Positions 1 to 64,000 of a DNA stretch of 64,000 nucleotides are shown here, piece by piece. The notes beneath the pieces were generated by a model. That model saw only the letters and a program-made list of their open reading frames with translations, did not search any database and was not told the origin of the DNA. Source of the stretch: Faecalibacterium duncaniae (GTDB lineage: Bacteria; Bacillota; Clostridia; Oscillospirales; Ruminococcaceae); NCBI RefSeq assembly GCF_010509575.1, contig NZ_CP048437.1, forward strand, positions 1,922,001 through 1,986,000, in the 5' to 3' direction. Each line of letters opens with the position of its first letter. Within the stretch, counting starts at the first letter, position 1. Made by a program: the position numbers and the translations under genes.

Positions 1-3337
<3,337 letters not shown>

Positions 3338-3530
3338 TGATATTTATCACTTAAAAGTGTTAAATCTTTTTCGCTCAGCACGCAATCGCTTGCGTCCTGT
3401 GTGAATTACTTTGTTTGGAATTGTTTAACGTGTTTTTCCAACACGAAAATAGGTTCCGTTACAAGTTTTTCGATATTGTTCAATTTTCAAGGTCCTGTGC
3501 GCCTCAGCCTTAGCGGCTGACGACTTGATT

Positions 3531-3559
3531 ATTTTACCACAGAAGTGATTTTTTGTCAA
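3531..3559 (-). promoter_or_regulatory. rRNA operon promoter P2 (16S-proximal)
   Basis: Reading the minus strand: -35 TTGACA (complement 3554-3559), a 17-base spacer, and -10 TAAAAT (complement 3531-3536), a near-consensus sigma-A promoter about 190 bases upstream of the mature 16S. The leader between 3338 and 3530 contains the CTTGAAAATTGAAC antitermination/processing element and no gene. Confidence 0.75.
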
Positions 3560-3692
3560 GCACTTTTTTCAGAAGCTTTTCGATTTTTTTCGAACTTGTG
3601 GCTCGTTTTTTCAACGTATCCATATTGGTTCTTTCGCTTTGCTTCCGCCGCTTTCAGAAGTCATTCTTTCCGGCGGCCCTTGGCGCTCAAGT

Positions 3693-3721
3693 ATAATACC
3701 ATATCCCCAGCCTTCTGTCAA
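3693..3721 (-). promoter_or_regulatory. rRNA operon promoter P1 (distal)
   Basis: Reading the minus strand: -35 TTGACA (complement 3716-3721), a 17-base spacer, and -10 TATTAT (complement 3693-3698). Together with P2, 162 bases nearer to the 16S gene, this makes a tandem rRNA promoter pair. The stretch 3560-3815 otherwise holds no gene. Confidence 0.75.
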
Positions 3722-3815
3722 CACCTTTTTGCATCTTTTTTGAGTTTTTTCTATATTTCTTGAATTTGTTTCATTTCCCCGGCCGGGTGTTTCTTTTTTA
3801 TCCCATAAACAGCAC

Positions 3816-3843
3816 AAAGCCCCGCGCGCAAACGCAGGGCTTT
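3816..3843 (-). terminator. Hairpin downstream of recR
   Basis: Inverted repeat AAAGCCCTGCG / CGCGGGGCTTT directly after the recR stop on the minus strand. The following T-run is short, so termination strength is uncertain, but the position fits the end of the ffs-dnaX-ybaB-recR cluster. Confidence 0.6.
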
Positions 3844-3856
3844 GAAATACAAATGA

Positions 3857-4456
3857 TCACAGTTCTCCCCGGCCAGACAGCGCCCGGTACAGGGTCGTCT
3901 CATCGGTATACTCCAGGCTGGCACCCACGGGCAGGCCATAGGCCAGACGGGTGGTCTTGATGCCCAGGGGCTTGATGAGCTTTGCCAGATACATGGCCGT
4001 TGCCTCACCTTCAACGGTGGGATTCATGGCCATGATCACTTCCTTCACTTCACCATCTCCCAGACGGGCCAGCAGTTCCTTGACCGTCAGCTGTTCAGCA
4101 CCGATGCCATCCATGGGGCTGATGAGACCGTGGAGCACATGGTACATTCCATGGTACTCTCGGGTGCGCTCAAACGCCTGCACATCACGGGGCGTTTCCA
4201 CCACACAGATGACAGAGCGGTCCCGCTTGGCACTGGCACAGATGGGGCAGAGCTCGGCTTCGGTATAATTCTGGCAGACACGGCAGCGGTGGAGCTTGGT
4301 GTGGGCGTTCTGGATCGCACCCGCCAGTGCGGCGGCATCCTGATCCGACATGCTCAGTACCTGATAGGCCATCCGGGTCGCACCCTTCCGCCCAATGCCC
4401 GGGAACTTGCTGAATTCTTCGATCAGCTTTTCCAGCGGGGCTGCATTATAACCCAT
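3857..4456 (-). CDS. recR: Recombination mediator protein RecR
   Basis: RecR works with RecF/RecO to load RecA at gapped DNA during repair. The 199-residue product has the family layout and length: an N-terminal helix-hairpin-helix (FPGIGRKGA around residue 18), a four-cysteine zinc finger (C58, C61, C70, C73), and a Toprim domain starting near residue 80 with the acidic residue in VVETPRD. The start has a strong upstream GGAGGAG. It is the last gene of dnaX-ybaB-recR, the standard bacterial order, with 18 bases to ybaB; a hairpin follows the stop. Confidence 0.97.
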   Translation of the reverse strand: MGYNAAPLEKLIEEFSKFPGIGRKGATRMAYQVLSMSDQDAAALAGAIQNAHTKLHRCRVCQNYTEAELCPICASAKRDRSVICVVETPRDVQAFERTREYHGMYHVLHGLISPMDGIGAEQLTVKELLARLGDGEVKEVIMAMNPTVEGEATAMYLAKLIKPLGIKTTRLAYGLPVGASLEYTDETTLYRALSGRGEL

Positions 4457-4474
4457 GGTGCTCCTCCACTTTGA

Positions 4475-4813
4475 TCAAAGACCGGGAATGTTCAGGCCGC
4501 CGGTCAGTTTGCCCATTTCGGCCTCGGCAGTCTCATCCACTTGCTTGACGGTTGCATTGACGGCAGCAGCCACCAGGTCTTCCAGCATCTCGATATCATC
4601 GGGGTCCACGGCCTCAGGCTTAATGGTGATGCTCAGCACCTCGTGCTTGCCGTTCATCTTCACAGTGACCATCTCACCGGATGCACTGCCGGTGTACTCA
4701 GCAGCTTCCAGCTCTGCCTGCTTGGCCTTCATATCTTCCTGCATCTTCTGGGCCTGACGCATCAGGGAGTTCATATCGGGGCGGCCGAAGCCTGCGGGCA
4801 TTCTTGCTTTCAT
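4475..4813 (-). CDS. ybaB: YbaB/EbfC family nucleoid-associated protein
   Basis: Small DNA-binding protein of the YbaB/EbfC family, usually a dimer that coats DNA; its exact role is still not well defined. The 112 residues contain the family core: an N-terminal M/Q/K-rich helix (MRQAQKMQEDMKAKQ), the VTVKMNGKHEV strand region and a C-terminal helix with NATVKQVDE. The N-terminus is a little longer than usual (MKARMPAGFGRP). Starts after GGAG with normal spacing and lies between dnaX and recR, as in most bacteria. Confidence 0.95.
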   Translation of the reverse strand: MKARMPAGFGRPDMNSLMRQAQKMQEDMKAKQAELEAAEYTGSASGEMVTVKMNGKHEVLSITIKPEAVDPDDIEMLEDLVAAAVNATVKQVDETAEAEMGKLTGGLNIPGL

Positions 4814-4831
4814 GGTTGGTTCTCCTTTTCT

Positions 4832-6688
4832 TTATCGTTTTTTGCGTTCACTATCCTCAATCGACACCTCCAGCCCCAGCTGTTCCAGCTTGCGGAGGGA
4901 TTCCTCGGCGTTGGCCGAAGCGCGATTGACCGTCTTGGATTCATAGGGGCCGATGGGCACCGCCACACCGGACACCTGCGCGATCAGCTTTTTGATGAGC
5001 TTCTGGCTTTCCTTGTTGGCGCGGATAAAATCCCGGAAGGTCTTTCCGCCATCGATAAGCACCCGGGTACCATCAAAGTAACCCTTGGACTTTTTCAGGT
5101 AGGTGTAGAGCATGGGATCCTGCTCCTGCAGGAGCTTGATGACCTCTGCCCACTGCGGGAAGGGATTGATTCCCTCTGCCGCCACCTTGCGGGGCTTGTT
5201 CAGCGCCGGATCAGCCGTATATTCCGGCTTGGGCTCCGGCTGAGGCTGGGCCGCAGGCACTTCCTGCGCGGGAGCCGGAGGCGCTTCTCTCTGCGGCGGC
5301 GCAGCCAGGGCCGGCTCGTCCCAGGGGGGCGGAGCCTCCGAAGTCACCGGCGGTTCCTCCGGCAGGGGCGGCAGCTCTTCTTCCGCAGAAGCTGCCGCTT
5401 CTGCCTTGGGCGGTTCCACGGGCTGAGGTGCCGGTTCCGGCTCAGACTGCTGCATCGGTGCCGGTTCCACAGAGGGTTCCTGCACGGGAGCCGATGCCGC
5501 CGGTGCACATACAAAAGGCTTGACCGGTGCCGACGCAAACGGTCTGGGGGCCTCCTGTGCAGGGACCGCAGGCCGGGCGACGGGCACAGCCTGTACCGCC
5601 ACCTGCTGGGGCGGCTCCGAAAGGCTGAACAGGGCCAGTTCCAGCTCTATCCGCTGGTCACTGCCACGGGTCATGTGCTCCAGAGCGTTGCCCAGAGCCC
5701 GGATGGCCCGGATCGCCTCCCGCTGCCCCATCCGGGGGCCTTTTTCCAGATAGAGCTTTTCCTCTTCCGGGGATACACCCGAGAGCAGTGCCTGCCCGCC
5801 GGGCAGGGCCGCCAGCATCAGCGCACGGTAATGGGCAATGAGCTCCTCGGTCAGCCGCTTCACATCCACTGACTGCTGGCGCAGTTGAGCCAGCTGTGCC
5901 AGTGCCGCGGCGGCATCCTGCGCTTCCAGCGCATCCGAAATACGGAACAGATAGCTCCGGTCGGTCACGCCTGCCATCCGGCGGACAACGTCCGCATCGA
6001 TCTTTGCCGTGACACCGGCACAGGTATCCAGAATGGACAGCGCGTCTCGCATGGCACCATCGGCAAGGCGGGAGATGAGCTCCGCCCCCTCGCCGGACAG
6101 CTCCAGTCCCTCCTGCCCGGCAATGTACTCCACACGCTGGGCGATATCCTCGGGGCCGATGCGGGTAAAATCGTACCGCTGGCACCGGGAAAGGATGGTG
6201 GCGGGAACCTTCTGGATCTCCGTGGTCGCCAGAATAAAGATGACGTGGGCGGGCGGCTCCTCCAGCGTTTTCAGCAGGGCGTTGAACGCTGCCGTGGAGA
6301 GCATGTGCACCTCGTCGATGATATATACCTTATAATGACAGGCGCTGGGGGTGTAGGCTGTTTCATCACGCAGATCACGGATATCGTCTACGCCGTTGTT
6401 GGAGGCCGCGTCCATCTCCACCACGTCCAGAATGCTGCCGTTGTCGATTCCCCTGCAGATCTCGCACTCACCGCAGGGGTCACCGTTCTGGGGATGCAGG
6501 CAGTTGACTGCCTTGGCAAAGATCTTGGCACAGGTGGTCTTGCCGGTGCCGCGCACGCCGGTAAACAGATAAGCGTGGCCCACACGGCCTGTGGCGATCT
6601 GGTTGCGCAGTGCGGTCACGATGCCGCGCTGGGCCACCACGTCCTCAAACCGCTGGGGCCGCCACTTGCGGTACAGGGCTCGATACAT
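4832..6688 (-). CDS. dnaX: DNA polymerase III subunits gamma/tau
   Basis: Clamp-loader ATPase that organises the replicative polymerase. The 618-residue product shows Walker A GVRGTGKT (44-51), the zinc-binding cysteines C63, C72, C75 and C78, the DEVH Walker B (125-128), the SRC sensor motif (167-169), and a long Pro/Glu/Ala-rich linker (about 370-520) before a C-terminal domain with the NPFPQW motif expected of tau. A start seven codons further upstream is possible, but MYRALYRKWRP is the family start and has GGGGAG at good spacing. I saw no clear programmed frameshift site, so separate gamma production is not predicted. First protein gene after the SRP RNA. Confidence 0.96.
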   Translation of the reverse strand: MYRALYRKWRPQRFEDVVAQRGIVTALRNQIATGRVGHAYLFTGVRGTGKTTCAKIFAKAVNCLHPQNGDPCGECEICRGIDNGSILDVVEMDAASNNGVDDIRDLRDETAYTPSACHYKVYIIDEVHMLSTAAFNALLKTLEEPPAHVIFILATTEIQKVPATILSRCQRYDFTRIGPEDIAQRVEYIAGQEGLELSGEGAELISRLADGAMRDALSILDTCAGVTAKIDADVVRRMAGVTDRSYLFRISDALEAQDAAAALAQLAQLRQQSVDVKRLTEELIAHYRALMLAALPGGQALLSGVSPEEEKLYLEKGPRMGQREAIRAIRALGNALEHMTRGSDQRIELELALFSLSEPPQQVAVQAVPVARPAVPAQEAPRPFASAPVKPFVCAPAASAPVQEPSVEPAPMQQSEPEPAPQPVEPPKAEAAASAEEELPPLPEEPPVTSEAPPPWDEPALAAPPQREAPPAPAQEVPAAQPQPEPKPEYTADPALNKPRKVAAEGINPFPQWAEVIKLLQEQDPMLYTYLKKSKGYFDGTRVLIDGGKTFRDFIRANKESQKLIKKLIAQVSGVAVPIGPYESKTVNRASANAEESLRKLEQLGLEVSIEDSERKKR

Positions 6689-6713
6689 CTGCTTCTCCCC
6701 TTTCAACAAAAAA

Positions 6714-6898
6714 GCCGGGCAGCGCTGACGGGGGTTGACCCCCGCCTTGCGTAACTCGGCATACGGATGCAGGCTGACTGAAACGCACGGGGCACACCGC
6801 TTAAGGCTGCTTGGTTCCCCACCTGACCTGGTTCACAGCGGCCCCATCGTACAGGGCCCGCATCCGTATGTCGAACCACGCAGCAGGCGCTGTCCGGC
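6714..6898 (-). ncRNA. ffs: Signal recognition particle RNA (4.5S/scRNA)
   Basis: The minus strand contains the SRP domain IV signature CAGGTGGGGAACCAAGCAGC. Three nested complementary blocks support one long rod: GCCGG-ACAGCGC near 6898 with GCGCTG-CCCGGC near 6714, GCCTGCTGCGTGGTTC with the GAGTTACGCAAGGC region, and CATACGGATGC with GCATCCGTATG. The molecule is about 185 nt, between the classic 100-nt and 270-nt bacterial forms, and no obvious Alu-domain hairpins are visible. A T-run (complement of 6707-6713) follows the last stem and probably ends transcription. It sits upstream of dnaX, a common position. Ends are inferred from pairing. Confidence 0.9.
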
Positions 6899-6920
6899 AT
6901 GGCACATTTTGTGCTTGACT

Positions 6921-6949
6921 ATTATAGCATGTTTCGGGGGAGAATGCAA
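6921..6949 (-). promoter_or_regulatory. Promoter of SRP RNA (and probably dnaX)
   Basis: Reading the minus strand: -35 TTGCAT (complement 6944-6949), 17-base spacer, extended -10 TGCTATAAT (hexamer complement 6921-6926). The predicted start, near 6913, is just upstream of the 5' stem of the SRP RNA. Confidence 0.8.
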
Positions 6950-6964
6950 GCCCCCGGCAGCGGG

Positions 6965-7016
6965 CTCACCCTCTCAGGCGCTTTGCGCCAGCTCCCCCAA
7001 AGGGGGAGCCTTTGGC
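6965..7016 (+). repeat. Interspersed palindromic repeat, copy 1
   Basis: Unit of about 50 bases with CCCTCTCAG at one end and a hairpin GCTCCCCC / GGGGGAGC at the other, with GCGCTTTGCGCC between. Further copies are at 8897-9030 and 40747-40799. It is noncoding and lies between pta and the SRP promoter. Confidence 0.7.
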
Positions 7017-7041
7017 AAAACCATCAAACAACATGCAAAAC

Positions 7042-7074
7042 AAAAGCCCCTTCCGGCATTACACCAGAAGGGGC
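7042..7074 (-). terminator. Intrinsic terminator of pta
   Basis: On the minus strand, GCCCCTTCTGG and CCGGAAGGGGC form a strong stem, followed by TTTTGTTTTG, 18 bases after the pta stop. Confidence 0.85.
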
Positions 7075-7091
7075 AGAGTGCTGAATAAAAG

Positions 7092-8117
7092 TTAGGACTG
7101 GCAGGCAGTGATCAAGCTCATCTTATAGACCTCGTCAGCGTTGCAGCCACGGGACAGGTCGTTGATGGGTGCGTTCAGGCCCTGCAGAATGGGGCCGTAG
7201 GCAGCGTAGCCGCCCAGACGCTGAGCGATCTTATAGCCGATGTTGCCGGCCTCGATGCAGGGGAAGATGAAGGTGTTGGCCTGGCCAGCGACCTTGCTGC
7301 CCTTGCACTTGACCTGTGCAACTTCGGGAGCAACGGCAGCGTCAAACTGCAGCTCGCCGTCCACAGCCAGCTCGGGGTCCATCTCCTGAGCCTTGATGGT
7401 AGCGTCATGGCTCAGAGCAACGGTGCCGCCCTTGCCGGAACCCTTGGTGGAGAAGCTCAGAACTGCGACCTTCGGATCGATGCCGAACAGCTTTGCGGTC
7501 TTGGCAGTCTCAACGGCCACCTCAGCCAGCTTTGCGGAAGCAGCGATCTTGACCTCGCCGGTAGCCTTATCAACGGTATCGGTGTAATCAATGTTGACAG
7601 CGCAGTCACCCATGGCAATGCGCTTCAGGCCCTCTTCGCCAAAGTCACGGTCCAGAATGAAGCAGGAGCTCACCAGGTGTGCGCCCTTCTTGGTCTTGAC
7701 CAGCTGCAGAGCGGGGCGGATGGTATCGGCGGTGGAGTAAGTAGCGCCGCCCAGCAGGCAGTCAGCCTTGCCCATCTTGACCAGCATGGTGCCGAAGTAG
7801 TTGGACTTCTTCAGCATTGCGGTGCACTCTTCAGCGGTCTGCTTGCCCTTGCGCAGCTCGACCATGGTGTTCACCATCTCGTCGAAACCTGCGTAGTTCT
7901 CAGGGTCAATGATCTCAGCAGCGGAAATATCAAAATTGCCTGCGGCAGCAGCAGCCTTGCACTCAGCCTCGTTGCCCACCATGACAACCTTCAGAACGCC
8001 CTCGGCCAGCAGCTTGCTGGCTGCCTCCAGGATGCGGGGGTCATTGCCCTCGGTAAAAACGATCGTCTTGGGGTTTGCCTTCAGCTGTGCTACCAGCGGT
8101 GCGAACATATCAGCCAT
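7092..8117 (-). CDS. pta: Phosphate acetyltransferase
   Basis: Interconverts acetyl-CoA and acetyl phosphate, linking central carbon metabolism to acetate kinase. The 341-residue product is full length for the single-domain Pta class (PTA_PTB family) and shows the family features VFTEGNDPRILEAA near the N-terminus, LLGGATYSTADTIRPALQL, SFSTKGSGKGG and the C-terminal GPILQGLNAPINDLSRG. The start has GGAGG at good spacing. It is monocistronic: its own promoter upstream, a terminator after the stop, and no ackA adjacent, unlike many Firmicutes. A phosphate butyryltransferase is less likely because of the close match to the Pta pattern. Confidence 0.95.
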   Translation of the reverse strand: MADMFAPLVAQLKANPKTIVFTEGNDPRILEAASKLLAEGVLKVVMVGNEAECKAAAAAGNFDISAAEIIDPENYAGFDEMVNTMVELRKGKQTAEECTAMLKKSNYFGTMLVKMGKADCLLGGATYSTADTIRPALQLVKTKKGAHLVSSCFILDRDFGEEGLKRIAMGDCAVNIDYTDTVDKATGEVKIAASAKLAEVAVETAKTAKLFGIDPKVAVLSFSTKGSGKGGTVALSHDATIKAQEMDPELAVDGELQFDAAVAPEVAQVKCKGSKVAGQANTFIFPCIEAGNIGYKIAQRLGGYAAYGPILQGLNAPINDLSRGCNADEVYKMSLITACQS

Positions 8118-8193
8118 TGTTGATTACCTCCGAATTAACTATCCAATATTCACATCCGGGTGCCTGTTGGACACAAGGATGCCTTTCTCTTTT

Positions 8194-8221
8194 ATTCTAG
8201 CACACCCGGCAAAAAGTTCAA
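8194..8221 (-). promoter_or_regulatory. Promoter of pta
   Basis: Reading the minus strand: -35 TTGAAC (complement 8216-8221), 16-base spacer, extended -10 TGCTAGAAT (hexamer complement 8194-8199). Its -35 touches the divergent promoter for the uracil-DNA glycosylase. Confidence 0.65.
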
Positions 8222-8248
8222 GACAAAATTGGCTTTTTGTGCTATTAT
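8220..8248 (+). promoter_or_regulatory. Promoter of the uracil-DNA glycosylase gene
   Basis: Extended -10 TGCTATTAT (hexamer 8243-8248) with a weak -35 AAGACA (8220-8225) at 17 bases. Divergent from the pta promoter. Confidence 0.55.
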
Positions 8249-8314
8249 TTTAGGAGAAAAACATTTTTTATTTGTGAATAAATTATCATTCAGCTGCAAG
8301 GAGATCAAACTGCT

Positions 8315-8881
8315 ATGGATTGGGATACATTAAAGGCCGAGTGCCTTGCCTGCCGCAGATGTGAGCTGTGCACTGACCGCACCCATGTGGTGTTCGGGCA
8401 GGGTGTCCAGACTGCTGAGGTGCTGTTCGTGGGCGAAGGCCCGGGCCAGAGCGAGGACGAGCAGGGCCTGCCCTTTGTGGGCCGCAGCGGCCAGCTGCTG
8501 GACAAATACCTGTTTGCCATCGATCTGGACCGGAGCAAAAACTGCTACATTGCCAACATCGTCAAGTGCCGCCCGCCCCAGAACCGTGACCCGCTGCCCA
8601 CCGAGAGCGAGGCCTGTATGCCATGGCTCCGGGAACAGTTCAAGCTGCTGCAGCCAAAGATCGTGGTCTGCCTGGGCCGCATCGCCTCCCAGCGGATGAT
8701 CCGCACCGATTTCTCCGTGACCAAGGAGCACGGCACCTTTGTGCAAAAGAACGGCGTATGGTTTATGGGCACCTTCCACCCCGCTGCCCTGCTCCGGCAG
8801 GCGCAGAACAAACCCGCCGCCTTTGCGGATTTTGTGGCCCTGCGGGAGAAGATCCACGAGGTGTGCGGGCACACATATTAA
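8315..8881 (+). CDS. Family 4 (4Fe-4S) uracil-DNA glycosylase
   Basis: Removes uracil from DNA in base excision repair. The 188-residue protein matches the UdgA/family 4 type: an N-terminal cluster of cysteines (C10, C13, C16, C19), a second pair (C85 and C101) that would complete the iron-sulfur site, motif 1 GEGPGQSEDEQG (41-52) and the C-terminal motif FHPAALLR (H155). Length fits this family rather than Ung. Start ATG has AAGGAG upstream. The gene stands alone between a divergent promoter and a pair of interspersed repeats; the hairpins of those repeats may serve as its terminator. Confidence 0.93.
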   Translation: MDWDTLKAECLACRRCELCTDRTHVVFGQGVQTAEVLFVGEGPGQSEDEQGLPFVGRSGQLLDKYLFAIDLDRSKNCYIANIVKCRPPQNRDPLPTESEACMPWLREQFKLLQPKIVVCLGRIASQRMIRTDFSVTKEHGTFVQKNGVWFMGTFHPAALLRQAQNKPAAFADFVALREKIHEVCGHTY

Positions 8882-8896
8882 CACATATTAACAAGC

Positions 8897-9030
8897 TCAC
8901 CCTCTCCGTCATTGCTGTCGCAATGCCACCTCTCCCGAAGGGAGAGGCCTTGGCAGAAAGATGAAGCTCACAAAAACTGCCAAGGGCTCCCACTTTGGGG
9001 GAGCTGGCGAGCGGAGCGAGACTGAGAGGG
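8897..9030. repeat. Interspersed palindromic repeats, copies 2 and 3 in inverted orientation
   Basis: Two units of the repeat family face each other: 8897-8956 (CCCTCTCCGTC... CTCTCCCGAAGGGAGAG ...GCCTTGGCAG) and 8978-9030 (CTGCCAAGGGCTCCC... GGGGGAGCTGGCGAGCGGAGC ...GACTGAGAGGG). They are complementary over much of their length, so the whole 134 bases can fold into one large hairpin. A 10-base tandem duplication (ACACATATTA twice, 8881 area) lies just outside at the end of the glycosylase gene. Confidence 0.7.
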
Positions 9031-9099
9031 CAAGGCCGTTTCCAAGTATCATCTCCCTTCATTTTTGCATACCCTAAAGCAAAAGTGAGGTGTTCTGAT

Positions 9100-10185
9100 A
9101 TGAAAACGATCCAAAGCCGTTCCCCCGATTTCTTTCTGGGGGCCACCACACCGGCGGGCTTCAAGGGTTATTTTGAGCCTCTGCGCCGGGAGCCCGGGAT
9201 GCAGATGCTTCTCATCAAAAGCGGGCCGGGATGCGGCAAATCCACCTTGATGAAGCATCTGGCCCAGGCCGCCGAGCAGCAGGGCCAGCGCATCGAAAAG
9301 ATCCACTGCGCCAGCGACCCGGACAGTCTGGACGGGGTCATCTTCCTCGACCAGAAACGCGCCATCATCGATGCCACCGCGCCCCATGTGGTGGAGCCGG
9401 ACGCGCCCGGGGCTGACGAGCTGGTGGTGAGCCTATACCACACCATCGATGCCGGAAAGCTGGCTCCCCACCGGGACGAGGTCAAGGCCCTGTTTGCCCG
9501 GAATGCCGCTCTGCGGGGCCGGGCAGCCCGGTATATCGCATCGGCGGGCAGCCTGATGCTGGACAGCCGCCGGGCCGAGGCCTGCAGCGCCAACTTTGAA
9601 AAGGTGCGCCGCTACGTCAAGCGACTCTGCACCCGGCTGCTTCCCCGCACCGAGGGCACCGCCGGCGAGGAGCTGCGGCTGCTCTCAGCCATCACCCCCA
9701 AGGGGATGGTATTCTACCGGGGCACGGTAGAAGCGCTGGCCGACCGGTATGTGGTATTCCGGGATGATTACGGGGCGGTCTCCCGCCTGCTGCTGGAACT
9801 CATCCGGGCCGAAGCGCTGGCCCGGGGCTACCACATCATCACCTGCCCCTGTGCCATGCACCCTGAAGATCAGATCGACCACATCTTCATCCCGGCCCTG
9901 CGGCTGGCTTTTTTGACCGACAACCTCTGGCATCCCATCCAGCTGCCCGGCGTGCAGGCCGTGCGCTGCACCCGCTTTGTGGACCGGGAGAACCTGTCCG
10001 GCTTCCGCGCCCGCCTGCGCTTCAACGACCGTGCCGCCTCCGAGCTCATCGACCAGGCTGTCGCCCTGATGGCTCAGGCCAAGAACTGCCATGATGAACT
10101 GGAGACTTATTACCGGGCCGCCGTGGATTTTGACCAGGTGAATGCTGTTGCAGCAAATTGTCAAAAGATCCTGGGTCTCGGGTAG
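9100..10185 (+). CDS. P-loop ATPase of the PRK06851 type, function unknown
   Basis: 361-residue cytoplasmic protein with a clear Walker A GPGCGKST (42-49) directly after the family N-terminus (FFLGATTPAGFKGYFEPL). I recognise the overall pattern as the conserved Firmicute ATPase often annotated only as ATPase (PRK06851); its role is not established. A second half (about 200-300) carries ITPKGMVFYRGTVEAL and a Cys/His stretch CPCAMHPEDQIDHIFIP. An upstream in-frame start exists, but this ATG is chosen because GTGAGG precedes it and the family begins here. It lies 59 bases before the helicase on the same strand, so co-transcription is possible. Confidence 0.75.
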   Translation: MKTIQSRSPDFFLGATTPAGFKGYFEPLRREPGMQMLLIKSGPGCGKSTLMKHLAQAAEQQGQRIEKIHCASDPDSLDGVIFLDQKRAIIDATAPHVVEPDAPGADELVVSLYHTIDAGKLAPHRDEVKALFARNAALRGRAARYIASAGSLMLDSRRAEACSANFEKVRRYVKRLCTRLLPRTEGTAGEELRLLSAITPKGMVFYRGTVEALADRYVVFRDDYGAVSRLLLELIRAEALARGYHIITCPCAMHPEDQIDHIFIPALRLAFLTDNLWHPIQLPGVQAVRCTRFVDRENLSGFRARLRFNDRAASELIDQAVALMAQAKNCHDELETYYRAAVDFDQVNAVAANCQKILGLG

Positions 10186-10244
10186 GCCCTGTTCTGTACA
10201 ACCTGACTGAAGCGCAGAATTTCAAGAGAAAGGAAGTGAACCCC

Positions 10245-12749
10245 ATGCCAACCATCCGTCTCTCTGTCCGGGAGCTGGTGGAGTTCCTGCTCCGCACCGG
10301 CAGTATCGACAGCCGCTTTACCGGCTTTGACCGGGCCAACGAGGGCGCACGCATCCACCGCAGGCTCCAGAAGGCGGCGGGTGAAGGCTACGCCGCTGAG
10401 GTGTTCCTCACGGCAGAGCGGACGATGGAGGGAATCGGGTTCACCATCGAGGGCCGTGCCGACGGCATTTTTACCGATGAGGACGGCACGGTGGTCATCG
10501 ACGAGATCAAGACCACCGCCGTGCCCACCGATGCCATCACGGAGGACATGAACCCCTGCCACTGGGCGCAGGGCATGGTCTACGGGGCCATCTGCGCCGA
10601 GCAGCGGGAGCTGGAAACACTGGATGTCCGGCTGACCTATTATCAGACCGACACCGATGAGATCATCCGCTATACCCGGCACTTCTCCGCCGCTGAGCTG
10701 GATGCGTTTCTCAACGACCTGCTGCGGCAGTATCTTCCCTGGGCACGGCGGCAGCTGGACTGGGTGGAAGCCCGGAACCGGAGCCTTGGGGCCCTGCAAT
10801 TTCCGTTTCCAGCTTACCGTCCCGGGCAACGTGCCCTTGCCGGGGAGGTCTATCGCGCCTGTGCTGCGGGCAAGGCAGAGCAGAAGGGCGGTACCCGGCT
10901 GTTCTGCCAGGCACCCACCGGCATCGGCAAAACGATGAGTGCCCTCTTCCCTGCCCTGAAAGCCATGGGCGAGGGCAAGGGGGAAAAGATCTTCTACCTG
11001 ACCGCCCGCAACACGACACAGGCCGCTGCTGAGGATGCACTGGCCCGTCTGCGGGCGGCAGACCCGGCGCTTTCCCTGCGCAGCGTGACCCTTTCGGCCA
11101 AGGAGAAGGCCTGCCTGTGCAAGGATGCTGAGGGCCGTCCCGCCTGCCTGCCGGAAGCCTGCCCCTACGCCAACGGCTACTACGAGCGGCTGAAGGATGC
11201 GCTGGCCGACCTGCTGGACAGCGCCGTCCCCTATGACCGGGCCGCCCTGACCGAGACTGCCCGGCGGCACAGGGTCTGCCCCTTTGAGCTGGGGCTGGAC
11301 CTGAGCGAGTGGTGTGATGTGGTCATCGGAGACTACAACTATCTGTTCGACCCCACCGTGCACCTGCGGCGCTTTTTCGATGCGGCGGGCGACTACATTT
11401 TTCTCATCGACGAAGCCCACAACCTGCCGGACCGGGCCAGAGCCATGTACTCGGCACGGTTCTGCAAGAGCAGCCTGACCGATGCCAGACGGGCCATCGG
11501 CAAAGGAAAAAGCGCACTGAAAACCGCGTTGACAAAGGCAGACAGGGGCTTTCTGGAAGCGCGCCGGGCGGTAACGAAGCTGGCCCCCCGCCGGGGTCCA
11601 GCGCCCACCGAATCGCCGGCAGAGGATCTCACCCAACAGACCAGCCTTCTGGACACCGAACCGGCAGAAGCCGCCTTCCCGCTGCCGGAGCCTTTGCTGG
11701 CGCAAGATGGCACGGTCTTTTTGCAAGAGCTGCCGAAGGAGCTGCTCCGACTGCTGTTCAGCCTGCAGGCCCCCTTGCAGGACTGGCTGGAGGCCAACCC
11801 GGAGGCCGATGCCCACGCCCAGCTGCTGGAGCTCTACTTTGCGGTGCAGGATATCACCCGGGCAGCAGAGCGGTACGACGCGCATTTTGTCACCCAGCTG
11901 ACAGCCCGGGGCAGCGAGCTGGAATGGGAGCTGCTCTGCCTTGACCCTGCCCCCTTTGTGGATGCCAGCCTTGCCGCCGGGCGGGCTGCGGCACTGTTCA
12001 GCGCAACGCTCACCCCGCCGGGCTACTACCGCTCCGTGCTGGGCTGCCCCGATGCCCGGGCCGTGGCTCTGGAAAGCCCGTTTCCGCCCGAACATCTGGG
12101 GCTCTACTGCCTGCCTGGCATCTCCACCCGCTACCGGGACCGGGAGGCCAGTGTGCAGGCCGTCTCGGATGCGCTGGCCGCACTGGCCCGGGCCAAGGTG
12201 GGCAACTATCTGGCCTTTTTTCCCAGCTACGCCTATCTGCGGCAGGTGCACGAGGACTTCACCGCCCGTTACCCGGACATCGGGACGCTGGCCCAGGAGA
12301 GTGGTCTGGACGACGCGGCCCGGGCGGCCTTTCTGGAACAGTTCGGCCCAAGCCCTGCAAAAACGCTGCTGGGCTTCGGGGTCATGGGCGGCATCTTCGG
12401 CGAGGGTGTGGATCTGGTGGGCGACCGGCTCATCGGGTGTGCCATCGTGGGGGTGGGTCTGCCTCAGGTGAACCCCCGGCAGGAGATCCTGCGCCGCTAC
12501 TATGACGAGGCGGGCGGCACCGGTTTCGACTACGCCTACCGCTTCCCAGGCATGAACAAGGTGCTGCAGGCGGCGGGCCGGGTCATCCGCACGCAGGAAG
12601 ACAGGGGCGTAGTGCTTCTGCTGGATGACCGCTTTGCCCGCGGTGAATACACCCGCCTGTTTCCCCGCCACTGGCACCAGCTCCAATACCTGCGCAGCAC
12701 CACAGAGCTGGAGCAGCAGCTTGCTGCCTTCTGGGCACGGAACCAATAG
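10245..12749 (+). CDS. ATP-dependent DNA helicase with N-terminal PD-(D/E)xK nuclease domain (XPD/DinG-like)
   Basis: 834-residue superfamily 2 helicase. Residues 1-180 look like a Cas4/RecB-type nuclease: H38 in an IHRRL helix, D73 in GRADGI, and E87-x-K89 in VIDEIKTT. The helicase part has Walker A APTGIGKT (223-231), four cysteines (C290, C292, C301, C306) in the place of the XPD iron-sulfur cluster, and DEAH (389-392). A C-terminal second RecA-like domain ends with GRVIRTQED, a Q/R finger motif. The expected activity is 5'-3' unwinding coupled to nucleolytic trimming in repair. The start has AGGAAG upstream; an earlier in-frame start would overlap the ATPase gene. The long open frame on the opposite strand is a GC-driven shadow. 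Confidence 0.9.
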   Translation: MPTIRLSVRELVEFLLRTGSIDSRFTGFDRANEGARIHRRLQKAAGEGYAAEVFLTAERTMEGIGFTIEGRADGIFTDEDGTVVIDEIKTTAVPTDAITEDMNPCHWAQGMVYGAICAEQRELETLDVRLTYYQTDTDEIIRYTRHFSAAELDAFLNDLLRQYLPWARRQLDWVEARNRSLGALQFPFPAYRPGQRALAGEVYRACAAGKAEQKGGTRLFCQAPTGIGKTMSALFPALKAMGEGKGEKIFYLTARNTTQAAAEDALARLRAADPALSLRSVTLSAKEKACLCKDAEGRPACLPEACPYANGYYERLKDALADLLDSAVPYDRAALTETARRHRVCPFELGLDLSEWCDVVIGDYNYLFDPTVHLRRFFDAAGDYIFLIDEAHNLPDRARAMYSARFCKSSLTDARRAIGKGKSALKTALTKADRGFLEARRAVTKLAPRRGPAPTESPAEDLTQQTSLLDTEPAEAAFPLPEPLLAQDGTVFLQELPKELLRLLFSLQAPLQDWLEANPEADAHAQLLELYFAVQDITRAAERYDAHFVTQLTARGSELEWELLCLDPAPFVDASLAAGRAAALFSATLTPPGYYRSVLGCPDARAVALESPFPPEHLGLYCLPGISTRYRDREASVQAVSDALAALARAKVGNYLAFFPSYAYLRQVHEDFTARYPDIGTLAQESGLDDAARAAFLEQFGPSPAKTLLGFGVMGGIFGEGVDLVGDRLIGCAIVGVGLPQVNPRQEILRRYYDEAGGTGFDYAYRFPGMNKVLQAAGRVIRTQEDRGVVLLLDDRFARGEYTRLFPRHWHQLQYLRSTTELEQQLAAFWARNQ

Positions 12750-12787
12750 AAAAAAGCCTGTCAGCGCAAAAACCGACAGGCTTTTTT
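12750..12787. terminator. Bidirectional terminator
   Basis: AAAAAAGCCTGTC and GACAGGCTTTTTT flank a short loop, with A- and T-runs on both sides. It ends the plus-strand helicase gene and the minus-strand ketopantoate-reductase-like operon. Confidence 0.9.
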
Positions 12788-12813
12788 CTCATGCTCCGGA
12801 CATTTTCCGGCTC

Positions 12814-13755
12814 TTACTTCTTTCTGGGCAGGGATCTGCGCAGTTCATCCCAGGCAGTCATCTCCACCAATGTGGTGGCGCGCAGGGCGGCAAACGCTTC
12901 ATCCAGATACTGCATCTCGCTCACCGCACGCATGGCGTGATCCGAAATGCACCACTTCCCAACGACCGTCTGCGCCATCCAGTAGACCATCCGCTCGGTC
13001 TTTTTCCGCTGTTTGGTGCCCTCGCGGTAGCGGTCGGTGTTCTCCGCATCGTTCACGGGTACACCTGCCGCTTTCAGCATCTCACAGCACTCCCAGGCGG
13101 CATCCACGATCATCCTGCGCTGTTCCACTGTGGTGCGGGAAAGTTCCCCATCCACCGCATAGCAGGCATAGGCGCAGGGCAGGATAAAGGCGATGTGGCT
13201 CTTGAGCCACTCGTCCATATCGCTGTAATAGGTCAACTTGTAGTGGGTGCTCTCAAAGGCAGCCTGCAGCCGCAGGCGGAACGCGCCGGACAGGGGAGCG
13301 GTTGCGCCGCCAACGGTCATTCCCATCCCCATGTGCACACTGACCAGCCGGTCATGCTCCCGGCGGCCTGCATTGTTCTGGAAACCAAAGGCGATCTTAT
13401 CCACCGGGCGCTGCATGGCCTGCAGCATCTCCTGCGCATAGGGATCATTGCCCACAAAGATGAAGTACTGGCTCCGGTTTGCTTTGAGGATGGGCAGCAC
13501 ATCGGCCAGCTGCCCGGCCTGCACCGTGACAAACACAAGGTCATACACATCCTCGGGGGCCAGCACATCTGTCGTCTGCATCCGATCCACCGTTGTTTTC
13601 CGCTGGAGCATATGGCGGATGGTCAGGCCCTTCTGGTCGATGACCTCCTTCCACTCGCCCCGGGCCAGCAGGGTGACCACATTTTTCTTGTTCTGTGCCA
13701 GACTGTGGGCCAGCTGACAGCCCTGAACGCCTGCGCCGTACACCAAGATCCTCAT
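12814..13755 (-). CDS. Ketopantoate reductase-like NAD(P)-binding oxidoreductase
   Basis: 313-residue protein with an N-terminal Rossmann motif GAGVQG (7-12) in MRILVYGAGVQG, followed by the ApbA/PanE-type segment (VTLLARGEW, LVFVTVQAGQL) and VGNDPYAQE, where PanE proteins have the NG motif. The C-terminal half is helical and diverges from PanE. It may reduce a 2-oxo acid rather than ketopantoate; substrate is unknown. The chosen ATG has a strong AGGAGGT; a start 15 codons upstream lacks one. It is transcribed with the HMA protein 52 bases upstream, a link with no obvious metabolic meaning. Confidence 0.8.
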   Translation of the reverse strand: MRILVYGAGVQGCQLAHSLAQNKKNVVTLLARGEWKEVIDQKGLTIRHMLQRKTTVDRMQTTDVLAPEDVYDLVFVTVQAGQLADVLPILKANRSQYFIFVGNDPYAQEMLQAMQRPVDKIAFGFQNNAGRREHDRLVSVHMGMGMTVGGATAPLSGAFRLRLQAAFESTHYKLTYYSDMDEWLKSHIAFILPCAYACYAVDGELSRTTVEQRRMIVDAAWECCEMLKAAGVPVNDAENTDRYREGTKQRKKTERMVYWMAQTVVGKWCISDHAMRAVSEMQYLDEAFAALRATTLVEMTAWDELRRSLPRKK

Positions 13756-13807
13756 AACGAGATACCTCCTGTTTTGCATGATCAGCCCGGCCAGAAACAC
13801 CGGGCTG

Positions 13808-14065
13808 TTACTTTTTCAGGAACGAGAAGAAGCCCTTTTTCTCATAGGGCCTGGTCTGCACGCCGGTCACGGTGTAGCCCGTTTCGGCAATGGCAGCCTT
13901 CAGCGTTTCCACATCCACCGGCTGCTCCGAGACGATGACCGTCTCGCCCTTGGTGTGGGAAGAAGTCACCTTGTTCACCCGGGCGGTCTTGCGTACCACA
14001 TCATTGATGTGGCTCTCGCACATACCGCACATCATACCATCGACCCTCAGGATCGTTTCTACCAT
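13808..14065 (-). CDS. Heavy-metal-associated (HMA) domain protein
   Basis: 85-residue protein with one HMA fold: metal-binding CGMC (C13, C16) in VDGMMCGMC, and the C-terminal half VDVETLKAAIAETGYTV typical of CopZ-like domains. A basic Phe-rich tail (KKGFFSFLKK) follows. Likely a cytosolic copper or other soft-metal chaperone, although no P-type ATPase is nearby. The start ATG has GGAGGGG upstream. The leader contains an inverted repeat GTTAG-N6-CTAAC (14142-14157) reminiscent of DtxR-family operators, so metal-responsive control is possible (inference). Confidence 0.85.
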   Translation of the reverse strand: MVETILRVDGMMCGMCESHINDVVRKTARVNKVTSSHTKGETVIVSEQPVDVETLKAAIAETGYTVTGVQTRPYEKKGFFSFLKK

Positions 14066-14141
14066 TGTTGTCCCCTCCATACTGTATCTGCGGGCACCCC
14101 TGTCAAACTGCACAAGTCCAGCCCGCTGTTTTCGTCATTTT

Positions 14142-14157
14142 GTTAGTTTTAGCTAAC
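14142..14157. promoter_or_regulatory. Inverted repeat in the HMA gene leader, possible DtxR-like operator
   Basis: GTTAGTTTTAGCTAAC is a 5-6-5 inverted repeat about 80 bases upstream of the HMA start. The sequence resembles TTAG/CTAA-type boxes bound by iron- or manganese-sensing DtxR-family repressors. No regulator gene is nearby. Confidence 0.35.
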
Positions 14158-14232
14158 TCATTGCAGAAACAAAAAGGCTCCTGCCCCGCACAGCACTGCT
14201 CTGCGGAACTTTGCCGATCTGTTTTCAATTTT

Positions 14233-14261
14233 ATCATACCATACCGGTGGGCAAATTTCAA
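14233..14261 (-). promoter_or_regulatory. Putative promoter of the HMA operon
   Basis: Reading the minus strand: -35 TTGAAA (complement 14256-14261), 17-base spacer, -10 TATGAT (complement 14233-14238). The start would leave a leader of about 160 bases containing the GTTAG inverted repeat. Confidence 0.5.
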
Positions 14262-14290
14262 GCTGCCCGCAAAACCGGCCGGGGACTTTA

Positions 14291-14839
14291 TCAAAGGGTC
14301 AGTTCATGGAAAACAGCGCTGCTTTCCAGCTCTTTCCATTGCATTGTGTTTTCTTCCAGGGTCATGTAGCTGTGGGGGCTGTTCTCCTTGGGGATGCTCA
14401 CAGAACCCGGGTTCAGATAAAGATTTCCCTGCCCGAACTCTGTCCAGGCCGGAACATGGGTATGCCCGTGCAGCAGCACATCTCCCGGGGCCAGCGGCGG
14501 CAGATTTTTTACATGATAGATATGCCCGTGGGTCGCATAAATAAGCCGCTGCCCCACCGGAAGCACCGCATAATCGGCCAGCACGGGGAATTCCAGCACC
14601 ATCTGATCCACCTCGGCATCACAGTTGCCCCGCACGCAGAGCAGCTTCTCCTTTTTCCCGTTCAGCAGGGGGATGACCTCCTTGGGGGCGTACTCTCGGG
14701 GCAGGTCGTTGCGGGGGCCGTGGTAGAGCAGGTCGCCCAACAGGAACAGCCGGTCGGCTCCCTCCCGCTCAAAGGCCTCCAGCATTTTGCGGCAGTAATA
14801 AGCCGACCCGTGCAGGTCTGACGCGATCATCCATTTCAT
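14291..14839 (-). CDS. yfcE: YfcE family metallophosphoesterase
   Basis: 182-residue calcineurin-type phosphodiesterase. The metal-binding motifs are in order: DLHG (8-11), LLGDLLYHG, RGNCD, THGH and LLHGHTHVP, followed by LNPGSVSIPK, which is typical of YfcE. Such enzymes hydrolyse phosphodiesters with Mn2+; the natural substrate is unknown. The chosen ATG has GGAGGA upstream, whereas the longer frame begins in non-conserved sequence. Confidence 0.92.
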   Translation of the reverse strand: MKWMIASDLHGSAYYCRKMLEAFEREGADRLFLLGDLLYHGPRNDLPREYAPKEVIPLLNGKKEKLLCVRGNCDAEVDQMVLEFPVLADYAVLPVGQRLIYATHGHIYHVKNLPPLAPGDVLLHGHTHVPAWTEFGQGNLYLNPGSVSIPKENSPHSYMTLEENTMQWKELESSAVFHELTL

Positions 14840-14945
14840 GGCAGATCCTCCTTTTGTGCGTTCTGTTCTTATTTTACCGCCGCCGCGCCCCATGTCAAGG
14901 GCAAGGGCCCACTGTAAAAAGTCATACTTTTATTTTAAAAAGTCC

Positions 14946-14975
14946 TTGACAAGTATCCCTGTGATGTGGTATCTT
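14946..14975 (+). promoter_or_regulatory. Promoter of the MATE gene
   Basis: -35 TTGACA (14946-14951), 18-base spacer, -10 TATCTT (14970-14975). The predicted start, near 14982, gives a leader of about 120 bases that contains a terminator-like hairpin. Confidence 0.6.
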
Positions 14976-14990
14976 TGAGCCAATAAAATA

Positions 14991-15066
14991 TCGTGTGGAT
15001 TTTTACAGCATTCTGCAACTTTTCGCCACACAATGGTACAAAAGCCATTGTGTGGCTTTTGCTTTG
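14991..15066 (+). promoter_or_regulatory. Leader hairpin with T-rich tail upstream of the MATE gene (possible attenuator)
   Basis: An 11-base perfect stem, CCACACAATGG / CCATTGTGTGG (15026-15055), is followed by CTTTTGCTTTG. The upstream segment GTGTGG at 14993-14998 can pair with CCACAC at 15026-15031, which would break the hairpin. This arrangement is what an attenuator or small riboswitch would look like, although the T-run is imperfect and I do not recognise a known aptamer. Confidence 0.5.
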
Positions 15067-15103
15067 CCTTCAAATCCAAATCTGACCCTCAGGAGCAATG
15101 AAA

Positions 15104-16435
15104 ATGAACGATACTTTTATGAAAACCAGACCGGTATTCCCGCTGCTGCTCTCCATGGCCCTGCCCAACGTCATCTCGATGCTGGTGAACAGCCTGTACA
15201 ACATCGTAGACAGCCTCTTTGTGGCCCAGATCAGCGAACAGGCCATGACGGCGCTTTCGCTGGTGTTTCCCATCCAGAACTTTGTCAATGCAGTGGCCAT
15301 CGGCTTCGGCATCGGCATCAATGCCCAGATCGCGCTCTACCTCGGCGCAGGCGACCACGAAAACGCCAACCGGGCCGCCACCCACGGCATGATGTTTTCC
15401 CTGCTGCACGGCGTGCTGGGCATGGTCCTCTGCATTGCCATTATGCCCGGCTTCCTGCGCCGCTTCACTACCGATCCCGCTCTGGTGGACATGGGCGTGA
15501 CCTACTCCACCATCGTGTTCCTGTTCTCGCTGGTCAACATGGCAGACCTCGCCTTTGAGAAGATCTTCCAGTCCGTGGGCCGGATGAACGTTGCCATGGT
15601 GGCGCTGATCACCGGCTGCGTGACCAACATCGCCCTCGACCCCGTCCTCATCTTCGGCCTTGGGCCGGTGCCCGCCCTGGGCATTGCCGGTGCGGCCCTT
15701 GCCACCGGCATCGGGCAGGCCGTTTCCCTTGTGGTCTACCTCTATGTCTACTGCACCACCGAAATCGCCGTCCGCTTCTCCCGCCGCTGCCTGCGGTTCG
15801 ATGCCGCCCTTGACGGCAAGCTCTATGCCATCGGCGTACCGGCCATCCTGAATCTGGCCCTGCCCAGCCTGCTGGTCACCTTCCTGAACGGCCTACTGGC
15901 GGTCTACTCCCAGAGCTATGTGACGGTACTGGGCATCTACTACAAGCTCCAGACCTTCCTTTACCTGCCGGCCAACGGCATCGTGCAGGGGATGCGCCCG
16001 CTGGTGGGCTACAACTACGGTGCCCGGGAGCATGGCCGTGTGTCCAAGCTCTACAACCTGACACTGGGCCTGAGCGCCGGGATCATGGCCATTGGCACCC
16101 TGCTCTGCCTGACCATTGCAGGCCCGCTGATGGGTCTGTTCACCTCTAACCCTGAGACCATCGCCATCGGCCAGGCCGCCCTGCGGATCATCTGCCTGGG
16201 GTTCATCGTCTCGGCAGTGTCTACCACCTCCTCCGGCGCACTGGAGGGTCTGGGCAAGGGCGTGCCCTCGCTGGTCATCTCCCTCTGCCGCTACATCATC
16301 TTCATCATACCCATTGCGTGGGTGCTGTGCGGCCGCATGGGCCCTACCGGTGTCTGGCACGCCTTCTGGATCACAGAGGCCCTCTCTGCCGTGATCGCCT
16401 ACGCGGTATATCACAAGGCGGTCCATCAGAAATAA
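15104..16435 (+). CDS. MATE family efflux transporter
   Basis: 443-residue integral membrane protein with about 12 predicted transmembrane helices and MATE family features: the N-terminal FPLLLSMALPNVISMLVNSL, the repeated GIGINAQIA and ALGIAGAALATG segments, and MRPLVGYNYGAR in the second half. It exports cationic drugs or metabolites using Na+ or H+. Of three possible starts, the ATG at 15104 has AGGAG at 8 bases; the ATG at 15098 is too close to it. The leader carries a terminator-like hairpin. Monocistronic, ending at a bidirectional terminator. Confidence 0.93.
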   Translation: MNDTFMKTRPVFPLLLSMALPNVISMLVNSLYNIVDSLFVAQISEQAMTALSLVFPIQNFVNAVAIGFGIGINAQIALYLGAGDHENANRAATHGMMFSLLHGVLGMVLCIAIMPGFLRRFTTDPALVDMGVTYSTIVFLFSLVNMADLAFEKIFQSVGRMNVAMVALITGCVTNIALDPVLIFGLGPVPALGIAGAALATGIGQAVSLVVYLYVYCTTEIAVRFSRRCLRFDAALDGKLYAIGVPAILNLALPSLLVTFLNGLLAVYSQSYVTVLGIYYKLQTFLYLPANGIVQGMRPLVGYNYGAREHGRVSKLYNLTLGLSAGIMAIGTLLCLTIAGPLMGLFTSNPETIAIGQAALRIICLGFIVSAVSTTSSGALEGLGKGVPSLVISLCRYIIFIIPIAWVLCGRMGPTGVWHAFWITEALSAVIAYAVYHKAVHQK

Positions 16436-16446
16436 CCCTCTCTAAC

Positions 16447-16478
16447 AAAAATTCCCGCTCGATGGAGCGGGAATTTTT
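16447..16478. terminator. Bidirectional terminator between MATE and HAD genes
   Basis: AAAAATTCCCGCTC and GAGCGGGAATTTTT around a GATG loop; it serves the plus-strand MATE gene and the minus-strand cluster ending with the HAD gene. Confidence 0.9.
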
Positions 16479-16510
16479 GTTATCATCTCTTCTTTTGTGG
16501 AAGGCTGCTC

Positions 16511-17356
16511 TCAGATCAGGCCCAGAGTTTTGAGCTCCCTTGCCACGCCGTCCTCCGTCACAGCCGGGCAGATGCGGTCGCAGAGCTTTTTCAGGTTGTC
16601 AGAGCCATTGGCCATGCAGACGCTGATGCCTACCACATCGGTCATCTGCAGGTCATTGTCGCTGTCGCCAAAGCCGATGGTATCGGCCAGCGAACACCCC
16701 AGCTCATCGCAGATAGCCTTGATGCCGGTACCCTTGTTGAACTTGCGGTTGATGAGCTCCCCGTTGACGATGGCTGACGGGTTATCCCCCAGCCGGGACT
16801 CGCAGAAGATGAACTGATCCTCATACAGCTGCTTTGCTTCAGCAAGGCAGGCCTCGTTGGGGGCGATGAACACCACCTTGTAAACCGGCTCTCCGTGGTA
16901 TTCCTCAATGGGCCGGATGGTCATGCCATACTCCATCGTTTTGCGCCAGCGCTCGGCCTCGCTGTTCAGCTGCCCCGGCTTGCGGGGGAACAAATGGGCG
17001 AACCGCTCGATCATCCTGATGCCGCCGTAAGTATCATCCCGGGCTTCCAGTGTGCACTCGGCACCGGCACGCCCCAGCACCTCCCGCAGGCCCTCAACCT
17101 GCGCAGGCTCCATGGGAAGATCCACGAGAATTTTCCCATCACAGCCTACATAGCCGCCTGCAGAGCAGACAAAGCCATCGAAACCGTAGGCAAGCAGCGG
17201 CTTCGTCATGCGCAGGTTGCGCCCGGTGCACAGAAACACCTTGTGGCCGTTGGCCCGGGCCTGCCGGATGGCCTCCACGGCACTGGCCGGAATGGTCATC
17301 TCACCGGGCGGCAGCAAAGTACCGTCAATATCCAGAAAAATCAGTTTTTGCTTCAT
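16511..17356 (-). CDS. Cof-type HAD family hydrolase
   Basis: 281-residue haloacid-dehalogenase phosphatase of the Cof/YidA class. Motif I is FLDIDGTL (nucleophile D9, acid D11), the FLCTGRN motif II follows, a C2-type cap spans about 85-200, and motif IV is GFGDSDNDLQM. Members dephosphorylate sugar phosphates or flavin precursors; substrate not predictable. It starts 15 bases after the HEPN-like gene with GTGAGGG upstream and is the last gene of the cluster. Confidence 0.92.
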   Translation of the reverse strand: MKQKLIFLDIDGTLLPPGEMTIPASAVEAIRQARANGHKVFLCTGRNLRMTKPLLAYGFDGFVCSAGGYVGCDGKILVDLPMEPAQVEGLREVLGRAGAECTLEARDDTYGGIRMIERFAHLFPRKPGQLNSEAERWRKTMEYGMTIRPIEEYHGEPVYKVVFIAPNEACLAEAKQLYEDQFIFCESRLGDNPSAIVNGELINRKFNKGTGIKAICDELGCSLADTIGFGDSDNDLQMTDVVGISVCMANGSDNLKKLCDRICPAVTEDGVARELKTLGLI

Positions 17357-17371
17357 AGTTCCCTCACTCTT

Positions 17372-18187
17372 TCACTGCCAGTTCATGGTAAAGCCGCGAA
17401 TCAGCAGACCCACGGCCAGGATCGCCAGCAGTACCAGCAGAACGGTGCGATTGGCCTGTTTCTGCTTCTGCCTGGCCCGGGCACGGCTGTTCCGGCTGCC
17501 GCCCTGCTTCCGGTTCTGGGATCTGCCGCCGGAGCTGCGGCCGCTCGTGTTCTGCTTTGTGCTGCTGCGGCGGGAAGCACTGCCGGAAGTCCCCTCTTTC
17601 TTCCTGCCCGCAGTGTTCTGGCCGGACTTTGCCGCGCGGGGTGCTTTCTCTTCCGGGGCTGCCGACGCAATGGGCTTTTTGGCCCCGCAGCGGCTCAGAT
17701 AATCCTCAGCCAGCCGGTAATACTGGCCCAGCTCACTGGTGCGCAGGGGTGCGCCTGCATATCCTTCTTCCAGTGCTTCCACGGCCTCGTTGAAGAGGAT
17801 CGCCGCCTGCGCAGCCGCCGTGCGGTCGGAGGCATGGGCCGCTTCGTTGCGGGCAGTGCGCACCGCGTTGCAGGCCCGGCGGGCAGCAGCCGGGTGCTCC
17901 GTATTGCCCAGCAGATCCAGCGGGCGGGCAGCATCCTTTTCAGGGTCCAGCAGCACCCGCATACACAGGGTGGTATCCAGCTGCTGCCAGCTGTTTCGGC
18001 CCGCCAGATCGGGCAGACGGTCATAATATTCGGGGCTCTCCTGCTGGCGGGTGCGGATGTGATCCAGCAGGGCTCCCAGGCTGTGCTCCCCGGGTTTGTT
18101 CTCCCAGTGCCAGCGCAGCAACTTGCGGCTGATCTCATCGCAGGTAGTTTTGATCTCAAAAGCGGTTTGCAGTGCTTCGTCGGGCAT
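17372..18187 (-). CDS. Tail-anchored protein with HEPN-like domain, function unknown
   Basis: 271-residue protein. Residues 1-170 are helical and contain RNEAAH (113-118), the R-x4-H motif of HEPN domains, within a typical helix (NAVRTARNEAAHAS). A Ser/Arg/Lys/Gly-rich disordered segment follows (about 170-250), then one hydrophobic helix (TVLLVLLAILAVGLLI) close to the C-terminus, so the domain should face the cytoplasm as a tail-anchored protein. HEPN proteins are often RNases, but some are inactive scaffolds. The start has GGAG upstream. It follows the zinc-ribbon/E-x-T-R repeat gene, also C-terminally anchored, suggesting a membrane pair. HEPN assignment rests on the motif and helical context only. 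Confidence 0.6.
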   Translation of the reverse strand: MPDEALQTAFEIKTTCDEISRKLLRWHWENKPGEHSLGALLDHIRTRQQESPEYYDRLPDLAGRNSWQQLDTTLCMRVLLDPEKDAARPLDLLGNTEHPAAARRACNAVRTARNEAAHASDRTAAAQAAILFNEAVEALEEGYAGAPLRTSELGQYYRLAEDYLSRCGAKKPIASAAPEEKAPRAAKSGQNTAGRKKEGTSGSASRRSSTKQNTSGRSSGGRSQNRKQGGSRNSRARARQKQKQANRTVLLVLLAILAVGLLIRGFTMNWQ

Positions 18188-18246
18188 AACGTTTCTCCTT
18201 CGTACAACCAAAAAACGGAGGAAGCGCAGCCTCCTCCGTCATTCAT

Positions 18247-19338
18247 TTACATCATAAACTGATAATAGACGAAGCCCCACAGCGCAATGCCTGCGCAGAC
18301 GATGGCGGTGATGGGCGGGACCCAGCGGACGAGGGTCTCGGCAATGCCGTCGCGGCTCTCTTCCGCATCGTCCTCCTCATCGTACTGCTCCACCTCGGGT
18401 TCCGGCTGGCGGGCCGGGGCGGCACGGCGGGCAGCAGCAGGCATCACACGGGTGCCCTCGTCATCCACAGCCGCTGCACCGCTGCCGGGGAACGCCGCGC
18501 GGGTGGCGGCATCCAGCACCCGGGTAGGCTCTGCTTCCGGAACAGGGGTGTGTTCCACCGGCGGTGCAAAGCTGGTCGGAGCGCCGACAGGCTCTGCCGG
18601 GCGGGCCGTCGGGATGACCCGGGTGGGTTCTGCCTGCACCGGCGCGCTGGCCACGATGCGGGTCGGCTCTTCCTGCGGGGCGGCGCTCACCACGCGGGTG
18701 GCCTCCGCCGCCGGGGCCTGCTCTGCAGGGGCGGCCTTCTGGCCGGGCTGCAGCAGGGTGTTCAGGGCGTTCTGCAGCAGGATGCGGTCACAGCCGCACT
18801 CGGTGCAGTAGACCGTGTCCTCTTCCTTCGGGTGGAAGGAACCGCAGGCACAGTACCAGCCGTTCTCGAACACCTGCGGCATATACTTGAGGCCGGTGCG
18901 GTTCATCCGGCTTTCCAGTGCCTTTTCCAGCTCCGGACTCAGGCGGCGCGGGGCCGGCAGGCGGACGCGCTTGATGGCATCCAGATGCACGACCTTTTTG
19001 CCGCTGTATACATTCTTCAGGACCACATCCACGCTGGTGATGGCCTTCTGGGTCACGAACACGGCATCGTCCATGCCAAAGCTCTCACCGGGCTTGACCT
19101 CGATCTCGCGGTATTCAAAGGCATCCTCACACAGGATGATACCGTCCACACCCTTACACTTGAAGTGGATCTCCAGTGCAGTCAGGGTAACCTTGGAGAT
19201 GTTCTTGAAGGTCAGGCAGACTGCGTTCTCGCCGCTGAGTTCGCCCTTGAGCAGTTCCACACAGACGAACTGCACCGGGCTGCCCGGGGTATAATAGTTG
19301 GCCCGGGTGCGTGCGACCGGGTTAAAATTTTCCTCCAC
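18247..19338 (-). CDS. Zinc-ribbon membrane protein with five E-x-T-R repeats, function unknown
   Basis: 363 residues, GTG start with GGGAG 8 bases upstream. Residues 1-130 form a beta-rich domain (LTFKNISKVTLTALEIHFKC resembles an extracytoplasmic-type beta sandwich), then a CxC...CxxC zinc ribbon (C163, C165, C178, C181). Residues 205-310 are Ala/Pro-rich with five short repeats of the form E-x-T-R-V/I (near 212, 224, 237, 270 and 294). An acidic patch (316-330) and a single transmembrane helix (about 339-358) end the protein. The threonine repeats look like substrates for a Ser/Thr kinase read by FHA domains, but this is inference. Lies 18 bases after ftsH. Confidence 0.7.
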   Translation of the reverse strand: MEENFNPVARTRANYYTPGSPVQFVCVELLKGELSGENAVCLTFKNISKVTLTALEIHFKCKGVDGIILCEDAFEYREIEVKPGESFGMDDAVFVTQKAITSVDVVLKNVYSGKKVVHLDAIKRVRLPAPRRLSPELEKALESRMNRTGLKYMPQVFENGWYCACGSFHPKEEDTVYCTECGCDRILLQNALNTLLQPGQKAAPAEQAPAAEATRVVSAAPQEEPTRIVASAPVQAEPTRVIPTARPAEPVGAPTSFAPPVEHTPVPEAEPTRVLDAATRAAFPGSGAAAVDDEGTRVMPAAARRAAPARQPEPEVEQYDEEDDAEESRDGIAETLVRWVPPITAIVCAGIALWGFVYYQFMM

Positions 19339-19356
19339 GACACTCGCTCCCTTCGA

Positions 19357-21486
19357 TCATTCGTTTTCCTGCGGGGCATCCTGCACCGGGTCGGGCATTT
19401 CCTCACCCAGCACGGCCTGCTCCGCCTGTTCAGCGGGCTCTGCGCTCTCGGCAGGTTCTGCGGTCTCCACAGGGGCCGCCGGTGCGGCGGGTTCCTGTGC
19501 AGGCTCGTCACCGTCACGCGGGGGCAGCTTGCCGCCGGCCATCACGGTGTTGAACTCCTTCTCGTTGAGCTTTTCGCGTTCCATCAGAGCCTGTGCCAGC
19601 GCATGGAGCTGGTCGATGTGCTCCGTCAGGGTGCGGCGGCAGGTCTCGTAAGCCTCATCGATGATATCCCGCATCTCGCCGTCGATCTCGGCAGCGGTGC
19701 TCTCGCTGTAGCCCTTGCCCTGGGTGAAATCACGACCCAGGAAGGTCTCCTCCTGCGAGGTGCCGTAAACCACAGGGCCCAGGCGCTCGGAGAAACCGTA
19801 CTTGGTGATCATCTGGCGGGCAATGTTGGTTGCCTGCTGCAGGTCGTTGGAGGCACCGGTGGAGATATCCTCCAGGATCAGCTGCTCGGCCACACGGCCG
19901 CCCAGGCTGGAAACGATATCCTCGAACATCTCACCCTTGGTCACATAGCTGCGATCTTTTTCAGGCAGATACATGGTGTAGCCGCCAGCCTGGCCGCGGG
20001 GAATGATGGTGATCTCGTGCACGCGGGGGTGGTGCTTGCAATAGAAGCCTGCCACGGCGTGGCCCGCCTCATGGTAGGCGGTCAGCTTCTTTTCCTCGGC
20101 AGTCACAACGCGGCTCTTCTTCTCAGGGCCTGCCATGACCTTCATGGAAGCTTCCTCGATGTCCTCCATGGTGATAGCCTTGCGGCTGCGGCGGGCAGCC
20201 AGCAGAGCGGCCTCATTGACCAGGTTCTCCAGGTCAGCACCCGCAAAACCTGCGGTGCGCTGTGCGATGACTCTGAGGGAGACATCGGGAGCCAGAGGCT
20301 TATTCTTGGTGTGGACCTTGAGGATCTCCTCGCGGCCCTTGACATCGGGCAGGCCCACATAGACCTGACGGTCAAAGCGGCCCGGACGGAGCAGTGCCTT
20401 ATCCAGAATGTCGGCACGGTTGGTGGCTGCCATCACGATGACACCATCGTTGGCCTCAAAGCCGTCCATCTCGACCAGCAGCTGGTTCAGGGTCTGCTCC
20501 CGCTCGTCGTGGCCGCCGCCCAGACCTGCGCCGCGCTGACGGCCCACGGCATCGATCTCATCGATGAAGATGATGCAGGGCATGGTCTTTTTGGCCTTAT
20601 CAAACAGGTCACGCACACGGGACGCGCCGACACCGACGTACATTTCCACGAAGTCGGAGCCGGAAATGGAGTAGAAGGGCACCCCCGCCTCACCGGCACA
20701 GGCACGGGCCAGCAGGGTCTTACCGGTACCCGGAGGGCCCACCAGCAAAACGCCGTGGGGGATGCGGGCACCCAGCGTGTTGAACTTGTCGGGGCTCTTG
20801 AGGAACTCCACGACCTCCTTCAGCTCTTCCTTTTCCTCGTCCTCACCGGCAACGTCGGCAAAGGTCGCGGTCTTTTTGTTCTCGTGCTCGTCCTTCACCT
20901 TGGCCTTGCCCACGTTCATAATACCGCCGCCGCCAGCGCCGCCGCGCATCATGGAGAAGAGCAGGAAGCCGGTGCAGCCCAGCATTCCCAGGTAGAACAG
21001 GATCTCCATCCAGGGGATGGACTCCTTCAGAGTGGTGTAATCGTACTCCATGGGCGCGGTGGGGTTGGCTGCGTCATAGGAATCGATATACTGCTGGACG
21101 TTCTCGATGAACACATAGGCGTAGGGCAGCTTGTAGCGCACCGTCACCGTGCCGTCATCGTTTCTGGTCGCCCCCACGGAAGAGGTGGAGGAGGAGAACA
21201 TATTGCTCAGCAGACCGCCGGAGGCCTGTGTGGCAGCGGTGGCACCTGTGGTTTCGGGCAGCTCCTGCTTGCCCTCCTTCAGCGTCAGGGTGATGATGCT
21301 GGTGTTGCGGTCCAGCGTGAAGGCTGTAACCTGATTGTTCTCAAAGTAGTGCACCACAGTCGAGTAGCTCATGGTGGAGCCGCCGGTACTGCTGTCGCTG
21401 GTGCCCAGCACCGACCAGATCATCAGAACACCGGCCAGTGCCAGCGCCAGGATCAGGGGATTAAAGCGAGGTCGTTTCGGTTGCAA
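19357..21486 (-). CDS. ftsH: ATP-dependent zinc metalloprotease FtsH
   Basis: Membrane-bound AAA+ protease for quality control of membrane and regulatory proteins. The 709 residues show an N-terminal transmembrane helix (11-28), a periplasmic-side domain, a second helix (158-179), Walker A GPPGTGKT (250-257), Walker B FIDEIDA, the second region of homology GRFDRQV, and the zinc protease motif HEAGH (472-476). The C-terminal tail is long and Glu/Pro/Ala-rich. The start is TTG with GGAG about 10 bases upstream; the alternative ATG sites are inside the first transmembrane helix. It follows hpt in the standard tilS-hpt-ftsH order. Confidence 0.97.
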
Positions 21487-21518
21487 AAGGGATCAACTCC
21501 AGTTCTAATTCGTTTTTG

Positions 21519-22064
21519 TTATGCGTAGATTTCCGGTTTCAGCACACCCACATAGGGCAGGTTGCGGTATTTCTCATCGTAGTCCAGACCATAGCCCACC
21601 ACAAACTCGTCCGGCACCTGGAAGCCCTCGTAATCGGGCTGGATGTCGGCCTTGCGGCGGCTGGGCTTGTCCAGAATGGTGCAGATCTTCACGGAATTCG
21701 GGTTGCGCATCTTGAGCATGGGCACCAGCTTGGAAAGGGTGACACCGGTATCCAGAATGTCCTCCACGATCAGCACGTCCTTGCCGGAAAGGTCGCCGTC
21801 CAGATCCTTGATGATCTTGACCAGACCGCTGGTGGTGGTATTGCTGCCGCCGTAGCTGGACACGACCATAAAATCAATGTTGCAGGGGATGGTCACAGCC
21901 CGCATCAGGTCGGCCATGAAAACCACCGAACCCTTGAGGATGGAGACGAGGACAAGGTTTCTGCCCTCGTAATCTCTGCTGATCTGTGCACCCAGTTCGG
22001 CAACCTTGGCTTTCAGTGCTTCCTCACTGACCAGGATGTTCTTGATATCGTCATTCATGCTCAT
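21519..22064 (-). CDS. hpt: Hypoxanthine phosphoribosyltransferase
   Basis: Purine salvage enzyme converting hypoxanthine and guanine to IMP and GMP with PRPP. The 181-residue product has the PRPP-binding loop VLIVEDILDTGVTL, VLVSILKGSVVFMADL, and the C-terminal DEFVVGYGLDYDEKYRNLPYVG motif. The frame extends far upstream, but the ATG at 22064 has GGAGGA and the family start; it overlaps the tilS stop by 14 bases, so translation is probably coupled. Confidence 0.96.
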   Translation of the reverse strand: MSMNDDIKNILVSEEALKAKVAELGAQISRDYEGRNLVLVSILKGSVVFMADLMRAVTIPCNIDFMVVSSYGGSNTTTSGLVKIIKDLDGDLSGKDVLIVEDILDTGVTLSKLVPMLKMRNPNSVKICTILDKPSRRKADIQPDYEGFQVPDEFVVGYGLDYDEKYRNLPYVGVLKPEIYA

Positions 22065-23514
22065 GGGTTGTTCCTCCATTTTCCAATTCCAACTGCAAGA
22101 TCTGTGCAGTCTCCTCGTCCGGGGCCAGCCCCTCGGCAAAGCCCTCCCCACAGACCCACAGGATCTCACTGCCCGCCGCCAGCAGCGGCAGGCCCTCTCG
22201 TATTCCGGCAGGAATGCCTGCCTCATTCATCCATTTGCGCAGGGGCTTGCTCAGCCCCCGCCCCGCAGGCCGGAACCGATCTCCCGGTTGACGGGTGCGC
22301 AGCGTAAGGGCAGAATATAACAAGGTTATTCTAGCATAATCCGCCCGATTTTTTAAGTCTTTTTTATGAACACCCTGTGTTTTTTCTCGAAAACCGCTTA
22401 CAAAAAGCCGTGTTTTCAGGGTTTGGCCCCCAGGCAGAGCAAATTCCGCCCCATCGGCAGGGGCAAACGACAGCGAAAACGCAGGGACCGCAGCCGCTTC
22501 CGGCCGGCTCTTTTCCTGCCAGAGCATCCCGCTGCCTGCGCAGAAGCGGACCGTATCGGTCAATTGCACCGCCCCGCTCCCCTGCTCCACCAGCTCTGCC
22601 AGCAGGCGGATGTATTTTTCCTCGGCATCCCGCACCGGAGCAACAAGGCTATGGAGCGCCGCTTCCAGAATGAGCGGGTCAGCGCCCTGCAGCGGCTTCA
22701 GCCGCCATGCCTCCCTGGCTTTCGGGGCCTTACAGGCAGTCTGGGCTGCATCCAGACGCGCGATGGAAAGCAGCTGTTCTGCCCGCCGGGAAAAGTATGC
22801 GTCCGCGCGGGCCGCCTTTTCACAGAAGCGGGCCAGATTTTCCTCTGCCGCATCGTTGACGCTGCGCAAGGCCGGAACGGCCCCATGGCGCAGACGGTTG
22901 CGGGCGTAGGCATCGGACTCGTTCGTCTCGTCCGTCACCCAGCCCTGCCCAAAGGCGGCGCAGAGCGCTTCGGTCTCGGCCCGGGTCAGTCCCAACAGCG
23001 GGCGGCAGTAGCCGGGCCGCCTGGGCCGGATGCCCCCTGCCCCGTGCAGCCCGGTGCCCCGGGCCAGCCGGAACAACAGGGTCTCGGCCTGGTCAGTAGC
23101 AGTATGGGCCGTTGCAATGCAGTCTATCCCGCCTGCCAGCAGTTGGGCAAAGCAGGCATAGCGGAGTCTGCGGGCCCAGTCCTCCCCGGCATGGGGCGGC
23201 ACAGTCATTCCCACATCTGCCGGGCGGAAGACTGTCAGCGGCACCCCCAGCCGGGCACACTCGGCCCGGACAAAGGCTTCGTCCCGGTCCGCAGCCTCAC
23301 CCCGCAGGCCGTGGTTGACGTGGCAGGCCGTAAGGGGATACCCAAAAGCTTCCCGCAGTTCCAGCAGCACCCGCAGCAGCGCCATGCTGTCGGCCCCGCC
23401 CGAAACGGCGGCGCACAGGTGCAGAGCCCGGCCCGGCTCCGCAGGCGCAAACAGCTGCTCCTGCCGGGCAAAGCGTTCTACTTTTGCGATCAATTTTGAT
23501 GTTTCGTCGTTCAT
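22051..23514 (-). CDS. tilS: tRNA(Ile)-lysidine synthetase
   Basis: Converts cytidine 34 of the CAU-anticodon tRNA-Ile to lysidine, essential for AUA decoding. The 487-residue product has the N-type ATP pyrophosphatase loop SGGADSMALL near residue 38, the conserved HVNHGLRG and HTATDQAETLLFRLARGTG segments, and C-terminal TilS domains ending in the LRKWMNEAGIP motif. The start overlaps the dnaB stop (ATGA), indicating coupling. The second half is Ala/Arg-rich and variable, normal for the family. Confidence 0.95.
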   Translation of the reverse strand: MNDETSKLIAKVERFARQEQLFAPAEPGRALHLCAAVSGGADSMALLRVLLELREAFGYPLTACHVNHGLRGEAADRDEAFVRAECARLGVPLTVFRPADVGMTVPPHAGEDWARRLRYACFAQLLAGGIDCIATAHTATDQAETLLFRLARGTGLHGAGGIRPRRPGYCRPLLGLTRAETEALCAAFGQGWVTDETNESDAYARNRLRHGAVPALRSVNDAAEENLARFCEKAARADAYFSRRAEQLLSIARLDAAQTACKAPKAREAWRLKPLQGADPLILEAALHSLVAPVRDAEEKYIRLLAELVEQGSGAVQLTDTVRFCAGSGMLWQEKSRPEAAAVPAFSLSFAPADGAEFALPGGQTLKTRLFVSGFREKTQGVHKKDLKNRADYARITLLYSALTLRTRQPGDRFRPAGRGLSKPLRKWMNEAGIPAGIREGLPLLAAGSEILWVCGEGFAEGLAPDEETAQILQLELENGGTTHEHE

Positions 23515-24917
23515 CAGCGTTTGAAGTCCACATCCATAAAGCGGGTGTGTGCGCCATCCCAGCCCAGCGGCACCGTGCTGGTCTCGCCGTGGCGGTTCTT
23601 TGCCACGATGCACTCCGCGGTATCGGCATCCACCTCTGCCCCATCGGGGTTCTGGCTGGCGTAGTAGGAATCACGGTAAAGGAAAAGGACGCAGTCGGCA
23701 TCCTGCTCGATAGAACCGGAGTCACGCAGGTCCGACAGCTGGGGCCGGTGAGAAGAGTTGTTGCCCTGCTTCTCCACCGCACGGGACAGCTGAGAAAGCG
23801 CGATGATGGGCACATTCATTTCCTTAGCCATGATCTTCAGGTTTCGGGTGATGGAGCTGATCTCCTGCACACGGTTCTCGCTGCGCTGGCCGGTGGTCAT
23901 CAGCTGCAGGTAGTCGATGACGATCAGGCCCACATTGGGGCGGGTGGGATCCTGATTGACCCGGCGGATCTTCGCTTTCATCTCGGTGATGGTGATGCCT
24001 GAGGTGTCGTCCATATAGATGGGGGCATCGTGGAGCTTTTCCGTTGCCAGTGCCAGATACTCCCAGTCCTCACTGCGAAGGGCACCGGTGCGGAAAGCCT
24101 GACTGTCGATGCCAGCTTCCGCCGAAAGGATGCGGTTGGTCAGCTGCTCTTTGGTCATTTCCAGGCTGAAAATGGCCACCGGCACCTTTTGCTGCATGGC
24201 AACTCGGGTGGCAATGTTCAGCGCAAAGCTGGTCTTGCCCATACCGGGGCGGGCGGCCAGAATGATGAGGTCGCCGCGGCCAAGGCCGGTCAGGACGGTA
24301 TCCAGCAGACGGAAGCCGGTGGGGATGCCCTTGTACTTGTCGGCATCCGGGCCGCTGATCTTCTGCAGGTTGGTCAGCGTCTCCACCATGCTGGAGGAAA
24401 GCGGGGTCAACGCGCTGGAATCCCGCCCGGAGCGGATCTCGTAGATGCGCTGCTCGGCGTTTTCCAGCAGCAGGTCAGCGTCCGGCTCATCGCCCGCGTC
24501 CTGCAGAATGTCCTTGGCAACGCCCATCAGCTGGCGCACCAGATACTTTTCCTGCACGATCTGGGCATAGGCCTTCACATTGGAGATACTGGGCACTGTC
24601 TCGGCCAGACCGGTCAGATAGACTTTTGCCTCGTCCGCACTGGGGAACACGCCATCGGAGATGACGGCATCCAGCAGGGTGACAAAGTCGATGGTCTGGT
24701 CCGCCGTAAACAGGCGCAGCATCTCGGAGTAGATCTGGGCATTCTGCCGGGTGTAGAACATCTCCGGCCGGATGATTTCCACCAGATCGGTCAGGGTCTC
24801 AGGCTTGAGCAGCACCGCGCCCAGCACGCTCTGCTCGGCCTGCATATTGTAGGGCAGATTGATGCCCACACTCTCCAGATTCAGTTCATTGGAATAATGT
24901 CGTTGTTCGTTGGGCAT
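23514..24917 (-). CDS. dnaB: Replicative DNA helicase
   Basis: Hexameric fork helicase. The 467 residues contain the N-terminal DnaB domain (LPYNMQAEQSVLGAVL), the linker helix and the RecA-like core with Walker A ARPGMGKTSFAL, Walker B VGLIVIDYLQLM, and the C-terminal LSDLRDSGSIEQDADCVLF motif. GGAGGGGG precedes the ATG. It follows rplI by 83 bases; a terminator hairpin lies between them, so dnaB may depend partly on readthrough. Confidence 0.97.
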   Translation of the reverse strand: MPNEQRHYSNELNLESVGINLPYNMQAEQSVLGAVLLKPETLTDLVEIIRPEMFYTRQNAQIYSEMLRLFTADQTIDFVTLLDAVISDGVFPSADEAKVYLTGLAETVPSISNVKAYAQIVQEKYLVRQLMGVAKDILQDAGDEPDADLLLENAEQRIYEIRSGRDSSALTPLSSSMVETLTNLQKISGPDADKYKGIPTGFRLLDTVLTGLGRGDLIILAARPGMGKTSFALNIATRVAMQQKVPVAIFSLEMTKEQLTNRILSAEAGIDSQAFRTGALRSEDWEYLALATEKLHDAPIYMDDTSGITITEMKAKIRRVNQDPTRPNVGLIVIDYLQLMTTGQRSENRVQEISSITRNLKIMAKEMNVPIIALSQLSRAVEKQGNNSSHRPQLSDLRDSGSIEQDADCVLFLYRDSYYASQNPDGAEVDADTAECIVAKNRHGETSTVPLGWDGAHTRFMDVDFKR

Positions 24918-24956
24918 GGTTCATCCCCCTCCATACTGAGCCAGCTTCCCAAAACG

Positions 24957-24986
24957 CCAAAAACGCCCCCTGAAGGCAGGGGGCGC
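24957..24986 (-). terminator. Terminator hairpin between rplI and dnaB
   Basis: On the minus strand CGCCCCCT and AGGGGGCG enclose a 6-base loop, followed by TTTTTGG. It would attenuate transcription from rplI into dnaB. Confidence 0.75.
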
Positions 24987-25000
24987 AGATGGCGTTTCAA

Positions 25001-25456
25001 TCAGGCCTGTTCTACTTCCACCATGATCTTGAAGGAAGCCACGACACCGACATACAGGCGCACCTTTGCGTTGAACACACCGGCATCCTTGATGTCCTTG
25101 GTCTCCAGCTCGATCTTCTTTTTATCAATGGGAGAACCGGCCAGCTGGGCCAGAGCCTCGGCAACTTCCTTGCCGGTGACCTTGCCGTGCAGGCGGCCGG
25201 ATGCGCCGCCCTTGGCCTTGATGGTCACGGTCTTGCCCTCGATCTTTGCAGCCACAGCCTGTGCGGCGGCCACAGTTTCAGCCTCGTGGAAATCCGCAGC
25301 GGCCTCCTTGCCGCGTGCGATATTCACCGCAGAAGCATCGGCCACAGCGGCCAGCTTGCGCGGGAACAGAAAGTTGCGGGCGTAGCCGTCGGAGACCTCA
25401 TGGATCTCATCCTTCTTGCCAATGCCCTTTACGTCCTGCTTCAGAATCACTTTCAT
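25001..25456 (-). CDS. rplI: 50S ribosomal protein L9
   Basis: Ribosomal large-subunit protein binding 23S rRNA near the L1 side. The 151-residue protein begins [17 protein letters not shown] and has the bL9 signature [14 protein letters not shown], a central helix, and a C-terminal domain with [13 protein letters not shown]. Start by GTGAGGG. The order rplI-dnaB is conserved in Firmicutes. It has its own promoter. Confidence 0.97.
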
Positions 25457-25504
25457 GGTGTTATCCCTCACTTCTCACCGGGGAACCGGTGGATTTCTAT
25501 GGTT

Positions 25505-25533
25505 AGTATACAGCATTCAGACCGTTGCGTCAA
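25505..25533 (-). promoter_or_regulatory. Promoter of rplI-dnaB cluster
   Basis: Reading the minus strand: -35 TTGACG (complement 25528-25533), 17-base spacer, -10 TATACT (complement 25505-25510). Confidence 0.75.
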
Positions 25534-25553
25534 CGCCTTCGATGACAGTGGGG

Positions 25554-26657
25554 TTACCCCAGCTCCCGTGCCGCCGCATCCAATGCTGCTTCGATCACCT
25601 TATCCATATCATAATACTTGTACTCGCCCAACCGGCCGCCAAAAATGACCTTTGTCTCAGCATCGGCCAGCGCTTTGTATTTTGCGTAAAGCGCGCCATT
25701 CTTTTCATCGTTGACAGGGTAATAGGGCTCGTCACCCTGATGCCACTCGGTGCTGTACTCCCGGCTGATCACCGTTTTGGGCTGGGTGCCGAACGCAAAA
25801 TGCTTGTGCTCGATGATCCGGGTATAGGGCGTTTCCGCATCGGTATAGTTCACCACCGCGTTGCCCTGATAGTTGTCGGTATCCAGCACCTCAGTCTCAA
25901 AGCGGACGCTGCGGTACTGCAGCGCGCCCAGACGGTAGCCGAAGTAGGCATCCACCGGGCCGGTATAAACGACCTTATCGGCCAGTGCGTTCAGGTTCTC
26001 CCGGTCGGCCAGATAATCCACATTCAGCCGCACCTCGATGCCCTCCAGCATCTTTTCCACCATGGCGGTATAGCCGCCATCGGGGATGCCCTGATACAGC
26101 GCGTTGAAATAGTTGTTGTCGTAGGTAAAGCGGACCGGCAGGCGTTTGATGATGAAAGCCGGCAGTTCGGTGCAGGGGCGGCCCCACTGCTTGCCGGTGT
26201 AGCCTTTGATGAGCTTTTCGTAGATGTCCGTGCCCACCAGACTGATGGCCTGCTCCTCAAGATTTTTCGGGTCGGTGATGCCCGCTTCCCGCTTCTGCTC
26301 CTCGATCTTTGCCTTGGCCTCGGCGGGGGTCACCACACCCCACATCTTATTGAAGGTGTTCATATTGAAGGGCAGATTGTAGATCTCGCCGTGATAGTTG
26401 GCAACGGGACTGTTGGTGTAGCGGTTGAACTCTGCGAACCGGTTCACATACTGCCACACTGCCTTGCTGCTGGTGTGGAAGATGTGGGCCCCATAGCGGT
26501 GGACCTGTATGCCCTCCACTTTCTCGGTGTAGATATTTCCGGCAACGTGGCCGCGCTTATCAATCACAAGGCATGTTTTGCCCGCCTTTTTTGCTTCCTG
26601 GGCGAACACCGCACCGTAAAGGCCTGCGCCTACGATGAGATAATCGTAATGGTTCAT
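25554..26657 (-). CDS. glf: UDP-galactopyranose mutase
   Basis: Flavoenzyme interconverting UDP-galactopyranose and UDP-galactofuranose, giving the donor for galactofuranose in cell-surface glycans. The 367 residues start with the FAD-binding GAGLYGAVFA loop and carry the family motifs RYGAHIFHTSSKAVW, FNMNTFNKMWGV and, near the C-terminus, GRLGEYKYYDMDKVI. The start overlaps the stop of the gdpP-like gene (ATGA) and has AAGGAG. No glycosyltransferase lies nearby; the gene sits in a housekeeping cluster instead of a polysaccharide locus. Confidence 0.96.
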   Translation of the reverse strand: MNHYDYLIVGAGLYGAVFAQEAKKAGKTCLVIDKRGHVAGNIYTEKVEGIQVHRYGAHIFHTSSKAVWQYVNRFAEFNRYTNSPVANYHGEIYNLPFNMNTFNKMWGVVTPAEAKAKIEEQKREAGITDPKNLEEQAISLVGTDIYEKLIKGYTGKQWGRPCTELPAFIIKRLPVRFTYDNNYFNALYQGIPDGGYTAMVEKMLEGIEVRLNVDYLADRENLNALADKVVYTGPVDAYFGYRLGALQYRSVRFETEVLDTDNYQGNAVVNYTDAETPYTRIIEHKHFAFGTQPKTVISREYSTEWHQGDEPYYPVNDEKNGALYAKYKALADAETKVIFGGRLGEYKYYDMDKVIEAALDAAARELG

Positions 26658-28663
26658 CCCTGCTTCTCCTTTTTTCTGGATTCAGGTTCATTTTTGGAGA
26701 GCGGCTTCTTCTGGCTCTCACGGTACTGGTCGATGGCGGTCTGGATGCGTGCCCGGGCTGCCTCGGGGGTGATATGCTTGAGCTGGGCCGCCGCCATGGT
26801 CTGGTGGCCGCCGCCGCCCAGACTTTCCATGATGACCTGAACATTGACCGCCCCCAGACTGCGGGCGGAAATATTCACGCCGCTCCCCACCTGCACAGCC
26901 ACAAAGCTAGCCTCCACATTCTGGATGGTCAGCAGGTCGTTGGCAGCCTGCGCAATGGCCACACGGGCCTCGGGGGGCACCTCGCCGCTCACCGAGATGG
27001 CACAGTTGCGGTACATCTGGGCAGCCTCCACAAGGTCTGCCTTGGCATTGTACTCCACCATAGTCACATCAAAGAGCTGGCGCACCCGCTCCGTCTCCGC
27101 GCCATAGCGGCGCAGAGCGGCGGCAGCTTCAAACGTGCGCACGCCGGTGTGCAGGGTGAAGTCCCGGGTATCCAGCATGATGCCCGAGAGCAGGCCCTCT
27201 GCCTCCACCCGGCTGGGCTTGTCGTCCCGGTCGCCCACATACTGCAAAAGCTCCGTGACCAGTTCACTGGCCGAGGAGGAATAGGGCTCGTGGCAGACAA
27301 GGTCTGCATGCTCGATGAAGCCCACACCCTTGCGGTGGTGGTCGATGACAGCCACCTTGCCGCACCTTTCCAGGATCTCCTTACTTTCCACAAGGCCCAG
27401 CTGGTATGTATCCACCACCACGCAGAGCGTTTTCTTGGAGATAATGGGCAAAGCCCCCTTGGGGTCGATAAAATCATCCGCCTGGCCGGCCCGGCACAGG
27501 GCATCGATCAGACTGCCCGCCAGTGTGGCATCCCGTCTGACGGCGATCACCGCCGGGACATCGCAGATCTTGCAGATGCGCAGCACGCCCTCGGCAGCGC
27601 CGATGGCATCCAGATCGCTCATCCGGTGGCCCATGATGACCACATGGTCCGCCTCCTTGACGAGCCTGACCAGCTGGTCGGCCACGATGCGGCTGCGCAC
27701 CTTGCTGCGCTTTTCCACGCCGTGGCTCACGCCGCCGTAAAAGGTGAAGCCGTCCGGGGTCATCTCAGCGGCCTGATCGCCGCCGCGGCCCTGCGCCATA
27801 TCCAGCGCCTGCACGGCCATATCCTGGGCTTCCCGCAGGGTCTTGGCTCCGCGCCCGATGCCAATGGAGATGGACAGGTTCACGCTGGGGTCCAGAGCAC
27901 GGATCTTATCCAGCACATCGTAGCCGCGCTGGGCATACTGCTCCAGATGGCGCTCTTCCACCACGGCGATATAGCGGCCGCTGGCAACGCGGCGCAGAAA
28001 GCCTGTGCCCCGGCCGATCATATCCTCCAGCACCCGGTTGATGCCCTCCAGCAGGCGGGCGCGCTCACTGTCCAGCATATCGCTGAACACATCGTCGTAG
28101 CCGTCCACCAGGAACACCATGTACCCCGGGCGGCTGGCCTTGTACTCCGTTTCGATCCTGCGCAGGGCGGTCTCCTCATTGAACACGAGCAGCGTCATGC
28201 TCTCGCTGCCGCCCGGCACGGTACTGCTGTGCACATTCCACACACCGTCGGCCAGATTGAGCTGCTGCCCCTCCGGGGTGCGCGCCTGTGCGGTGTCCAG
28301 GCCGGGCAGCAGCTTCTGTGCCCTGCCTGCAAGCCGGTCCTCGCCGCCCAGCAGCGCCGTGCGGAAGCGGCTGTTATACCACAGCACCGTCTCGCCAGAA
28401 AGCAGAGCCGCCGGCTGAGAGAGGGATTCCAGGCTGTATTGGGTCCTGGAATTTTCAAAGCTGCCGCCAGCCACCCACTTGGCGGTCCAGCGCCGCAGCT
28501 GATACCGGAAAACGCAGATGCCGATGCCCCACAGCACCACCAGCACTGCCAGCGCAGGCCAGCCTGCGGGCCGCTGCACCAGAAGCGCCAGTGTCAGCAG
28601 TGCACACAGCACTGCCAGCGCGGCGATCAGCATTTCCAACGTCCATCTCGGTTTTTGTTTCAT
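26654..28663 (-). CDS. gdpP: Cyclic-di-AMP phosphodiesterase, GdpP type
   Basis: Membrane protein that degrades c-di-AMP. The 669 residues have two N-terminal transmembrane helices, a PAS-like region, a degenerate GGDEF domain (SGRYI in place of GGDEF, about 240-245), and DHH/DHHA1 domains with GHRMSDLDAIG, the VIDHH motif and GGGGHQTMAAAQ near the C-terminus. These are the residues expected of an active phosphodiesterase. It starts 49 bases after rnj with AGGAGG and overlaps glf. A role in osmotic and cell-wall homeostasis follows from the family. Confidence 0.95.
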   Translation of the reverse strand: MKQKPRWTLEMLIAALAVLCALLTLALLVQRPAGWPALAVLVVLWGIGICVFRYQLRRWTAKWVAGGSFENSRTQYSLESLSQPAALLSGETVLWYNSRFRTALLGGEDRLAGRAQKLLPGLDTAQARTPEGQQLNLADGVWNVHSSTVPGGSESMTLLVFNEETALRRIETEYKASRPGYMVFLVDGYDDVFSDMLDSERARLLEGINRVLEDMIGRGTGFLRRVASGRYIAVVEERHLEQYAQRGYDVLDKIRALDPSVNLSISIGIGRGAKTLREAQDMAVQALDMAQGRGGDQAAEMTPDGFTFYGGVSHGVEKRSKVRSRIVADQLVRLVKEADHVVIMGHRMSDLDAIGAAEGVLRICKICDVPAVIAVRRDATLAGSLIDALCRAGQADDFIDPKGALPIISKKTLCVVVDTYQLGLVESKEILERCGKVAVIDHHRKGVGFIEHADLVCHEPYSSSASELVTELLQYVGDRDDKPSRVEAEGLLSGIMLDTRDFTLHTGVRTFEAAAALRRYGAETERVRQLFDVTMVEYNAKADLVEAAQMYRNCAISVSGEVPPEARVAIAQAANDLLTIQNVEASFVAVQVGSGVNISARSLGAVNVQVIMESLGGGGHQTMAAAQLKHITPEAARARIQTAIDQYRESQKKPLSKNEPESRKKEKQG

Positions 28664-28712
28664 GGAATCTTCTGCCTCCTGGTCTGCCTGCCCCGGCGGG
28701 GCGGCTTCCGGC

Positions 28713-30515
28713 TTATACCTCCATCAGAATGGGGAGGATCATCGGGCTGCGCTTGGTGCGGCGGTAAATATAGCTGCTCAGCGCCTCACGCACCCGGGTC
28801 TTGACGCTGTTCCAGTCGCGCACATGCTCTTCCACGCAGCGATCCAGCGCGTTTTCCACAATGCTCTGGGCCCCGTCCATCAGGCTCTCGTTCTCGCGCA
28901 CATAGACAAAGCCGCGGCTCACAAGGTCAGGCCCGGCCAGCACCTTGCCGGTCTTGCTGTCCACGGTAGCCACAATGATGACCAGACCGTCCTCAGAGAG
29001 ATGCTTGCGGTCACGCAGGACCACATTGCCCACATCGCCCACGCCCAGGCCGTCCACCATCACAGCACCGGCGGTGACAGGCTCGCCCAGCTTGATCTCG
29101 TCCCGGCTCAGGATAACGTTGGAGCCGTTCTCGGCAATGAGGATGTTGCTGGTGGGAATGCCCAGAGACGCGGCGGTCAGGGCATGCTTTTTCAGCTGCT
29201 TGTACTCGCCGTGCACGGGCAGGAAATACTTGGGTCTGGTCAGGGTGAGCATCAGCTTCTGCTCCTCCTGGCAGGCGTGGCCGGAAACATGGACATCATA
29301 CATGCTCTCGTAGATGACCTCCGCACCCAGCAGGAGCAGACCGTTGACGATCTTGGTCACGCTCTTCTCGTTGCCGGGAATGGGGTTGGCGGAGATGATG
29401 ATGAAGTCGCCGGGGCCCACCCGCACCTGGCGGTGGCTGCAGGAGGCCATGCGGGAAAGGGCGCTCAGGGGCTCGCCCTGGCTGCCGGTGGTGATCAGCA
29501 CCACCTGCTCCGGCGGGTACTGGTTCAGCTCATCCACACTGATAAGGGTGCCCTCGGGGATGTGCATATAGCCCAGCTCCTGCGCCATGGCAGTGTTATT
29601 GACCATGCTGCGGCCGCTGAACGCCACCTTGCGGCCATCCTCCACGGCCAGATCAATGATCTGCTGGACGCGGTAGATATTGGACGCAAAGGTCGCAATG
29701 ATGATGCGCTTGTTCCGGGCACGGGCAAACAGGTTGCGGACACCGGCGGCCACCTTCTGCTCCGTGGCGGTAAAGCCCGGGCGCTCGGCGTTGGTGGAAT
29801 CGCTCAGCAGAGCCAGAACACCCTTCTGACCATACTCCGAAAGGGTGGTCAGGTCGGTCACGCCGCAGGCCAGCGGGGTGTAATCGATCTTGAAGTCGCC
29901 GGTCTGGATGATCGTTCCGGCGGGGCTGTCAATGGCAAAGGCCACGGAATCGGGGATGGAGTGGTTGACATGGATGGGCTCCACGGTAAAGCAGCCCAGC
30001 TTGATCTTCTGTTTGGGGGTGATCTCCACGAACTTGGTCTTGCCTGCCAGGCCAAACTCCTCCAGCTTGTTCCGGATGAGGCCGCAGGTCAGCCGGGTGC
30101 CGTAGATGGGCAGATCAAACTTCTGCAGCAGGTAGGGAATGCTGCCGATGTGGTCTTCGTGGCCGTGGGTGATGAGCAGTCCCTTGATCTTGTCCTTATT
30201 CTGCACCACAAAGGTAAAGTCGGGGATGACCATGTCCACGCCGTACATCTCACTGTCCGGGAATACAAGGCCGCAGTCCACAATGATCATATCCCCGTTG
30301 CACTCATACACGGTCATGTTCTTGCCCACTTCGCCCAGACCGCCCAGCGGGTAGATGTGGATGGGCACAGCGGCCTCCTTGGGCTGCTGTGCGCGGCGGG
30401 GCCGCCGGTTATAATAAGGGCGGCGGGTGCGGGTACGCTTTTCCCCGCCGGATTCACTGTTTCTGTTCGGATTGTTCTGAGCCTGAGCCGGGTTCTGTTC
30501 TTTGACCTGTGCCAT
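28713..30515 (-). CDS. rnj: Ribonuclease J
   Basis: Metallo-beta-lactamase/beta-CASP ribonuclease with 5'-3' exo- and endonuclease activity in mRNA decay and rRNA maturation. The 600 residues include a basic N-terminal extension (1-48, Arg/Asn/Pro-rich), the HGHEDH metal motif (117-122), [19 protein letters not shown] and the C-terminal [12 protein letters not shown] motif. GGAGGT precedes the ATG. The transcript has a leader of about 260 bases with a long perfect stem. Followed by gdpP and glf in one operon. Confidence 0.96.
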
Positions 30516-30775
30516 GCGGTACCTCCAAAATCAATTACAAAACGCAGGCACACCCCTTTGCGAGCGGCCTGTCTGCTGTGAAGGAGCAGCAAACGCACCG
30601 CCGCTCCCATCGAAACCATCGTATAGAATTTTTCGCTTCCATGCCCGTTTTCGGCACTGGGATGGCCGGAACGGAGTAATTTCTGCCCTGTCAGTCCATC
30701 TGTTCGATGCGACCGCGGCACTGCCCCGTTCCGGCCGGACACACCGCATCGGTGCGCCCCTATACGCATTTTGTT
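30516..30775 (-). promoter_or_regulatory. Long structured leader of rnj
   Basis: No gene is visible. GGCCGGAACGG and CCGTTCCGGCC (30664-30674 and 30726-30736) form an 11-base perfect stem closing about 50 bases. Such a leader could be a site for RNase-mediated autoregulation, as known for some other RNase genes; that is inference. Confidence 0.45.
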
Positions 30776-30781
30776 ACAAAC

Positions 30782-30810
30782 AGTATAGTATTTCTTGTCC
30801 ACTTTGTCAA
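30782..30810 (-). promoter_or_regulatory. Promoter of rnj-gdpP-glf
   Basis: Reading the minus strand: -35 TTGACA (complement 30805-30810), 17-base spacer, -10 TATACT (complement 30782-30787). Confidence 0.8.
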
Positions 30811-30853
30811 TTCAAAGCTTTGCCGGAAAAGCCGGGGATGATACGTTTTCCTC

Positions 30854-30881
30854 TTGACAGAACCGGAAAAATAGCTCTAAA
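30854..30881 (+). promoter_or_regulatory. Promoter of rnhA
   Basis: -35 TTGACA (30854-30859), 16-base spacer, -10 TCTAAA (30876-30881), divergent from the rnj promoter. Confidence 0.55.
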
Positions 30882-30918
30882 TAGAGGTATCCAAAAATTC
30901 AAGTTCCGGGAGAAACAG

Positions 30919-31383
30919 ATGAAACAAGTCGAAGTTTACACCGATGGCGCGTGCAGCGGCAACCCCGGCCCGGGCGGCTGGGGTGCAGTGCTGCGCTACC
31001 GCTTCAACGGCAAGGTCTACGAAAAAGAGCTCAGCGGCGGCGATGCTTCCACCACCAACAACCGGATGGAGCTGACCGCCTTTATCGAGGCCCTGCGCCA
31101 GCTCAAGGAGCCCTGTGAGGTGAGGCTGTGCTCTGACAGCCAGTACGTCATCAATGGGCTGGAAAAGGGCTGGGCCAGGGGCTGGAAGCGCCGGGGCTGG
31201 AAAAAGTCCGACGGCTCCCCTGCCCTGAACCCCGACCTGTGGGAACAGGCATTGGAGCAGGAAGCCCGGCACAAGATCACCTATGTCTGGGTCAAGGGCC
31301 ACGCAGGCCACCCGGAAAACGAGCGCTGCGACCAGCTGGCCGTGGCACAAAGTCAGGCACACGGAGGGAGACAGGGACGATGA
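30919..31383 (+). CDS. rnhA: Ribonuclease HI
   Basis: Cleaves RNA in RNA-DNA hybrids. The 154-residue protein has the DEDD active site: D9 in [17 protein letters not shown] in [11 protein letters not shown] in [11 protein letters not shown], and the C-terminal [17 protein letters not shown]. It also carries the basic handle region ([12 protein letters not shown]) found in E. coli-type RNase HI. The frame is open far upstream, but this ATG has GGGAG and the family start. Its stop overlaps the start of the MnmA-like gene. Confidence 0.96.
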
Positions 31384-31892
31384 GCGATACATTTCTGCCC
31401 GGCAGCGGGTTCGATACCTATGAGCAGCAGGACAAGGTGCTGGTGGGCCTGTGCGGCGGCACGGGCTGCAAAGCAGCTGTCCGCATTTTACAGCAGCAGG
31501 GCTTTGCGGTGATGGGCGCTGTGGTGCGTCTGTGCACCGATGACCCCGTTGTGGATGCCGCCAAGGAAGCCGCCAAGGCTCTGGGCATCGAGTGCATCAC
31601 CCTGAATGCCAGCGAACTGGCCAGCCAGCTGGCCGAGGAGACCGCTGCCCCGGCCGACCTGCGCTTCCCCGCCCTGCTGGCGGCGGCTGACCGGCTGGGC
31701 ATCCAGTACATTGCCACCGGCCACCGCGCCCGGGTAGAGACCGGTGCAGACGGCGTGCACGTCCTCTGCCCTGCCGAAATTGCGGACGAGAGTGCCCGGC
31801 TTGCCGCCCTGCCGCAGGAGACGCTGGGCCGGCTCATCCTGCCCTTGGGCGATTTCAGCCCCGAGGATGTGGCTGAGATGGCAGCAGAATAA
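31380..31892 (+). CDS. Truncated, degenerate MnmA/TrmU-like protein
   Basis: 170 residues aligning by eye with the first half of tRNA 2-thiouridylase MnmA: a [19 protein letters not shown] loop in place of the SGGVDS ATP-binding loop, [43 protein letters not shown], and [20 protein letters not shown], where MnmA has LFPLGDYTKEEV. The PP-loop has lost the SGGxDS residues (now CGGTGCK), the DQSYFL motif is missing, and the tRNA-binding C-terminus is absent. It is therefore unlikely to thiolate tRNA. The ATG overlaps the rnhA stop (ATGA), so it is translated, and coding quality is good; it looks like a repurposed paralog. Confidence 0.7.
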
Positions 31893-31896
31893 AAAA

Positions 31897-31956
31897 CAAA
31901 AGAGATGCACCCTGCCTTCCTGAAACCGGTTCAGGGAGCGGGGTGCATCTCTTTTT
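31897..31956. terminator. Bidirectional terminator
   Basis: AAAAGAGATGCACCC and GGGTGCATCTCTTTTT flank an inner stem (CTGAACCGG region). It ends the rnhA operon and the minus-strand CAP gene. Confidence 0.9.
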
Positions 31957-32001
31957 GCTTTATTTTATTTCATCGTACAACGCTCAATGGAAGTCATCCG
32001 C

Positions 32002-32871
32002 TTACTTTGCGAAGATCTGGATCCAGTTGTGGCCCCACTGAGAATTGGCATCGTAGTTGTAGCCAAGGCACATATACTTGGCGGCGGGGTCCATGATATT
32101 GACACGGTGGCCTTCCGAAGCCATCCAGTCTGCAACGACTTTTTCGGGCGTGGTCTCGCCCCAGGCGGCATTCTCGCCGGTGGCGGTATCAGACACACCG
32201 TACTCCTTCAGCACGGTGAAACAGTTGGTGCCATCGGGGCGGGTGTGGGAAGCGACCTTTGCCACTTCCTTTGCGCGCTCATCGGCGGCGGCCTGCAGCT
32301 TGGCATCGCCCATAGCCAGAGGTGCCAGATTTTCCTTTGCACGCTCAGCGTTGACCAGCGCCAGCACTTCCTGTGCAAAACCGTTCTCACTGGTGCCGCG
32401 GGCGTAGGTGAAGATCATCACCCAGTAATTGCCATACTCGCCGCCCTCGTAGTAGCCAATGCCAACGGAGGTGGCATCCTTGTCCAGCATCCGCTCCTTG
32501 AAGAAATCGTAGCGATTCCAGGCGGCGACCACATCCGAAGCATCCTCAGCAGCTGCCCAGTAGTTCTCGCCCACGGAAACATCGTCCACACCGTACTCCG
32601 GCAGGATGGTGAACTCGCGGCTGCCATTGGGGCGGTTGTAGGAGTAATTGACGGTAAGTTCTTTTGCACGGGCCTGTGCGGCAGCATTCAGTGCGCTGCT
32701 GCCCATGCTCAGAGGAGCCACACCAGCCTGTGCACGCTCTGCGTTGACGAGCTGCAGCAGCTCATCGGCCTTGGAAGCTGCGTGTGCGGGCATTGCCAGA
32801 ACAAACATCAGGCAGATGAATGCGGCGCAGCAGACCAGATTCTTCAGGACTTTCATCGAAGCGTTACGCAT
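32002..32871 (-). CDS. Secreted protein with two CAP (SCP/PR-1) domains
   Basis: 289 residues with a Sec signal peptide (Lys at 7 and 10, hydrophobic core, cleavage after AMPAHA) and two tandem CAP domains. Both contain the LVNAERA start motif; the second (about 160-289) has VADWMASEGHRVNIMD and TGENAAW, resembling typical bacterial CAP domains, while the first has AAWNRYDFFKERMLD in place of W-x-S-x-GHR. CAP proteins of bacteria are extracellular and of largely unknown activity. Start ATG at 32871 has AGAGG; the longer frame begins inside the riboswitch terminator. Expression is controlled by two c-di-GMP riboswitches upstream. Confidence 0.9.
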   Translation of the reverse strand: MRNASMKVLKNLVCCAAFICLMFVLAMPAHAASKADELLQLVNAERAQAGVAPLSMGSSALNAAAQARAKELTVNYSYNRPNGSREFTILPEYGVDDVSVGENYWAAAEDASDVVAAWNRYDFFKERMLDKDATSVGIGYYEGGEYGNYWVMIFTYARGTSENGFAQEVLALVNAERAKENLAPLAMGDAKLQAAADERAKEVAKVASHTRPDGTNCFTVLKEYGVSDTATGENAAWGETTPEKVVADWMASEGHRVNIMDPAAKYMCLGYNYDANSQWGHNWIQIFAK

Positions 32872-32901
32872 GGTGTTGAACCTCTTTTGTGTTACCCCAT
32901 G

Positions 32902-32944
32902 AAAAAAGGTGTCGATTGCTGGTATACTCGGCAATCGACATCTG
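32902..32944 (-). terminator. Terminator of the gene-proximal c-di-GMP switch
   Basis: On the minus strand, GATGTCGATTGC and GCAATCGACACC form a stem followed by TTTTTTC, 30 bases before the CAP start. It follows the second aptamer and is the expression platform of the switch. Confidence 0.85.
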
Positions 32945-32999
32945 ATGCTTCAGATGAAGGTCACTCAACACCCATTCTCCGCTGTGGAGACCCTCAGGT

Positions 33000-33090
33000 G
33001 ATGAGAAGCAACTGGCTGCCATTTTACAGGCCCTATAGCTTTGCGTCACAGCCTTTCGACTGCTTTGCCGAGGATATTCAGTTTTGCGTG
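33000..33090 (-). promoter_or_regulatory. Cyclic-di-GMP-I (GEMM) riboswitch, gene-proximal copy
   Basis: On the minus strand the conserved elements occur in order: GGCAAA, a P2 stem capped by GAAA, GACGCAAAGCTATAGGGCCT, TAAAATGGCAGCC, and the P3-like stem ending GCAGCCAGTTGC. These match the GEMM-I consensus (GACGCAAAGC...GGCCT...ATGGCAGCC). It is about 85% identical to the second copy 200 bases upstream. A terminator follows at 32902-32944. Confidence 0.9.
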
Positions 33091-33122
33091 CCTTTCTTCT
33101 TTTGGGAAGAAATTTGAGAACG

Positions 33123-33168
33123 AAAAAAGGTGTTGTTCTGCAATACACTCAGCAAAACAACACCTAGA
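33123..33168 (-). terminator. Terminator of the distal c-di-GMP switch
   Basis: On the minus strand, AGGTGTTGTTTTGCT and GCAGAACAACACCT form a stem with TTTTTTC behind it, located between the two aptamers. Each aptamer therefore has its own terminator. Confidence 0.85.
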
Positions 33169-33199
33169 AAATCTAAGCAGGTCGCCCAAAGAAAGATTT

Positions 33200-33290
33200 C
33201 TTTGAGAAGCAGCTGGCTGCCATTTTACAGGCCCTGTAGCTTTGCGTCACAGCCTTTCGACTGTTTTGCCGAGAATATTCAATTCACCTT
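33200..33290 (-). promoter_or_regulatory. Cyclic-di-GMP-I (GEMM) riboswitch, distal copy
   Basis: Same conserved elements as the gene-proximal copy: GGCAAA, GAAA tetraloop, GACGCAAAGC, GGGCCTGTAAAATGGCAGCC, GCAGCCAGCTGC, on the minus strand. It is the first aptamer transcribed, about 45 bases after the predicted start site, and is followed by its own terminator at 33123-33168. Confidence 0.9.
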
Positions 33291-33318
33291 GAGGAGCCGT
33301 TTCCATTTCCTCGACGCT

Positions 33319-33347
33319 ATCCTACCACATCGGACAGAACCTGTCAA
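33319..33347 (-). promoter_or_regulatory. Promoter of the riboswitch-CAP transcript
   Basis: Reading the minus strand: -35 TTGACA (complement 33342-33347), 17-base spacer, -10 TAGGAT (complement 33319-33324). Confidence 0.65.
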
Positions 33348-33399
33348 CTGTTTTGGAGCAGCTTTCTCAAAAAATCTGCTTTTTTGAAGAGTTCTTCCG

Positions 33400-33903
33400 T
33401 TATGCCTGCACCTCTGCCGCCTTTTTGCGCAGCAGGTCGAGGTCTGCGGCATCCGGGTGAGCCAGCGCCTTGTCAAAGTTCTCGATCAGCATCTCGAGGT
33501 TGGGTGCATGGTTGGGCTGCTGCAGCATCTTTTCGTACTGCTGGCGCACAATCATGGGCATCTTGCCCTGGCACATATAGGTTCCAATGACCGTGTTGCT
33601 CTCATCCAGCGATTTCTGCACCGCTGCCAGGATCTGCTCGAAATATTCCGCACTGCCGCCAAAGCCTGCGGTGCCGAACAAAAAGACCCGCTTCCCCTTC
33701 AGGGTCTGCAAAAAGGCGGTGAGGGTGTCATCGGCATGGCCCTTGTCCGTCCAGAAGCCGATGTAAAGGGTCTCAGCCTCCAGTGCCTCCGGGGCCGGTG
33801 CTCCGAAGTAGGTGCACTCATTCTGGGGCAAGCTTGCGCGAAGGGTGTCGGCCAGCAGGCGGGTGTTGCCGGTCTTGCTGCTGAAAACGATGGCGTAGCT
33901 CAT
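33400..33903 (-). CDS. bilS: Flavodoxin-like protein, bilirubin reductase partner BilS
   Basis: 167-residue flavodoxin fold protein: FMN phosphate loop SSKTGNTRLLAD near the N-terminus and later flavin-binding segments (YIGFWTDKGHADD, FLFGTAGFGGS). In bilirubin-reducing gut Clostridia a flavodoxin-like BilS is encoded next to BilR and supports reduction, presumably as electron carrier. Here it follows the OYE-type reductase by 27 bases in a MarR-OYE-flavodoxin operon, which is the basis for the call; the sequence alone would only say flavodoxin family. The chosen ATG, two codons inside the frame, has AAGGAG at 7 bases. Confidence 0.8.
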   Translation of the reverse strand: MSYAIVFSSKTGNTRLLADTLRASLPQNECTYFGAPAPEALEAETLYIGFWTDKGHADDTLTAFLQTLKGKRVFLFGTAGFGGSAEYFEQILAAVQKSLDESNTVIGTYMCQGKMPMIVRQQYEKMLQQPNHAPNLEMLIENFDKALAHPDAADLDLLRKKAAEVQA

Positions 33904-33930
33904 GGTCATTCTCCTTTATTCTCTTTGAGA

Positions 33931-35058
33931 TCAGATGCTGCCCTGTTCTTTTGCGTTCAGGGCATCATAGACACAGCGGGTGCCCTGATGGGCGATCAGG
34001 CCGCCCAGGCACTTTTTGTTGCAGCGAACACAGCGGTGGATCTTTGCCGCATTGCCGCTCTGCAGTTTGTTGACCCAGTTGGGGTCGGCCAGCAGCTGGC
34101 GGCACATTGCCGCGCACTGGATGCGGCCGCTGGCAAGCTGCTGCTCCACAAAATCGGGGTCGTTCAGGCCGCCCACACCGCAGAGCGGCACGCTGGTATA
34201 CCGGCGCACCTCATCGCAGAACTTGAGGAAGCAGCCGGTCTCCTTGAACTCGGGGTGGCTGGCCGACGGGATGGTGTTTTCCAGCGCAGAGTGGTTGGCC
34301 AGTGTCACATGGAAGCTGGTCACGCCTGCCTGCACCAGCAGGGGCACGAACACGGCCAGTTCCTCCTCCACCACACCGGCGTTGCCGTAATGGGGGTTCT
34401 CCTGCCGGACAGCCAGCTTGTAGTCAATGGCCATGCCGGGCACAGCGGCGTGCACTGCCTTGACAGCTTCCACGGCAAAGCGGGCGCGGCGCTCGGCACT
34501 GCCGCCGTATTCATCGGTGCGGTGGTTGAAGATGGCGGAAGAGAAGCTGCCGCACATCCGGTCGCCGTGCACCTGCACCATGTCAAAGCCCGCCTGCTTT
34601 GCCAGCACAGCAGCCTTGCCAAAGCCCGCGATGATCTGATGGATCTTTTTCTGGGACATCTTGGTGATGTAGGGGCCCACGGCATCGTTCATCCGCTCCC
34701 GCAGCTGGTCGGGGGTGATCTTTTTCATCAGCATCCCCGGGATGCACTTGATGATGGACATCATGTCGGTATCGGTCTGGTGGAGCTGGGCGCAGACCTT
34801 GCAGTCGTATTTGTGGGCAGTCTCGCAGATCTGCTGATAGAAAGCAAAGCCCTTTTTGTCAAACAGGGACTTCTCAAACCGGCTCTTGGCCACCGGCACG
34901 TCGCCGATGATGATCATGGCGCAGCCGCCCTTGGCCAGCCGCTCCATCTCTGCCAGATATTCCTCGTCCGAAAGGCCGAAGGTGGTGGGGGCAAAGATAA
35001 TGCGGTTCTTCAGCTGCATTCCACCGTAATCAATGGGGCTCAGGATGGTGTCGTACAT
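33931..35058 (-). CDS. bilR: Bilirubin reductase BilR (Old Yellow Enzyme family)
   Basis: Reduces bilirubin to urobilinogen in the gut; a flavin enzyme of the OYE/2,4-dienoyl-CoA reductase group. The 375-residue protein is a TIM barrel with NRIIFAPTTFG at the N-terminus and an iron-sulfur motif C-x2-C-x3-C-x11-C (CVRCNKKC...C) near the C-terminus; it lacks the C-terminal NAD/FAD domain of the long dienoyl-CoA reductases. The active site shows HGDR at residues 164-167, where ordinary OYEs have HGAH/HGYL-like residues; this Asp-Arg is the feature reported for BilR, and the numbering fits when the ATG start (AGAGAG at 8 bases) is used. MarR and flavodoxin neighbours agree. Not tested: activity. 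Confidence 0.85.
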   Translation of the reverse strand: MYDTILSPIDYGGMQLKNRIIFAPTTFGLSDEEYLAEMERLAKGGCAMIIIGDVPVAKSRFEKSLFDKKGFAFYQQICETAHKYDCKVCAQLHQTDTDMMSIIKCIPGMLMKKITPDQLRERMNDAVGPYITKMSQKKIHQIIAGFGKAAVLAKQAGFDMVQVHGDRMCGSFSSAIFNHRTDEYGGSAERRARFAVEAVKAVHAAVPGMAIDYKLAVRQENPHYGNAGVVEEELAVFVPLLVQAGVTSFHVTLANHSALENTIPSASHPEFKETGCFLKFCDEVRRYTSVPLCGVGGLNDPDFVEQQLASGRIQCAAMCRQLLADPNWVNKLQSGNAAKIHRCVRCNKKCLGGLIAHQGTRCVYDALNAKEQGSI

Positions 35059-35059
35059 G

Positions 35060-35476
35060 TTACACACTCTCTTTCCTCGTCCGTGCTGCCTTTTGCAGCA
35101 GGCTCAGGAGCTGGTGCTGTTCCTCTTCGGTCAGCCCGCTCAAATTTTGTGCATCCCAATCGAAAAATACCTGGTGGCAGGTCCGGAATGCTCTCTCACC
35201 CGCCGGGGTCAGCCCCAAATGATAACTGCGGCCCTGCTTTTCCCGGGTCATAAAGCCATCTTCCACCAGCTTGATCACGCTGCGCTGGCAGTGGCCCCAG
35301 TCCAGGTGCAGTTTTTTGGTCATCTCAGCCGGGGTGCAGCCGGGATGTTTGCCCACGTAGATCACAAAATACATCATACCAAAGCTCAGGCCAAACTCCT
35401 GCAGCTGCTGGGTGGTGTAGGCTGCGAACTGCTTGTAAAACTCCATCACGTAGAAGGATATGGTCGATTGGATCAC
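35060..35476 (-). CDS. bilQ: MarR family transcriptional regulator BilQ
   Basis: 138-residue winged-helix regulator with the MarR pattern: GCTPAEMTKKLHLDWGHCQRSVIKLVEDGFMTREK as helix-turn-helix plus wing (HTH helices about 47-75) and a helical dimerisation region. ATG codons exist three codons upstream, but that ATG directly abuts GGAG; the GTG at 35476 has the proper 9-base spacing. One base separates its stop from bilR. An ACTTGA-N5-TCAAGT palindrome overlaps the -35 of its promoter, so it probably represses its own operon until a ligand, plausibly bilirubin, is present (inference). Confidence 0.85.
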   Translation of the reverse strand: MIQSTISFYVMEFYKQFAAYTTQQLQEFGLSFGMMYFVIYVGKHPGCTPAEMTKKLHLDWGHCQRSVIKLVEDGFMTREKQGRSYHLGLTPAGERAFRTCHQVFFDWDAQNLSGLTEEEQHQLLSLLQKAARTRKESV

Positions 35477-35506
35477 TCTTTGCATCTCCTTTACTTGACA
35501 AGGTCT

Positions 35507-35537
35507 AGTATAATTGCATCACTTGATAAAGTCAAGT
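35507..35537 (-). promoter_or_regulatory. bilQRS promoter with overlapping MarR-type operator
   Basis: Reading the minus strand: -35 TTGACT (complement 35530-35535), 17-base spacer, -10 TATACT (complement 35507-35512). The palindrome ACTTGATAAAGTCAAGT (35521-35537) covers the -35, and a second, imperfect half-site pair (ACTTGACAAGGT, 35494-35505) lies at the predicted start. Both are well placed for repression by the MarR protein encoded next. Confidence 0.75.
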
Positions 35538-35544
35538 ACTTTTT

Positions 35545-35594
35545 TCAAAAAAATTCTCCCTGCTCCGTATTTCTGTTTCGGGAGCAGGGAGAAA
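35545..35594 (-). terminator. Terminator of the moeA-modC operon
   Basis: On the minus strand TTCTCCCTGCTCC and GGAGCAGGGAGAA form a 13-base stem around a 13-base loop, followed by TTTTTTTG, 14 bases after modC. Confidence 0.92.
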
Positions 35595-35607
35595 ACGATT
35601 TTTTGCC

Positions 35608-36654
35608 TCAGATCAGCGGCATGATATTTTCCGGGGCGGCAGTAAGGCAGGCGGGTGCTTTTGGCGGCGGGGCCGCCAATGTCTCCTTGGACACCTTCCA
35701 CCACAGGCGGGCCTCACCGCCGGGCAGGGTGAAGATCATGTTCCAGTCAAAGGGATTCTCACTGGTGGAGACAGCCTGCACCGGCAGGCTGTTGGGGGTG
35801 CCGGGAGCGCAGGGTGCAAAGTCATGGGCGCGGATGCCCACGGCGCGGCAGCCCTCGGGCACCGGCAGAGCCACGGTCAGCGGCTGTTCCCAGCCCGCCA
35901 GATGAACGGTATGCTCCCCCACCCGGGTGCAGGGCAGAATGTTCTTGCAGCCGGTCAGGCGGGCGGCAGCACGGGTGCGGGGGTCGGCAAAGACCTCCTT
36001 GGTCGTGCCTGCCCGGAGCACCTCGCCGCTGTCCATCACGATCATCTCCCTGCACAGGCGGTAGGCCTCGTCCCGGTTGTGGGTCACCAGCAGGGCCGTG
36101 CCCGCAAACCCGGCCAGCAGGCTGCCCACTTCCCCCTCTACCTCCTCGCGCAGGTAGCTGTCCAGCGCGCTGAACGGCTCGTCCAGCATCAGGATGCGGG
36201 GCTTGGCCGCCAGGATGCGGGCCAGGGCGGCACGCTGCTGCTGCCCGCCTGAAAGCGCGCCGGGCAGGCGCTTGGCCAGTTCCTCCAGCCGCATGGCCCG
36301 CAATGCCTCGGCACAGGCGGCCCTGCGGGCGGCAGGGTCCTTTTCCTTTTTCAGTGCGCTGAGGATATTCTGTTCCACGGTCATGTTGGGGAACAGGGCG
36401 TAGTTCTGGAACAGCAGACCCACATTGCGCTGCTGGGGCGGCAGGTCGATGCCCTGAGCGCTGTCGAACAGCACCCGGCCATCCAGCACGATGCGCCCCT
36501 CGTCCGGCCGGACGATGCCTGCAATGCAGCGCAGGGTCATGCTTTTGCCGCAGCCGGACGCACCCAGAAGGGCGGTGGCAGTATCCCCCGCCGTAAACGC
36601 AGCGTGGAGGGTAAAGCCATCAAACCGCTTGGTCACATTTACTTCCAGGCTCAT
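35608..36654 (-). CDS. modC: Molybdate ABC transporter ATP-binding protein
   Basis: ATPase subunit of the molybdate/tungstate importer. The 348-residue product has Walker A GASGCGKS, signature LSGGQQQRAALARIL, Walker B LMLDEPFSAL, and a C-terminal TOBE-like region (about 260-340). Its start overlaps the modB stop (ATGA). The order modA-modB-modC is standard and here closes the cofactor operon. Confidence 0.93.
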   Translation of the reverse strand: MSLEVNVTKRFDGFTLHAAFTAGDTATALLGASGCGKSMTLRCIAGIVRPDEGRIVLDGRVLFDSAQGIDLPPQQRNVGLLFQNYALFPNMTVEQNILSALKKEKDPAARRAACAEALRAMRLEELAKRLPGALSGGQQQRAALARILAAKPRILMLDEPFSALDSYLREEVEGEVGSLLAGFAGTALLVTHNRDEAYRLCREMIVMDSGEVLRAGTTKEVFADPRTRAAARLTGCKNILPCTRVGEHTVHLAGWEQPLTVALPVPEGCRAVGIRAHDFAPCAPGTPNSLPVQAVSTSENPFDWNMIFTLPGGEARLWWKVSKETLAAPPPKAPACLTAAPENIMPLI

Positions 36655-37325
36655 GTGTGCTTTCCTCCCTGCTTCTGCCTGCGTTCCAGCAGGTTCACTG
36701 CCAGCAGCACCACCGCCGAGATAACGATATCCACCAGCACCCACTGCATGGCCCCGGCTTCATCGTTGGTGCGCCAGAGCTGGTAGACCGTGGTTGCAAT
36801 GGTGGCCGTCTTGCCCGGCGTGTAGCCTGCGATCATGCTGGTGGCACCATATTCGCCCAGCGCACGGGCAAAGGCCAGCACCGTACCGGCCAGAATGCCC
36901 TGACGGCAGCAGGGCATTCGCACCCGCCAGAAGATCCATGTGTTGGAAAGCCCCAGCGTCTGTGCCGACCAGGCCAGCGTTTCGTCAAAACTCTCAAAGG
37001 CACCGCGAGCCGTGCGGTACATCAGCGGAAAGGCCACCACGATGGAAGCAAAGATGGCGCTGTACCAGTTCATCACCAGCTTCACGCCGAAATGTTCCAT
37101 GAAAAAGATGCCCAGCGGCCTTTTTGCGCCGAACAGCAGCAGCAGGAAATATCCCACGACCGTGGGCGGCAGCACCATGGGCAGGGTAAGCACCACATCC
37201 AGCACGCCCTTGAGCACGCGCGGGAGCTTTGCAATGTAGTAGGCCGCAAAGATGCCTAAAAAGAACACTGCTGCGCAGCTGATCAGCGCAATGCGCAGGC
37301 TGTTCCATAAGGGATACCAGTCCAT
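36651..37325 (-). CDS. modB: Molybdate ABC transporter permease
   Basis: 224-residue membrane protein with about five transmembrane helices and the EAA loop ALGEYGATSMIAGYTPGKT of ModB/CysW-type permeases. The segment LPMVLPPTVVGYFLLLLFG is diagnostic for ModB. The chosen ATG has a GGGGGA ribosome site; the longer frame runs into modA. Confidence 0.94.
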   Translation of the reverse strand: MDWYPLWNSLRIALISCAAVFFLGIFAAYYIAKLPRVLKGVLDVVLTLPMVLPPTVVGYFLLLLFGAKRPLGIFFMEHFGVKLVMNWYSAIFASIVVAFPLMYRTARGAFESFDETLAWSAQTLGLSNTWIFWRVRMPCCRQGILAGTVLAFARALGEYGATSMIAGYTPGKTATIATTVYQLWRTNDEAGAMQWVLVDIVISAVVLLAVNLLERRQKQGGKHT

Positions 37326-37345
37326 ACCATTCCCCCAGCGGATGC

Positions 37346-38233
37346 TTACAGTGCGGTGAAGCCGACGCTCTCGAACACGGTCGCAGCCTTGTCGGTGCGC
37401 AGGTAAGCCAGGAACTCCTTGGCAGCCTCGGCATGGAGAGCGTTCTTCATCACAGCGGCGGGGTAGATGACCTGGCCGCACATTTCCTTGGTAGCCTCGT
37501 CCACGGGGGTCAGACCGGCGCTGTACGCATCGGTGCAGTAAACGACACCGGCATCCACGCTGGCCTCGCTGACCTGGGTGGTGACTTCCTTGACGTTGGA
37601 GCCGTAGGTGATGACACCGGCAGCAGCCAGAGCTGCCTCATCCAGATCGTAGTAGGCCAGGATCTTCTGGGTGTACTGACCCACGGGCACATCACTGTTG
37701 CCCATGCAGAACAGGATATCCTCTGCCTTCAGGTGCTCGGCCAGGCTGTCGAAGCTGTCAATGCCCTTGTTGCTGCCCTCAGGCACACAGAGCACGACCT
37801 TGTTCTCCAGCAGATCCACACGGCTTTCGGCATCCACAAAGTCCAGGCCCTCGGTGTTCCCCTCAGCGGAAGCGGTGCTGTCCAGCTGGTTCATCTGCTT
37901 CTGACCGGCGGAGATGAACAGGTCGCAGTCCGCACCCTCCTGGATCTGGGTCTTGAGGGTTCCGGAAGAGTCAAAGTTGAAGCTGAAGGTCACGCCGGGG
38001 TTCTCTGCGGAGTAGGTCTCGGCAATGGCGCTCAGGGTCTCGGTCAGGGAGGCGGCAGCAAAAACGATCAGCTCCACGCTCTCGCCGGAGGCAGCCTCAG
38101 AGGAGGCGGCAGCGGAGGATGCGGTAGAAGATGCAGTGCTGCTGGAGGAGCCGCCGCAGGCGGTCAGAACAGCAGATGCGGATGCGATGCCGGCAGCGCA
38201 CAGGAAGCCGCGGCGGGAGATCATAGTTTTCAT
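37346..38233 (-). CDS. modA: Molybdate-binding lipoprotein
   Basis: Extracytoplasmic substrate-binding lipoprotein of the molybdate (or tungstate) importer. 295 residues with an N-terminal MISRRGFLCAAG leader and lipobox LTAC, a Ser/Ala-rich spacer, then the ModA domain VIVFAAASLTETL near residue 55, SSGTLKTQIQEGADCDLF and the C-terminal YPAAVMKNALHAEAAKEFLAYL. The start ATG has AGGAG at 7 bases. Metal preference cannot be read from the sequence. Confidence 0.93.
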   Translation of the reverse strand: MKTMISRRGFLCAAGIASASAVLTACGGSSSSTASSTASSAAASSEAASGESVELIVFAAASLTETLSAIAETYSAENPGVTFSFNFDSSGTLKTQIQEGADCDLFISAGQKQMNQLDSTASAEGNTEGLDFVDAESRVDLLENKVVLCVPEGSNKGIDSFDSLAEHLKAEDILFCMGNSDVPVGQYTQKILAYYDLDEAALAAAGVITYGSNVKEVTTQVSEASVDAGVVYCTDAYSAGLTPVDEATKEMCGQVIYPAAVMKNALHAEAAKEFLAYLRTDKAATVFESVGFTAL

Positions 38234-38321
38234 AGTCTTGCTCCTTACAGTGGGTATGCTTTTGTTGTACTTTTATTTTCACGCCCGGCACCAAAAGCAA
38301 CGCCGCGGCGGTGAAACAGGC

Positions 38322-39254
38322 TTATTTGCGGGCACACTCGCCGTCCAGCCCGGCGGCAATGCGTACCCCGTGCTCCAGGCTGGGCAGGATGTACTCCAGA
38401 TTCTCTTTCACGGCCTTGGGGCTGCCGGGCAGGTTGACGATGAGGGTCTTGCCCCGCAGCACGCTGACAGCACGGCTGAGCATCCCGCGCGGGGTGATGC
38501 TCAGGCTGTGGTAACGCATAGCCTCAGCAATGCCGGGGGCGTTGCGGTCCGCTACGGCATAGGTGGCTTCCGGGGTGATATCCCGGGGAGCAAAGCCGGT
38601 GCCGCCGGTGGTCAGGATCAGGTTGACCTGACGGCCATCGGCCAGCCGGATGAGCTGTGCCTTCAGGGCCTTTGCCTCATCGGGCAGGATCATGGTCTCC
38701 TCCACCTGATAGCCTGCAGCGGTGAGCATCTCCACGATCAGGGGGCCGCTCTTGTCCTCCCGCTCACCACGGCTGCCCTTGTCGGAAAGGGTGATGACGG
38801 CAGCGCGCAGGGGCGGATTTTCCGGCGGGGGCAGCAGGGTCACCTCGTCCCCCACGTGGATCTCGCCGCCCTGCAGCACCCGGGCAAACACACCCTCCCG
38901 GGGCATGATGCACTCGCCGGTCTTCTGCTTGATGACGCAGTCATTGTGGCACTCTTTGCCGATCTGGGTCATTTCCAGCACCACGTCCCCGATGGCGAAG
39001 CGGCTGGTCACGGGCAGATTGCGGAAATCGTAGCCCTCCACCACCAAATTCTCGCCAAAGGCACCGTAGTCCACCCAGATCTTCTTGCGGAAGTTCTCGA
39101 TCTTTTCGGCGCTGAGCATACTGACCTGACGGTGCCAGTTTCCGCCGTGGGCATCGGTCTCAATGCCCCATTCCGGGGTCAGGCGTGCGCTTTCCACTTC
39201 GGTCTTGACCGTGCCCCGCTGGGGGCTGGTGCAGATCGCCAGAAGTTTTCCCAT
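38322..39254 (-). CDS. MOSC domain-MogA fusion (molybdenum cofactor biosynthesis)
   Basis: 310 residues. The N-terminal part (1-145) is a MOSC domain (WGIETDAHGGNWHRQVSML, YGAFGENLVVEGYDF, and a conserved cysteine in IGKECHNDC), a sulfur-carrier/transfer fold. The C-terminal part (150-310) is a MogA/MoaB-type molybdopterin adenylyltransferase with VITLSDKGSRGEREDKSGP, LTTGGTGFAPRDITPEAT and NLPGSPKAVKENLE. Both domains look intact, so one chain may adenylate molybdopterin and handle sulfur for a cofactor. The start five codons inside the frame has GGAGGA. It lies between moaA and modA. Confidence 0.9.
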   Translation of the reverse strand: MGKLLAICTSPQRGTVKTEVESARLTPEWGIETDAHGGNWHRQVSMLSAEKIENFRKKIWVDYGAFGENLVVEGYDFRNLPVTSRFAIGDVVLEMTQIGKECHNDCVIKQKTGECIMPREGVFARVLQGGEIHVGDEVTLLPPPENPPLRAAVITLSDKGSRGEREDKSGPLIVEMLTAAGYQVEETMILPDEAKALKAQLIRLADGRQVNLILTTGGTGFAPRDITPEATYAVADRNAPGIAEAMRYHSLSITPRGMLSRAVSVLRGKTLIVNLPGSPKAVKENLEYILPSLEHGVRIAAGLDGECARK

Positions 39255-39258
39255 AGAT

Positions 39259-40239
39259 TTATCCTCCAATTCGGTACATGCCCCGGGTCGCGGGGATGTC
39301 CTGTTTCAATTCAAAATGATGTTCCTGGGGCTTTTCCCAGATGGTGGTACGGATAGCAGTCAGCAGCTCTTCGTCAGACGCGCCACTGCGCAGCAGGGCT
39401 TTCAGGTCACATCCGGCCTCACTGGCAAGGCAGGGGCGCAGAAAGCCCTGACTGGTCAGCCGCACCCGGTTGCAGGAGGCGCAGAACTTGCCGTGGACAG
39501 CGGCAATGAAGCCGATGTCCCCTTTCCAGCCCGGCACGGTGTAATAGACCGCCGGGCCGTCGCCCAGCGCGGCACACGCGGCCCCGGGCAGCGGGGCCAG
39601 CTCCGGCCAGCGCCTGCGGAAGCGGGCCAGCAGCTCCGGGCCGGAGATACAGGGCATGGCCGCCCCGTAGCCGATGGGCATCATCTCGATGAACCGCACC
39701 TGCAGGGGCTTGTCCTGTGCCAGAGCGGCCAGCGCTTCCAGCTCACCCTCGTTTACGCCCACCTGGGGCACGCAGTTCAGCTTGACCGGGATGCCGCTTT
39801 CCAGCGCGGCATGGATGCCCGCCTGCACGGCGGCAAATTCATCCCTGGCCGTGATCTTTGCAAACAGAGCGGGGTCCAGCGTATCCAGACTGATGTTCAC
39901 GCTGTCCAGCCCGGCCTCCAGCAGGGCGGGCAGCTGCTGTTCCAACAGGACGGCATTGGTGGTCATGGTGACCTTCCGGATGCCAGGGATGGCTTTCAGC
40001 CCCTTGACCAGCTGCTCCACGCCCTTGCGCACCAGCGGTTCGCCGCCGGTGACCCGCACGGTATCCACCCCGCACCGGGCAAACAGGGCGGCAAGGCGCA
40101 GGAATTCCTCGTAGGTCAGGATATCCTCCCGTTCCAGCTTGTCCACGCCATCCGGCATACAGTAGCGGCAGCGCAGGTTGCACAGGTCGGTCACGGAAAG
40201 GCGGAGATAATGGATCTTGCGGCCCTTGGAATCAAACAT
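39259..40239 (-). CDS. moaA: GTP 3',8-cyclase
   Basis: Radical SAM enzyme for the first step of molybdenum cofactor synthesis, making 3',8-cH2GTP. The 326 residues carry the SAM cluster CRYCMPDG preceded by [10 protein letters not shown], the [10 protein letters not shown] motif, and the second iron-sulfur site near the C-terminus ([20 protein letters not shown]). The start overlaps moaC by 8 bases. Confidence 0.96.
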
Positions 40240-40729
40240 AGCCGCCCTCCGCCCGGATGTAATGTCCGCTCTTGCCGCCGGTCTTTTCCACCAGATGGAT
40301 CTCGCCCAGCTCCATGCCCTTATCCACGGCCTTGCACATGTCATAGATGGTGAGCAGGGCGGTGGAAACGCCGGTCAGTGCCTCCATCTCCACGCCGGTC
40401 ACGCCGCTGGTCTTGACCGTGCAGCGCGCTTCCACAGCCCGGCGCTCGGGCAGCAGGTCAAACTCGATCTGCACCTTGGTCAGCGGCAGCGGGTGGCACA
40501 GAGGGATCAGCTCGCTGGTGCGCTTGGTGGCCATGATGCCGGCCACCCGGGCCACGCCCAGCACATCGCCCTTTTTCACGGTGCCGCTTTCCACAGCGGC
40601 AAAGGCATCCGCATTCATGGTAATGATGCCGTGGGCCGTGGCCTCCCGGGCCGTGACGGGCTTTTCGCTCACGTCCACCATCACAGCGTTTCCGGCGGCA
40701 TCAAAATGTGTCAGATTGTTTTCACTCAT
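40232..40729 (-). CDS. moaC: Cyclic pyranopterin monophosphate synthase
   Basis: Completes conversion of the MoaA product to cPMP. The 165-residue protein contains the family signatures [57 protein letters not shown] and the C-terminal [18 protein letters not shown] precedes the ATG. moaC and moaA are adjacent in the usual relation. An interspersed repeat separates it from the MoeA-like gene upstream. Confidence 0.96.
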
Positions 40730-40746
40730 ATTTTTTCACCTTAGTT

Positions 40747-40799
40747 AAGCTCCCCCTTCGGGGGAGCTGGCAAAGCCGAAAGGCTTTGACTGAGAGGGT
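40747..40799 (-). repeat. Interspersed palindromic repeat, copy 4
   Basis: AAGCTCCCCC-TTC-GGGGGAGCTGGC, then AAAGCCGAAAGGCTTT and GACTGAGAGGG. It is the reverse-oriented form of the unit at 6965-7016 and lies directly after the MoeA-like stop inside the cofactor operon. Confidence 0.75.
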
Positions 40800-40800
40800 T

Positions 40801-41820
40801 TCAGCAGTGTCCGAAGCCGCAGTTGGGCCAGTGGCACTCGGCGCAGCCCAGGCAGAGGCCGCCCTCGCCCAGACGGGCGATATCCTCGGCGGTGATGGGG
40901 TCATCGGCCAGCAGGCGGGGCAGCAGCAGGTCAAAAATGGTGCGCTTGGCGTACATCACACAGCCGGGCAGACCGCAGACCGGCACACCGTCCAGATAGC
41001 TGACCAGGAACATGGCACCGGGCAGCACGGGCGCGCCGTAGGTAATAATTTCAGCCCCGGTGTTCCTGATGGCCAGCGGGGTGCGGTCATCAGGGTCCAC
41101 GCTCATGCCGCCGGTGGTAAAGATCAGCTCACAGCCTGCGGCCTTTGCTTCCAGAATGGCGGCCGTGATGCCCGCCGGGTCATCGTCGCAGACCTTGTGG
41201 AAGGCCATCTCACAGCCATACACCGCCAGCTTTTGCTCGAGGATGGGAGTAAACTTGTCCTCAATGCGGCCCTTGAACACCTCACTGCCGGTGGTGATAA
41301 CGGCAAACTTCTTCTGGTGGAAGGGCAGCACGTTCAGGATGGGCTTCGGCCCGGCAGCAGCCTGCATGGCCTCCATCTTCTCCTGCTCAATGACCAGCGG
41401 GATGATGCGGGTACCAGCCAGCTTGGCTCCCTTTTTCACAGGCAGGTCGCCGTGGATCGTGGCGATCATCATCTGGGGGGTGCTGTTCACCGCCAGCAGG
41501 GCCCTGCGGTCGATCTTGAGCAGACCGTCGCAGTCAGCGATCAATTCGATCTTGCCCTCCCGGGGCTCGGTGCCGTGGATATTCTGACCGGCAGCGGCCT
41601 TGTAGAGCAGGGCGGCAGCTTCGTCCTCGTGGAGGATGCCGGGCTTTTTCTCCCAGACATAGAGGTTTTCCTTGCCGATGCTCAGCAGCACCGGAATATC
41701 CTCGGGCTGAATGATGTGGCCCTTTTTGAAGCGGGCCCCCTTGAATTCACCCGGGATGATCTGGGTGATATCGTGGCAGAGCACCTGCCCTGCCGCGTCT
41801 TCGGTACGGATCAGTTTCAT
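40801..41820 (-). CDS. MoeA/MoCF-type molybdopterin-binding protein with cysteine-rich C-terminus
   Basis: 339 residues. A MoCF_biosynth (MoeA/MogA) domain occupies about 185-310: FAVITTGSEVFKGRIEDKF, IFTTGGMSVDPDDRTPLAI, LPGAMFLVSYLDGVPVCGLPGCVMYAKRT. The N-terminal third resembles the SAF-like part of MoeA-like proteins. The C-terminus (CLGCAECHWPNCGFGHC) has five cysteines and two histidines, suggesting metal binding. It is shorter than canonical MoeA and co-transcribed with a full-length moeA, so it probably does a different step, perhaps tungsten versus molybdenum insertion or an AOR-specific task (inference). GGGGGAGG precedes the ATG. Confidence 0.85.
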   Translation of the reverse strand: MKLIRTEDAAGQVLCHDITQIIPGEFKGARFKKGHIIQPEDIPVLLSIGKENLYVWEKKPGILHEDEAAALLYKAAAGQNIHGTEPREGKIELIADCDGLLKIDRRALLAVNSTPQMMIATIHGDLPVKKGAKLAGTRIIPLVIEQEKMEAMQAAAGPKPILNVLPFHQKKFAVITTGSEVFKGRIEDKFTPILEQKLAVYGCEMAFHKVCDDDPAGITAAILEAKAAGCELIFTTGGMSVDPDDRTPLAIRNTGAEIITYGAPVLPGAMFLVSYLDGVPVCGLPGCVMYAKRTIFDLLLPRLLADDPITAEDIARLGEGGLCLGCAECHWPNCGFGHC

Positions 41821-41838
41821 GGTTTCTTCCTCCCCCTG

Positions 41839-42357
41839 TTACAATGCAGGCATCTGTGCAGCGATCCAGTCGGCCAGCGCTGCGGGCTCGTCCAGTGCAA
41901 AGTCTGCCCCCGGAACATCCCCCACGATGGCCAGCGGTTCAAAGGAGACAGGCTCCTCCGAGACAGCCTTGCGCACCACCTCGATCTTGGGCCAGCCGCT
42001 CTCCTTGAAGCCCTCCATCAGCACCAGATCATAGCCGTGGCGCTCAAACAGGGCCAGCAGATCCTGCTCGTTCAGGCGGAATTCCTCCGTCAGCAGGTAA
42101 CGGCTGCCCGAAAAGACCGCCACGCCCTCGGCCCCGGCCTCCCGCAGACGGAAGCTGTCGGTGCCCGGCACGTCGGGGGTAAAATCGTGGCCGTCATGCT
42201 TGATGACACCCACCTTCAGGCCCCGTGCCCGCAGCAGGGGAATGAGTTTTTCCAACAAAGTCGTTTTGCCGCTGTTGTGCGCACCGCTCACGGCCAGCAC
42301 AGCCGGGCGCTTCAGGCTCAGCTCGGCAGCAAGCGCCTGTTTCTTTTCACTGTACAA
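41839..42357 (-). CDS. mobB: Molybdopterin-guanine dinucleotide biosynthesis protein B
   Basis: 172-residue P-loop GTPase (AVSGAHNSGKTTLLEKL, Walker A GAHNSGKT) with VGVIKHDGHDF and LVLMEGFKESGWPKIEVVR, diagnostic for MobB. MobB assists attachment of GMP to molybdopterin by MobA, which is not in the window. Start is TTG with GGAGGT at 8 bases; it overlaps the moeA stop by 11 bases. Presence of MobB suggests that some enzymes use the bis-MGD form. Confidence 0.9.
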   Translation of the reverse strand: MYSEKKQALAAELSLKRPAVLAVSGAHNSGKTTLLEKLIPLLRARGLKVGVIKHDGHDFTPDVPGTDSFRLREAGAEGVAVFSGSRYLLTEEFRLNEQDLLALFERHGYDLVLMEGFKESGWPKIEVVRKAVSEEPVSFEPLAIVGDVPGADFALDEPAALADWIAAQMPAL

Positions 42358-43585
42358 AGTTCAGTACCTCCACTTCTTCGCCCGGAGCCACCGGGCCGCT
42401 GCCCGCAGGCAGCTCCACCAGGCAGTTGCAGCCCATCATGGCCGACAGACTGCCCGAGGAATGCGCCTCCGCGTTGCCCTCGCCGGGGATCTCCACCAGG
42501 CCGCCCAGCGCTCTGGCCCGCAGAAAGCGGGTTCCCTTGCTGGGCTTGGAAAAGCCGGTGGTCAGCCTTCCCCGGGTATGCACCGGGATGCAGTCCTCTT
42601 CCCGCCGCCCTGCGGCCCGCAGCAGGGCCGGAACGGCATACTGCTCCAGCGTGGCAGCAGCGGCAAAGGGATTGCCGGACAGGCAGAACACCAGCTTTTC
42701 TCCCACCTGTGCAGCGATCATGGGGCTGCCGGGCTTCTGAGCTACCCCGGCAAAAACAGGCTCCGCGTGCAGCATTTCCAGCACTGTGGGCAGGTAATCC
42801 TTCTGCCCCACCGAAACACCGCCGCTGGTGATCACCGCATCACACCGGGTGAGCAGTTCTTGCATCCGGGCGGCGATCTCCTCCGGGTCATCCGAGCAGT
42901 GGGTGCGCTCCACGGCAAAGCCCAGCTGCCGCAGGCGGGCGGCATTCTGGATCCCGTTGGCATCGTAGATCTTGCCGGGAGCCCAGGCCTCACCCGCTTC
43001 CAGCAGCTCACTGCCGGTAGCAAGCACGCCCACGGTCAGGGGGCGAAAGACCTCGGCATCCGGGATGCCCTGACCGGCCAGCACACCGATGTGCGCCGGG
43101 GTCAGCACAGTTCCGGCAGCGGCAATGGGGGCACCGGCGGCGATGTCCTCACCCCGGAACACCACATTGGCGTTGGGTTGAAGCTGTGCGTAAATGCGCA
43201 CCTGCTCCTCCCCGCCGTCGGTCAGCTCCTGCATCAGAACGCAGTCTGCGCCCGGGGGCAGGGGTGCGCCGGTCATAATGCGGGCAGCACACCCGGCAGG
43301 CAGGACAGCGGCGGGGGCATCCCCGGCGTAGAGCTTCATCACCACCGGCAGGGTGACAGGGGTCTCCTCCCCCGCCCCGGCCGTGTCGGCACTGTGAAGG
43401 GCATAGCCATCCAGAGGGCTCCGGTCAAATGGGGGCTGATCCATCCGGGCGCACAGGTCCCGGGCTGCGATCCGCCCACAGGCATCATCCAGCGGCACCC
43501 GCTCCGTGGCAGGCACCGGGAGAGCCGCAGCAGCATCCAGCACCCGGCGCAGGGCCTGGGCTGGCGTGCAAAAAGGCTGTTTCAT
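42347..43585 (-). CDS. moeA: Molybdopterin molybdenumtransferase
   Basis: Inserts molybdate into adenylated molybdopterin. The 412 residues follow the MoeA plan: N-terminal domain with FDRSPLDGYAL, AGDAP and RIMTGAPLPPGADCV, the MoCF domain with VGVLATGSELLEAGE and SGGVSVGQKDYLP, FSGNP-like LSGNPFAAAATLEQY, and a C-terminal barrel. The start has GGAGG; the frame is open further upstream into the leader. First gene of the cofactor operon. Confidence 0.96.
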   Translation of the reverse strand: MKQPFCTPAQALRRVLDAAAALPVPATERVPLDDACGRIAARDLCARMDQPPFDRSPLDGYALHSADTAGAGEETPVTLPVVMKLYAGDAPAAVLPAGCAARIMTGAPLPPGADCVLMQELTDGGEEQVRIYAQLQPNANVVFRGEDIAAGAPIAAAGTVLTPAHIGVLAGQGIPDAEVFRPLTVGVLATGSELLEAGEAWAPGKIYDANGIQNAARLRQLGFAVERTHCSDDPEEIAARMQELLTRCDAVITSGGVSVGQKDYLPTVLEMLHAEPVFAGVAQKPGSPMIAAQVGEKLVFCLSGNPFAAAATLEQYAVPALLRAAGRREEDCIPVHTRGRLTTGFSKPSKGTRFLRARALGGLVEIPGEGNAEAHSSGSLSAMMGCNCLVELPAGSGPVAPGEEVEVLNFVQ

Positions 43586-43675
43586 TGCAAAAATCCTCCA
43601 TCGCTCCCCGGGGCACAGTTTGCCCGCTATGGCCCGGACAAACTCCCGGGGAGATCTCTTTTCGATCGGCAGGTG

Positions 43676-43719
43676 AAAAAAAGCGGAGACGTTTTGACCG
43701 AAAATCAAAACGCCCCCGC
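43676..43719 (-). terminator. Leader terminator upstream of moeA
   Basis: On the minus strand GCGGGGGCGTTTTGA and TCAAAACGTCTCCGC pair around a 7-base loop, followed by TTTTTTTC. It lies about 90 bases before the moeA start and behind the structured element at 43735-43825; the obvious role is transcription control of the operon. Confidence 0.9.
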
Positions 43720-43734
43720 AAAAAACCGAACATG

Positions 43735-43825
43735 GCCCGGAGCGGCAGCCTGCAGGCCGCCACGCCGAGGGAGCCGCTTCCTTTTCCGCTGTTGCAGCAA
43801 CGGGAAGGAGGCAACGCTCCGGAAC
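43735..43825 (-). promoter_or_regulatory. Structured leader of moeA, probable Moco/Tuco riboswitch
   Basis: On the minus strand a closing helix CCGGAGCG / CGCTCCGG (complement 43815-43822 and 43738-43745) encloses two arms: CTTCC...GGAAG with an inner CCGTTG/CAGCGG hairpin, and GGCGGC/GCTGCC. The enclosed single strands include GCCTCC and GGCTCCCTCGGCG. A multi-arm GC-rich element followed by a terminator in front of moeA is what the Moco/Tuco RNA looks like; I could not confirm the consensus base by base. The flanking 43826-44014 shows no gene and no clear promoter. Confidence 0.6.
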
Positions 43826-44014
43826 GGTGGATGGGAGGAGTTCTTTTTTTCAAATTGCAGCGTTTCTTCTGCGGGAAGGCGGCCGGGTTTCCCCTGCCAC
43901 CCTTGAATGCCGGCGTTGGCCCTTAGCATTGCGGCGCGGTGTCCTGCCCCCTGCGGGGTTTAGACAGCCTTGCTCAAAGAAGCTCTTGTACCCTATTCAA
44001 TTGTGTATGATCTT

Positions 44015-44932
44015 TTAGTCGCAGAAATCATCCACGTCGCTGATGGCTTTTGCATAGCGGCGGGTGAGGTACTGGGTGGAGAAGAGGAACCGCTCGTTCT
44101 GATTGTTGGTCAGCTCTTCGATGTCGGCAAACTCCAGCCTGCCCTGCATGGTCTTCCAGGTCTGCTCGATCTCCTCCGGCGCAAGGCCGTAGGGGGAGCG
44201 CTGGAAGTACTTCAGCGGGGTAGCACTGGGGTAGACCCGTGCGTTGAAGCGCACCATCTCAGCAAACATGACACAGAGGTCTTTGTCCTCAATGAGCTGG
44301 GCGATCATGGCGTAGTTGTCGCTCATGTTGGCGTTGGAGTAATAGTAGGAATCCTTTGCGCCTGCACGGACAACGATATCCTCACACTGGGGGTCCTGCG
44401 GCATCTGAGCCAGCAGCTCGTCGGCGTTCTCCACCTCACTGACCAGCAGTGCGTGGGGCGTGATAAGCGCGGCGGCGCTGCGGGAACGGATGTAACCGGC
44501 CAGCTCCTGCGCGGGGGTCAGCTCCGGCAGCTCCGGCGCGGTCTGGGTAGGCTGATCCGCAAAGGGATCGTTTTCAGCCTCCGGCTCACCGGCCAGAAAA
44601 TCCAGCAGCTGAGGCTTTGCGGCCTCGTCCTGCGCAGTTTCGGCGGCTTCGGGTGCGGCCCCGGCAGCCTGCATTGCTGCAAGCTCTGCGGTCTCCCGCT
44701 CCACGGCGGCGATCACGTCCTCGCCGGTCTTGGCGGCGCTGCCGTCAAAGCTGCTGCCCGTTTCCTTCAGGCGGCGGGCCGTCTCGCTGGCGGCATCGAT
44801 GTCGAACACCTCTGCCTTGGGCTTTTTCTTGGCGGCCAGCTCTGCCTTCTGCAGGTCCAGAACGGCCTGCTCCGGGTCCACGCTGCTGTCCACAGTGGTG
44901 GTGTAGCCGGGTTTACGTCTGCCAAACAACAT
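44015..44932 (-). CDS. Unknown protein downstream of the AOR gene (possible YdhW-like)
   Basis: 305 residues, no recognised domain. The N-terminus (MLFGRRKPGYTTTVD) is followed by an Ala/Glu-rich, low-complexity segment (30-145), then a compact region (about 145-305) with conserved-looking aromatic residues (KDSYYYSNANMSDNYAMI, FNARVYPSATPLKYFQRSPYGL). No signal peptide, no cofactor motif. It follows the AOR gene by 26 bases with AGAGGA, giving the order polyferredoxin-AOR-unknown, which recalls E. coli ydhY-ydhV-ydhW. The YdhW link is based on gene order only. Confidence 0.6.
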   Translation of the reverse strand: MLFGRRKPGYTTTVDSSVDPEQAVLDLQKAELAAKKKPKAEVFDIDAASETARRLKETGSSFDGSAAKTGEDVIAAVERETAELAAMQAAGAAPEAAETAQDEAAKPQLLDFLAGEPEAENDPFADQPTQTAPELPELTPAQELAGYIRSRSAAALITPHALLVSEVENADELLAQMPQDPQCEDIVVRAGAKDSYYYSNANMSDNYAMIAQLIEDKDLCVMFAEMVRFNARVYPSATPLKYFQRSPYGLAPEEIEQTWKTMQGRLEFADIEELTNNQNERFLFSTQYLTRRYAKAISDVDDFCD

Positions 44933-44958
44933 GACGATCGTTCCTCTTTCTATGGGAT

Positions 44959-47115
44959 TTATTCAGCTGCTGCGGTGTTCTGGGCGTAGATGCCGCGCTT
45001 TTCCAGATCATCGGCCATGTCAGCCAGATCATACTTCTCCAGCGTCTCGCGGGTGGGCACACCGGTGGTGCGGTCCCAGCCGAAGATGTCGTAGAACAGA
45101 TCCTTTGCCTTCTCCATGTCGGCGCGGTCCAGCTTGGTGGTGCCTTCCTCGAATGCCTTGAAGTCGGGGTCCTTATCGAACACCCAATCACAGATGGCAT
45201 CGTGCTCCTGACGCAGGTTTGCGCTGCCGCAGTTCTGCTGGAAGCTGATGGCGGTCATCGCGCGCAGCATCTGGGTGATGCGGGCACCATCCTCCTGCAG
45301 ATCGGCCTGGGTATAGGTCTCGCCGGTAACAGCAGTCATAAAGTCTGCCTGCAGATCCAGGTCGCCGTGGTACTCGCGCTCCTTGGAGGGAGACTGGGTC
45401 ATGGGCCACATCCAGTTGCACAGGGTGGCAGAGTCGTGGAAGTTCTTGTCGTTGACGCAGTATGCAGCCAGCTTTGCCTTGTTCTCGTTGATGGGAGTGT
45501 AGGCCTTGGCCTTATCGTAGCAGCCCTCGCCGAAGAAGTCTTCCATGACCTTCTTGGTCACATCATAGGGAGCACCGGAGCCGGTCTCGCAGACGATCTC
45601 GTGGATCATGCAGTCGCGGTTGTAGACGAGGTTGTACAGCATACCCACCTGCCATGCCTCAGCAGGGCCGTGGTGGTTGGGGAAGCCGTTGTAGATCAGG
45701 TTGGAGTTGGTGGCACCATCGTCGCGGTCCAGCCAGCTCTTGGGCAGGCCGAACTTCTCCATCATGGCCAGGGTGCCCTTGGCGATCACGGACAGGTCGC
45801 CCTCACCGTAAGCCATGCGGCGGATCAGCTCCACCTCCCAGCGGGGATCGCCGGCCTTCTCCCACTCCCAGGGCAGGGAGTCGTACTCAGCCTCGCTGAT
45901 GTACTTGGTGGCCTCTTCGCGGGGCATCCGCAGGATCCACAGCAGGTCGCGGTTCAGGTTGCCGTAGTTGTCCCACAGGCCCATATCGTCCACAGCATGA
46001 GACCATGCCAGGTTGATGACCATGGTGCCGTCGCCCTCGTACTTGAAATCGTGCACGCCGTCCGGATAGACGCGGGTGCCGTACAGCACGGGCATACAGG
46101 TGTTGGAGTTGTGGGTGGGCAGGTCGTAATCGGCCAGCGGATCCACATCGTACTCAGTGTAGCAGCGGATGGGGCAGGAGGAGCAGCCGCCGTTCTTCAC
46201 GGTGTACTCCGCAGCCGGAGCGCCGAAGTCGAAGTAGCCCTTGAAGCAGCGCAGAGCCACCTTGTTGATATCGTTGTAGGGCTGCTCGCCGGTATCCACG
46301 GGGCCGCCGGGAGCCTTCTTCCACATACGGCCGGGAGCGCCGGACCAGCGGTTCTTGCCGGAGGTGGCGCTGTACTCTGCCCAGCTCTGGGGCTGTGCGG
46401 GCACGTTGTGGTTGTTGTTGCCGCCGATCAGGTTGCCCATCATGTAGTTGGACAGCTCCAGCACCTTCTTGGGGTCAGCCACCTTGACGCTGCCGGTGCC
46501 GCGGATGGCCAGGCCCTTCAGCTTCTTGTTGCCCATGGCAGCGCCCAGACCGGCACCGCCGGAGTTGCCGAAGCTGGTGTTCAGAGTGGAGTAATCCACC
46601 AGATTCTCACCGGCGGGGCCGATGGAAGCAGTCTCGAACTCACGGCCGTTCTGCTCCACCATCCACTTGTTGGCAGCAAAGGTACCCTTGCCCCAGATCT
46701 CGCTTGCGTCCTCCAGAGAGACTTCGCCGTCCTCGATGCGCAGGTAGACGGGCTTTTCGGAGATGCCGCTGACAACGATGCCGTCGTAACCGGCATACTT
46801 CAGCATGGAGCCGATGTGGCCGCCCATGTGTGCATCGATGATGGAGTGGCCCTTGGACCAGGTAGAACGGAAGGTCACGTTCATACGGCCGGAGCAGGGC
46901 ACGCCGGCACCGGTCAGGGGGCCGACACCAAAGATGACCAGAGCCTTCTCGTCATAGGGGTCCAGCTCCATGGGAGCTTCCTCGTACATAATGCGGTAGG
47001 CCATGCCCATACCGCCGATATATTTATGGTATTTTGCGTCGTCCTGGGTGGTGATCTCACCGGTGGTCAGGTTGACGCGCAGGATCTTGCCTGCCCAGCC
47101 ATAGGTTTCAGCCAT
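44959..47115 (-). CDS. Aldehyde:ferredoxin oxidoreductase family enzyme (YdhV-like)
   Basis: 718-residue molybdo- or tungstopterin enzyme. N-terminal AOR domain starts GWAGKILRVNLTTGEI and contains GPLTGAGVPCSGRMNVTF and HMGGHIGSMLKYAGYDGIVVSG; the 4Fe-4S ligands CSSCPIRC (C311, C314, C318) and a distal cysteine in the C-terminal half are in place; SFGNSGGAGLGAAMG is the pterin-binding region. It oxidises an aldehyde or reduces an acid; substrate unknown. The polyferredoxin and FMN protein upstream suggest electron exchange with a membrane partner. It resembles the YdhV branch rather than archaeal AOR. Strong AAGGAGG start; no signal peptide. Confidence 0.93.
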   Translation of the reverse strand: MAETYGWAGKILRVNLTTGEITTQDDAKYHKYIGGMGMAYRIMYEEAPMELDPYDEKALVIFGVGPLTGAGVPCSGRMNVTFRSTWSKGHSIIDAHMGGHIGSMLKYAGYDGIVVSGISEKPVYLRIEDGEVSLEDASEIWGKGTFAANKWMVEQNGREFETASIGPAGENLVDYSTLNTSFGNSGGAGLGAAMGNKKLKGLAIRGTGSVKVADPKKVLELSNYMMGNLIGGNNNHNVPAQPQSWAEYSATSGKNRWSGAPGRMWKKAPGGPVDTGEQPYNDINKVALRCFKGYFDFGAPAAEYTVKNGGCSSCPIRCYTEYDVDPLADYDLPTHNSNTCMPVLYGTRVYPDGVHDFKYEGDGTMVINLAWSHAVDDMGLWDNYGNLNRDLLWILRMPREEATKYISEAEYDSLPWEWEKAGDPRWEVELIRRMAYGEGDLSVIAKGTLAMMEKFGLPKSWLDRDDGATNSNLIYNGFPNHHGPAEAWQVGMLYNLVYNRDCMIHEIVCETGSGAPYDVTKKVMEDFFGEGCYDKAKAYTPINENKAKLAAYCVNDKNFHDSATLCNWMWPMTQSPSKEREYHGDLDLQADFMTAVTGETYTQADLQEDGARITQMLRAMTAISFQQNCGSANLRQEHDAICDWVFDKDPDFKAFEEGTTKLDRADMEKAKDLFYDIFGWDRTTGVPTRETLEKYDLADMADDLEKRGIYAQNTAAAE

Positions 47116-47127
47116 TGTTGTTCCTCC

Positions 47128-47772
47128 TTACAGGTCCTTGTAAGCAGCCTGTGCTGCGCTGGTAACGGCATCCCAGTCCACGATGGACAGAGCGCCGGAC
47201 GGGCAGCCCGCCACGCAGGCACCGCAGGCGATGCACTTGGAGGACTTGCCGGTCTCGGGGTTGACGGTGGGCATGTGCCAGGGGCAGGCCTCCACGCAGG
47301 CACCGCAGCCGATGCACTTGTCGGTATCGACCACGCGGATGCCCTGCTCATTGGTGACAATGGCCTTCTGGGGGCATGCATTGCCGCAGGCGGGATCCTC
47401 ACACTGGCGGCAGGTATCCGGGAAGTAGACAAAGCAGTTGTCGGTGCCGGACAGCAGACCGTTGCCGTCGCCGTCCAGATTCAGGCGGCGCTGGATCTTG
47501 ACACGGCTGATGTAGGAAGAGCACACGCCGTCGTTGGTCAGGGTGCAGTTGATCTCGCACCGCTGGCAGCCGGTGCACAGGTCAGCATTGACCACCAGCA
47601 GACCCTGGGGCAGTGCCCAGGTCGCCACAGCACCGGCGTCCACCTGCTTCTGAGAGCAGCCAAAGAGGGACAGCATAGATGCGGAAAGGGTGAGTCCTGC
47701 AAGGCTCTTGCCCGAGATCTTCATAAATTGACGGCGGGTCATGTCAGCCGTCAGAAAATCAGTTTTTGCCAT
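47128..47772 (-). CDS. Polyferredoxin with twin-arginine-like, lipobox-containing leader
   Basis: 214 residues. The leader has TRRQFMKISGKSLAGL (RR at 13-14) and a hydrophobic stretch ending LFGC (C39), like a Tat lipoprotein signal; a similar but RR-less segment is known from E. coli YdhY. The rest holds four 4Fe-4S cysteine groups (CTGCQRCEINC, CRQCEDPACGNACP, CIGCGACVEACP, CIACGACVAGCP). It is the electron carrier for the AOR enzyme encoded 12 bases downstream. Whether it is really exported is unclear, since the AOR has no signal. Start has GGAGG. Confidence 0.88.
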   Translation of the reverse strand: MAKTDFLTADMTRRQFMKISGKSLAGLTLSASMLSLFGCSQKQVDAGAVATWALPQGLLVVNADLCTGCQRCEINCTLTNDGVCSSYISRVKIQRRLNLDGDGNGLLSGTDNCFVYFPDTCRQCEDPACGNACPQKAIVTNEQGIRVVDTDKCIGCGACVEACPWHMPTVNPETGKSSKCIACGACVAGCPSGALSIVDWDAVTSAAQAAYKDL

Positions 47773-47794
47773 AGGTTTCCATTCCTCCGTGAGG

Positions 47795-48706
47795 TCACTC
47801 TGCGCAGAGCACCTCGGTTACATAGAAATAAGAATTGTTGACGATGTCCGTGACCGCCGTGGACGTAATGGTTGCACCGGAAAGCGCATCCACCTGGGTC
47901 ATGTCAGCGCTGACCGTGTCGGCCGCACTGCCCTGGGTGGTCAGATCAGCGGCCTGCAGCTTGTACTCGGCCTGCTTTTCAGCGGACCAGTCTGCATAAG
48001 GCACTGCCTGTTCCTCGCCGTCCTGCGCGCTCTTGCTCAGACACGCCGCGTACAGCTTGCGCCGTGCCACAGCCTCAGCACTGTTGTCCATCGGGGGGAT
48101 GAGCGCATCGTCCATCGGCTGGCCGTTCAGGGCCGAGAGGGTCAGCCCGGCTTCATACATCTTCCGGGTAGCCTCGGCCTCCGGGGAGGTATCGCCCGCA
48201 CGCCATGCGGCGGGGTCAAAGGCCTCAGCGGGGGCAGCGTCGGTCCCGGCGCTGCCTGCGGCAGCAAAAGCCGTGCCGGTGGCCGGGTCGGTCACAGTGT
48301 AGCGCTTGCCTGCCAGCGTGAAGGGAGCTGCGCCCTGGTACTGGGCCGTGAACTCCGGGTTCTCACACTGGGCACCCAGGCTGTCGGTCTCGGCCTGTGC
48401 CAGGATCTTCACATCCAGCACATTGCCGTCGCGGTCCAGCGTCACACCGGCCTGCACCTCGCTCTGGAAGCCCTGCTTGCTGCCCACCACATAATACGTG
48501 GTGTCATCCAGCTGGTACACCGCGCTCACACCATAGGTGGCAGCGTCGGCATCTGCCAGCGGCAGAGCCGTTCCGGCCACCGTGGTGCGGCTGTGCATCA
48601 GCCCGCCAAGGCCAAGCGCCATGGCAAGCGTTGCCGCACCCATGGCCGCATAGCCGGGCAGCCGCCTGCGCCACAAGGACTGCGGCGCATGATTTGCCTG
48701 CTTCAA
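47795..48706 (-). CDS. Membrane-anchored FMN-binding protein
   Basis: 303 residues, TTG start with AGGTG at 6 bases (a start 25 codons upstream lacks a site). One N-terminal transmembrane helix (about 19-37) leads into an extracytoplasmic part. The FMN-binding domain is recognisable by DVKILAQAETDSLGAQCENPEF and, near the C-terminus, DALSGATITSTAV, the SGATxT flavinylation motif recognised by ApbE. An insertion of about 110 residues, rich in Ala, separates these. First gene of the FMN-polyferredoxin-AOR-unknown operon. Covalent flavin is inferred from the motif; apbE is not in the window. Confidence 0.85.
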   Translation of the reverse strand: MKQANHAPQSLWRRRLPGYAAMGAATLAMALGLGGLMHSRTTVAGTALPLADADAATYGVSAVYQLDDTTYYVVGSKQGFQSEVQAGVTLDRDGNVLDVKILAQAETDSLGAQCENPEFTAQYQGAAPFTLAGKRYTVTDPATGTAFAAAGSAGTDAAPAEAFDPAAWRAGDTSPEAEATRKMYEAGLTLSALNGQPMDDALIPPMDNSAEAVARRKLYAACLSKSAQDGEEQAVPYADWSAEKQAEYKLQAADLTTQGSAADTVSADMTQVDALSGATITSTAVTDIVNNSYFYVTEVLCAE

Positions 48707-48807
48707 TTGTATCACCTGCCTGTTTGATTCAGCTGTGCCCGGAACTCCCGGGCACGAAAACAGCCGTTCCACCTGCTGCAACAGTGCGGAACGGTTTCTT
48801 CGTTATA

Positions 48808-48837
48808 AGAATAACATCTTTTCCACCGGTTAGTCAA
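48808..48837 (-). promoter_or_regulatory. Promoter of the FMN-protein/AOR operon
   Basis: Reading the minus strand: -35 TTGACT (complement 48832-48837), 18-base spacer, -10 TATTCT (complement 48808-48813). The leader of about 95 bases contains CCGTTCC...GGAACGG and GTGCCCGG...CCGGGCAC hairpins without T-run. Confidence 0.5.
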
Positions 48838-48889
48838 CGTATACGCACAAACAAAGCCCTACAATTTCTCTCAAAAGCTCTTGGTGAAA

Positions 48890-49627
48890 TCATTTCTTTT
48901 GCCGGATGAACAGTTTCAATCCATATTCCTCTGCCAGCTCAAGCGACTGTACCGTGGGCATACTCTTGCTCACCAGCGCGGGCACACCGGCCCGGATGGC
49001 CTTGCGCACCATATCCACCGGCACCCGGCCGCTGGTAAAGAGCACACACTCCGCCAGCGGCACACCCTCTGTCAGGGCGCAGCCCACGGCCTTGTCCAGC
49101 GCGTTGTGGCGGCCCAGATCCTCGCACCGGTACAAGATCCTGCCCGCACGCAGCAGCAGGCAGCTGTGCACGGCATGGGTGGCACGGTAGAGCGGCAGGC
49201 CCTGCCCCATGGCATCGGCCAGCGCATCCACCCATGCGGCGGGGATCTCCCGCTGGGGCACCGGAGCCAGCGGCGGCAGCCGCACCGGGCTGGCCAGCGT
49301 CAGATTATCGGTGCAGCAGCTGGGCACCTCCTGCCCGGCCTGTTCCGCTGCCGCCAGCGGGTGGCGCAGCTGAACGCTTATTTTGAGGCCCTGCGCGCAG
49401 ACGGCCACCCGCTCCACCTCGTCAGCAGAAGTGATCCAGCCCTCGGTCAGCAGGCGGCCCAGCGCCAGCTGCGGCAGCAGCTCCGGCGTGCAGACCACCC
49501 GGAAGGCTGGCTGTTCGTTGACCAGAATGGCCGCGGCGTGCTCTGCCGCCAGTGTCCGCTCGGTGCCATCTGGCATCCGGACGCTCTCTGCCCCCGGTGC
49601 TGCACCGAATTGATCCATGATCTGCAT
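48890..49627 (-). CDS. fdhD: Formate dehydrogenase accessory sulfurtransferase FdhD
   Basis: Transfers sulfur from IscS-type desulfurase to the molybdenum cofactor of formate dehydrogenase. The 245-residue protein has the family core RYRCEDLGRHNALDKAVG (written here as CEDLGRHNALDKA), FTSGRVPVDMVRKAIRAGVPALVSKS, and an SCCTDN loop where FdhD usually has C-x2-C, here adjacent cysteines. GGAGGA precedes the ATG. No formate dehydrogenase gene lies in the window; the client may be elsewhere or the AOR enzyme. Confidence 0.9.
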   Translation of the reverse strand: MQIMDQFGAAPGAESVRMPDGTERTLAAEHAAAILVNEQPAFRVVCTPELLPQLALGRLLTEGWITSADEVERVAVCAQGLKISVQLRHPLAAAEQAGQEVPSCCTDNLTLASPVRLPPLAPVPQREIPAAWVDALADAMGQGLPLYRATHAVHSCLLLRAGRILYRCEDLGRHNALDKAVGCALTEGVPLAECVLFTSGRVPVDMVRKAIRAGVPALVSKSMPTVQSLELAEEYGLKLFIRQKK

Positions 49628-49731
49628 TGGGTGTTCCTCCCCTGTCTGTTTTACTCTGCCCCTATTGTAACACGCTTTTGCTCCGCTGAAAAGCGCCTGT
49701 GCCCTCTGGAACAAACTGTCGATCCGTGTCG

Positions 49732-49761
49732 TTTCCATTTTTCCCGGCTTTGTGATATACT
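49732..49761 (+). promoter_or_regulatory. Promoter of the glycerophosphodiesterase gene
   Basis: -10 TATACT (49756-49761) with -35 TTTCCA (49732-49737) at 18 bases. The predicted start around 49768 supports translation from the TTG at 49809. Confidence 0.5.
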
Positions 49762-49808
49762 ACTGTAAAATGACAGAACCATATCCCAGTACCGAGGTGG
49801 AATCCAAA

Positions 49809-51761
49809 TTGAAGCATCTCTTCCGCTCCCTCACGCGGGCACACCGGGCCTACAAGGACACCCGGAACCATGCCCTGACCCTGCTGCACCGGGCCTCCGC
49901 TGCCGTTCTGACAGCCGTGCTGGTGTACAAAGCCCTGACCTATCTTTTGTTTCTGCCCGCCATGAATGGCATCTGGTCGCTGACACTGCGCTGTTCGCCG
50001 GTAAACTACCTGACCAACAACAATGCGCATCAGATCTTTACTTCACCGACCATTTTAGGCGGGATCGTGCTCATCGTCCTTCTGGCGGCGTGCTGGAACC
50101 TTTACGGCTTTTCCATCCTCCTGCACGGGTTTGCGCTGGCCCGCCGGGGTGAACCACTGCGTCCTGTTTCCCTGTTCGTCCGGTCACTGGGGGATATCCG
50201 CCATGTCCTGCTCCCCAAGAACTGGCTCATCCTGCTTTACTGCGCCCTGCTCATCCCCTTTACAGATGTATTCGTGACTTACAACTATATCTCTCAGCTG
50301 GCTGTGCCGGAGTACATCCTTGGGCTTGTCCGGGCAAAGCCGCTCTATCTGGTGCTTTTTCTTCTCATTCTGGGTGCGGCGTTCCTGTTTACCCTGCTCT
50401 GGGTCCTGGTGCTCCCCCTCTTTACGCTGGAACGCAAAAACCTGTGGGATGCCGTTCAGGAGAGCGCTGCCCATGTCAAAACACAGCTTCCCCGGCTGGC
50501 CGGTGTGCTGCTGCGGTGGAACCTCAGTGCGCTGATCCGGTCTGTTCTGGTCTTTTTCGGAGCTTCCCTGCTGGTTTACAGCGTGGCAGCGCTGATCGGC
50601 CTGCGGAGCACCCGCGCCATGCTGCTGCTCGCCCGTGCGCTGTATCTGTTGGAGATCCCCTTCTTCGGCTTTTTGCTGGATTGCAAGGTCACCACGGCCC
50701 AGTGCACCATCATCGCATTCCTCTACGATTGCTGCCGTGACTGCCCGCCGGAAGCGCTGCCGGAAGGCAAGCCGCACCGCTTTGGCGGCTGGCCCCTGCT
50801 CACCGCTGCGGTGGCCGGGGTCACGCTGGTCACCGGGCTGATGGCCGTCTACCTCTATGCCCTGCCCCAGGACGATGCCCTGCTCACCGCCGTAGGCGGC
50901 GTGACCCCGCTGGTCACCTTCCACCGGGGCGACTGCACCGTAGCCCCGGAAAACACCCTTCCCGCCTTCCGGTCGGCCATCCTCAAGGGCGGCGACCGCA
51001 TCGAGCTGGATGTGCAGATGACCAGTGACGGCGTGGTCGTGGTGACCCACGATTCAAACCTGAAACGCTGCACCGGCAAAAACGCAAAAGTCTATGATCT
51101 GACCTATGCCGAGGTGGCACAGCTGGACGCAGGACGCTGGTTCAGCAGCCGCTTTGCCGACACCCGGATCCCCACCCTGGAACAGGTGCTGCAGCTCTGC
51201 CGGGGCCGCATCGGCCTGAACGTGGAGATCAAGCCCAGCGCCGCCACCCCTGCTCTGGAGGCTGAGACCGTACGCCTGCTGCGGGAATACGGCTTCGACA
51301 GCTCCAACTGCGTCATCACCTCCCAGAGCTACGAGACCCTGCACAAGGTCAAGACGCTGGCCCCTGAGTACCCCACCGGCTACATTCTGGCTCTGGGCGT
51401 AGGCAACTACTACGACCTGCCCGATGCCGACTTTTTCAGCGTGGAGACCACCTTTATCACCTCCGGCATGGTCAACGCCGTCCATCTGCGGGGCAAGACT
51501 GTGTCTGCCTGGACCATCGACCGCGAAAAGGTCGCCACCCACATGCTGGAGCTGGGCGTGGACGACCTCATCACCGACAAGCCCGACATGGTGCAGGATC
51601 TGCTGGCCCGGAACCAGCAGGTGGATGACAGCCTGATCGACTTCCGTGACCTGCTCAACGCCCTGCTCCACCCGGAGCAGCCTGCCGACTCCTCCGATGA
51701 CGCGGAGGAGACCATCACCGATGCCGTGGAAGACCCGGAGGAGTTCGTGGACGCGGCGTAA
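49809..51761 (+). CDS. Membrane glycerophosphodiester phosphodiesterase
   Basis: 650 residues. The N-terminal half has about six to eight transmembrane helices (GPDPase_memb type), the C-terminal half a GDPD domain with FHRGDCTVAPENTLPAF (catalytic His and Glu), ELDVQMTSDGVVVVTHDSNL and NVEIKPSA. It hydrolyses glycerophosphodiesters or lipoteichoic-acid-like polymers outside the membrane. The TTG at 49809 with GAGGTGG at 8 bases is preferred over ATGs at 49752 and 49770, which have no ribosome site. An acidic tail (DSSDDAEETITDAVEDPEEF) ends the protein. A terminator follows. Confidence 0.88.
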   Translation: MKHLFRSLTRAHRAYKDTRNHALTLLHRASAAVLTAVLVYKALTYLLFLPAMNGIWSLTLRCSPVNYLTNNNAHQIFTSPTILGGIVLIVLLAACWNLYGFSILLHGFALARRGEPLRPVSLFVRSLGDIRHVLLPKNWLILLYCALLIPFTDVFVTYNYISQLAVPEYILGLVRAKPLYLVLFLLILGAAFLFTLLWVLVLPLFTLERKNLWDAVQESAAHVKTQLPRLAGVLLRWNLSALIRSVLVFFGASLLVYSVAALIGLRSTRAMLLLARALYLLEIPFFGFLLDCKVTTAQCTIIAFLYDCCRDCPPEALPEGKPHRFGGWPLLTAAVAGVTLVTGLMAVYLYALPQDDALLTAVGGVTPLVTFHRGDCTVAPENTLPAFRSAILKGGDRIELDVQMTSDGVVVVTHDSNLKRCTGKNAKVYDLTYAEVAQLDAGRWFSSRFADTRIPTLEQVLQLCRGRIGLNVEIKPSAATPALEAETVRLLREYGFDSSNCVITSQSYETLHKVKTLAPEYPTGYILALGVGNYYDLPDADFFSVETTFITSGMVNAVHLRGKTVSAWTIDREKVATHMLELGVDDLITDKPDMVQDLLARNQQVDDSLIDFRDLLNALLHPEQPADSSDDAEETITDAVEDPEEFVDAA

Positions 51762-51813
51762 CACGGCCCCCTCTTTCTTGCGGCATCATTGAACCAACGG
51801 TCTGTAAAAGCAA

Positions 51814-51866
51814 AACATCCCCGCACGGCCTGCCGAAACAGGAAGTGCTGGGATGTCTTTTTGTTC
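51814..51866. terminator. Bidirectional terminator between GDPD and ecfT
   Basis: ACATCCC...GCAC and GTGC...GGGATGT pair with an inner CCTG/CAGG stem, followed by CTTTTTG on the plus strand and preceded by an A-rich run. It overlaps the ecfT stop. Confidence 0.8.
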
Positions 51867-52695
51867 AGAGGAATGGGTTATAGAACCTTCCAAAGCGGAT
51901 GGTCACGGTCAGGCTGATGAGCAGCAGGGCCGCGCCCACGCCCAGGGCAATGAAGTCCCGCCGGGCAAAGGGGCGCTGGGTATACCAGGTGCGCTTGCTG
52001 TTCTTGCCGAAGCCGCGCAGCTCCATCGCATTGGAAATGGTGTCGATGCGGTTCAGGCTGGTCAGGATGAGCGGCAGCAGGATGTTGACAGAGTTCTTCA
52101 TCCGCTTGAAGAAAGGCTCCTTTTTGCCCAGCTCCACGCCGCGGGCCTGCTGGGCCTGGCTGATGCTGTGGTAGTCGCGCTGGATATCGGGGATGTAGCG
52201 TAGGGCAATGGCCACTGAATATCCGACTTTATACGAGATGCCGATGCTGTTCAGGCTGGCAGCAAACTCGCTGGGGTCGGTGGCAGAGATGAAGAGGATG
52301 GCCACCGGCAGGGCCACAAAATATTTCAGGCTGATGTTGACCATGTAGAACAGCTGTTCCGCTGTCAGGTCATACCGCCAGAACAGGTGGCAGAGCACCG
52401 TGCGGGTGCCGTACAGGGTGGTACCCTGATTGGGATCGAACAGGAAGATGAACAGGTTGTTCAGCAGCAGGAACACCAGCATGAAGGTCATCATAAACCG
52501 GACTTCCCGGAATTTGATCCGGCTCAGCCTGAAGGCCAGCAGGCTGACCACCAACAGGCCCAGCAGCACCCAGGTGTTGTAGGTGATCATGCTGGCAAAG
52601 GTAAACAGCAGGAAGAACGCCAGCTTGGTGGTTCCGGTCATCTTATGGATGACACTCTCCCGGGGGAGATAATTCAAAACAGTCTTAGCGGCCAC
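51865..52695 (-). CDS. ecfT: ECF transporter transmembrane subunit EcfT
   Basis: 276-residue membrane protein with about six hydrophobic helices and the two EcfT coupling motifs AQQARGVE and NAMELRGFG near residues 180-230. It transmits ATP hydrolysis from the fused EcfA to the substrate-binding S protein. GTG start with GGAGGT at 7 bases, overlapping ecfA by 11 bases. Last gene of the ECF operon. Confidence 0.93.
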   Translation of the reverse strand: MAAKTVLNYLPRESVIHKMTGTTKLAFFLLFTFASMITYNTWVLLGLLVVSLLAFRLSRIKFREVRFMMTFMLVFLLLNNLFIFLFDPNQGTTLYGTRTVLCHLFWRYDLTAEQLFYMVNISLKYFVALPVAILFISATDPSEFAASLNSIGISYKVGYSVAIALRYIPDIQRDYHSISQAQQARGVELGKKEPFFKRMKNSVNILLPLILTSLNRIDTISNAMELRGFGKNSKRTWYTQRPFARRDFIALGVGAALLLISLTVTIRFGRFYNPFL

Positions 52696-54406
52696 CCTCT
52701 CTCACCTCCCGGTCCTGCTCAATAAAGCGTTCTACAAATTCCTGCGCGGGCGCAATGCCGCAGCGGTTGGCCAGCGTGTACAGGCTGGTCTCCTTCAGGG
52801 CCGCCTGTTCCACCAGCACGGGGTCACACAGAACGGCGGCCGCGGTGCGGTCGGCAATGAGCCGTCCGTCGCAGAACACCAGCGCGCGGCGGGTGTATTC
52901 CAGCATCAGGTGCATGTCATGGGTGATCATCACCACCGTCACACCCCGGGCATTCAGGCCCCGCAGGAACTCCATGATGTCGGTATAGTGCCGGAAATCC
53001 TGCCCGGCGGTGGGCTCATCCAGAAGGATGAGCTCCGGGTCAAGCACCAGCACGCTGGCAATGGTCACCCGCTTTTTCTGGCCGAAGCTCAGTGCAGAAA
53101 TGGGCCAGTTGCGGAAGGGATACAGACCGCAGACCCTGAGGGTCGCTTCCACCTTTTCCCGGATCTGCGCCTCGGTCAGGCCGGAGCGCTGCAGCCCCAG
53201 AGCCACCTCATCGTAGATCATGGTCTTGGAGATCATCTGGTTGGGGTTCTGCATCACATAGCCGATGTGCTGGGCGCGGCGGCGGATGTTCTCCTCAGCC
53301 AGCGGCTTGCCGTTCAGGAAGATCTCGCCCGCATCCGGGGTCTCGAAGCCGCAGATGAGCTTGGAGAGGGTGGATTTGCCCGCGCCGTTCCGGCCCACGA
53401 TGCTCACCATCTCCCCCTTGCCGATTGAGAAGCTGACATCCCGCAGGGTCTGCTGGCCCTTCTGATAACCAAAGCTCAGGCCCTTTACCTCCAGCAGCGG
53501 CTCCCGTTCCGGCTGCGCGGTGGGCCGGGGCCGGGCCGTGAACCAGTCCCGGAGCTTTTGGGTGTCGGTATCGTCCAGCACAAGACTGTCCACATGGGCG
53601 GGGTGCTTGTCCGGAGTGATATCCACCCCGGCATAGCGCAGAGCCGTGACATACAGCGGCTCCCGGATGCCGTTTTCCGCCAGCAGGCTGCCCGAGAGCA
53701 GCTCATCCGGGCGCAGGTCTGCCAGAATGGTGCCGCCGTTCACCAGCACGATGCGGTCCACGTTCCGCCAGAGCACATCCTCCAGCCGATGTTCGATGAT
53801 GAGCACTGTGGTATCCGTCTTTTTCTGGATCTCGTCGATCAGTTCAATGGCCTGCTTGCCGGTGGCGGGGTCGAGGTTGGCCAGCGGCTCATCGAAGAGC
53901 AGGATCCTGACCTGATCCACCATCACGCCCGCCAGGCTCACCCGCTGCTTCTGCCCGCCCGAAAGCTCGTGCGGCGCATAGCCGAGATGGTTCTCGATGC
54001 CCACCAGCTCGGCAGCATGGCGGGTGATGGCGTGCATCTCATCCTGCGGGGTGCAGCTGTTTTCCAGTGCAAAGGCAATGTCCTCGCCCACGGTCAGCCC
54101 GATGAACTGGCCGTCCGGGTCCTGCAGCACCGTGCCCACATGGGCCGAAAGCTCAAAGAGGCTGCTGTGGGGCGCATCCACACCGTCTACGGTCAGGGTG
54201 CCGGTGCACGCGCCGGGGTTGGAAAACGGGTTCAGCCCGTTGATGCACCCCGCCAGCGTACTCTTGCCGCTGCCGGAGGGGCCCGCAATGAGCACCCGTT
54301 CCCCCGGGTAGATCTCCAGATCGATATCGGTCAGGGTGGGGCGCTTCTGGGCGCGGTACTGGAAGGAAAAGTTGCGGAATGAGATGATGGGTTTACGTTC
54401 TGCCAT
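52685..54406 (-). CDS. ecfA: Fused double ATPase of an ECF transporter
   Basis: 573 residues containing two ABC ATPase domains (EcfA1-EcfA2 fusion, as in YkoD-type proteins). First: Walker A GPSGSGKST (about 41), signature LSGGQKQRVS, Walker B LLFDEP. Second: Walker A GRNGAGKST (about 335), signature LSFGQKKRVT and Walker B LLDEPTAGQD. The second signature has F instead of G (LSFGQ), so one ATP site is non-standard. A terminator hairpin lies between it and the S gene upstream. Together with ecfT and the S gene it imports a vitamin or metal. Confidence 0.93.
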   Translation of the reverse strand: MAERKPIISFRNFSFQYRAQKRPTLTDIDLEIYPGERVLIAGPSGSGKSTLAGCINGLNPFSNPGACTGTLTVDGVDAPHSSLFELSAHVGTVLQDPDGQFIGLTVGEDIAFALENSCTPQDEMHAITRHAAELVGIENHLGYAPHELSGGQKQRVSLAGVMVDQVRILLFDEPLANLDPATGKQAIELIDEIQKKTDTTVLIIEHRLEDVLWRNVDRIVLVNGGTILADLRPDELLSGSLLAENGIREPLYVTALRYAGVDITPDKHPAHVDSLVLDDTDTQKLRDWFTARPRPTAQPEREPLLEVKGLSFGYQKGQQTLRDVSFSIGKGEMVSIVGRNGAGKSTLSKLICGFETPDAGEIFLNGKPLAEENIRRRAQHIGYVMQNPNQMISKTMIYDEVALGLQRSGLTEAQIREKVEATLRVCGLYPFRNWPISALSFGQKKRVTIASVLVLDPELILLDEPTAGQDFRHYTDIMEFLRGLNARGVTVVMITHDMHLMLEYTRRALVFCDGRLIADRTAAAVLCDPVLVEQAALKETSLYTLANRCGIAPAQEFVERFIEQDREVREGGR

Positions 54407-54431
54407 GGGTATGGTACCTCAGCTGTTCATC

Positions 54432-54475
54432 AAAAAAGCCTTTCCAACGGGCCGGACGGCGCAGATGGAAAGGCC
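54432..54475 (-). terminator. Terminator hairpin inside the ECF operon
   Basis: On the minus strand GGCCTTTCC and GGAAAGGC form a stem, followed by TTTTTTG, between the S gene and ecfA. It should reduce transcription of the ATPase/T module relative to the S component. Confidence 0.85.
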
Positions 54476-54491
54476 GGGTTTCATGCGGGGA

Positions 54492-55046
54492 TCACTCCTG
54501 ATCCAGAGAGCCCTTCTTGGCGATGGTTCTGGTGTAAGCCAGCACCAGCAGGCCGCCCACCACCACAGCGGTGATACTGTTGGACACTGCGGCAAATGCA
54601 CCCTGTGCAAACACCTTCTTGACGGGCTCGGCGTAGATGGCAATATCCAGCACGGGGGCCACCAGGATCCAGGCCAGCAGATGGGCCACGATATTGGCCA
54701 GCGCAAAGAAAGCTACCTGCTTCTTGCTGAACTCGCCTTCCTGCAGGTTCAGCTTCTTGGAGAACAGGCCCACCACAACGCCCACAAAGGCGGAGGCGAT
54801 GACCCAGCTCCACCAGGGGCTGCCGCCCCAGGACAGGTCGATGAGGGTGTGGCCGATGAAGCCGATCAGGCCGCCGGCCACGGGGCCGTACATGGCAGCC
54901 AGCAGGGCCAGAACGGCGTACTGCAGGCTGATGTTGGTGTTGGGCACCGGGCTGGGAATGGCCACAAAACGCCCCAGAACAAAGAACAATGCCGCGCCGA
55001 TACCGACAGCGACAACGGGCTTGATGCTGCTGTTGTTATTTTTCAT
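54492..55046 (-). CDS. ECF transporter substrate-specific component (UPF0397 family)
   Basis: 184-residue membrane protein with about five helices; strongly family-like (SIKPVVAVGIGAALFFVLGRF, PNTNISLQYA, GPVAGGLIGFIGHTLIDLSWGGSPWWSWV). UPF0397 proteins are S components of unassigned or riboflavin-related vitamin specificity. Starts at an ATG with AGGAGAG. Its own promoter lies upstream and no riboswitch is obvious in the 50-base leader. The dedicated neighbour EcfA/T suggests a group I ECF transporter. Confidence 0.93.
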   Translation of the reverse strand: MKNNNSSIKPVVAVGIGAALFFVLGRFVAIPSPVPNTNISLQYAVLALLAAMYGPVAGGLIGFIGHTLIDLSWGGSPWWSWVIASAFVGVVVGLFSKKLNLQEGEFSKKQVAFFALANIVAHLLAWILVAPVLDIAIYAEPVKKVFAQGAFAAVSNSITAVVVGGLLVLAYTRTIAKKGSLDQE

Positions 55047-55099
55047 ATTCTCTCTCCTCTTTTATTCCGCGGATGCGGGGTTTCTTGCAAGGCATCGTT

Positions 55100-55129
55100 A
55101 GTATACGACACCCTCTTGAGCCTTGTCAA
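55100..55129 (-). promoter_or_regulatory. Promoter of the ECF transporter operon
   Basis: Reading the minus strand: -35 TTGACA (complement 55124-55129), 18-base spacer, -10 TATACT (complement 55100-55105). Confidence 0.7.
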
Positions 55130-55206
55130 TGGACAATCCGCCCGCTTTGCAGAAAAACGGCTGCTTTCCTGCATTTGGGGGCGAATGCCTTCCCGCCCTG
55201 TGCAGC

Positions 55207-55242
55207 AAAAAAGAGCACCCGCGCCTGCCGGAGCGGATGCCC
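55207..55242 (-). terminator. Terminator of the MAM-like peptide gene
   Basis: On the minus strand GGGCATCCGC and GCGCGGGTGCTC form a stem followed by TTTTTTG, about 30 bases after the stop. Confidence 0.85.
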
Positions 55243-55273
55243 TGTGAATGCTGATTCGGTTTTGGCCCAAACC

Positions 55274-55516
55274 TTAGTTCTTAGCGGTCAGGCTGAAGGT
55301 GCTCAGGGTCTGGAAGGTGGTCACGATAACATTGATGTTGTTGACGATGGAGCTGCCTGCGGAGAACACGCGGGCGATGTAGTTGAACAGCTTGCCAACG
55401 TTCAGGAACACGTCCCAAGCGGTAGCCTCGGTGGTTGCGCCACCCTGCAGGTACACCATTTCGTTCTCATCGATCGCAGCAAAGTTAGCGGGCATTTTGA
55501 TCTCATTGTTCATCAT
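55274..55516 (-). CDS. Double-glycine leader peptide resembling the leader of Faecalibacterium MAM
   Basis: 80-residue peptide: leader 1-26 ending LQGG (G25-G26), then a 54-residue Val/Ile/Thr/Phe-rich mature part with few charges. The leader segment MPANFAAIDENEMVY closely matches the MAM leader (MPANYSVIAENEMTY...GG), which suggests a shared export route through a peptidase-containing ABC transporter. The mature part (ATTEATAWDVFLNVGK...) is shorter than MAM and not recognised. Its own strong promoter and terminator mark it as a separately expressed small gene. Possible roles: bacteriocin-like, signalling or host-acting peptide. Two ATGs in tandem at the start; GAGAGG is upstream. Confidence 0.85.
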   Translation of the reverse strand: MMNNEIKMPANFAAIDENEMVYLQGGATTEATAWDVFLNVGKLFNYIARVFSAGSSIVNNINVIVTTFQTLSTFSLTAKN

Positions 55517-55665
55517 AACGGGGATTCCTCTCTTTCAAATCAATCTATACTTACCGTCTGCACCAAACCAAGTACACCGGCACCAGAACCAGACCGTGGT
55601 TCCTCCGACAGGAACGGGCAGGGGCACGAGTTCCGCATTCCCTCCGGAATTGTTCCCATATATAG

Positions 55666-55694
55666 GTTATACGATAAATATTCGGATTTGTCAA
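55666..55694 (-). promoter_or_regulatory. Promoter of the MAM-like peptide gene
   Basis: Reading the minus strand: -35 TTGACA (complement 55689-55694), 17-base spacer, -10 TATAAC (complement 55666-55671). The leader is about 140 bases. Within 55517-55982 there are no protein genes that I accept; the right part holds a weak extended -10 (TGCTATGAT, 55925-55933) for the MoxR gene. Confidence 0.75.
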
Positions 55695-55982
55695 TCGAAT
55701 TTCCGGATTTTTTACCATTCTGAGCCAAAAGTGGATACCCACAACGCGGAACACCTGCCATTTCGACAGCTTTCCACAAAATATCCGCTACCGCACGATC
55801 CCTGGGCACGAAAAACTCCTTCGTCTGCACGGCAGCGCACAGATCCGTTCCACCCTGCGGCATTTCCCGGGCAAAAATCCGGCAAAAAATGCCCCCGCGC
55901 CCCCTACACAAACCGGAGCGGTTGTGCTATGATAAGGCTGAAAAATCGGTTTGGGAAAGCCAACCGCAAGGAGATGTCTTGG

Positions 55983-56903
55983 ATGTCTGATCTGATGGAA
56001 ACATTACGGCAGGAGGGCATCAGCCCCGACCTGCTGCGCGCTGTGGAAGATTACCGCGCCGCCCACGCTCTGCCCGAGGCCCTGCGCCCCCGCATCCCGG
56101 CTTCCGGCTTTACCTATTATGGCCGGGAGGTCTGGGAGCAGGCACTGGCGGCCCTGCTCTGCGGCGAAAACCTGCTGCTGGCCGGCGGCAAGGCCACCGG
56201 CAAAAATGTGCTGGCCGAGAATCTGGCCGCCGCCTTTGGCCGCCCCGCATGGGACATCTCGTTCCATGTGAACATGGATGCAGCCTCCCTCATCGGCATG
56301 GACACCTTTGTGGATGGGGCGGTCACCTTCCGGCCCGGGCCGGTCTACCGCTGTGCCCAGTGCGGCGGCTTCGGCGTGCTGGACGAGATCAACATGGCCA
56401 AAAACGAGGCCCTGGCCGTCCTCCACGCCGTGCTGGACTTCCGCCGCGCCATTGATGTGCCCGGTTACGAGCGCATCCCGCTGGCCGAAGAGACCCGCTT
56501 CATCGCCACCATGAACTATGGCTACGCGGGCACCCGGGAGCTGAACGAGGCCCTGACTTCCCGCTTTGCAGTCATCCAGATGCCCACCATCACGGAGGAA
56601 AACCTTGAAAAGCTGCTGCGGGCCCAGTTTGCCGACCTGACGGACAAATATGTGCACCAGTTTGCTCTGCTCTTCCTCGACCTGCAAAAGAAATGCGACA
56701 GCGCCGAAATTTCCACCAAAGCGCTGGATCTGCGCGGAATGCTGGACGCTCTGCGCCTGATGCGCCGGGGCGTGGCCGCGGGGCCTGCGCTGGACATGGG
56801 CATCACCAACAAGGCCTTTGATTCCTACGAGCAGGGGCTGATCCGGGACGTGATCGCCGCCCGCATCCCGGCCAGCCTGACGGCTGAAAAGCTGTTCCGC
56901 TGA
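55983..56903 (+). CDS. MoxR-type AAA+ ATPase with atypical Walker A
   Basis: 306 residues of the MoxR/CbbQ/NorQ type. The P-loop is GGKATGKN (68-75), with Asn in place of the usual Thr/Ser after GK, preceded by LLCGENLLLAG; Walker B is FGVLDEINMA, sensor ATMNYG, and the arginine-finger region TSRFAVIQMP. A CAQCGG pair of cysteines lies before Walker B. MoxR proteins act with VWA-domain partners as chaperones that insert metals or activate enzymes. The VWA partner is encoded next, overlapping by one base. AAGGAG precedes the chosen ATG. Confidence 0.88.
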   Translation: MSDLMETLRQEGISPDLLRAVEDYRAAHALPEALRPRIPASGFTYYGREVWEQALAALLCGENLLLAGGKATGKNVLAENLAAAFGRPAWDISFHVNMDAASLIGMDTFVDGAVTFRPGPVYRCAQCGGFGVLDEINMAKNEALAVLHAVLDFRRAIDVPGYERIPLAEETRFIATMNYGYAGTRELNEALTSRFAVIQMPTITEENLEKLLRAQFADLTDKYVHQFALLFLDLQKKCDSAEISTKALDLRGMLDALRLMRRGVAAGPALDMGITNKAFDSYEQGLIRDVIAARIPASLTAEKLFR

Positions 56904-58657
56904 TGGATGCCCGGAGTTATACCGCCGAGGAGCGGCGGGCCGCCAATCAGGTGTGGGCGGCGGCGGGAGCCTACGGCTTTGAGCCGCTTTTCCTGGCACA
57001 CAACACCGACGGCACGATCGATTTTTATATGAACTGTGTCGTGGGGCTGGTGCACAAATACTATGGCGACGACCTGCTCCGCGACCTTTTTGCCACATGG
57101 GACGGCGATCTCCGGGAGAGCCAGCTGGACGATCTGACATGGCTCTACCTCGAAAGTGCGGTCTATCTGCTGGAACTGCCCCGCCGCCCGGTCCTTTCCG
57201 AGCTGCGCCGGGCCCACGCGGACTATTTCTTCGGCATCCAGTACAAGCTTTCGCGGCAGGAGTGGATGGCAAAAAATCAGCTGGTCTACACCATGCAGGC
57301 TGACCGCTGGCGCACCGTACAGGGCAGGCATCCGCCTGTGATGACCCCCTATGAAAGCCGGCTGGCAGAGGCACTTTCTCCCTCCCAACCGCCCCAGCCC
57401 GGCCAGCTCAAGGGTGAGCTGCTGGGCCTGTTTGCAAGGTTTGCCCTGTTTGACGGCAAGATCCGGCACAAAGTTGGGCTTCATCTGCATCTGGAGGGGC
57501 TGCTGGCCTCTCTTGCCACCAAAACGCTGCCCACCCAGATGATCAAGACCGACCGGCTGACCGTGGAGCACTCCGGTTCTGTGGAAGCGGGCGGCTCCGG
57601 CCCCACGGCAGACAAGCGGCTGGCCCACATCACCCTGCGGCAGAATGCCGCCGAGGACCGCGCCTACATTGAAAGCTGCTTTGGCCGTTCCCTCTATCCG
57701 CCCGAGCGTCTGCGCAAGGCCGAGCAGGCGCTCTGCACCGGGGCGCACCTCGGGTGCCGCCTCTGGTTTGCCTCCGGCGTGCCCAGCCCGGAACAGGCCC
57801 CCACACCAGAGGCAAAGCACCTGGCCGAGCAGGCTCAGCTGCAGGCCGACCGCAACCGCGCCTACTACGCCAAAAACCGGGCGCTTCACCGCAGTGTGGT
57901 GCTCCGGCTCACCGAGCAGATCCGCAACTGCATTCTGGTCCACCAGCAGCCCAATGCCCGGATCGCCCGCAGCGGCGCTCTGGACCCGGAGCGGGTCTGG
58001 CGCGCTCCCCTTCTGAACGACAGCCGGGTGTTCCGCTGTGCCGAGGAGGAGAATCAGCCCTCCTTCACCGTGGACCTGCTGCTGGACGCGTCGGCTTCCC
58101 GGCTCCACTGTCAGGAGGTCATTGCGGCGCAGGGCACGATCCTGGCCCAGAGCCTTACCGCCTGCGGCATCCCGGTGCGGGTCAGCAGCTTCTGCAGCCT
58201 GCGGGGCTATACGGTTCTGCGGGTGCTCAAGGGCTTTGCGGACAAAAGCCTGCAGGGGATCGACCAGTATTTTGCATCGGGCTGGAACCGCGACGGCCTT
58301 GCCCTGCGGGCGGCAGGTGATCTGGTCAGCTTTGACCCCGGCCCCGCGCCCCGGCATCTGCTCATCCTGCTGACAGATGCTTCCCCCAACGACAGCCGCC
58401 GCGTACCGCCCAGCCCGGAACAACCGCTGGGTTGTGATTACGGCGGCTCCTACGGCGTAGACGATGCCGCCGCCGAGGTGCGCACCCTGCGGCGCAAGGG
58501 TCTGCGTGTTTCTGCCGTGTTCATGGGCGAGGACAGCTCCAGCCACGATGCAGAACGCATCTACGGCAAAAATCTCGCCCGCATCCGGGGCATGGATCAG
58601 CTGGCACGCGCCGCTGGGCGGCTCATCCAGAATGAGATCCGGGAGCTGGGCGATTGA
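56903..58657 (+). CDS. VWA domain protein, partner of the MoxR ATPase
   Basis: 584 residues. The C-terminal third is a von Willebrand A domain with an intact MIDAS motif DASAS (in LLLDASASRL) and the later LTDASPND; the N-terminal two thirds are helical and unlike known domains, as in NorD/CbbO-type proteins. With the preceding MoxR ATPase it should form an activating complex for an unidentified enzyme. Start codon shares one base with the upstream stop (TGATG), so coupling is likely. A terminator follows 13 bases after the stop. Confidence 0.88.
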   Translation: MDARSYTAEERRAANQVWAAAGAYGFEPLFLAHNTDGTIDFYMNCVVGLVHKYYGDDLLRDLFATWDGDLRESQLDDLTWLYLESAVYLLELPRRPVLSELRRAHADYFFGIQYKLSRQEWMAKNQLVYTMQADRWRTVQGRHPPVMTPYESRLAEALSPSQPPQPGQLKGELLGLFARFALFDGKIRHKVGLHLHLEGLLASLATKTLPTQMIKTDRLTVEHSGSVEAGGSGPTADKRLAHITLRQNAAEDRAYIESCFGRSLYPPERLRKAEQALCTGAHLGCRLWFASGVPSPEQAPTPEAKHLAEQAQLQADRNRAYYAKNRALHRSVVLRLTEQIRNCILVHQQPNARIARSGALDPERVWRAPLLNDSRVFRCAEEENQPSFTVDLLLDASASRLHCQEVIAAQGTILAQSLTACGIPVRVSSFCSLRGYTVLRVLKGFADKSLQGIDQYFASGWNRDGLALRAAGDLVSFDPGPAPRHLLILLTDASPNDSRRVPPSPEQPLGCDYGGSYGVDDAAAEVRTLRRKGLRVSAVFMGEDSSSHDAERIYGKNLARIRGMDQLARAAGRLIQNEIRELGD

Positions 58658-58670
58658 ATCCTGCCACCAC

Positions 58671-58702
58671 AAAAAGGCTTCTCCCGTCGGAGAAGCCTTT
58701 TT
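58671..58702 (+). terminator. Terminator of the MoxR-VWA operon
   Basis: AAAAAGGCTTCTCC and GGAGAAGCCTTTTT around CGTC. Confidence 0.92.
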
Positions 58703-58772
58703 CATTTACAACCAATCCGTTTGTTCGCATCCCCGAATTTCCAAAATATTTTGGTTTTTGTCAAACTTATAG

Positions 58773-58801
58773 TTGTATTTTGTTGTCATATATGTTATAA
58801 T
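58773..58801 (+). promoter_or_regulatory. Promoter of the unknown gene at 58867
   Basis: -35 TTGTAT (58773-58778), 17-base spacer, -10 TATAAT (58796-58801), in an AT-rich stretch. Confidence 0.7.
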
Positions 58802-58866
58802 GCAGGCAGAGAACAACCGATGGATGGTTTCCGACACATCATCCAAAACCAGAGAGGAGACCCGCT

Positions 58867-59604
58867 ATGGATGCCAGCCGCTATTTTGAAGAGATGCACC
58901 GTGCCATGTCCGCACAGAAAAACAATTCTTCCCTGCTCCTGACCGTCAAGGTACAGGACCTGGGCGGCGCTGATGCCTATCTGGAGCTGCGGCAGTCTCC
59001 CAATGGCCGCGCCCGGGTGTTTTACTCCACCATGGGCCGCCGCAACCTGAACTTCCAGCTGTTCCGCAAGGGCTGGCAGCTCTGCCACAACGCATCCGGC
59101 GAGATGACAGGGCAATTCCCCACCCGGGCCGAAAACCTGTTGGACAGCGCGGACTTTTCCGCCTGCATCCGAGATGACACCCTGGACACGGGCCGTACTG
59201 AGATCATTCTGCGGGAGCTGCGCCGCGCGGCAGGCACCTCCCGCTCCTGCCTGCCTCAATCTGCCCGGGAAGGTGCCATGATCACCGTGGAGAGCTTTGT
59301 GGGCCGGGGCGGCGAGTGGAACTACTGGTCTACCCGTGCCGCCGACTGCCTGCCCATTGCGGCCATTCTCTGCTGGCTGGGCGATTTTCTGGCCGGAACG
59401 GAGCGCCGCACCCTGCAATCCAGTCCTGAGGCCATGGCACTGGCCGCCCGATGGCAGGCCGAACTCGCCTCCCCCTTTGCACAACCGGCTGACTGCGTCC
59501 AGCGTCCTGCCCGCACGGTTTCGCCTTCCGCGCCCCGCCGTGCCGCGCAGCAGGTGCAGAACCCCCGCTGGCAGAGCATCCTTGCCGTGCTTGCAACCGT
59601 ATGA
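58867..59604 (+). CDS. Conserved-looking protein of unknown function
   Basis: 245 residues, not recognised. Begins MDASRYFEEMHRAM; the middle contains an arginine-rich stretch (YSTMGRRNLNFQLFRKGWQLC), the region 155-190 has an aromatic and hydrophobic segment (WNYWSTRAADCLPIAAILCWLGDFLAG) that may be an amphipathic helix, and the C-terminus is basic and Pro/Ala-rich. No signal peptide or clear transmembrane helix. Own promoter and terminator; AGGAG start. GC and codon use are like the neighbours. Confidence 0.75.
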   Translation: MDASRYFEEMHRAMSAQKNNSSLLLTVKVQDLGGADAYLELRQSPNGRARVFYSTMGRRNLNFQLFRKGWQLCHNASGEMTGQFPTRAENLLDSADFSACIRDDTLDTGRTEIILRELRRAAGTSRSCLPQSAREGAMITVESFVGRGGEWNYWSTRAADCLPIAAILCWLGDFLAGTERRTLQSSPEAMALAARWQAELASPFAQPADCVQRPARTVSPSAPRRAAQQVQNPRWQSILAVLATV

Positions 59605-59650
59605 AAACAACAGGCGGTGCCGAAAATTTCTGGCACCGCCTGTTGTTTTC
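59603..59650. terminator. Bidirectional terminator
   Basis: A 19-base near-perfect stem, GAAAACAACAGGCGGTGCC / GGCACCGCCTGTTGTTTTC, with a short loop. It ends the unknown gene (+) and the folD operon (-). Confidence 0.93.
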
Positions 59651-59654
59651 TGTT

Positions 59655-60500
59655 TTACTGTGCGGATGCGGCATCCACCACATGGCCCACCAGCACAGAG
59701 GTGGTCACTGTGCCCACACCGCCAGGCACCGGGGTAACAGCCTCCACGATGGGTTCTGCCTCATCAAAGCGCACATCGCCGCAGAGCTTGCCCTCTTCGT
59801 TGACGTGGATGCCCACATCCACTACGACCTGACCTTCCCGCAGGCAATCGGCCCCGATGGCTCCCCGCCTGCCCATGGCGACCACCAGCACATCGGCCTC
59901 CCGGCAGAGGGCGGGCAGGTCCTGGGTGCGGGAATTGCAGAGGGTCACGGTGGCGTTTTCCCGGTCCAGCATCATGGCAGCGGGCTTGCCCACCACCAGG
60001 CTGCGGCCCACGACCACGGCCCGTTTGCCGGATAGCGGCACGTTGTAGTATTTCAGGATCTCAAGGCAGGCCTGCGCCGTGCAGGGCGGATAGCCGATGG
60101 GCATATTAGTGAACACACCGGCCATCGAGCCGTCCGTGATGCCGTCCACGTCCTTTTCCGGGGCAAGCGCCTCCTGGACCCTGCGGTCATCGAACCGCTT
60201 TGGCAGGGGCCGGAAGATCAGGCACCCGTGAACCGATGCATCCCCATTGATCTGCCGGATCACATCCAGCAGTTCCTCCTGCGTAACATCTTCCGCCAGA
60301 TGGAACTGCCGCACCTCCACGCCAACCTTACCGCACCGGGTGACGATCCCCTTTTCATAAGAAATGTCATCCTCCCGCGCGCCGACCCGCACCACAGCCA
60401 GCGTGGGCACGATGCCCTTTTCCTTCAGCGCGGCACAGCGCGCGGCGTTTGCTTCGTTCATGGCGGCCACCACGGGCGCACCCTTCAAGATCTGAGCCAT
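59655..60500 (-). CDS. folD: FolD family methylene-THF dehydrogenase, probable loss of cyclohydrolase lysine
   Basis: 281 residues. Clear FolD: PTLAVVRVGAREDDISYEKG (Y48), QINGDASVHGCLIFRPLP, PEKDVDGITDGSMAGVF, VVVGRSLVVGKPAAMML and the C-terminal TPVPGGVGTVTTSVL. In ordinary FolD the sequence is Y-x-x-x-K with the catalytic lysine four residues after the tyrosine; here that position is I52 and the nearest lysine is K50. A subset of Clostridial FolD proteins has this DDxxYEkG pattern. The gene next door, fchA, encodes a methenyl-THF cyclohydrolase family protein, so dehydrogenase and cyclohydrolase may be separate here. Confidence 0.92.
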   Translation of the reverse strand: MAQILKGAPVVAAMNEANAARCAALKEKGIVPTLAVVRVGAREDDISYEKGIVTRCGKVGVEVRQFHLAEDVTQEELLDVIRQINGDASVHGCLIFRPLPKRFDDRRVQEALAPEKDVDGITDGSMAGVFTNMPIGYPPCTAQACLEILKYYNVPLSGKRAVVVGRSLVVGKPAAMMLDRENATVTLCNSRTQDLPALCREADVLVVAMGRRGAIGADCLREGQVVVDVGIHVNEEGKLCGDVRFDEAEPIVEAVTPVPGGVGTVTTSVLVGHVVDAASAQ

Positions 60501-60512
60501 TTTCTTCTCCCC

Positions 60513-61136
60513 TCACTCATTTGATACAGTCTGATAGACCCTGTCAGCCTGCGGCACAAACTCGGCCAGCAGCTGTTCCGCTCTGGCCTCCAGCGCATCC
60601 GCATGGGCCTTGTCTGCCATCAGGCGGGTGTTGACCTTCACGTTCAGCCCCGCCGCCTGCATGGCTGCCTTGCAGAACAGCGCCGCGCATCCGGCATCGG
60701 AACGGGCCAGCACGCTGCCCTTTTCGGCGTACTCTGCGGCCAGTGCGATGCCCTCACCGCAGGCAGTCATCACCTCCAGCGGCACGGCGCAGGCTCTGTC
60801 CAGTGCCTTTTCCAGCACCGCGGCCTTGTGGGCCTGCTGTTCCGGGGTCTCTTTCGGCAGCTTGTAGGCCGCCGCCACGGGCAAAAAGGCCTCCGCGTCG
60901 GCCTGCACCAGCGCTTCCAGCTGCTTGCGCAGGGCCTCGGCCCGGACATTCAGGGCAATGATGTCCGCTTCCACGGCAGCATATTTCTTTTTACCCACGG
61001 TCAGGCTGCCCACCATGCTGCCCAGCGCCACACCGGCCGCGCCCACCAGCGCCGAAGCGCCGCCGCCGCCCGGAGCCGCCGCCTTGCTGGCCAGCTCCTC
61101 CAGAAAGCCTTCACAGCTCAAATTCATCAGTTCCAC
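60513..61136 (-). CDS. fchA: Methenyl-THF cyclohydrolase / formiminotransferase-cyclodeaminase family
   Basis: 207-residue protein of the FTCD_C/FchA family, with the typical AAPGGGGASALVGAAGVALGSMV loop near the N-terminus and long helices. FchA hydrolyses 5,10-methenyl-THF to 10-formyl-THF in Clostridial one-carbon metabolism; related proteins are formimino-THF cyclodeaminases. Overlaps the cyclo-ligase gene by 26 bases and precedes folD by 12 bases, so all three belong to one folate operon. Confidence 0.9.
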   Translation of the reverse strand: MELMNLSCEGFLEELASKAAAPGGGGASALVGAAGVALGSMVGSLTVGKKKYAAVEADIIALNVRAEALRKQLEALVQADAEAFLPVAAAYKLPKETPEQQAHKAAVLEKALDRACAVPLEVMTACGEGIALAAEYAEKGSVLARSDAGCAALFCKAAMQAAGLNVKVNTRLMADKAHADALEARAEQLLAEFVPQADRVYQTVSNE

Positions 61137-61698
61137 GGTATACTTTCCTCTCTGTTACAAATCCATCCAGCCGCCAGTCCTGTTCCTCTGCAGCCGCTTC
61201 CGGCACCCGCTGGGCCTCAAAGGCCACGCCCAGCGCCACGGCGTTCCGGCACCTGGGCAGATAGCGGTCATAGTAGCCCTTGCCCATGCCCACCCGGCGG
61301 CAGGCCGCATCAAAGGCAGTGCAGGGCACCAGCACCAGATCAAGCACCTCCGGCCGGATGAGCGCCGCCCGTTCCAGAACCGGTGTGCGGATGCCGTAAG
61401 CCCCCACCTCCCAGCCGTCCGGCCCCGGTACGGCGGCGGTCAGGGTAAAGTTTTCCCCACAGACCGGATAGGCCACCGTTTTGCCCAGCCGGGCCGCCTG
61501 CTCTGCCAGCACAGCAAGATCCACCTCCCCGCCAAAAGCGGCGTAGAGCAGCAGGTTCTCTGCCTTTTGGAAGCAGGGCATAGCCAGAAGGCGGGCACAG
61601 ATGGCTGCATTGGCCGCCGCTCTCTCTGCCTGCGGCAGACCCCTGCGGGCCAGGATGCCCGCCCGGCGCTGCGCTGCTTTCCGGTCCCGGATCTCCAT
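61111..61698 (-). CDS. 5-formyltetrahydrofolate cyclo-ligase
   Basis: 195-residue ATP-dependent enzyme converting 5-formyl-THF to 5,10-methenyl-THF. Family features: N-terminal basic helix (MEIRDRKAAQRRAG), LLLYAAFGGEVDL, and the nucleotide-binding C-terminal motif RVGMGKGYYDRYLPR. The start inside the frame has GGGGAGAG and the family N-terminus. First gene of the folate operon, with its promoter just upstream. Confidence 0.95.
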   Translation of the reverse strand: MEIRDRKAAQRRAGILARRGLPQAERAAANAAICARLLAMPCFQKAENLLLYAAFGGEVDLAVLAEQAARLGKTVAYPVCGENFTLTAAVPGPDGWEVGAYGIRTPVLERAALIRPEVLDLVLVPCTAFDAACRRVGMGKGYYDRYLPRCRNAVALGVAFEAQRVPEAAAEEQDWRLDGFVTERKVYRGTDEFEL

Positions 61699-61733
61699 TG
61701 ACACTTCTCTCCCCTGAAATTTCATACCCACTT

Positions 61734-61762
61734 AATATATCTGAAATGCGGAAGAATTGCAA
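61734..61762 (-). promoter_or_regulatory. Promoter of the folate operon
   Basis: Reading the minus strand: -35 TTGCAA (complement 61757-61762), 17-base spacer, -10 TATATT (complement 61734-61739). Confidence 0.65.
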
Positions 61763-61771
61763 GAGCATGGC

Positions 61772-61800
61772 TGGAAAATAACTGCAAAATAGGCTATAAT
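61772..61800 (+). promoter_or_regulatory. Promoter of the phosphatase-adenosyltransferase operon
   Basis: -35 TGGAAA (61772-61777), 17-base spacer, -10 TATAAT (61795-61800), divergent from the folate operon promoter. Confidence 0.65.
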
Positions 61801-61831
61801 GGTGCAGAACAAACCAAAAAGGAGAACGATT

Positions 61832-62428
61832 ATGCTCATTTATCTGCTGCGTCACGGCCAGACGGAGTACAACGCGCAAAAACGATATCAGGGTCAGCGG
61901 GACATCCCCCTTTCCGCCGCGGGCATCGCCCAGCTGCGGCAGGCAGATTTTGCACCGGAGGTGGTCTATGTCACCCCGCTGCAGCGCACCGCCCAGACGG
62001 CGCGGGTGTTCTTTCCCGGGGCAAAGCTCATTCCGGTGGACGGGCTGAAGGAGATGAACTTCGGCCGGTTCGAGGGCCAGACCTTCGTACAGGTGGAGCA
62101 GGACCCGGAATATCTGGCATGGGTGCAGGAAAACGAGCACGCTGCCCACCCGGACGGGGAACGCAGGAGCGATTTCTGCAACAGGGTGTGCAAAACGCTG
62201 GCTGACCTCATTGACAAGGCCCTTGCCGAAGGGCAGGAACGGCTGGTCATCGTGGCCCATGGCGGCACACAAATGGCTGCACTGGAGCGGTTTGGCGTGC
62301 CCCGCCGCAGCTTTCACGATTGGTGCGGCCCCAACGCGGGCGGCTATGTGCTGGATGCCCGGGACTGGCCGGAGCAGCACATCCTGCATCTGGTGGAGAC
62401 CGTGCAGTACACCAAGGAGAACGGATGA
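61832..62428 (+). CDS. Histidine phosphatase, probably alpha-ribazole phosphatase (CobC-like)
   Basis: 198-residue phosphoglycerate-mutase-fold phosphatase with LLRHGQTEYNAQKRYQG (phosphorylated His in RHG), VTPLQRTAQTA, MNFGRFEGQ, and a second histidine in VAHGGTQ. The gene overlaps the corrinoid adenosyltransferase gene, which suggests CobC (dephosphorylation of alpha-ribazole phosphate for cobamide assembly). Other histidine phosphatases look similar. GGAG precedes the ATG. Confidence 0.85.
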   Translation: MLIYLLRHGQTEYNAQKRYQGQRDIPLSAAGIAQLRQADFAPEVVYVTPLQRTAQTARVFFPGAKLIPVDGLKEMNFGRFEGQTFVQVEQDPEYLAWVQENEHAAHPDGERRSDFCNRVCKTLADLIDKALAEGQERLVIVAHGGTQMAALERFGVPRRSFHDWCGPNAGGYVLDARDWPEQHILHLVETVQYTKENG

Positions 62429-62940
62429 TGGAACAGGGCCTGCTGCATCTTTACTGGGGCGACGGCAAGGGGAAGACCACCGCCGCCATGGGCCTTGCCC
62501 TCCGCGCACTGGGCAGCGGCAAACGGGTTGTCATCATGCAGTTCCTCAAGGGCGGGCAGAGCGGCGAGATCCCTCTGCTGGCCCAGCTGGGGGCAAAAAT
62601 TTTCCGGGGCAAGGGCGGGCAGAAGTTCGTGTTCCAGATGAACGAAGCGGAAAAGGCCGCTGCCCGGGCCGTGCAGAACGAAAACCTGACCGCCGCACTG
62701 GCCGAGCCTGCCGACCTGCTTATTTTAGATGAAGCCGGTTCAGCCTGGGAGCTGGACATGGTGGACAAAGACCTGCTCCGGCGGGCCGTTCTGGAGCGTC
62801 CCGCCGCGCAGGAATGCGTGCTGACCGCCCACAAGGCCCCGCAGTGGATGCTGGATGCCGCCGACTACTCCACCGAGATGAAATGCCGCCGCCACCCCTA
62901 CCAGAAGGGCATCAAGGCGCGCAAAGGCATCGAATACTAA
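62425..62940 (+). CDS. cobO: Cob(I)yrinic acid a,c-diamide adenosyltransferase (BtuR/CobA family)
   Basis: 171 residues with the P-loop GDGKGKTTAAMGLALRA near the N-terminus, VIMQFLKGGQSGE, LLILDEAGSAWELDMVD and C-terminal VTDY-like region replaced by STEMKCRRHPYQKGIKARKGIEY, typical of BtuR. It adenosylates corrinoids. Start overlaps the phosphatase stop; two adjacent ATGs, AAGGAG upstream. The rest of the cobamide pathway is not in the window. Confidence 0.92.
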   Translation: MMEQGLLHLYWGDGKGKTTAAMGLALRALGSGKRVVIMQFLKGGQSGEIPLLAQLGAKIFRGKGGQKFVFQMNEAEKAAARAVQNENLTAALAEPADLLILDEAGSAWELDMVDKDLLRRAVLERPAAQECVLTAHKAPQWMLDAADYSTEMKCRRHPYQKGIKARKGIEY

Positions 62941-62942
62941 AA

Positions 62943-62988
62943 ATGCCCGGAGAACCGCAGCTTTCAGCGGCCCTCCGGGCTTTTTTGT
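62943..62988. terminator. Terminator
   Basis: TGCCCGGAG and CTCCGGGC pair with an inner CCGC/GCGG stem, followed by TTTTTTG; A-rich on the other side, so it can serve the converging MATE gene too. Confidence 0.88.
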
Positions 62989-62990
62989 GT

Positions 62991-64000
62991 TTACTGTTTT
63001 GCAATGATATCGCGGTTGGCCGCCAGCAGGCCAAGGGCCAGCGCAGCGCTCAGGATGTCGGCCACAGCCTGAGCCATCAGCACGCCCTGATACTGGAACA
63101 GGTGTACGCAGACCACCAGTGCCAACAGAAACACCACGCCTGACGGCTGATGGAGAGCAGGAAGGACGGCATGATTTTACCAGTTGCCTGGAACAGCACC
63201 GTGAGCAGGAGCGCCACGCCGCCAAAGGCTGCGGTGTAGACCTGCCAGCGGAGCATCTGCGCACCAGTGGCGATCATCCCGGCATCCTGCACGAAGAGCT
63301 GCATCAGCGCACCGGAATTCAGGCAGAGGATGAGGGACAGCACCACGGCGATGGAGACAAGGAAGGTCAGACAGAAGCGGATGAGCTTGCGCATCACGTC
63401 CCGCTTTTTTGCGCCGTACAGGTAACCGAACAGTGGGATGCCGCCGAACGAGAAGCCCACCAGCACCAGCTGGGCGATCATGCTCACCTTGCTGGCAATG
63501 CCCATGGCGGCAATTTTATCGTTGCCATAGGGCAAGAGAAACTGGTTCATCACAATGACAGTCAGGCTCTGCATCAGGTTGCTCAGCGCGGCAGTAACAC
63601 CCACGCCCAAAACCTGCTGCAGCTCCTTACCCGTGACGTGGCACTGGGACAGCTTGACAGACAGGCAGCGGCTCTTTTTGTGGAGCAGCCACAGGAAGTA
63701 CAGGTCGCTGCACAGGTAGCCCACAATGGTGGCAATGGCCGCGCCCCCTGCGCCCCAGCCCACTGTGGTGATGAGGATGGGATCGAGGATGATATTGATG
63801 ACCGTGCCGCCGATGCTGCCGATCATGGACTGGGTTGCCATGCCCTCACAGCGAATGAGGTTGGAATGGATAAAGTTCAGCACCGTGGCCGGGGCACCAA
63901 TGGCCAGCACGGTGTAATAGGCCTGTGCGTGCGGCATCGTCTCAACAGTCGCACCCAGAATGCCCAGCAGCGGGACGCGGAACAGCATCATCAGGACTGC
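62991..64000 (-). pseudogene. MATE family transporter, partial at the window end, with a frameshift
   Basis: The minus strand encodes a MATE protein entering from beyond 64000. In one frame the sequence runs from the edge to a point near 63140 (SMIGSIGGTVINIILDPILI, GKIMPSFLLSISRQ). The frame then yields out-of-family residues (AWCFCWHW...), while a one-base shift restores GVVFLLALVVCVHLFQYQG and the C-terminal DILSAALALGLLAANRD up to a stop at 62991. This is consistent with loss of one G of GGG around 63139-63141. It may be a real inactivation or an assembly error. Gene order does not suggest its substrate. Confidence 0.8.

Follow-up and report, generated by a model that had tools for sequence, protein, structure and literature searches.

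The riboswitch leader and the CAP gene

The window analyzed here is a 64-kb stretch (G000:C1:1922001-1986000) of a 3.1-Mb single-contig Faecalibacterium genome. Faecalibacterium is a butyrate-forming commensal of the human gut and is usually described as non-motile. On the minus strand of the window, a candidate promoter is followed by two c-di-GMP-I aptamers, each with an intrinsic terminator downstream of it, and then by the gene for a CAP protein, whose start codon lies 30 nt beyond the last U-tract (Table 1). A preliminary description of this DNA had read it as a series of two complete c-di-GMP-I riboswitches with one terminator apiece, placed before the gene for a secreted CAP protein, and this layout was borne out by cmscan, by the hairpins with their U6 tracts and by Pfam. 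The aptamer coordinates given there were correct to about 11 bases, the -35 hexamer of the candidate promoter begins at the end point that it gave, 33347, and a start of the type expected for secretion is present, as judged by eye.

Table 1. Features of the CAP leader and gene, in window coordinates
Feature	Position	Strand	Remarks
Candidate sigma-70 promoter TTGACA-17-TAGGAT, 5′ of copy 1	33319..33347	(-)	10/12 matches, TG before -10
Aptamer 1, c-di-GMP-I (RF01051)	33205..33280	(-)	58.1 bits, E 9.1e-9; G20, A47
AT1 of copy 1, aptamer-1 strand CUCGGCAAAACAGU	33260..33273, possible partner terminator-1 5′ arm 33161-33148	(-)	14 uninterrupted pairs including G-U
SH of copy 1, free-state spacer hairpin	33185..33206 (33206-33198 with 33193-33185)	(-)	Overlaps P1 3′ strand
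AT2 of copy 1, second antiterminator helix	33158..33184 (33184-33172 with 33168-33158)	(-)	Occupies outer terminator 5′ arm; register hand-picked
Intrinsic terminator 1	33123..33164 (hairpin 33164-33129)	(-)	13-bp stem, 10-nt loop, U6; -18.9 kcal/mol, z -5.4
Aptamer 2, c-di-GMP-I (RF01051)	33004..33079	(-)	55.5 bits, E 3.9e-8; G20, A47
AT1 of copy 2, aptamer-2 strand CUCGGCAA	33065..33072, possible partner terminator-2 arm/loop 32934-32927	(-)	8 uninterrupted pairs
SH of copy 2, free-state spacer hairpin	32964..33005 (33005-32997 with 32973-32964)	(-)	
AT2 of copy 2	32936..32963 (32963-32950 with 32945-32936)	(-)	
Intrinsic terminator 2	32902..32942 (hairpin 32942-32908)	(-)	Followed by U6; -14.1 kcal/mol, z -5.9
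CAP protein, 289 aa, two CAP domains	32002..32871	(-)	Signal-peptide-like start (by eye); PF00188, 103.5 bits, two stretches

A search of the full window with cmscan at gathering thresholds returned two RF01051 matches, each covering positions 1-87 of the 87 in the model. The covariance search that had been proposed as a check thus placed both copies over the gathering score of 35 bits. The two aptamers agree at 72 of 76 bases, and the whole units are 71% identical over 171 aligned columns, which indicates that the expression platforms have diverged; the earlier wording, "nearly identical" copies, therefore holds for the aptamers and fails for the units as wholes. Both aptamers carry the GAAA loop on P2, which in this class docks into a receptor in P3 and for which CCUGUAAAAUGG is the candidate receptor here, and a P3 arm of 2 bases as compared with 13 in the model. 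Folded alone, the aptamer strands gave z scores of -1.4 and -0.3 against 200 shuffles, with 18 and 69 shuffles folding equally well or better, so that neither strand stands out clearly from shuffled sequence, and the minimum-free-energy fold of the copy 1 strand differs from the aptamer.

A candidate promoter with 17-nt spacing also stands 5′ of the homologous leaders in three further genomes of the genus (TTGACA-17-TAGTAT in G007, TTGACG-17-TAGAAT in G014 and TTGACA-17-TATACT in G015). A promoter scan of the leader gave no second promoter between copy 1 and copy 2. The scan gave two more matches on the minus strand, one in each aptamer at equal relative position, and these were taken as chance. 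With two aptamers, two terminators and one candidate promoter upstream, the leader fits the pseudo-cooperative class of tandem riboswitches, those with multiple expression platforms, as described in PMC9481103.

The CAP gene is the only one found in the genome, and its PF00188 score, in two stretches, compares with a cut-off of 21.1. Two NCBIfam models matched the protein, both below their curated cut-offs: the YkwD family (TIGR02909; 142.1 bits, cut-off 171) and DalA (NF052539; 78.9 bits, cut-off 200). The protein also differs from these in having two CAP domains, the first of which lacks the histidines of the second. No sequence relative was found in the PDB at E 1e-3. The usual histidine-bearing site of CAP domains is the CAP tetrad. 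We aligned 26 rows, the window protein and 25 of the 368 relatives found, and in domain 2 H209 and H255 are present in all 26 and H281 in 22, while in domain 1 Y78 and Y149, invariant in all 26, occupy the places of H209 and H281 (places matched by eye). Thus domain 2 looks canonical, and domain 1 resembles a CAP domain that lacks the usual histidines. DalA is reported to bind peptidoglycan (PMC10470522), and by analogy we would guess at cell-wall binding by the CAP protein.

Proposed antiterminator pairing and the probable direction of the switch

None of 200 shuffled sequences was as stable as terminator stem 1, and none of 200 as stable as stem 2. A simple terminator scan of the window returned neither hairpin, presumably due to its 3-8 loop limit. 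In both copies the terminator 5′ arm and loop carry the antisense of the core strand of their own aptamer (CUCGGCAA). In this helix, AT1, CUCGGCAAAACAGU can pair with GUUGUUUUGCUGAG in copy 1 and CUCGGCAA with UUGCCGAG in copy 2, with duplex energies of -20.3 kcal/mol (p 0.002) and -16.8 (p 0.020), respectively, against dinucleotide shuffles. Runs of at least 8 AT1 pairs occur in six of the seven CAP-leader-type units (14, 12, 9, 9, 9 and 8 pairs) as compared with 3 of 22 other c-di-GMP-I loci in the genus, a set that excludes L018, where no terminator was found. Runs of 9 to 12 pairs belong to both G007 copies, the single G014 unit and G015 copy 1, and the exception is G015 copy 2, with a run of only 5. 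Across the six units the duplex p values were 0.002 to 0.068, stated without multiple-testing correction for four comparisons at each of 29 loci (30 minus L018). By energy alone there is a counter-example, L032, with a 5′-arm/aptamer duplex of -16.4 (p 0.142).

The GAG of AT1 in the terminator loop is invariant in all five aligned units though dispensable for the terminator stem, and SH and AT2, helices picked by hand, can form in all five as well. Compensatory columns over the five units number one for SH, four for inner AT2 and two for the terminator; the SH column is contributed by G007 copy 1, and of the four AT2 columns three come solely from G000 copy 1, in a hand-picked register. Changes in the AT1 columns are one-sided only.

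The more usual antiterminator, formed through the 3′ strand of the aptamer, was considered and rejected. In the six AT1 units the 5′ arm paired with the aptamer 3′ strand no more stably than shuffled sequences did (p 0.126 to 0.960), and the 5′ core strand was therefore taken as the partner. The copy 1 terminator 3′ arm also pairs with the aptamer 5′ strand at -11.9 (p 0.024), to which we attach no interpretation. Among the four other riboswitches of the genome, pairing of the terminator 3′ arm with the aptamer 3′ strand was significant only in L004 (p 0.010; 0.184 to 0.521 in L003, L005 and L006), and for this reason we claim no direction for these four. G015 copy 2 has a candidate alternative antiterminator, GCACC...AAGAG with CUCUUGGUGC, spotted by eye.

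We conclude that the leader probably consists of one promoter and two complete c-di-GMP-I riboswitches that act independently and each switch transcription OFF, ahead of the gene for a secreted CAP protein. In the absence of c-di-GMP, the emerging terminator 5′ arm would be captured by the aptamer core strand, which holds G20, together with the spacer helix, and polymerase would read through. With c-di-GMP bound, the aptamer would be locked and its core strand unavailable, so that the terminator hairpin could form and the transcript would end. The decision would fall during synthesis of the 40 nt (copy 1) or 61 nt (copy 2) that separate aptamer from terminator. Of this model, the analysis shows the aptamers, the terminators and the complementary strands with their conservation; we infer that the ligand binds, the direction and kinetics of switching, and its consequence for CAP output.

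We estimated the probability of the terminator in ensemble folds with the aptamer free and then enforced, using the full U-tract and, in brackets here, a tract with four fewer U. In copy 1 the probability rose from 0.12 to 0.99 (0.17 to 0.99). Copy 2 went from 0.70 to 0.90 (0.88 to 0.90) and thus barely switches at equilibrium. The G007 units went from 0.02 to 0.96 (0.84 to 0.99) in copy 1 and from 0.19 to 0.91 (0.91 to 0.92) in copy 2; the G015 units from 0.00 to 0.29 (0.02 to 0.97) in copy 1 and from 0.92 to 1.00 (0.74 to 1.00) in copy 2; and the single G014 unit showed no shift from 1.00 (1.00 in both states). In the comparison set of other-type loci, from which L005 and L037 were left out, L003 and L006 stayed at 1.00, L025 stayed at 0.99 and L028 dropped slightly from 0.64 to 0.58. 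In the predicted folds, pairing of the full U-tract with A-rich sequence 5′ of the aptamer contributes to the free-state effect. With the shorter tract this effect shrank in copy 2 and both G007 copies, three of five responsive units, and it held in copy 1 and G015 copy 1. Before the 3′ arm exists, the 5′ arm is partly paired with the aptamer, at a mean of 0.68 in copy 1 and 0.45 in copy 2; this measure does not discriminate, given that 11 other-type loci ranged from 0.00 to 0.74.

These folds bear on the opposite direction, in which c-di-GMP would block termination at both sites and the leader would hold two ON switches, as in Bc3-5 of Bacillus thuringiensis. The best-studied tandem c-di-GMP-I system is indeed an ON system (PMC4759541), and in copy 2 and the G014 unit aptamer formation is predicted to favour the terminator little or not at all. 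With the full U-tract, however, enforcing the aptamer raised the terminator probability in every CAP-leader unit with a free value under 0.8, five in all (L001, L002, L023, L030 and L031), and lowered it in none of the seven. Moreover, it is the 5′ arm of the terminator with which the aptamer pairs, hence folding of the aptamer should release the terminator. We therefore consider a pair of ON switches improbable, and c-di-GMP most likely switches CAP OFF. The modelled OFF direction is well supported for copy 1, and for copy 2 it is weakly supported.

It has also to be asked if copy 1 could be the only working switch, with copy 2 a near-constitutive attenuator or a decaying duplicate. The terminator of copy 2 is nearly independent of its aptamer in the folds above, among the six units with AT1 it has the shortest run, and in Clostridioides difficile 5 of 12 class-I riboswitches were reported to be without a detectable downstream transcript (PMC6200980). 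Against this, SH, AT2, AT1 and the terminator are all kept in both copies, and the terminators look position-specific in G000 and G007, with a GUUG-type arm in copy 1 and a GUCG-type arm in copy 2, which suggests selection on both. We regard a lone working copy 1 as unlikely, if less so than two ON switches. The likeness of the terminators to their G007 counterparts, copy by copy, would mean that the duplication predates the split of the two lineages. Whole-unit identities show no such copy-by-copy pairing of G000 with G007 and do not support this order: G000 copy 1 shares 75.0% with the first G007 copy and 78.5% with the second.

Under the two-switch OFF model only transcripts that escape both terminators reach CAP, which predicts tight silencing of CAP at high c-di-GMP and its release at low c-di-GMP. 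A pair of identical OFF switches that act independently has, in the simplest model, an effective Hill coefficient of 1.19, as compared with 1.00 for one, and a half-point at 0.41 K; the response falls from 90 to 10% over a 40-fold range of ligand instead of 81-fold. The expectation that a double switch responds more steeply than a single one is thus true, by arithmetic, but modest. By the same arithmetic, the larger expected gain of two copies would be a squared, and therefore lower, leak. What results is a probable tight OFF control by c-di-GMP over a secreted protein of a gut commensal.

Relatives, ligand and regulon in the genus

RF01051 matches were found in 13 of the 31 Faecalibacterium genomes. 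A CAP match at E 1e-10 was found in 16, of which 10 have a long orthologue (E 1e-93 or better); the one named species found through CAP is F. hattorii (L017), at 66% identity. An aptamer pair precedes the long orthologue in three of the 10 genomes (G000, G007 and G015), with start-to-start spacings of 201, 209 and 180 nt, respectively. The other seven have no RF01051 match there, with the leaders of G027, G017, G028 and G029 also inspected, and a single aptamer precedes the long orthologue in none of the 10. Aptamers come right after an EtfA gene in G015, G002 and G012 (by Pfam in G012 and by a near-identical protein in G015 and G002). The G014 genome has no CAP match and yet carries a complete riboswitch unit (L024/L059, G014:C1:1827951-1828026), whose next downstream gene belongs to UPF0029, a family also found 3′ of CAP in G007, G017 and G027. 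This unit may be a regulatory remnant, or it may control a different gene. In a survey of the family Ruminococcaceae, 76 of 298 genomes contained RF01051, and two or more same-strand matches within 400 nt were seen by eye in at least eight of these (G000, G015, G051, G055, G076, G127, G152 and G246).

We take the positions of bases 20 and 47 from the numbering of the Vc2 structure. Both window copies have G20 and A47 in the pocket, and thus neither has the A at base 20 that marks GEMM-Ib/cGAMP aptamers. This speaks against a different ligand, 3′,3′-cGAMP or a variant of it, under which the gene would not be controlled by c-di-GMP. The last place of the GHxxGD motif we presume to be the Hypr position. 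In the window genome the GGDEF motif was readable in three of five fetched proteins, in each case as GHxxGD with a last place other than serine; the readable motifs are likewise GHxxGD in G015 (five of six fetched, of seven) and G002 (two of three fetched, of four), the rest being unreadable. The residue named in the cyclase literature is S347 (PMC6456294). A different ligand nevertheless draws some support from relatives: GEMM-I aptamers with A20 can prefer cGAMP (PMC9481103, PMC6456294), and A20 in place of G20 (TTTAGCAAA) occurs at 4 of 30 loci in the genus (L031, L025, L028 and L019), among them the first aptamer in the homologous leader of G015. For the window copies we hold a ligand other than c-di-GMP to be very improbable.

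In the CAP tandem of G015, a sister species, the two aptamers differ at this ligand-specificity base, with A20 in the first (L031, G015:C12:365758-365833) and G20 in the second (L022, G015:C12:365938-366013). The lone aptamers of G002 and G012, which like this pair follow an EtfA gene, also have A20. The readable GGDEF motifs are canonical in G015 and G002, which leaves the ligand of the A20 aptamers unexplained. If A20 shifts ligand preference as it does in Geobacter, a mixed tandem would have evolved from, or beside, a same-ligand tandem. It is conceivable, if doubtful, that the CAP double switch can become a two-signal gate, with G015 as a natural mixed tandem for c-di-GMP and cGAMP (or another cyclic dinucleotide).

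A different pocket base varies elsewhere. Base 47 of L005 (G000:C1:1263250-1263325) and of its orthologue L037 in G007 is G (GACGCG) instead of the expected A, and the L005 aptamer was still called RF01051 by cmscan against all Rfam families (L011).

The preliminary description had also proposed a count of GGDEF genes, and we found five GGDEF matches in the window genome, together with two EAL matches, one of them partial. GGDEF is present in 30 of the 31 genus genomes. The six RF01051 matches of the window genome are the CAP pair and four single riboswitches. The latter precede genes with a signal-like start as judged by eye, namely LRR/BspA proteins (L009 and L012), a beta-helix protein (L011) and a 118-aa stub without a Pfam match (L010). 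As the six matches precede five genes with secreted-like products (by eye, one a stub), we suggest that c-di-GMP may mainly set the cell surface in this organism.

Two further RNA motifs lie near these riboswitches. Just 3′ of an LRR surface gene that has a c-di-GMP-I riboswitch upstream, there is a match to SpF66_sRNA, a Streptococcus sRNA family (L012:11936-12138, G000; 44.8 bits, cut-off 42). Near another of the riboswitches is a pemK RNA motif (L010:4291-4352, G000, minus strand; 68.8 bits), and the ORF that follows it (L010:4100-3018, minus) contains a PemK/MazF-like domain (81.7 bits) and DUF6551 (326.3 bits).

Homopolymer tracts were seen in a number of promoters. A search with GGGGGGGTATAAT for poly-G directly before TATAAT in the promoter spacer gave 10 matches, spread over 4 of the 31 Faecalibacterium genomes (reversed control, 0), with runs of 9 to 39 G. 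Eight of the 10 precede an ORF with a start like that of a secreted protein or lipoprotein, by eye, and two lie upstream of a c-di-GMP-I aptamer. The homopolymer-tract promoter loci are L005/L086 (G000:C1:1263217-1263229), L004 (5′ of G000:C1:882139), L003 (5′ of G000:C1:2628040), L020, L037/L087, L085 and L088-L094; the tracts upstream of aptamers include 20 A at L003, G6 at L004 and G10 at L020. From their sequence, these tracts look like slipped-strand phase variation of surface-protein promoters, sometimes stacked on a riboswitch. A literature search found no paper on poly-G promoter phase variation of this sort.

Comparison with known systems

Tandem riboswitches with a shared ligand have a precedent in Bacillus anthracis, where Welz and Breaker (2007) reportedly described tandem TPP riboswitches, two riboswitches for the same ligand with two expression platforms. 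The CAP leader differs from these in ligand and in target genes. For c-di-GMP-I, 347 doublets and 12 triplets have been reported, more than for any other class (PMC9481103), and a later survey counts c-di-GMP among the riboswitch families enriched in tandem (PMC12452182). Paired c-di-GMP-I switches are thus already known, and the CAP leader is a further example. The word Faecalibacterium is absent from the main text of the later survey, and searches of the open literature listed no paper on c-di-GMP riboswitches in Faecalibacterium, judging by titles and abstract openings.

The closest likeness is to Bc3-5, upstream of cspABCDE in B. thuringiensis CT-43, where full riboswitches of this class likewise follow one another upstream of cell-surface genes, every one with a terminator of its own; this triple tandem was shown to be more digital in its response (PMC4759541). 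Bc3-5 is an ON system with three copies and controls Csp surface proteins (PMC4759541), whereas the CAP leader is probably OFF and has two copies before a CAP protein. The class-I riboswitches of C. difficile (Cd1, the Cdi-1 group) share with the CAP leader a Gram-positive gut host, a mostly OFF direction (probable in the CAP leader) and, in some cases, surface or secreted targets (PMC6200980, PMC9262584), and by RNA-seq six of the seven responsive ones are OFF (PMC6200980). Cd1, an OFF switch, also has a long spacer, and ligand can bind there before the decision is made (PMC9262584). Its antiterminator pairs with C87 and G86, on the 3′ side of the pocket (PMC9262584), whereas that of the CAP leader would mainly take the 5′ core strand with G20. 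The probable direction is the new element here, and an antiterminator that grips the core strand of the aptamer probably gives a simple account of it.
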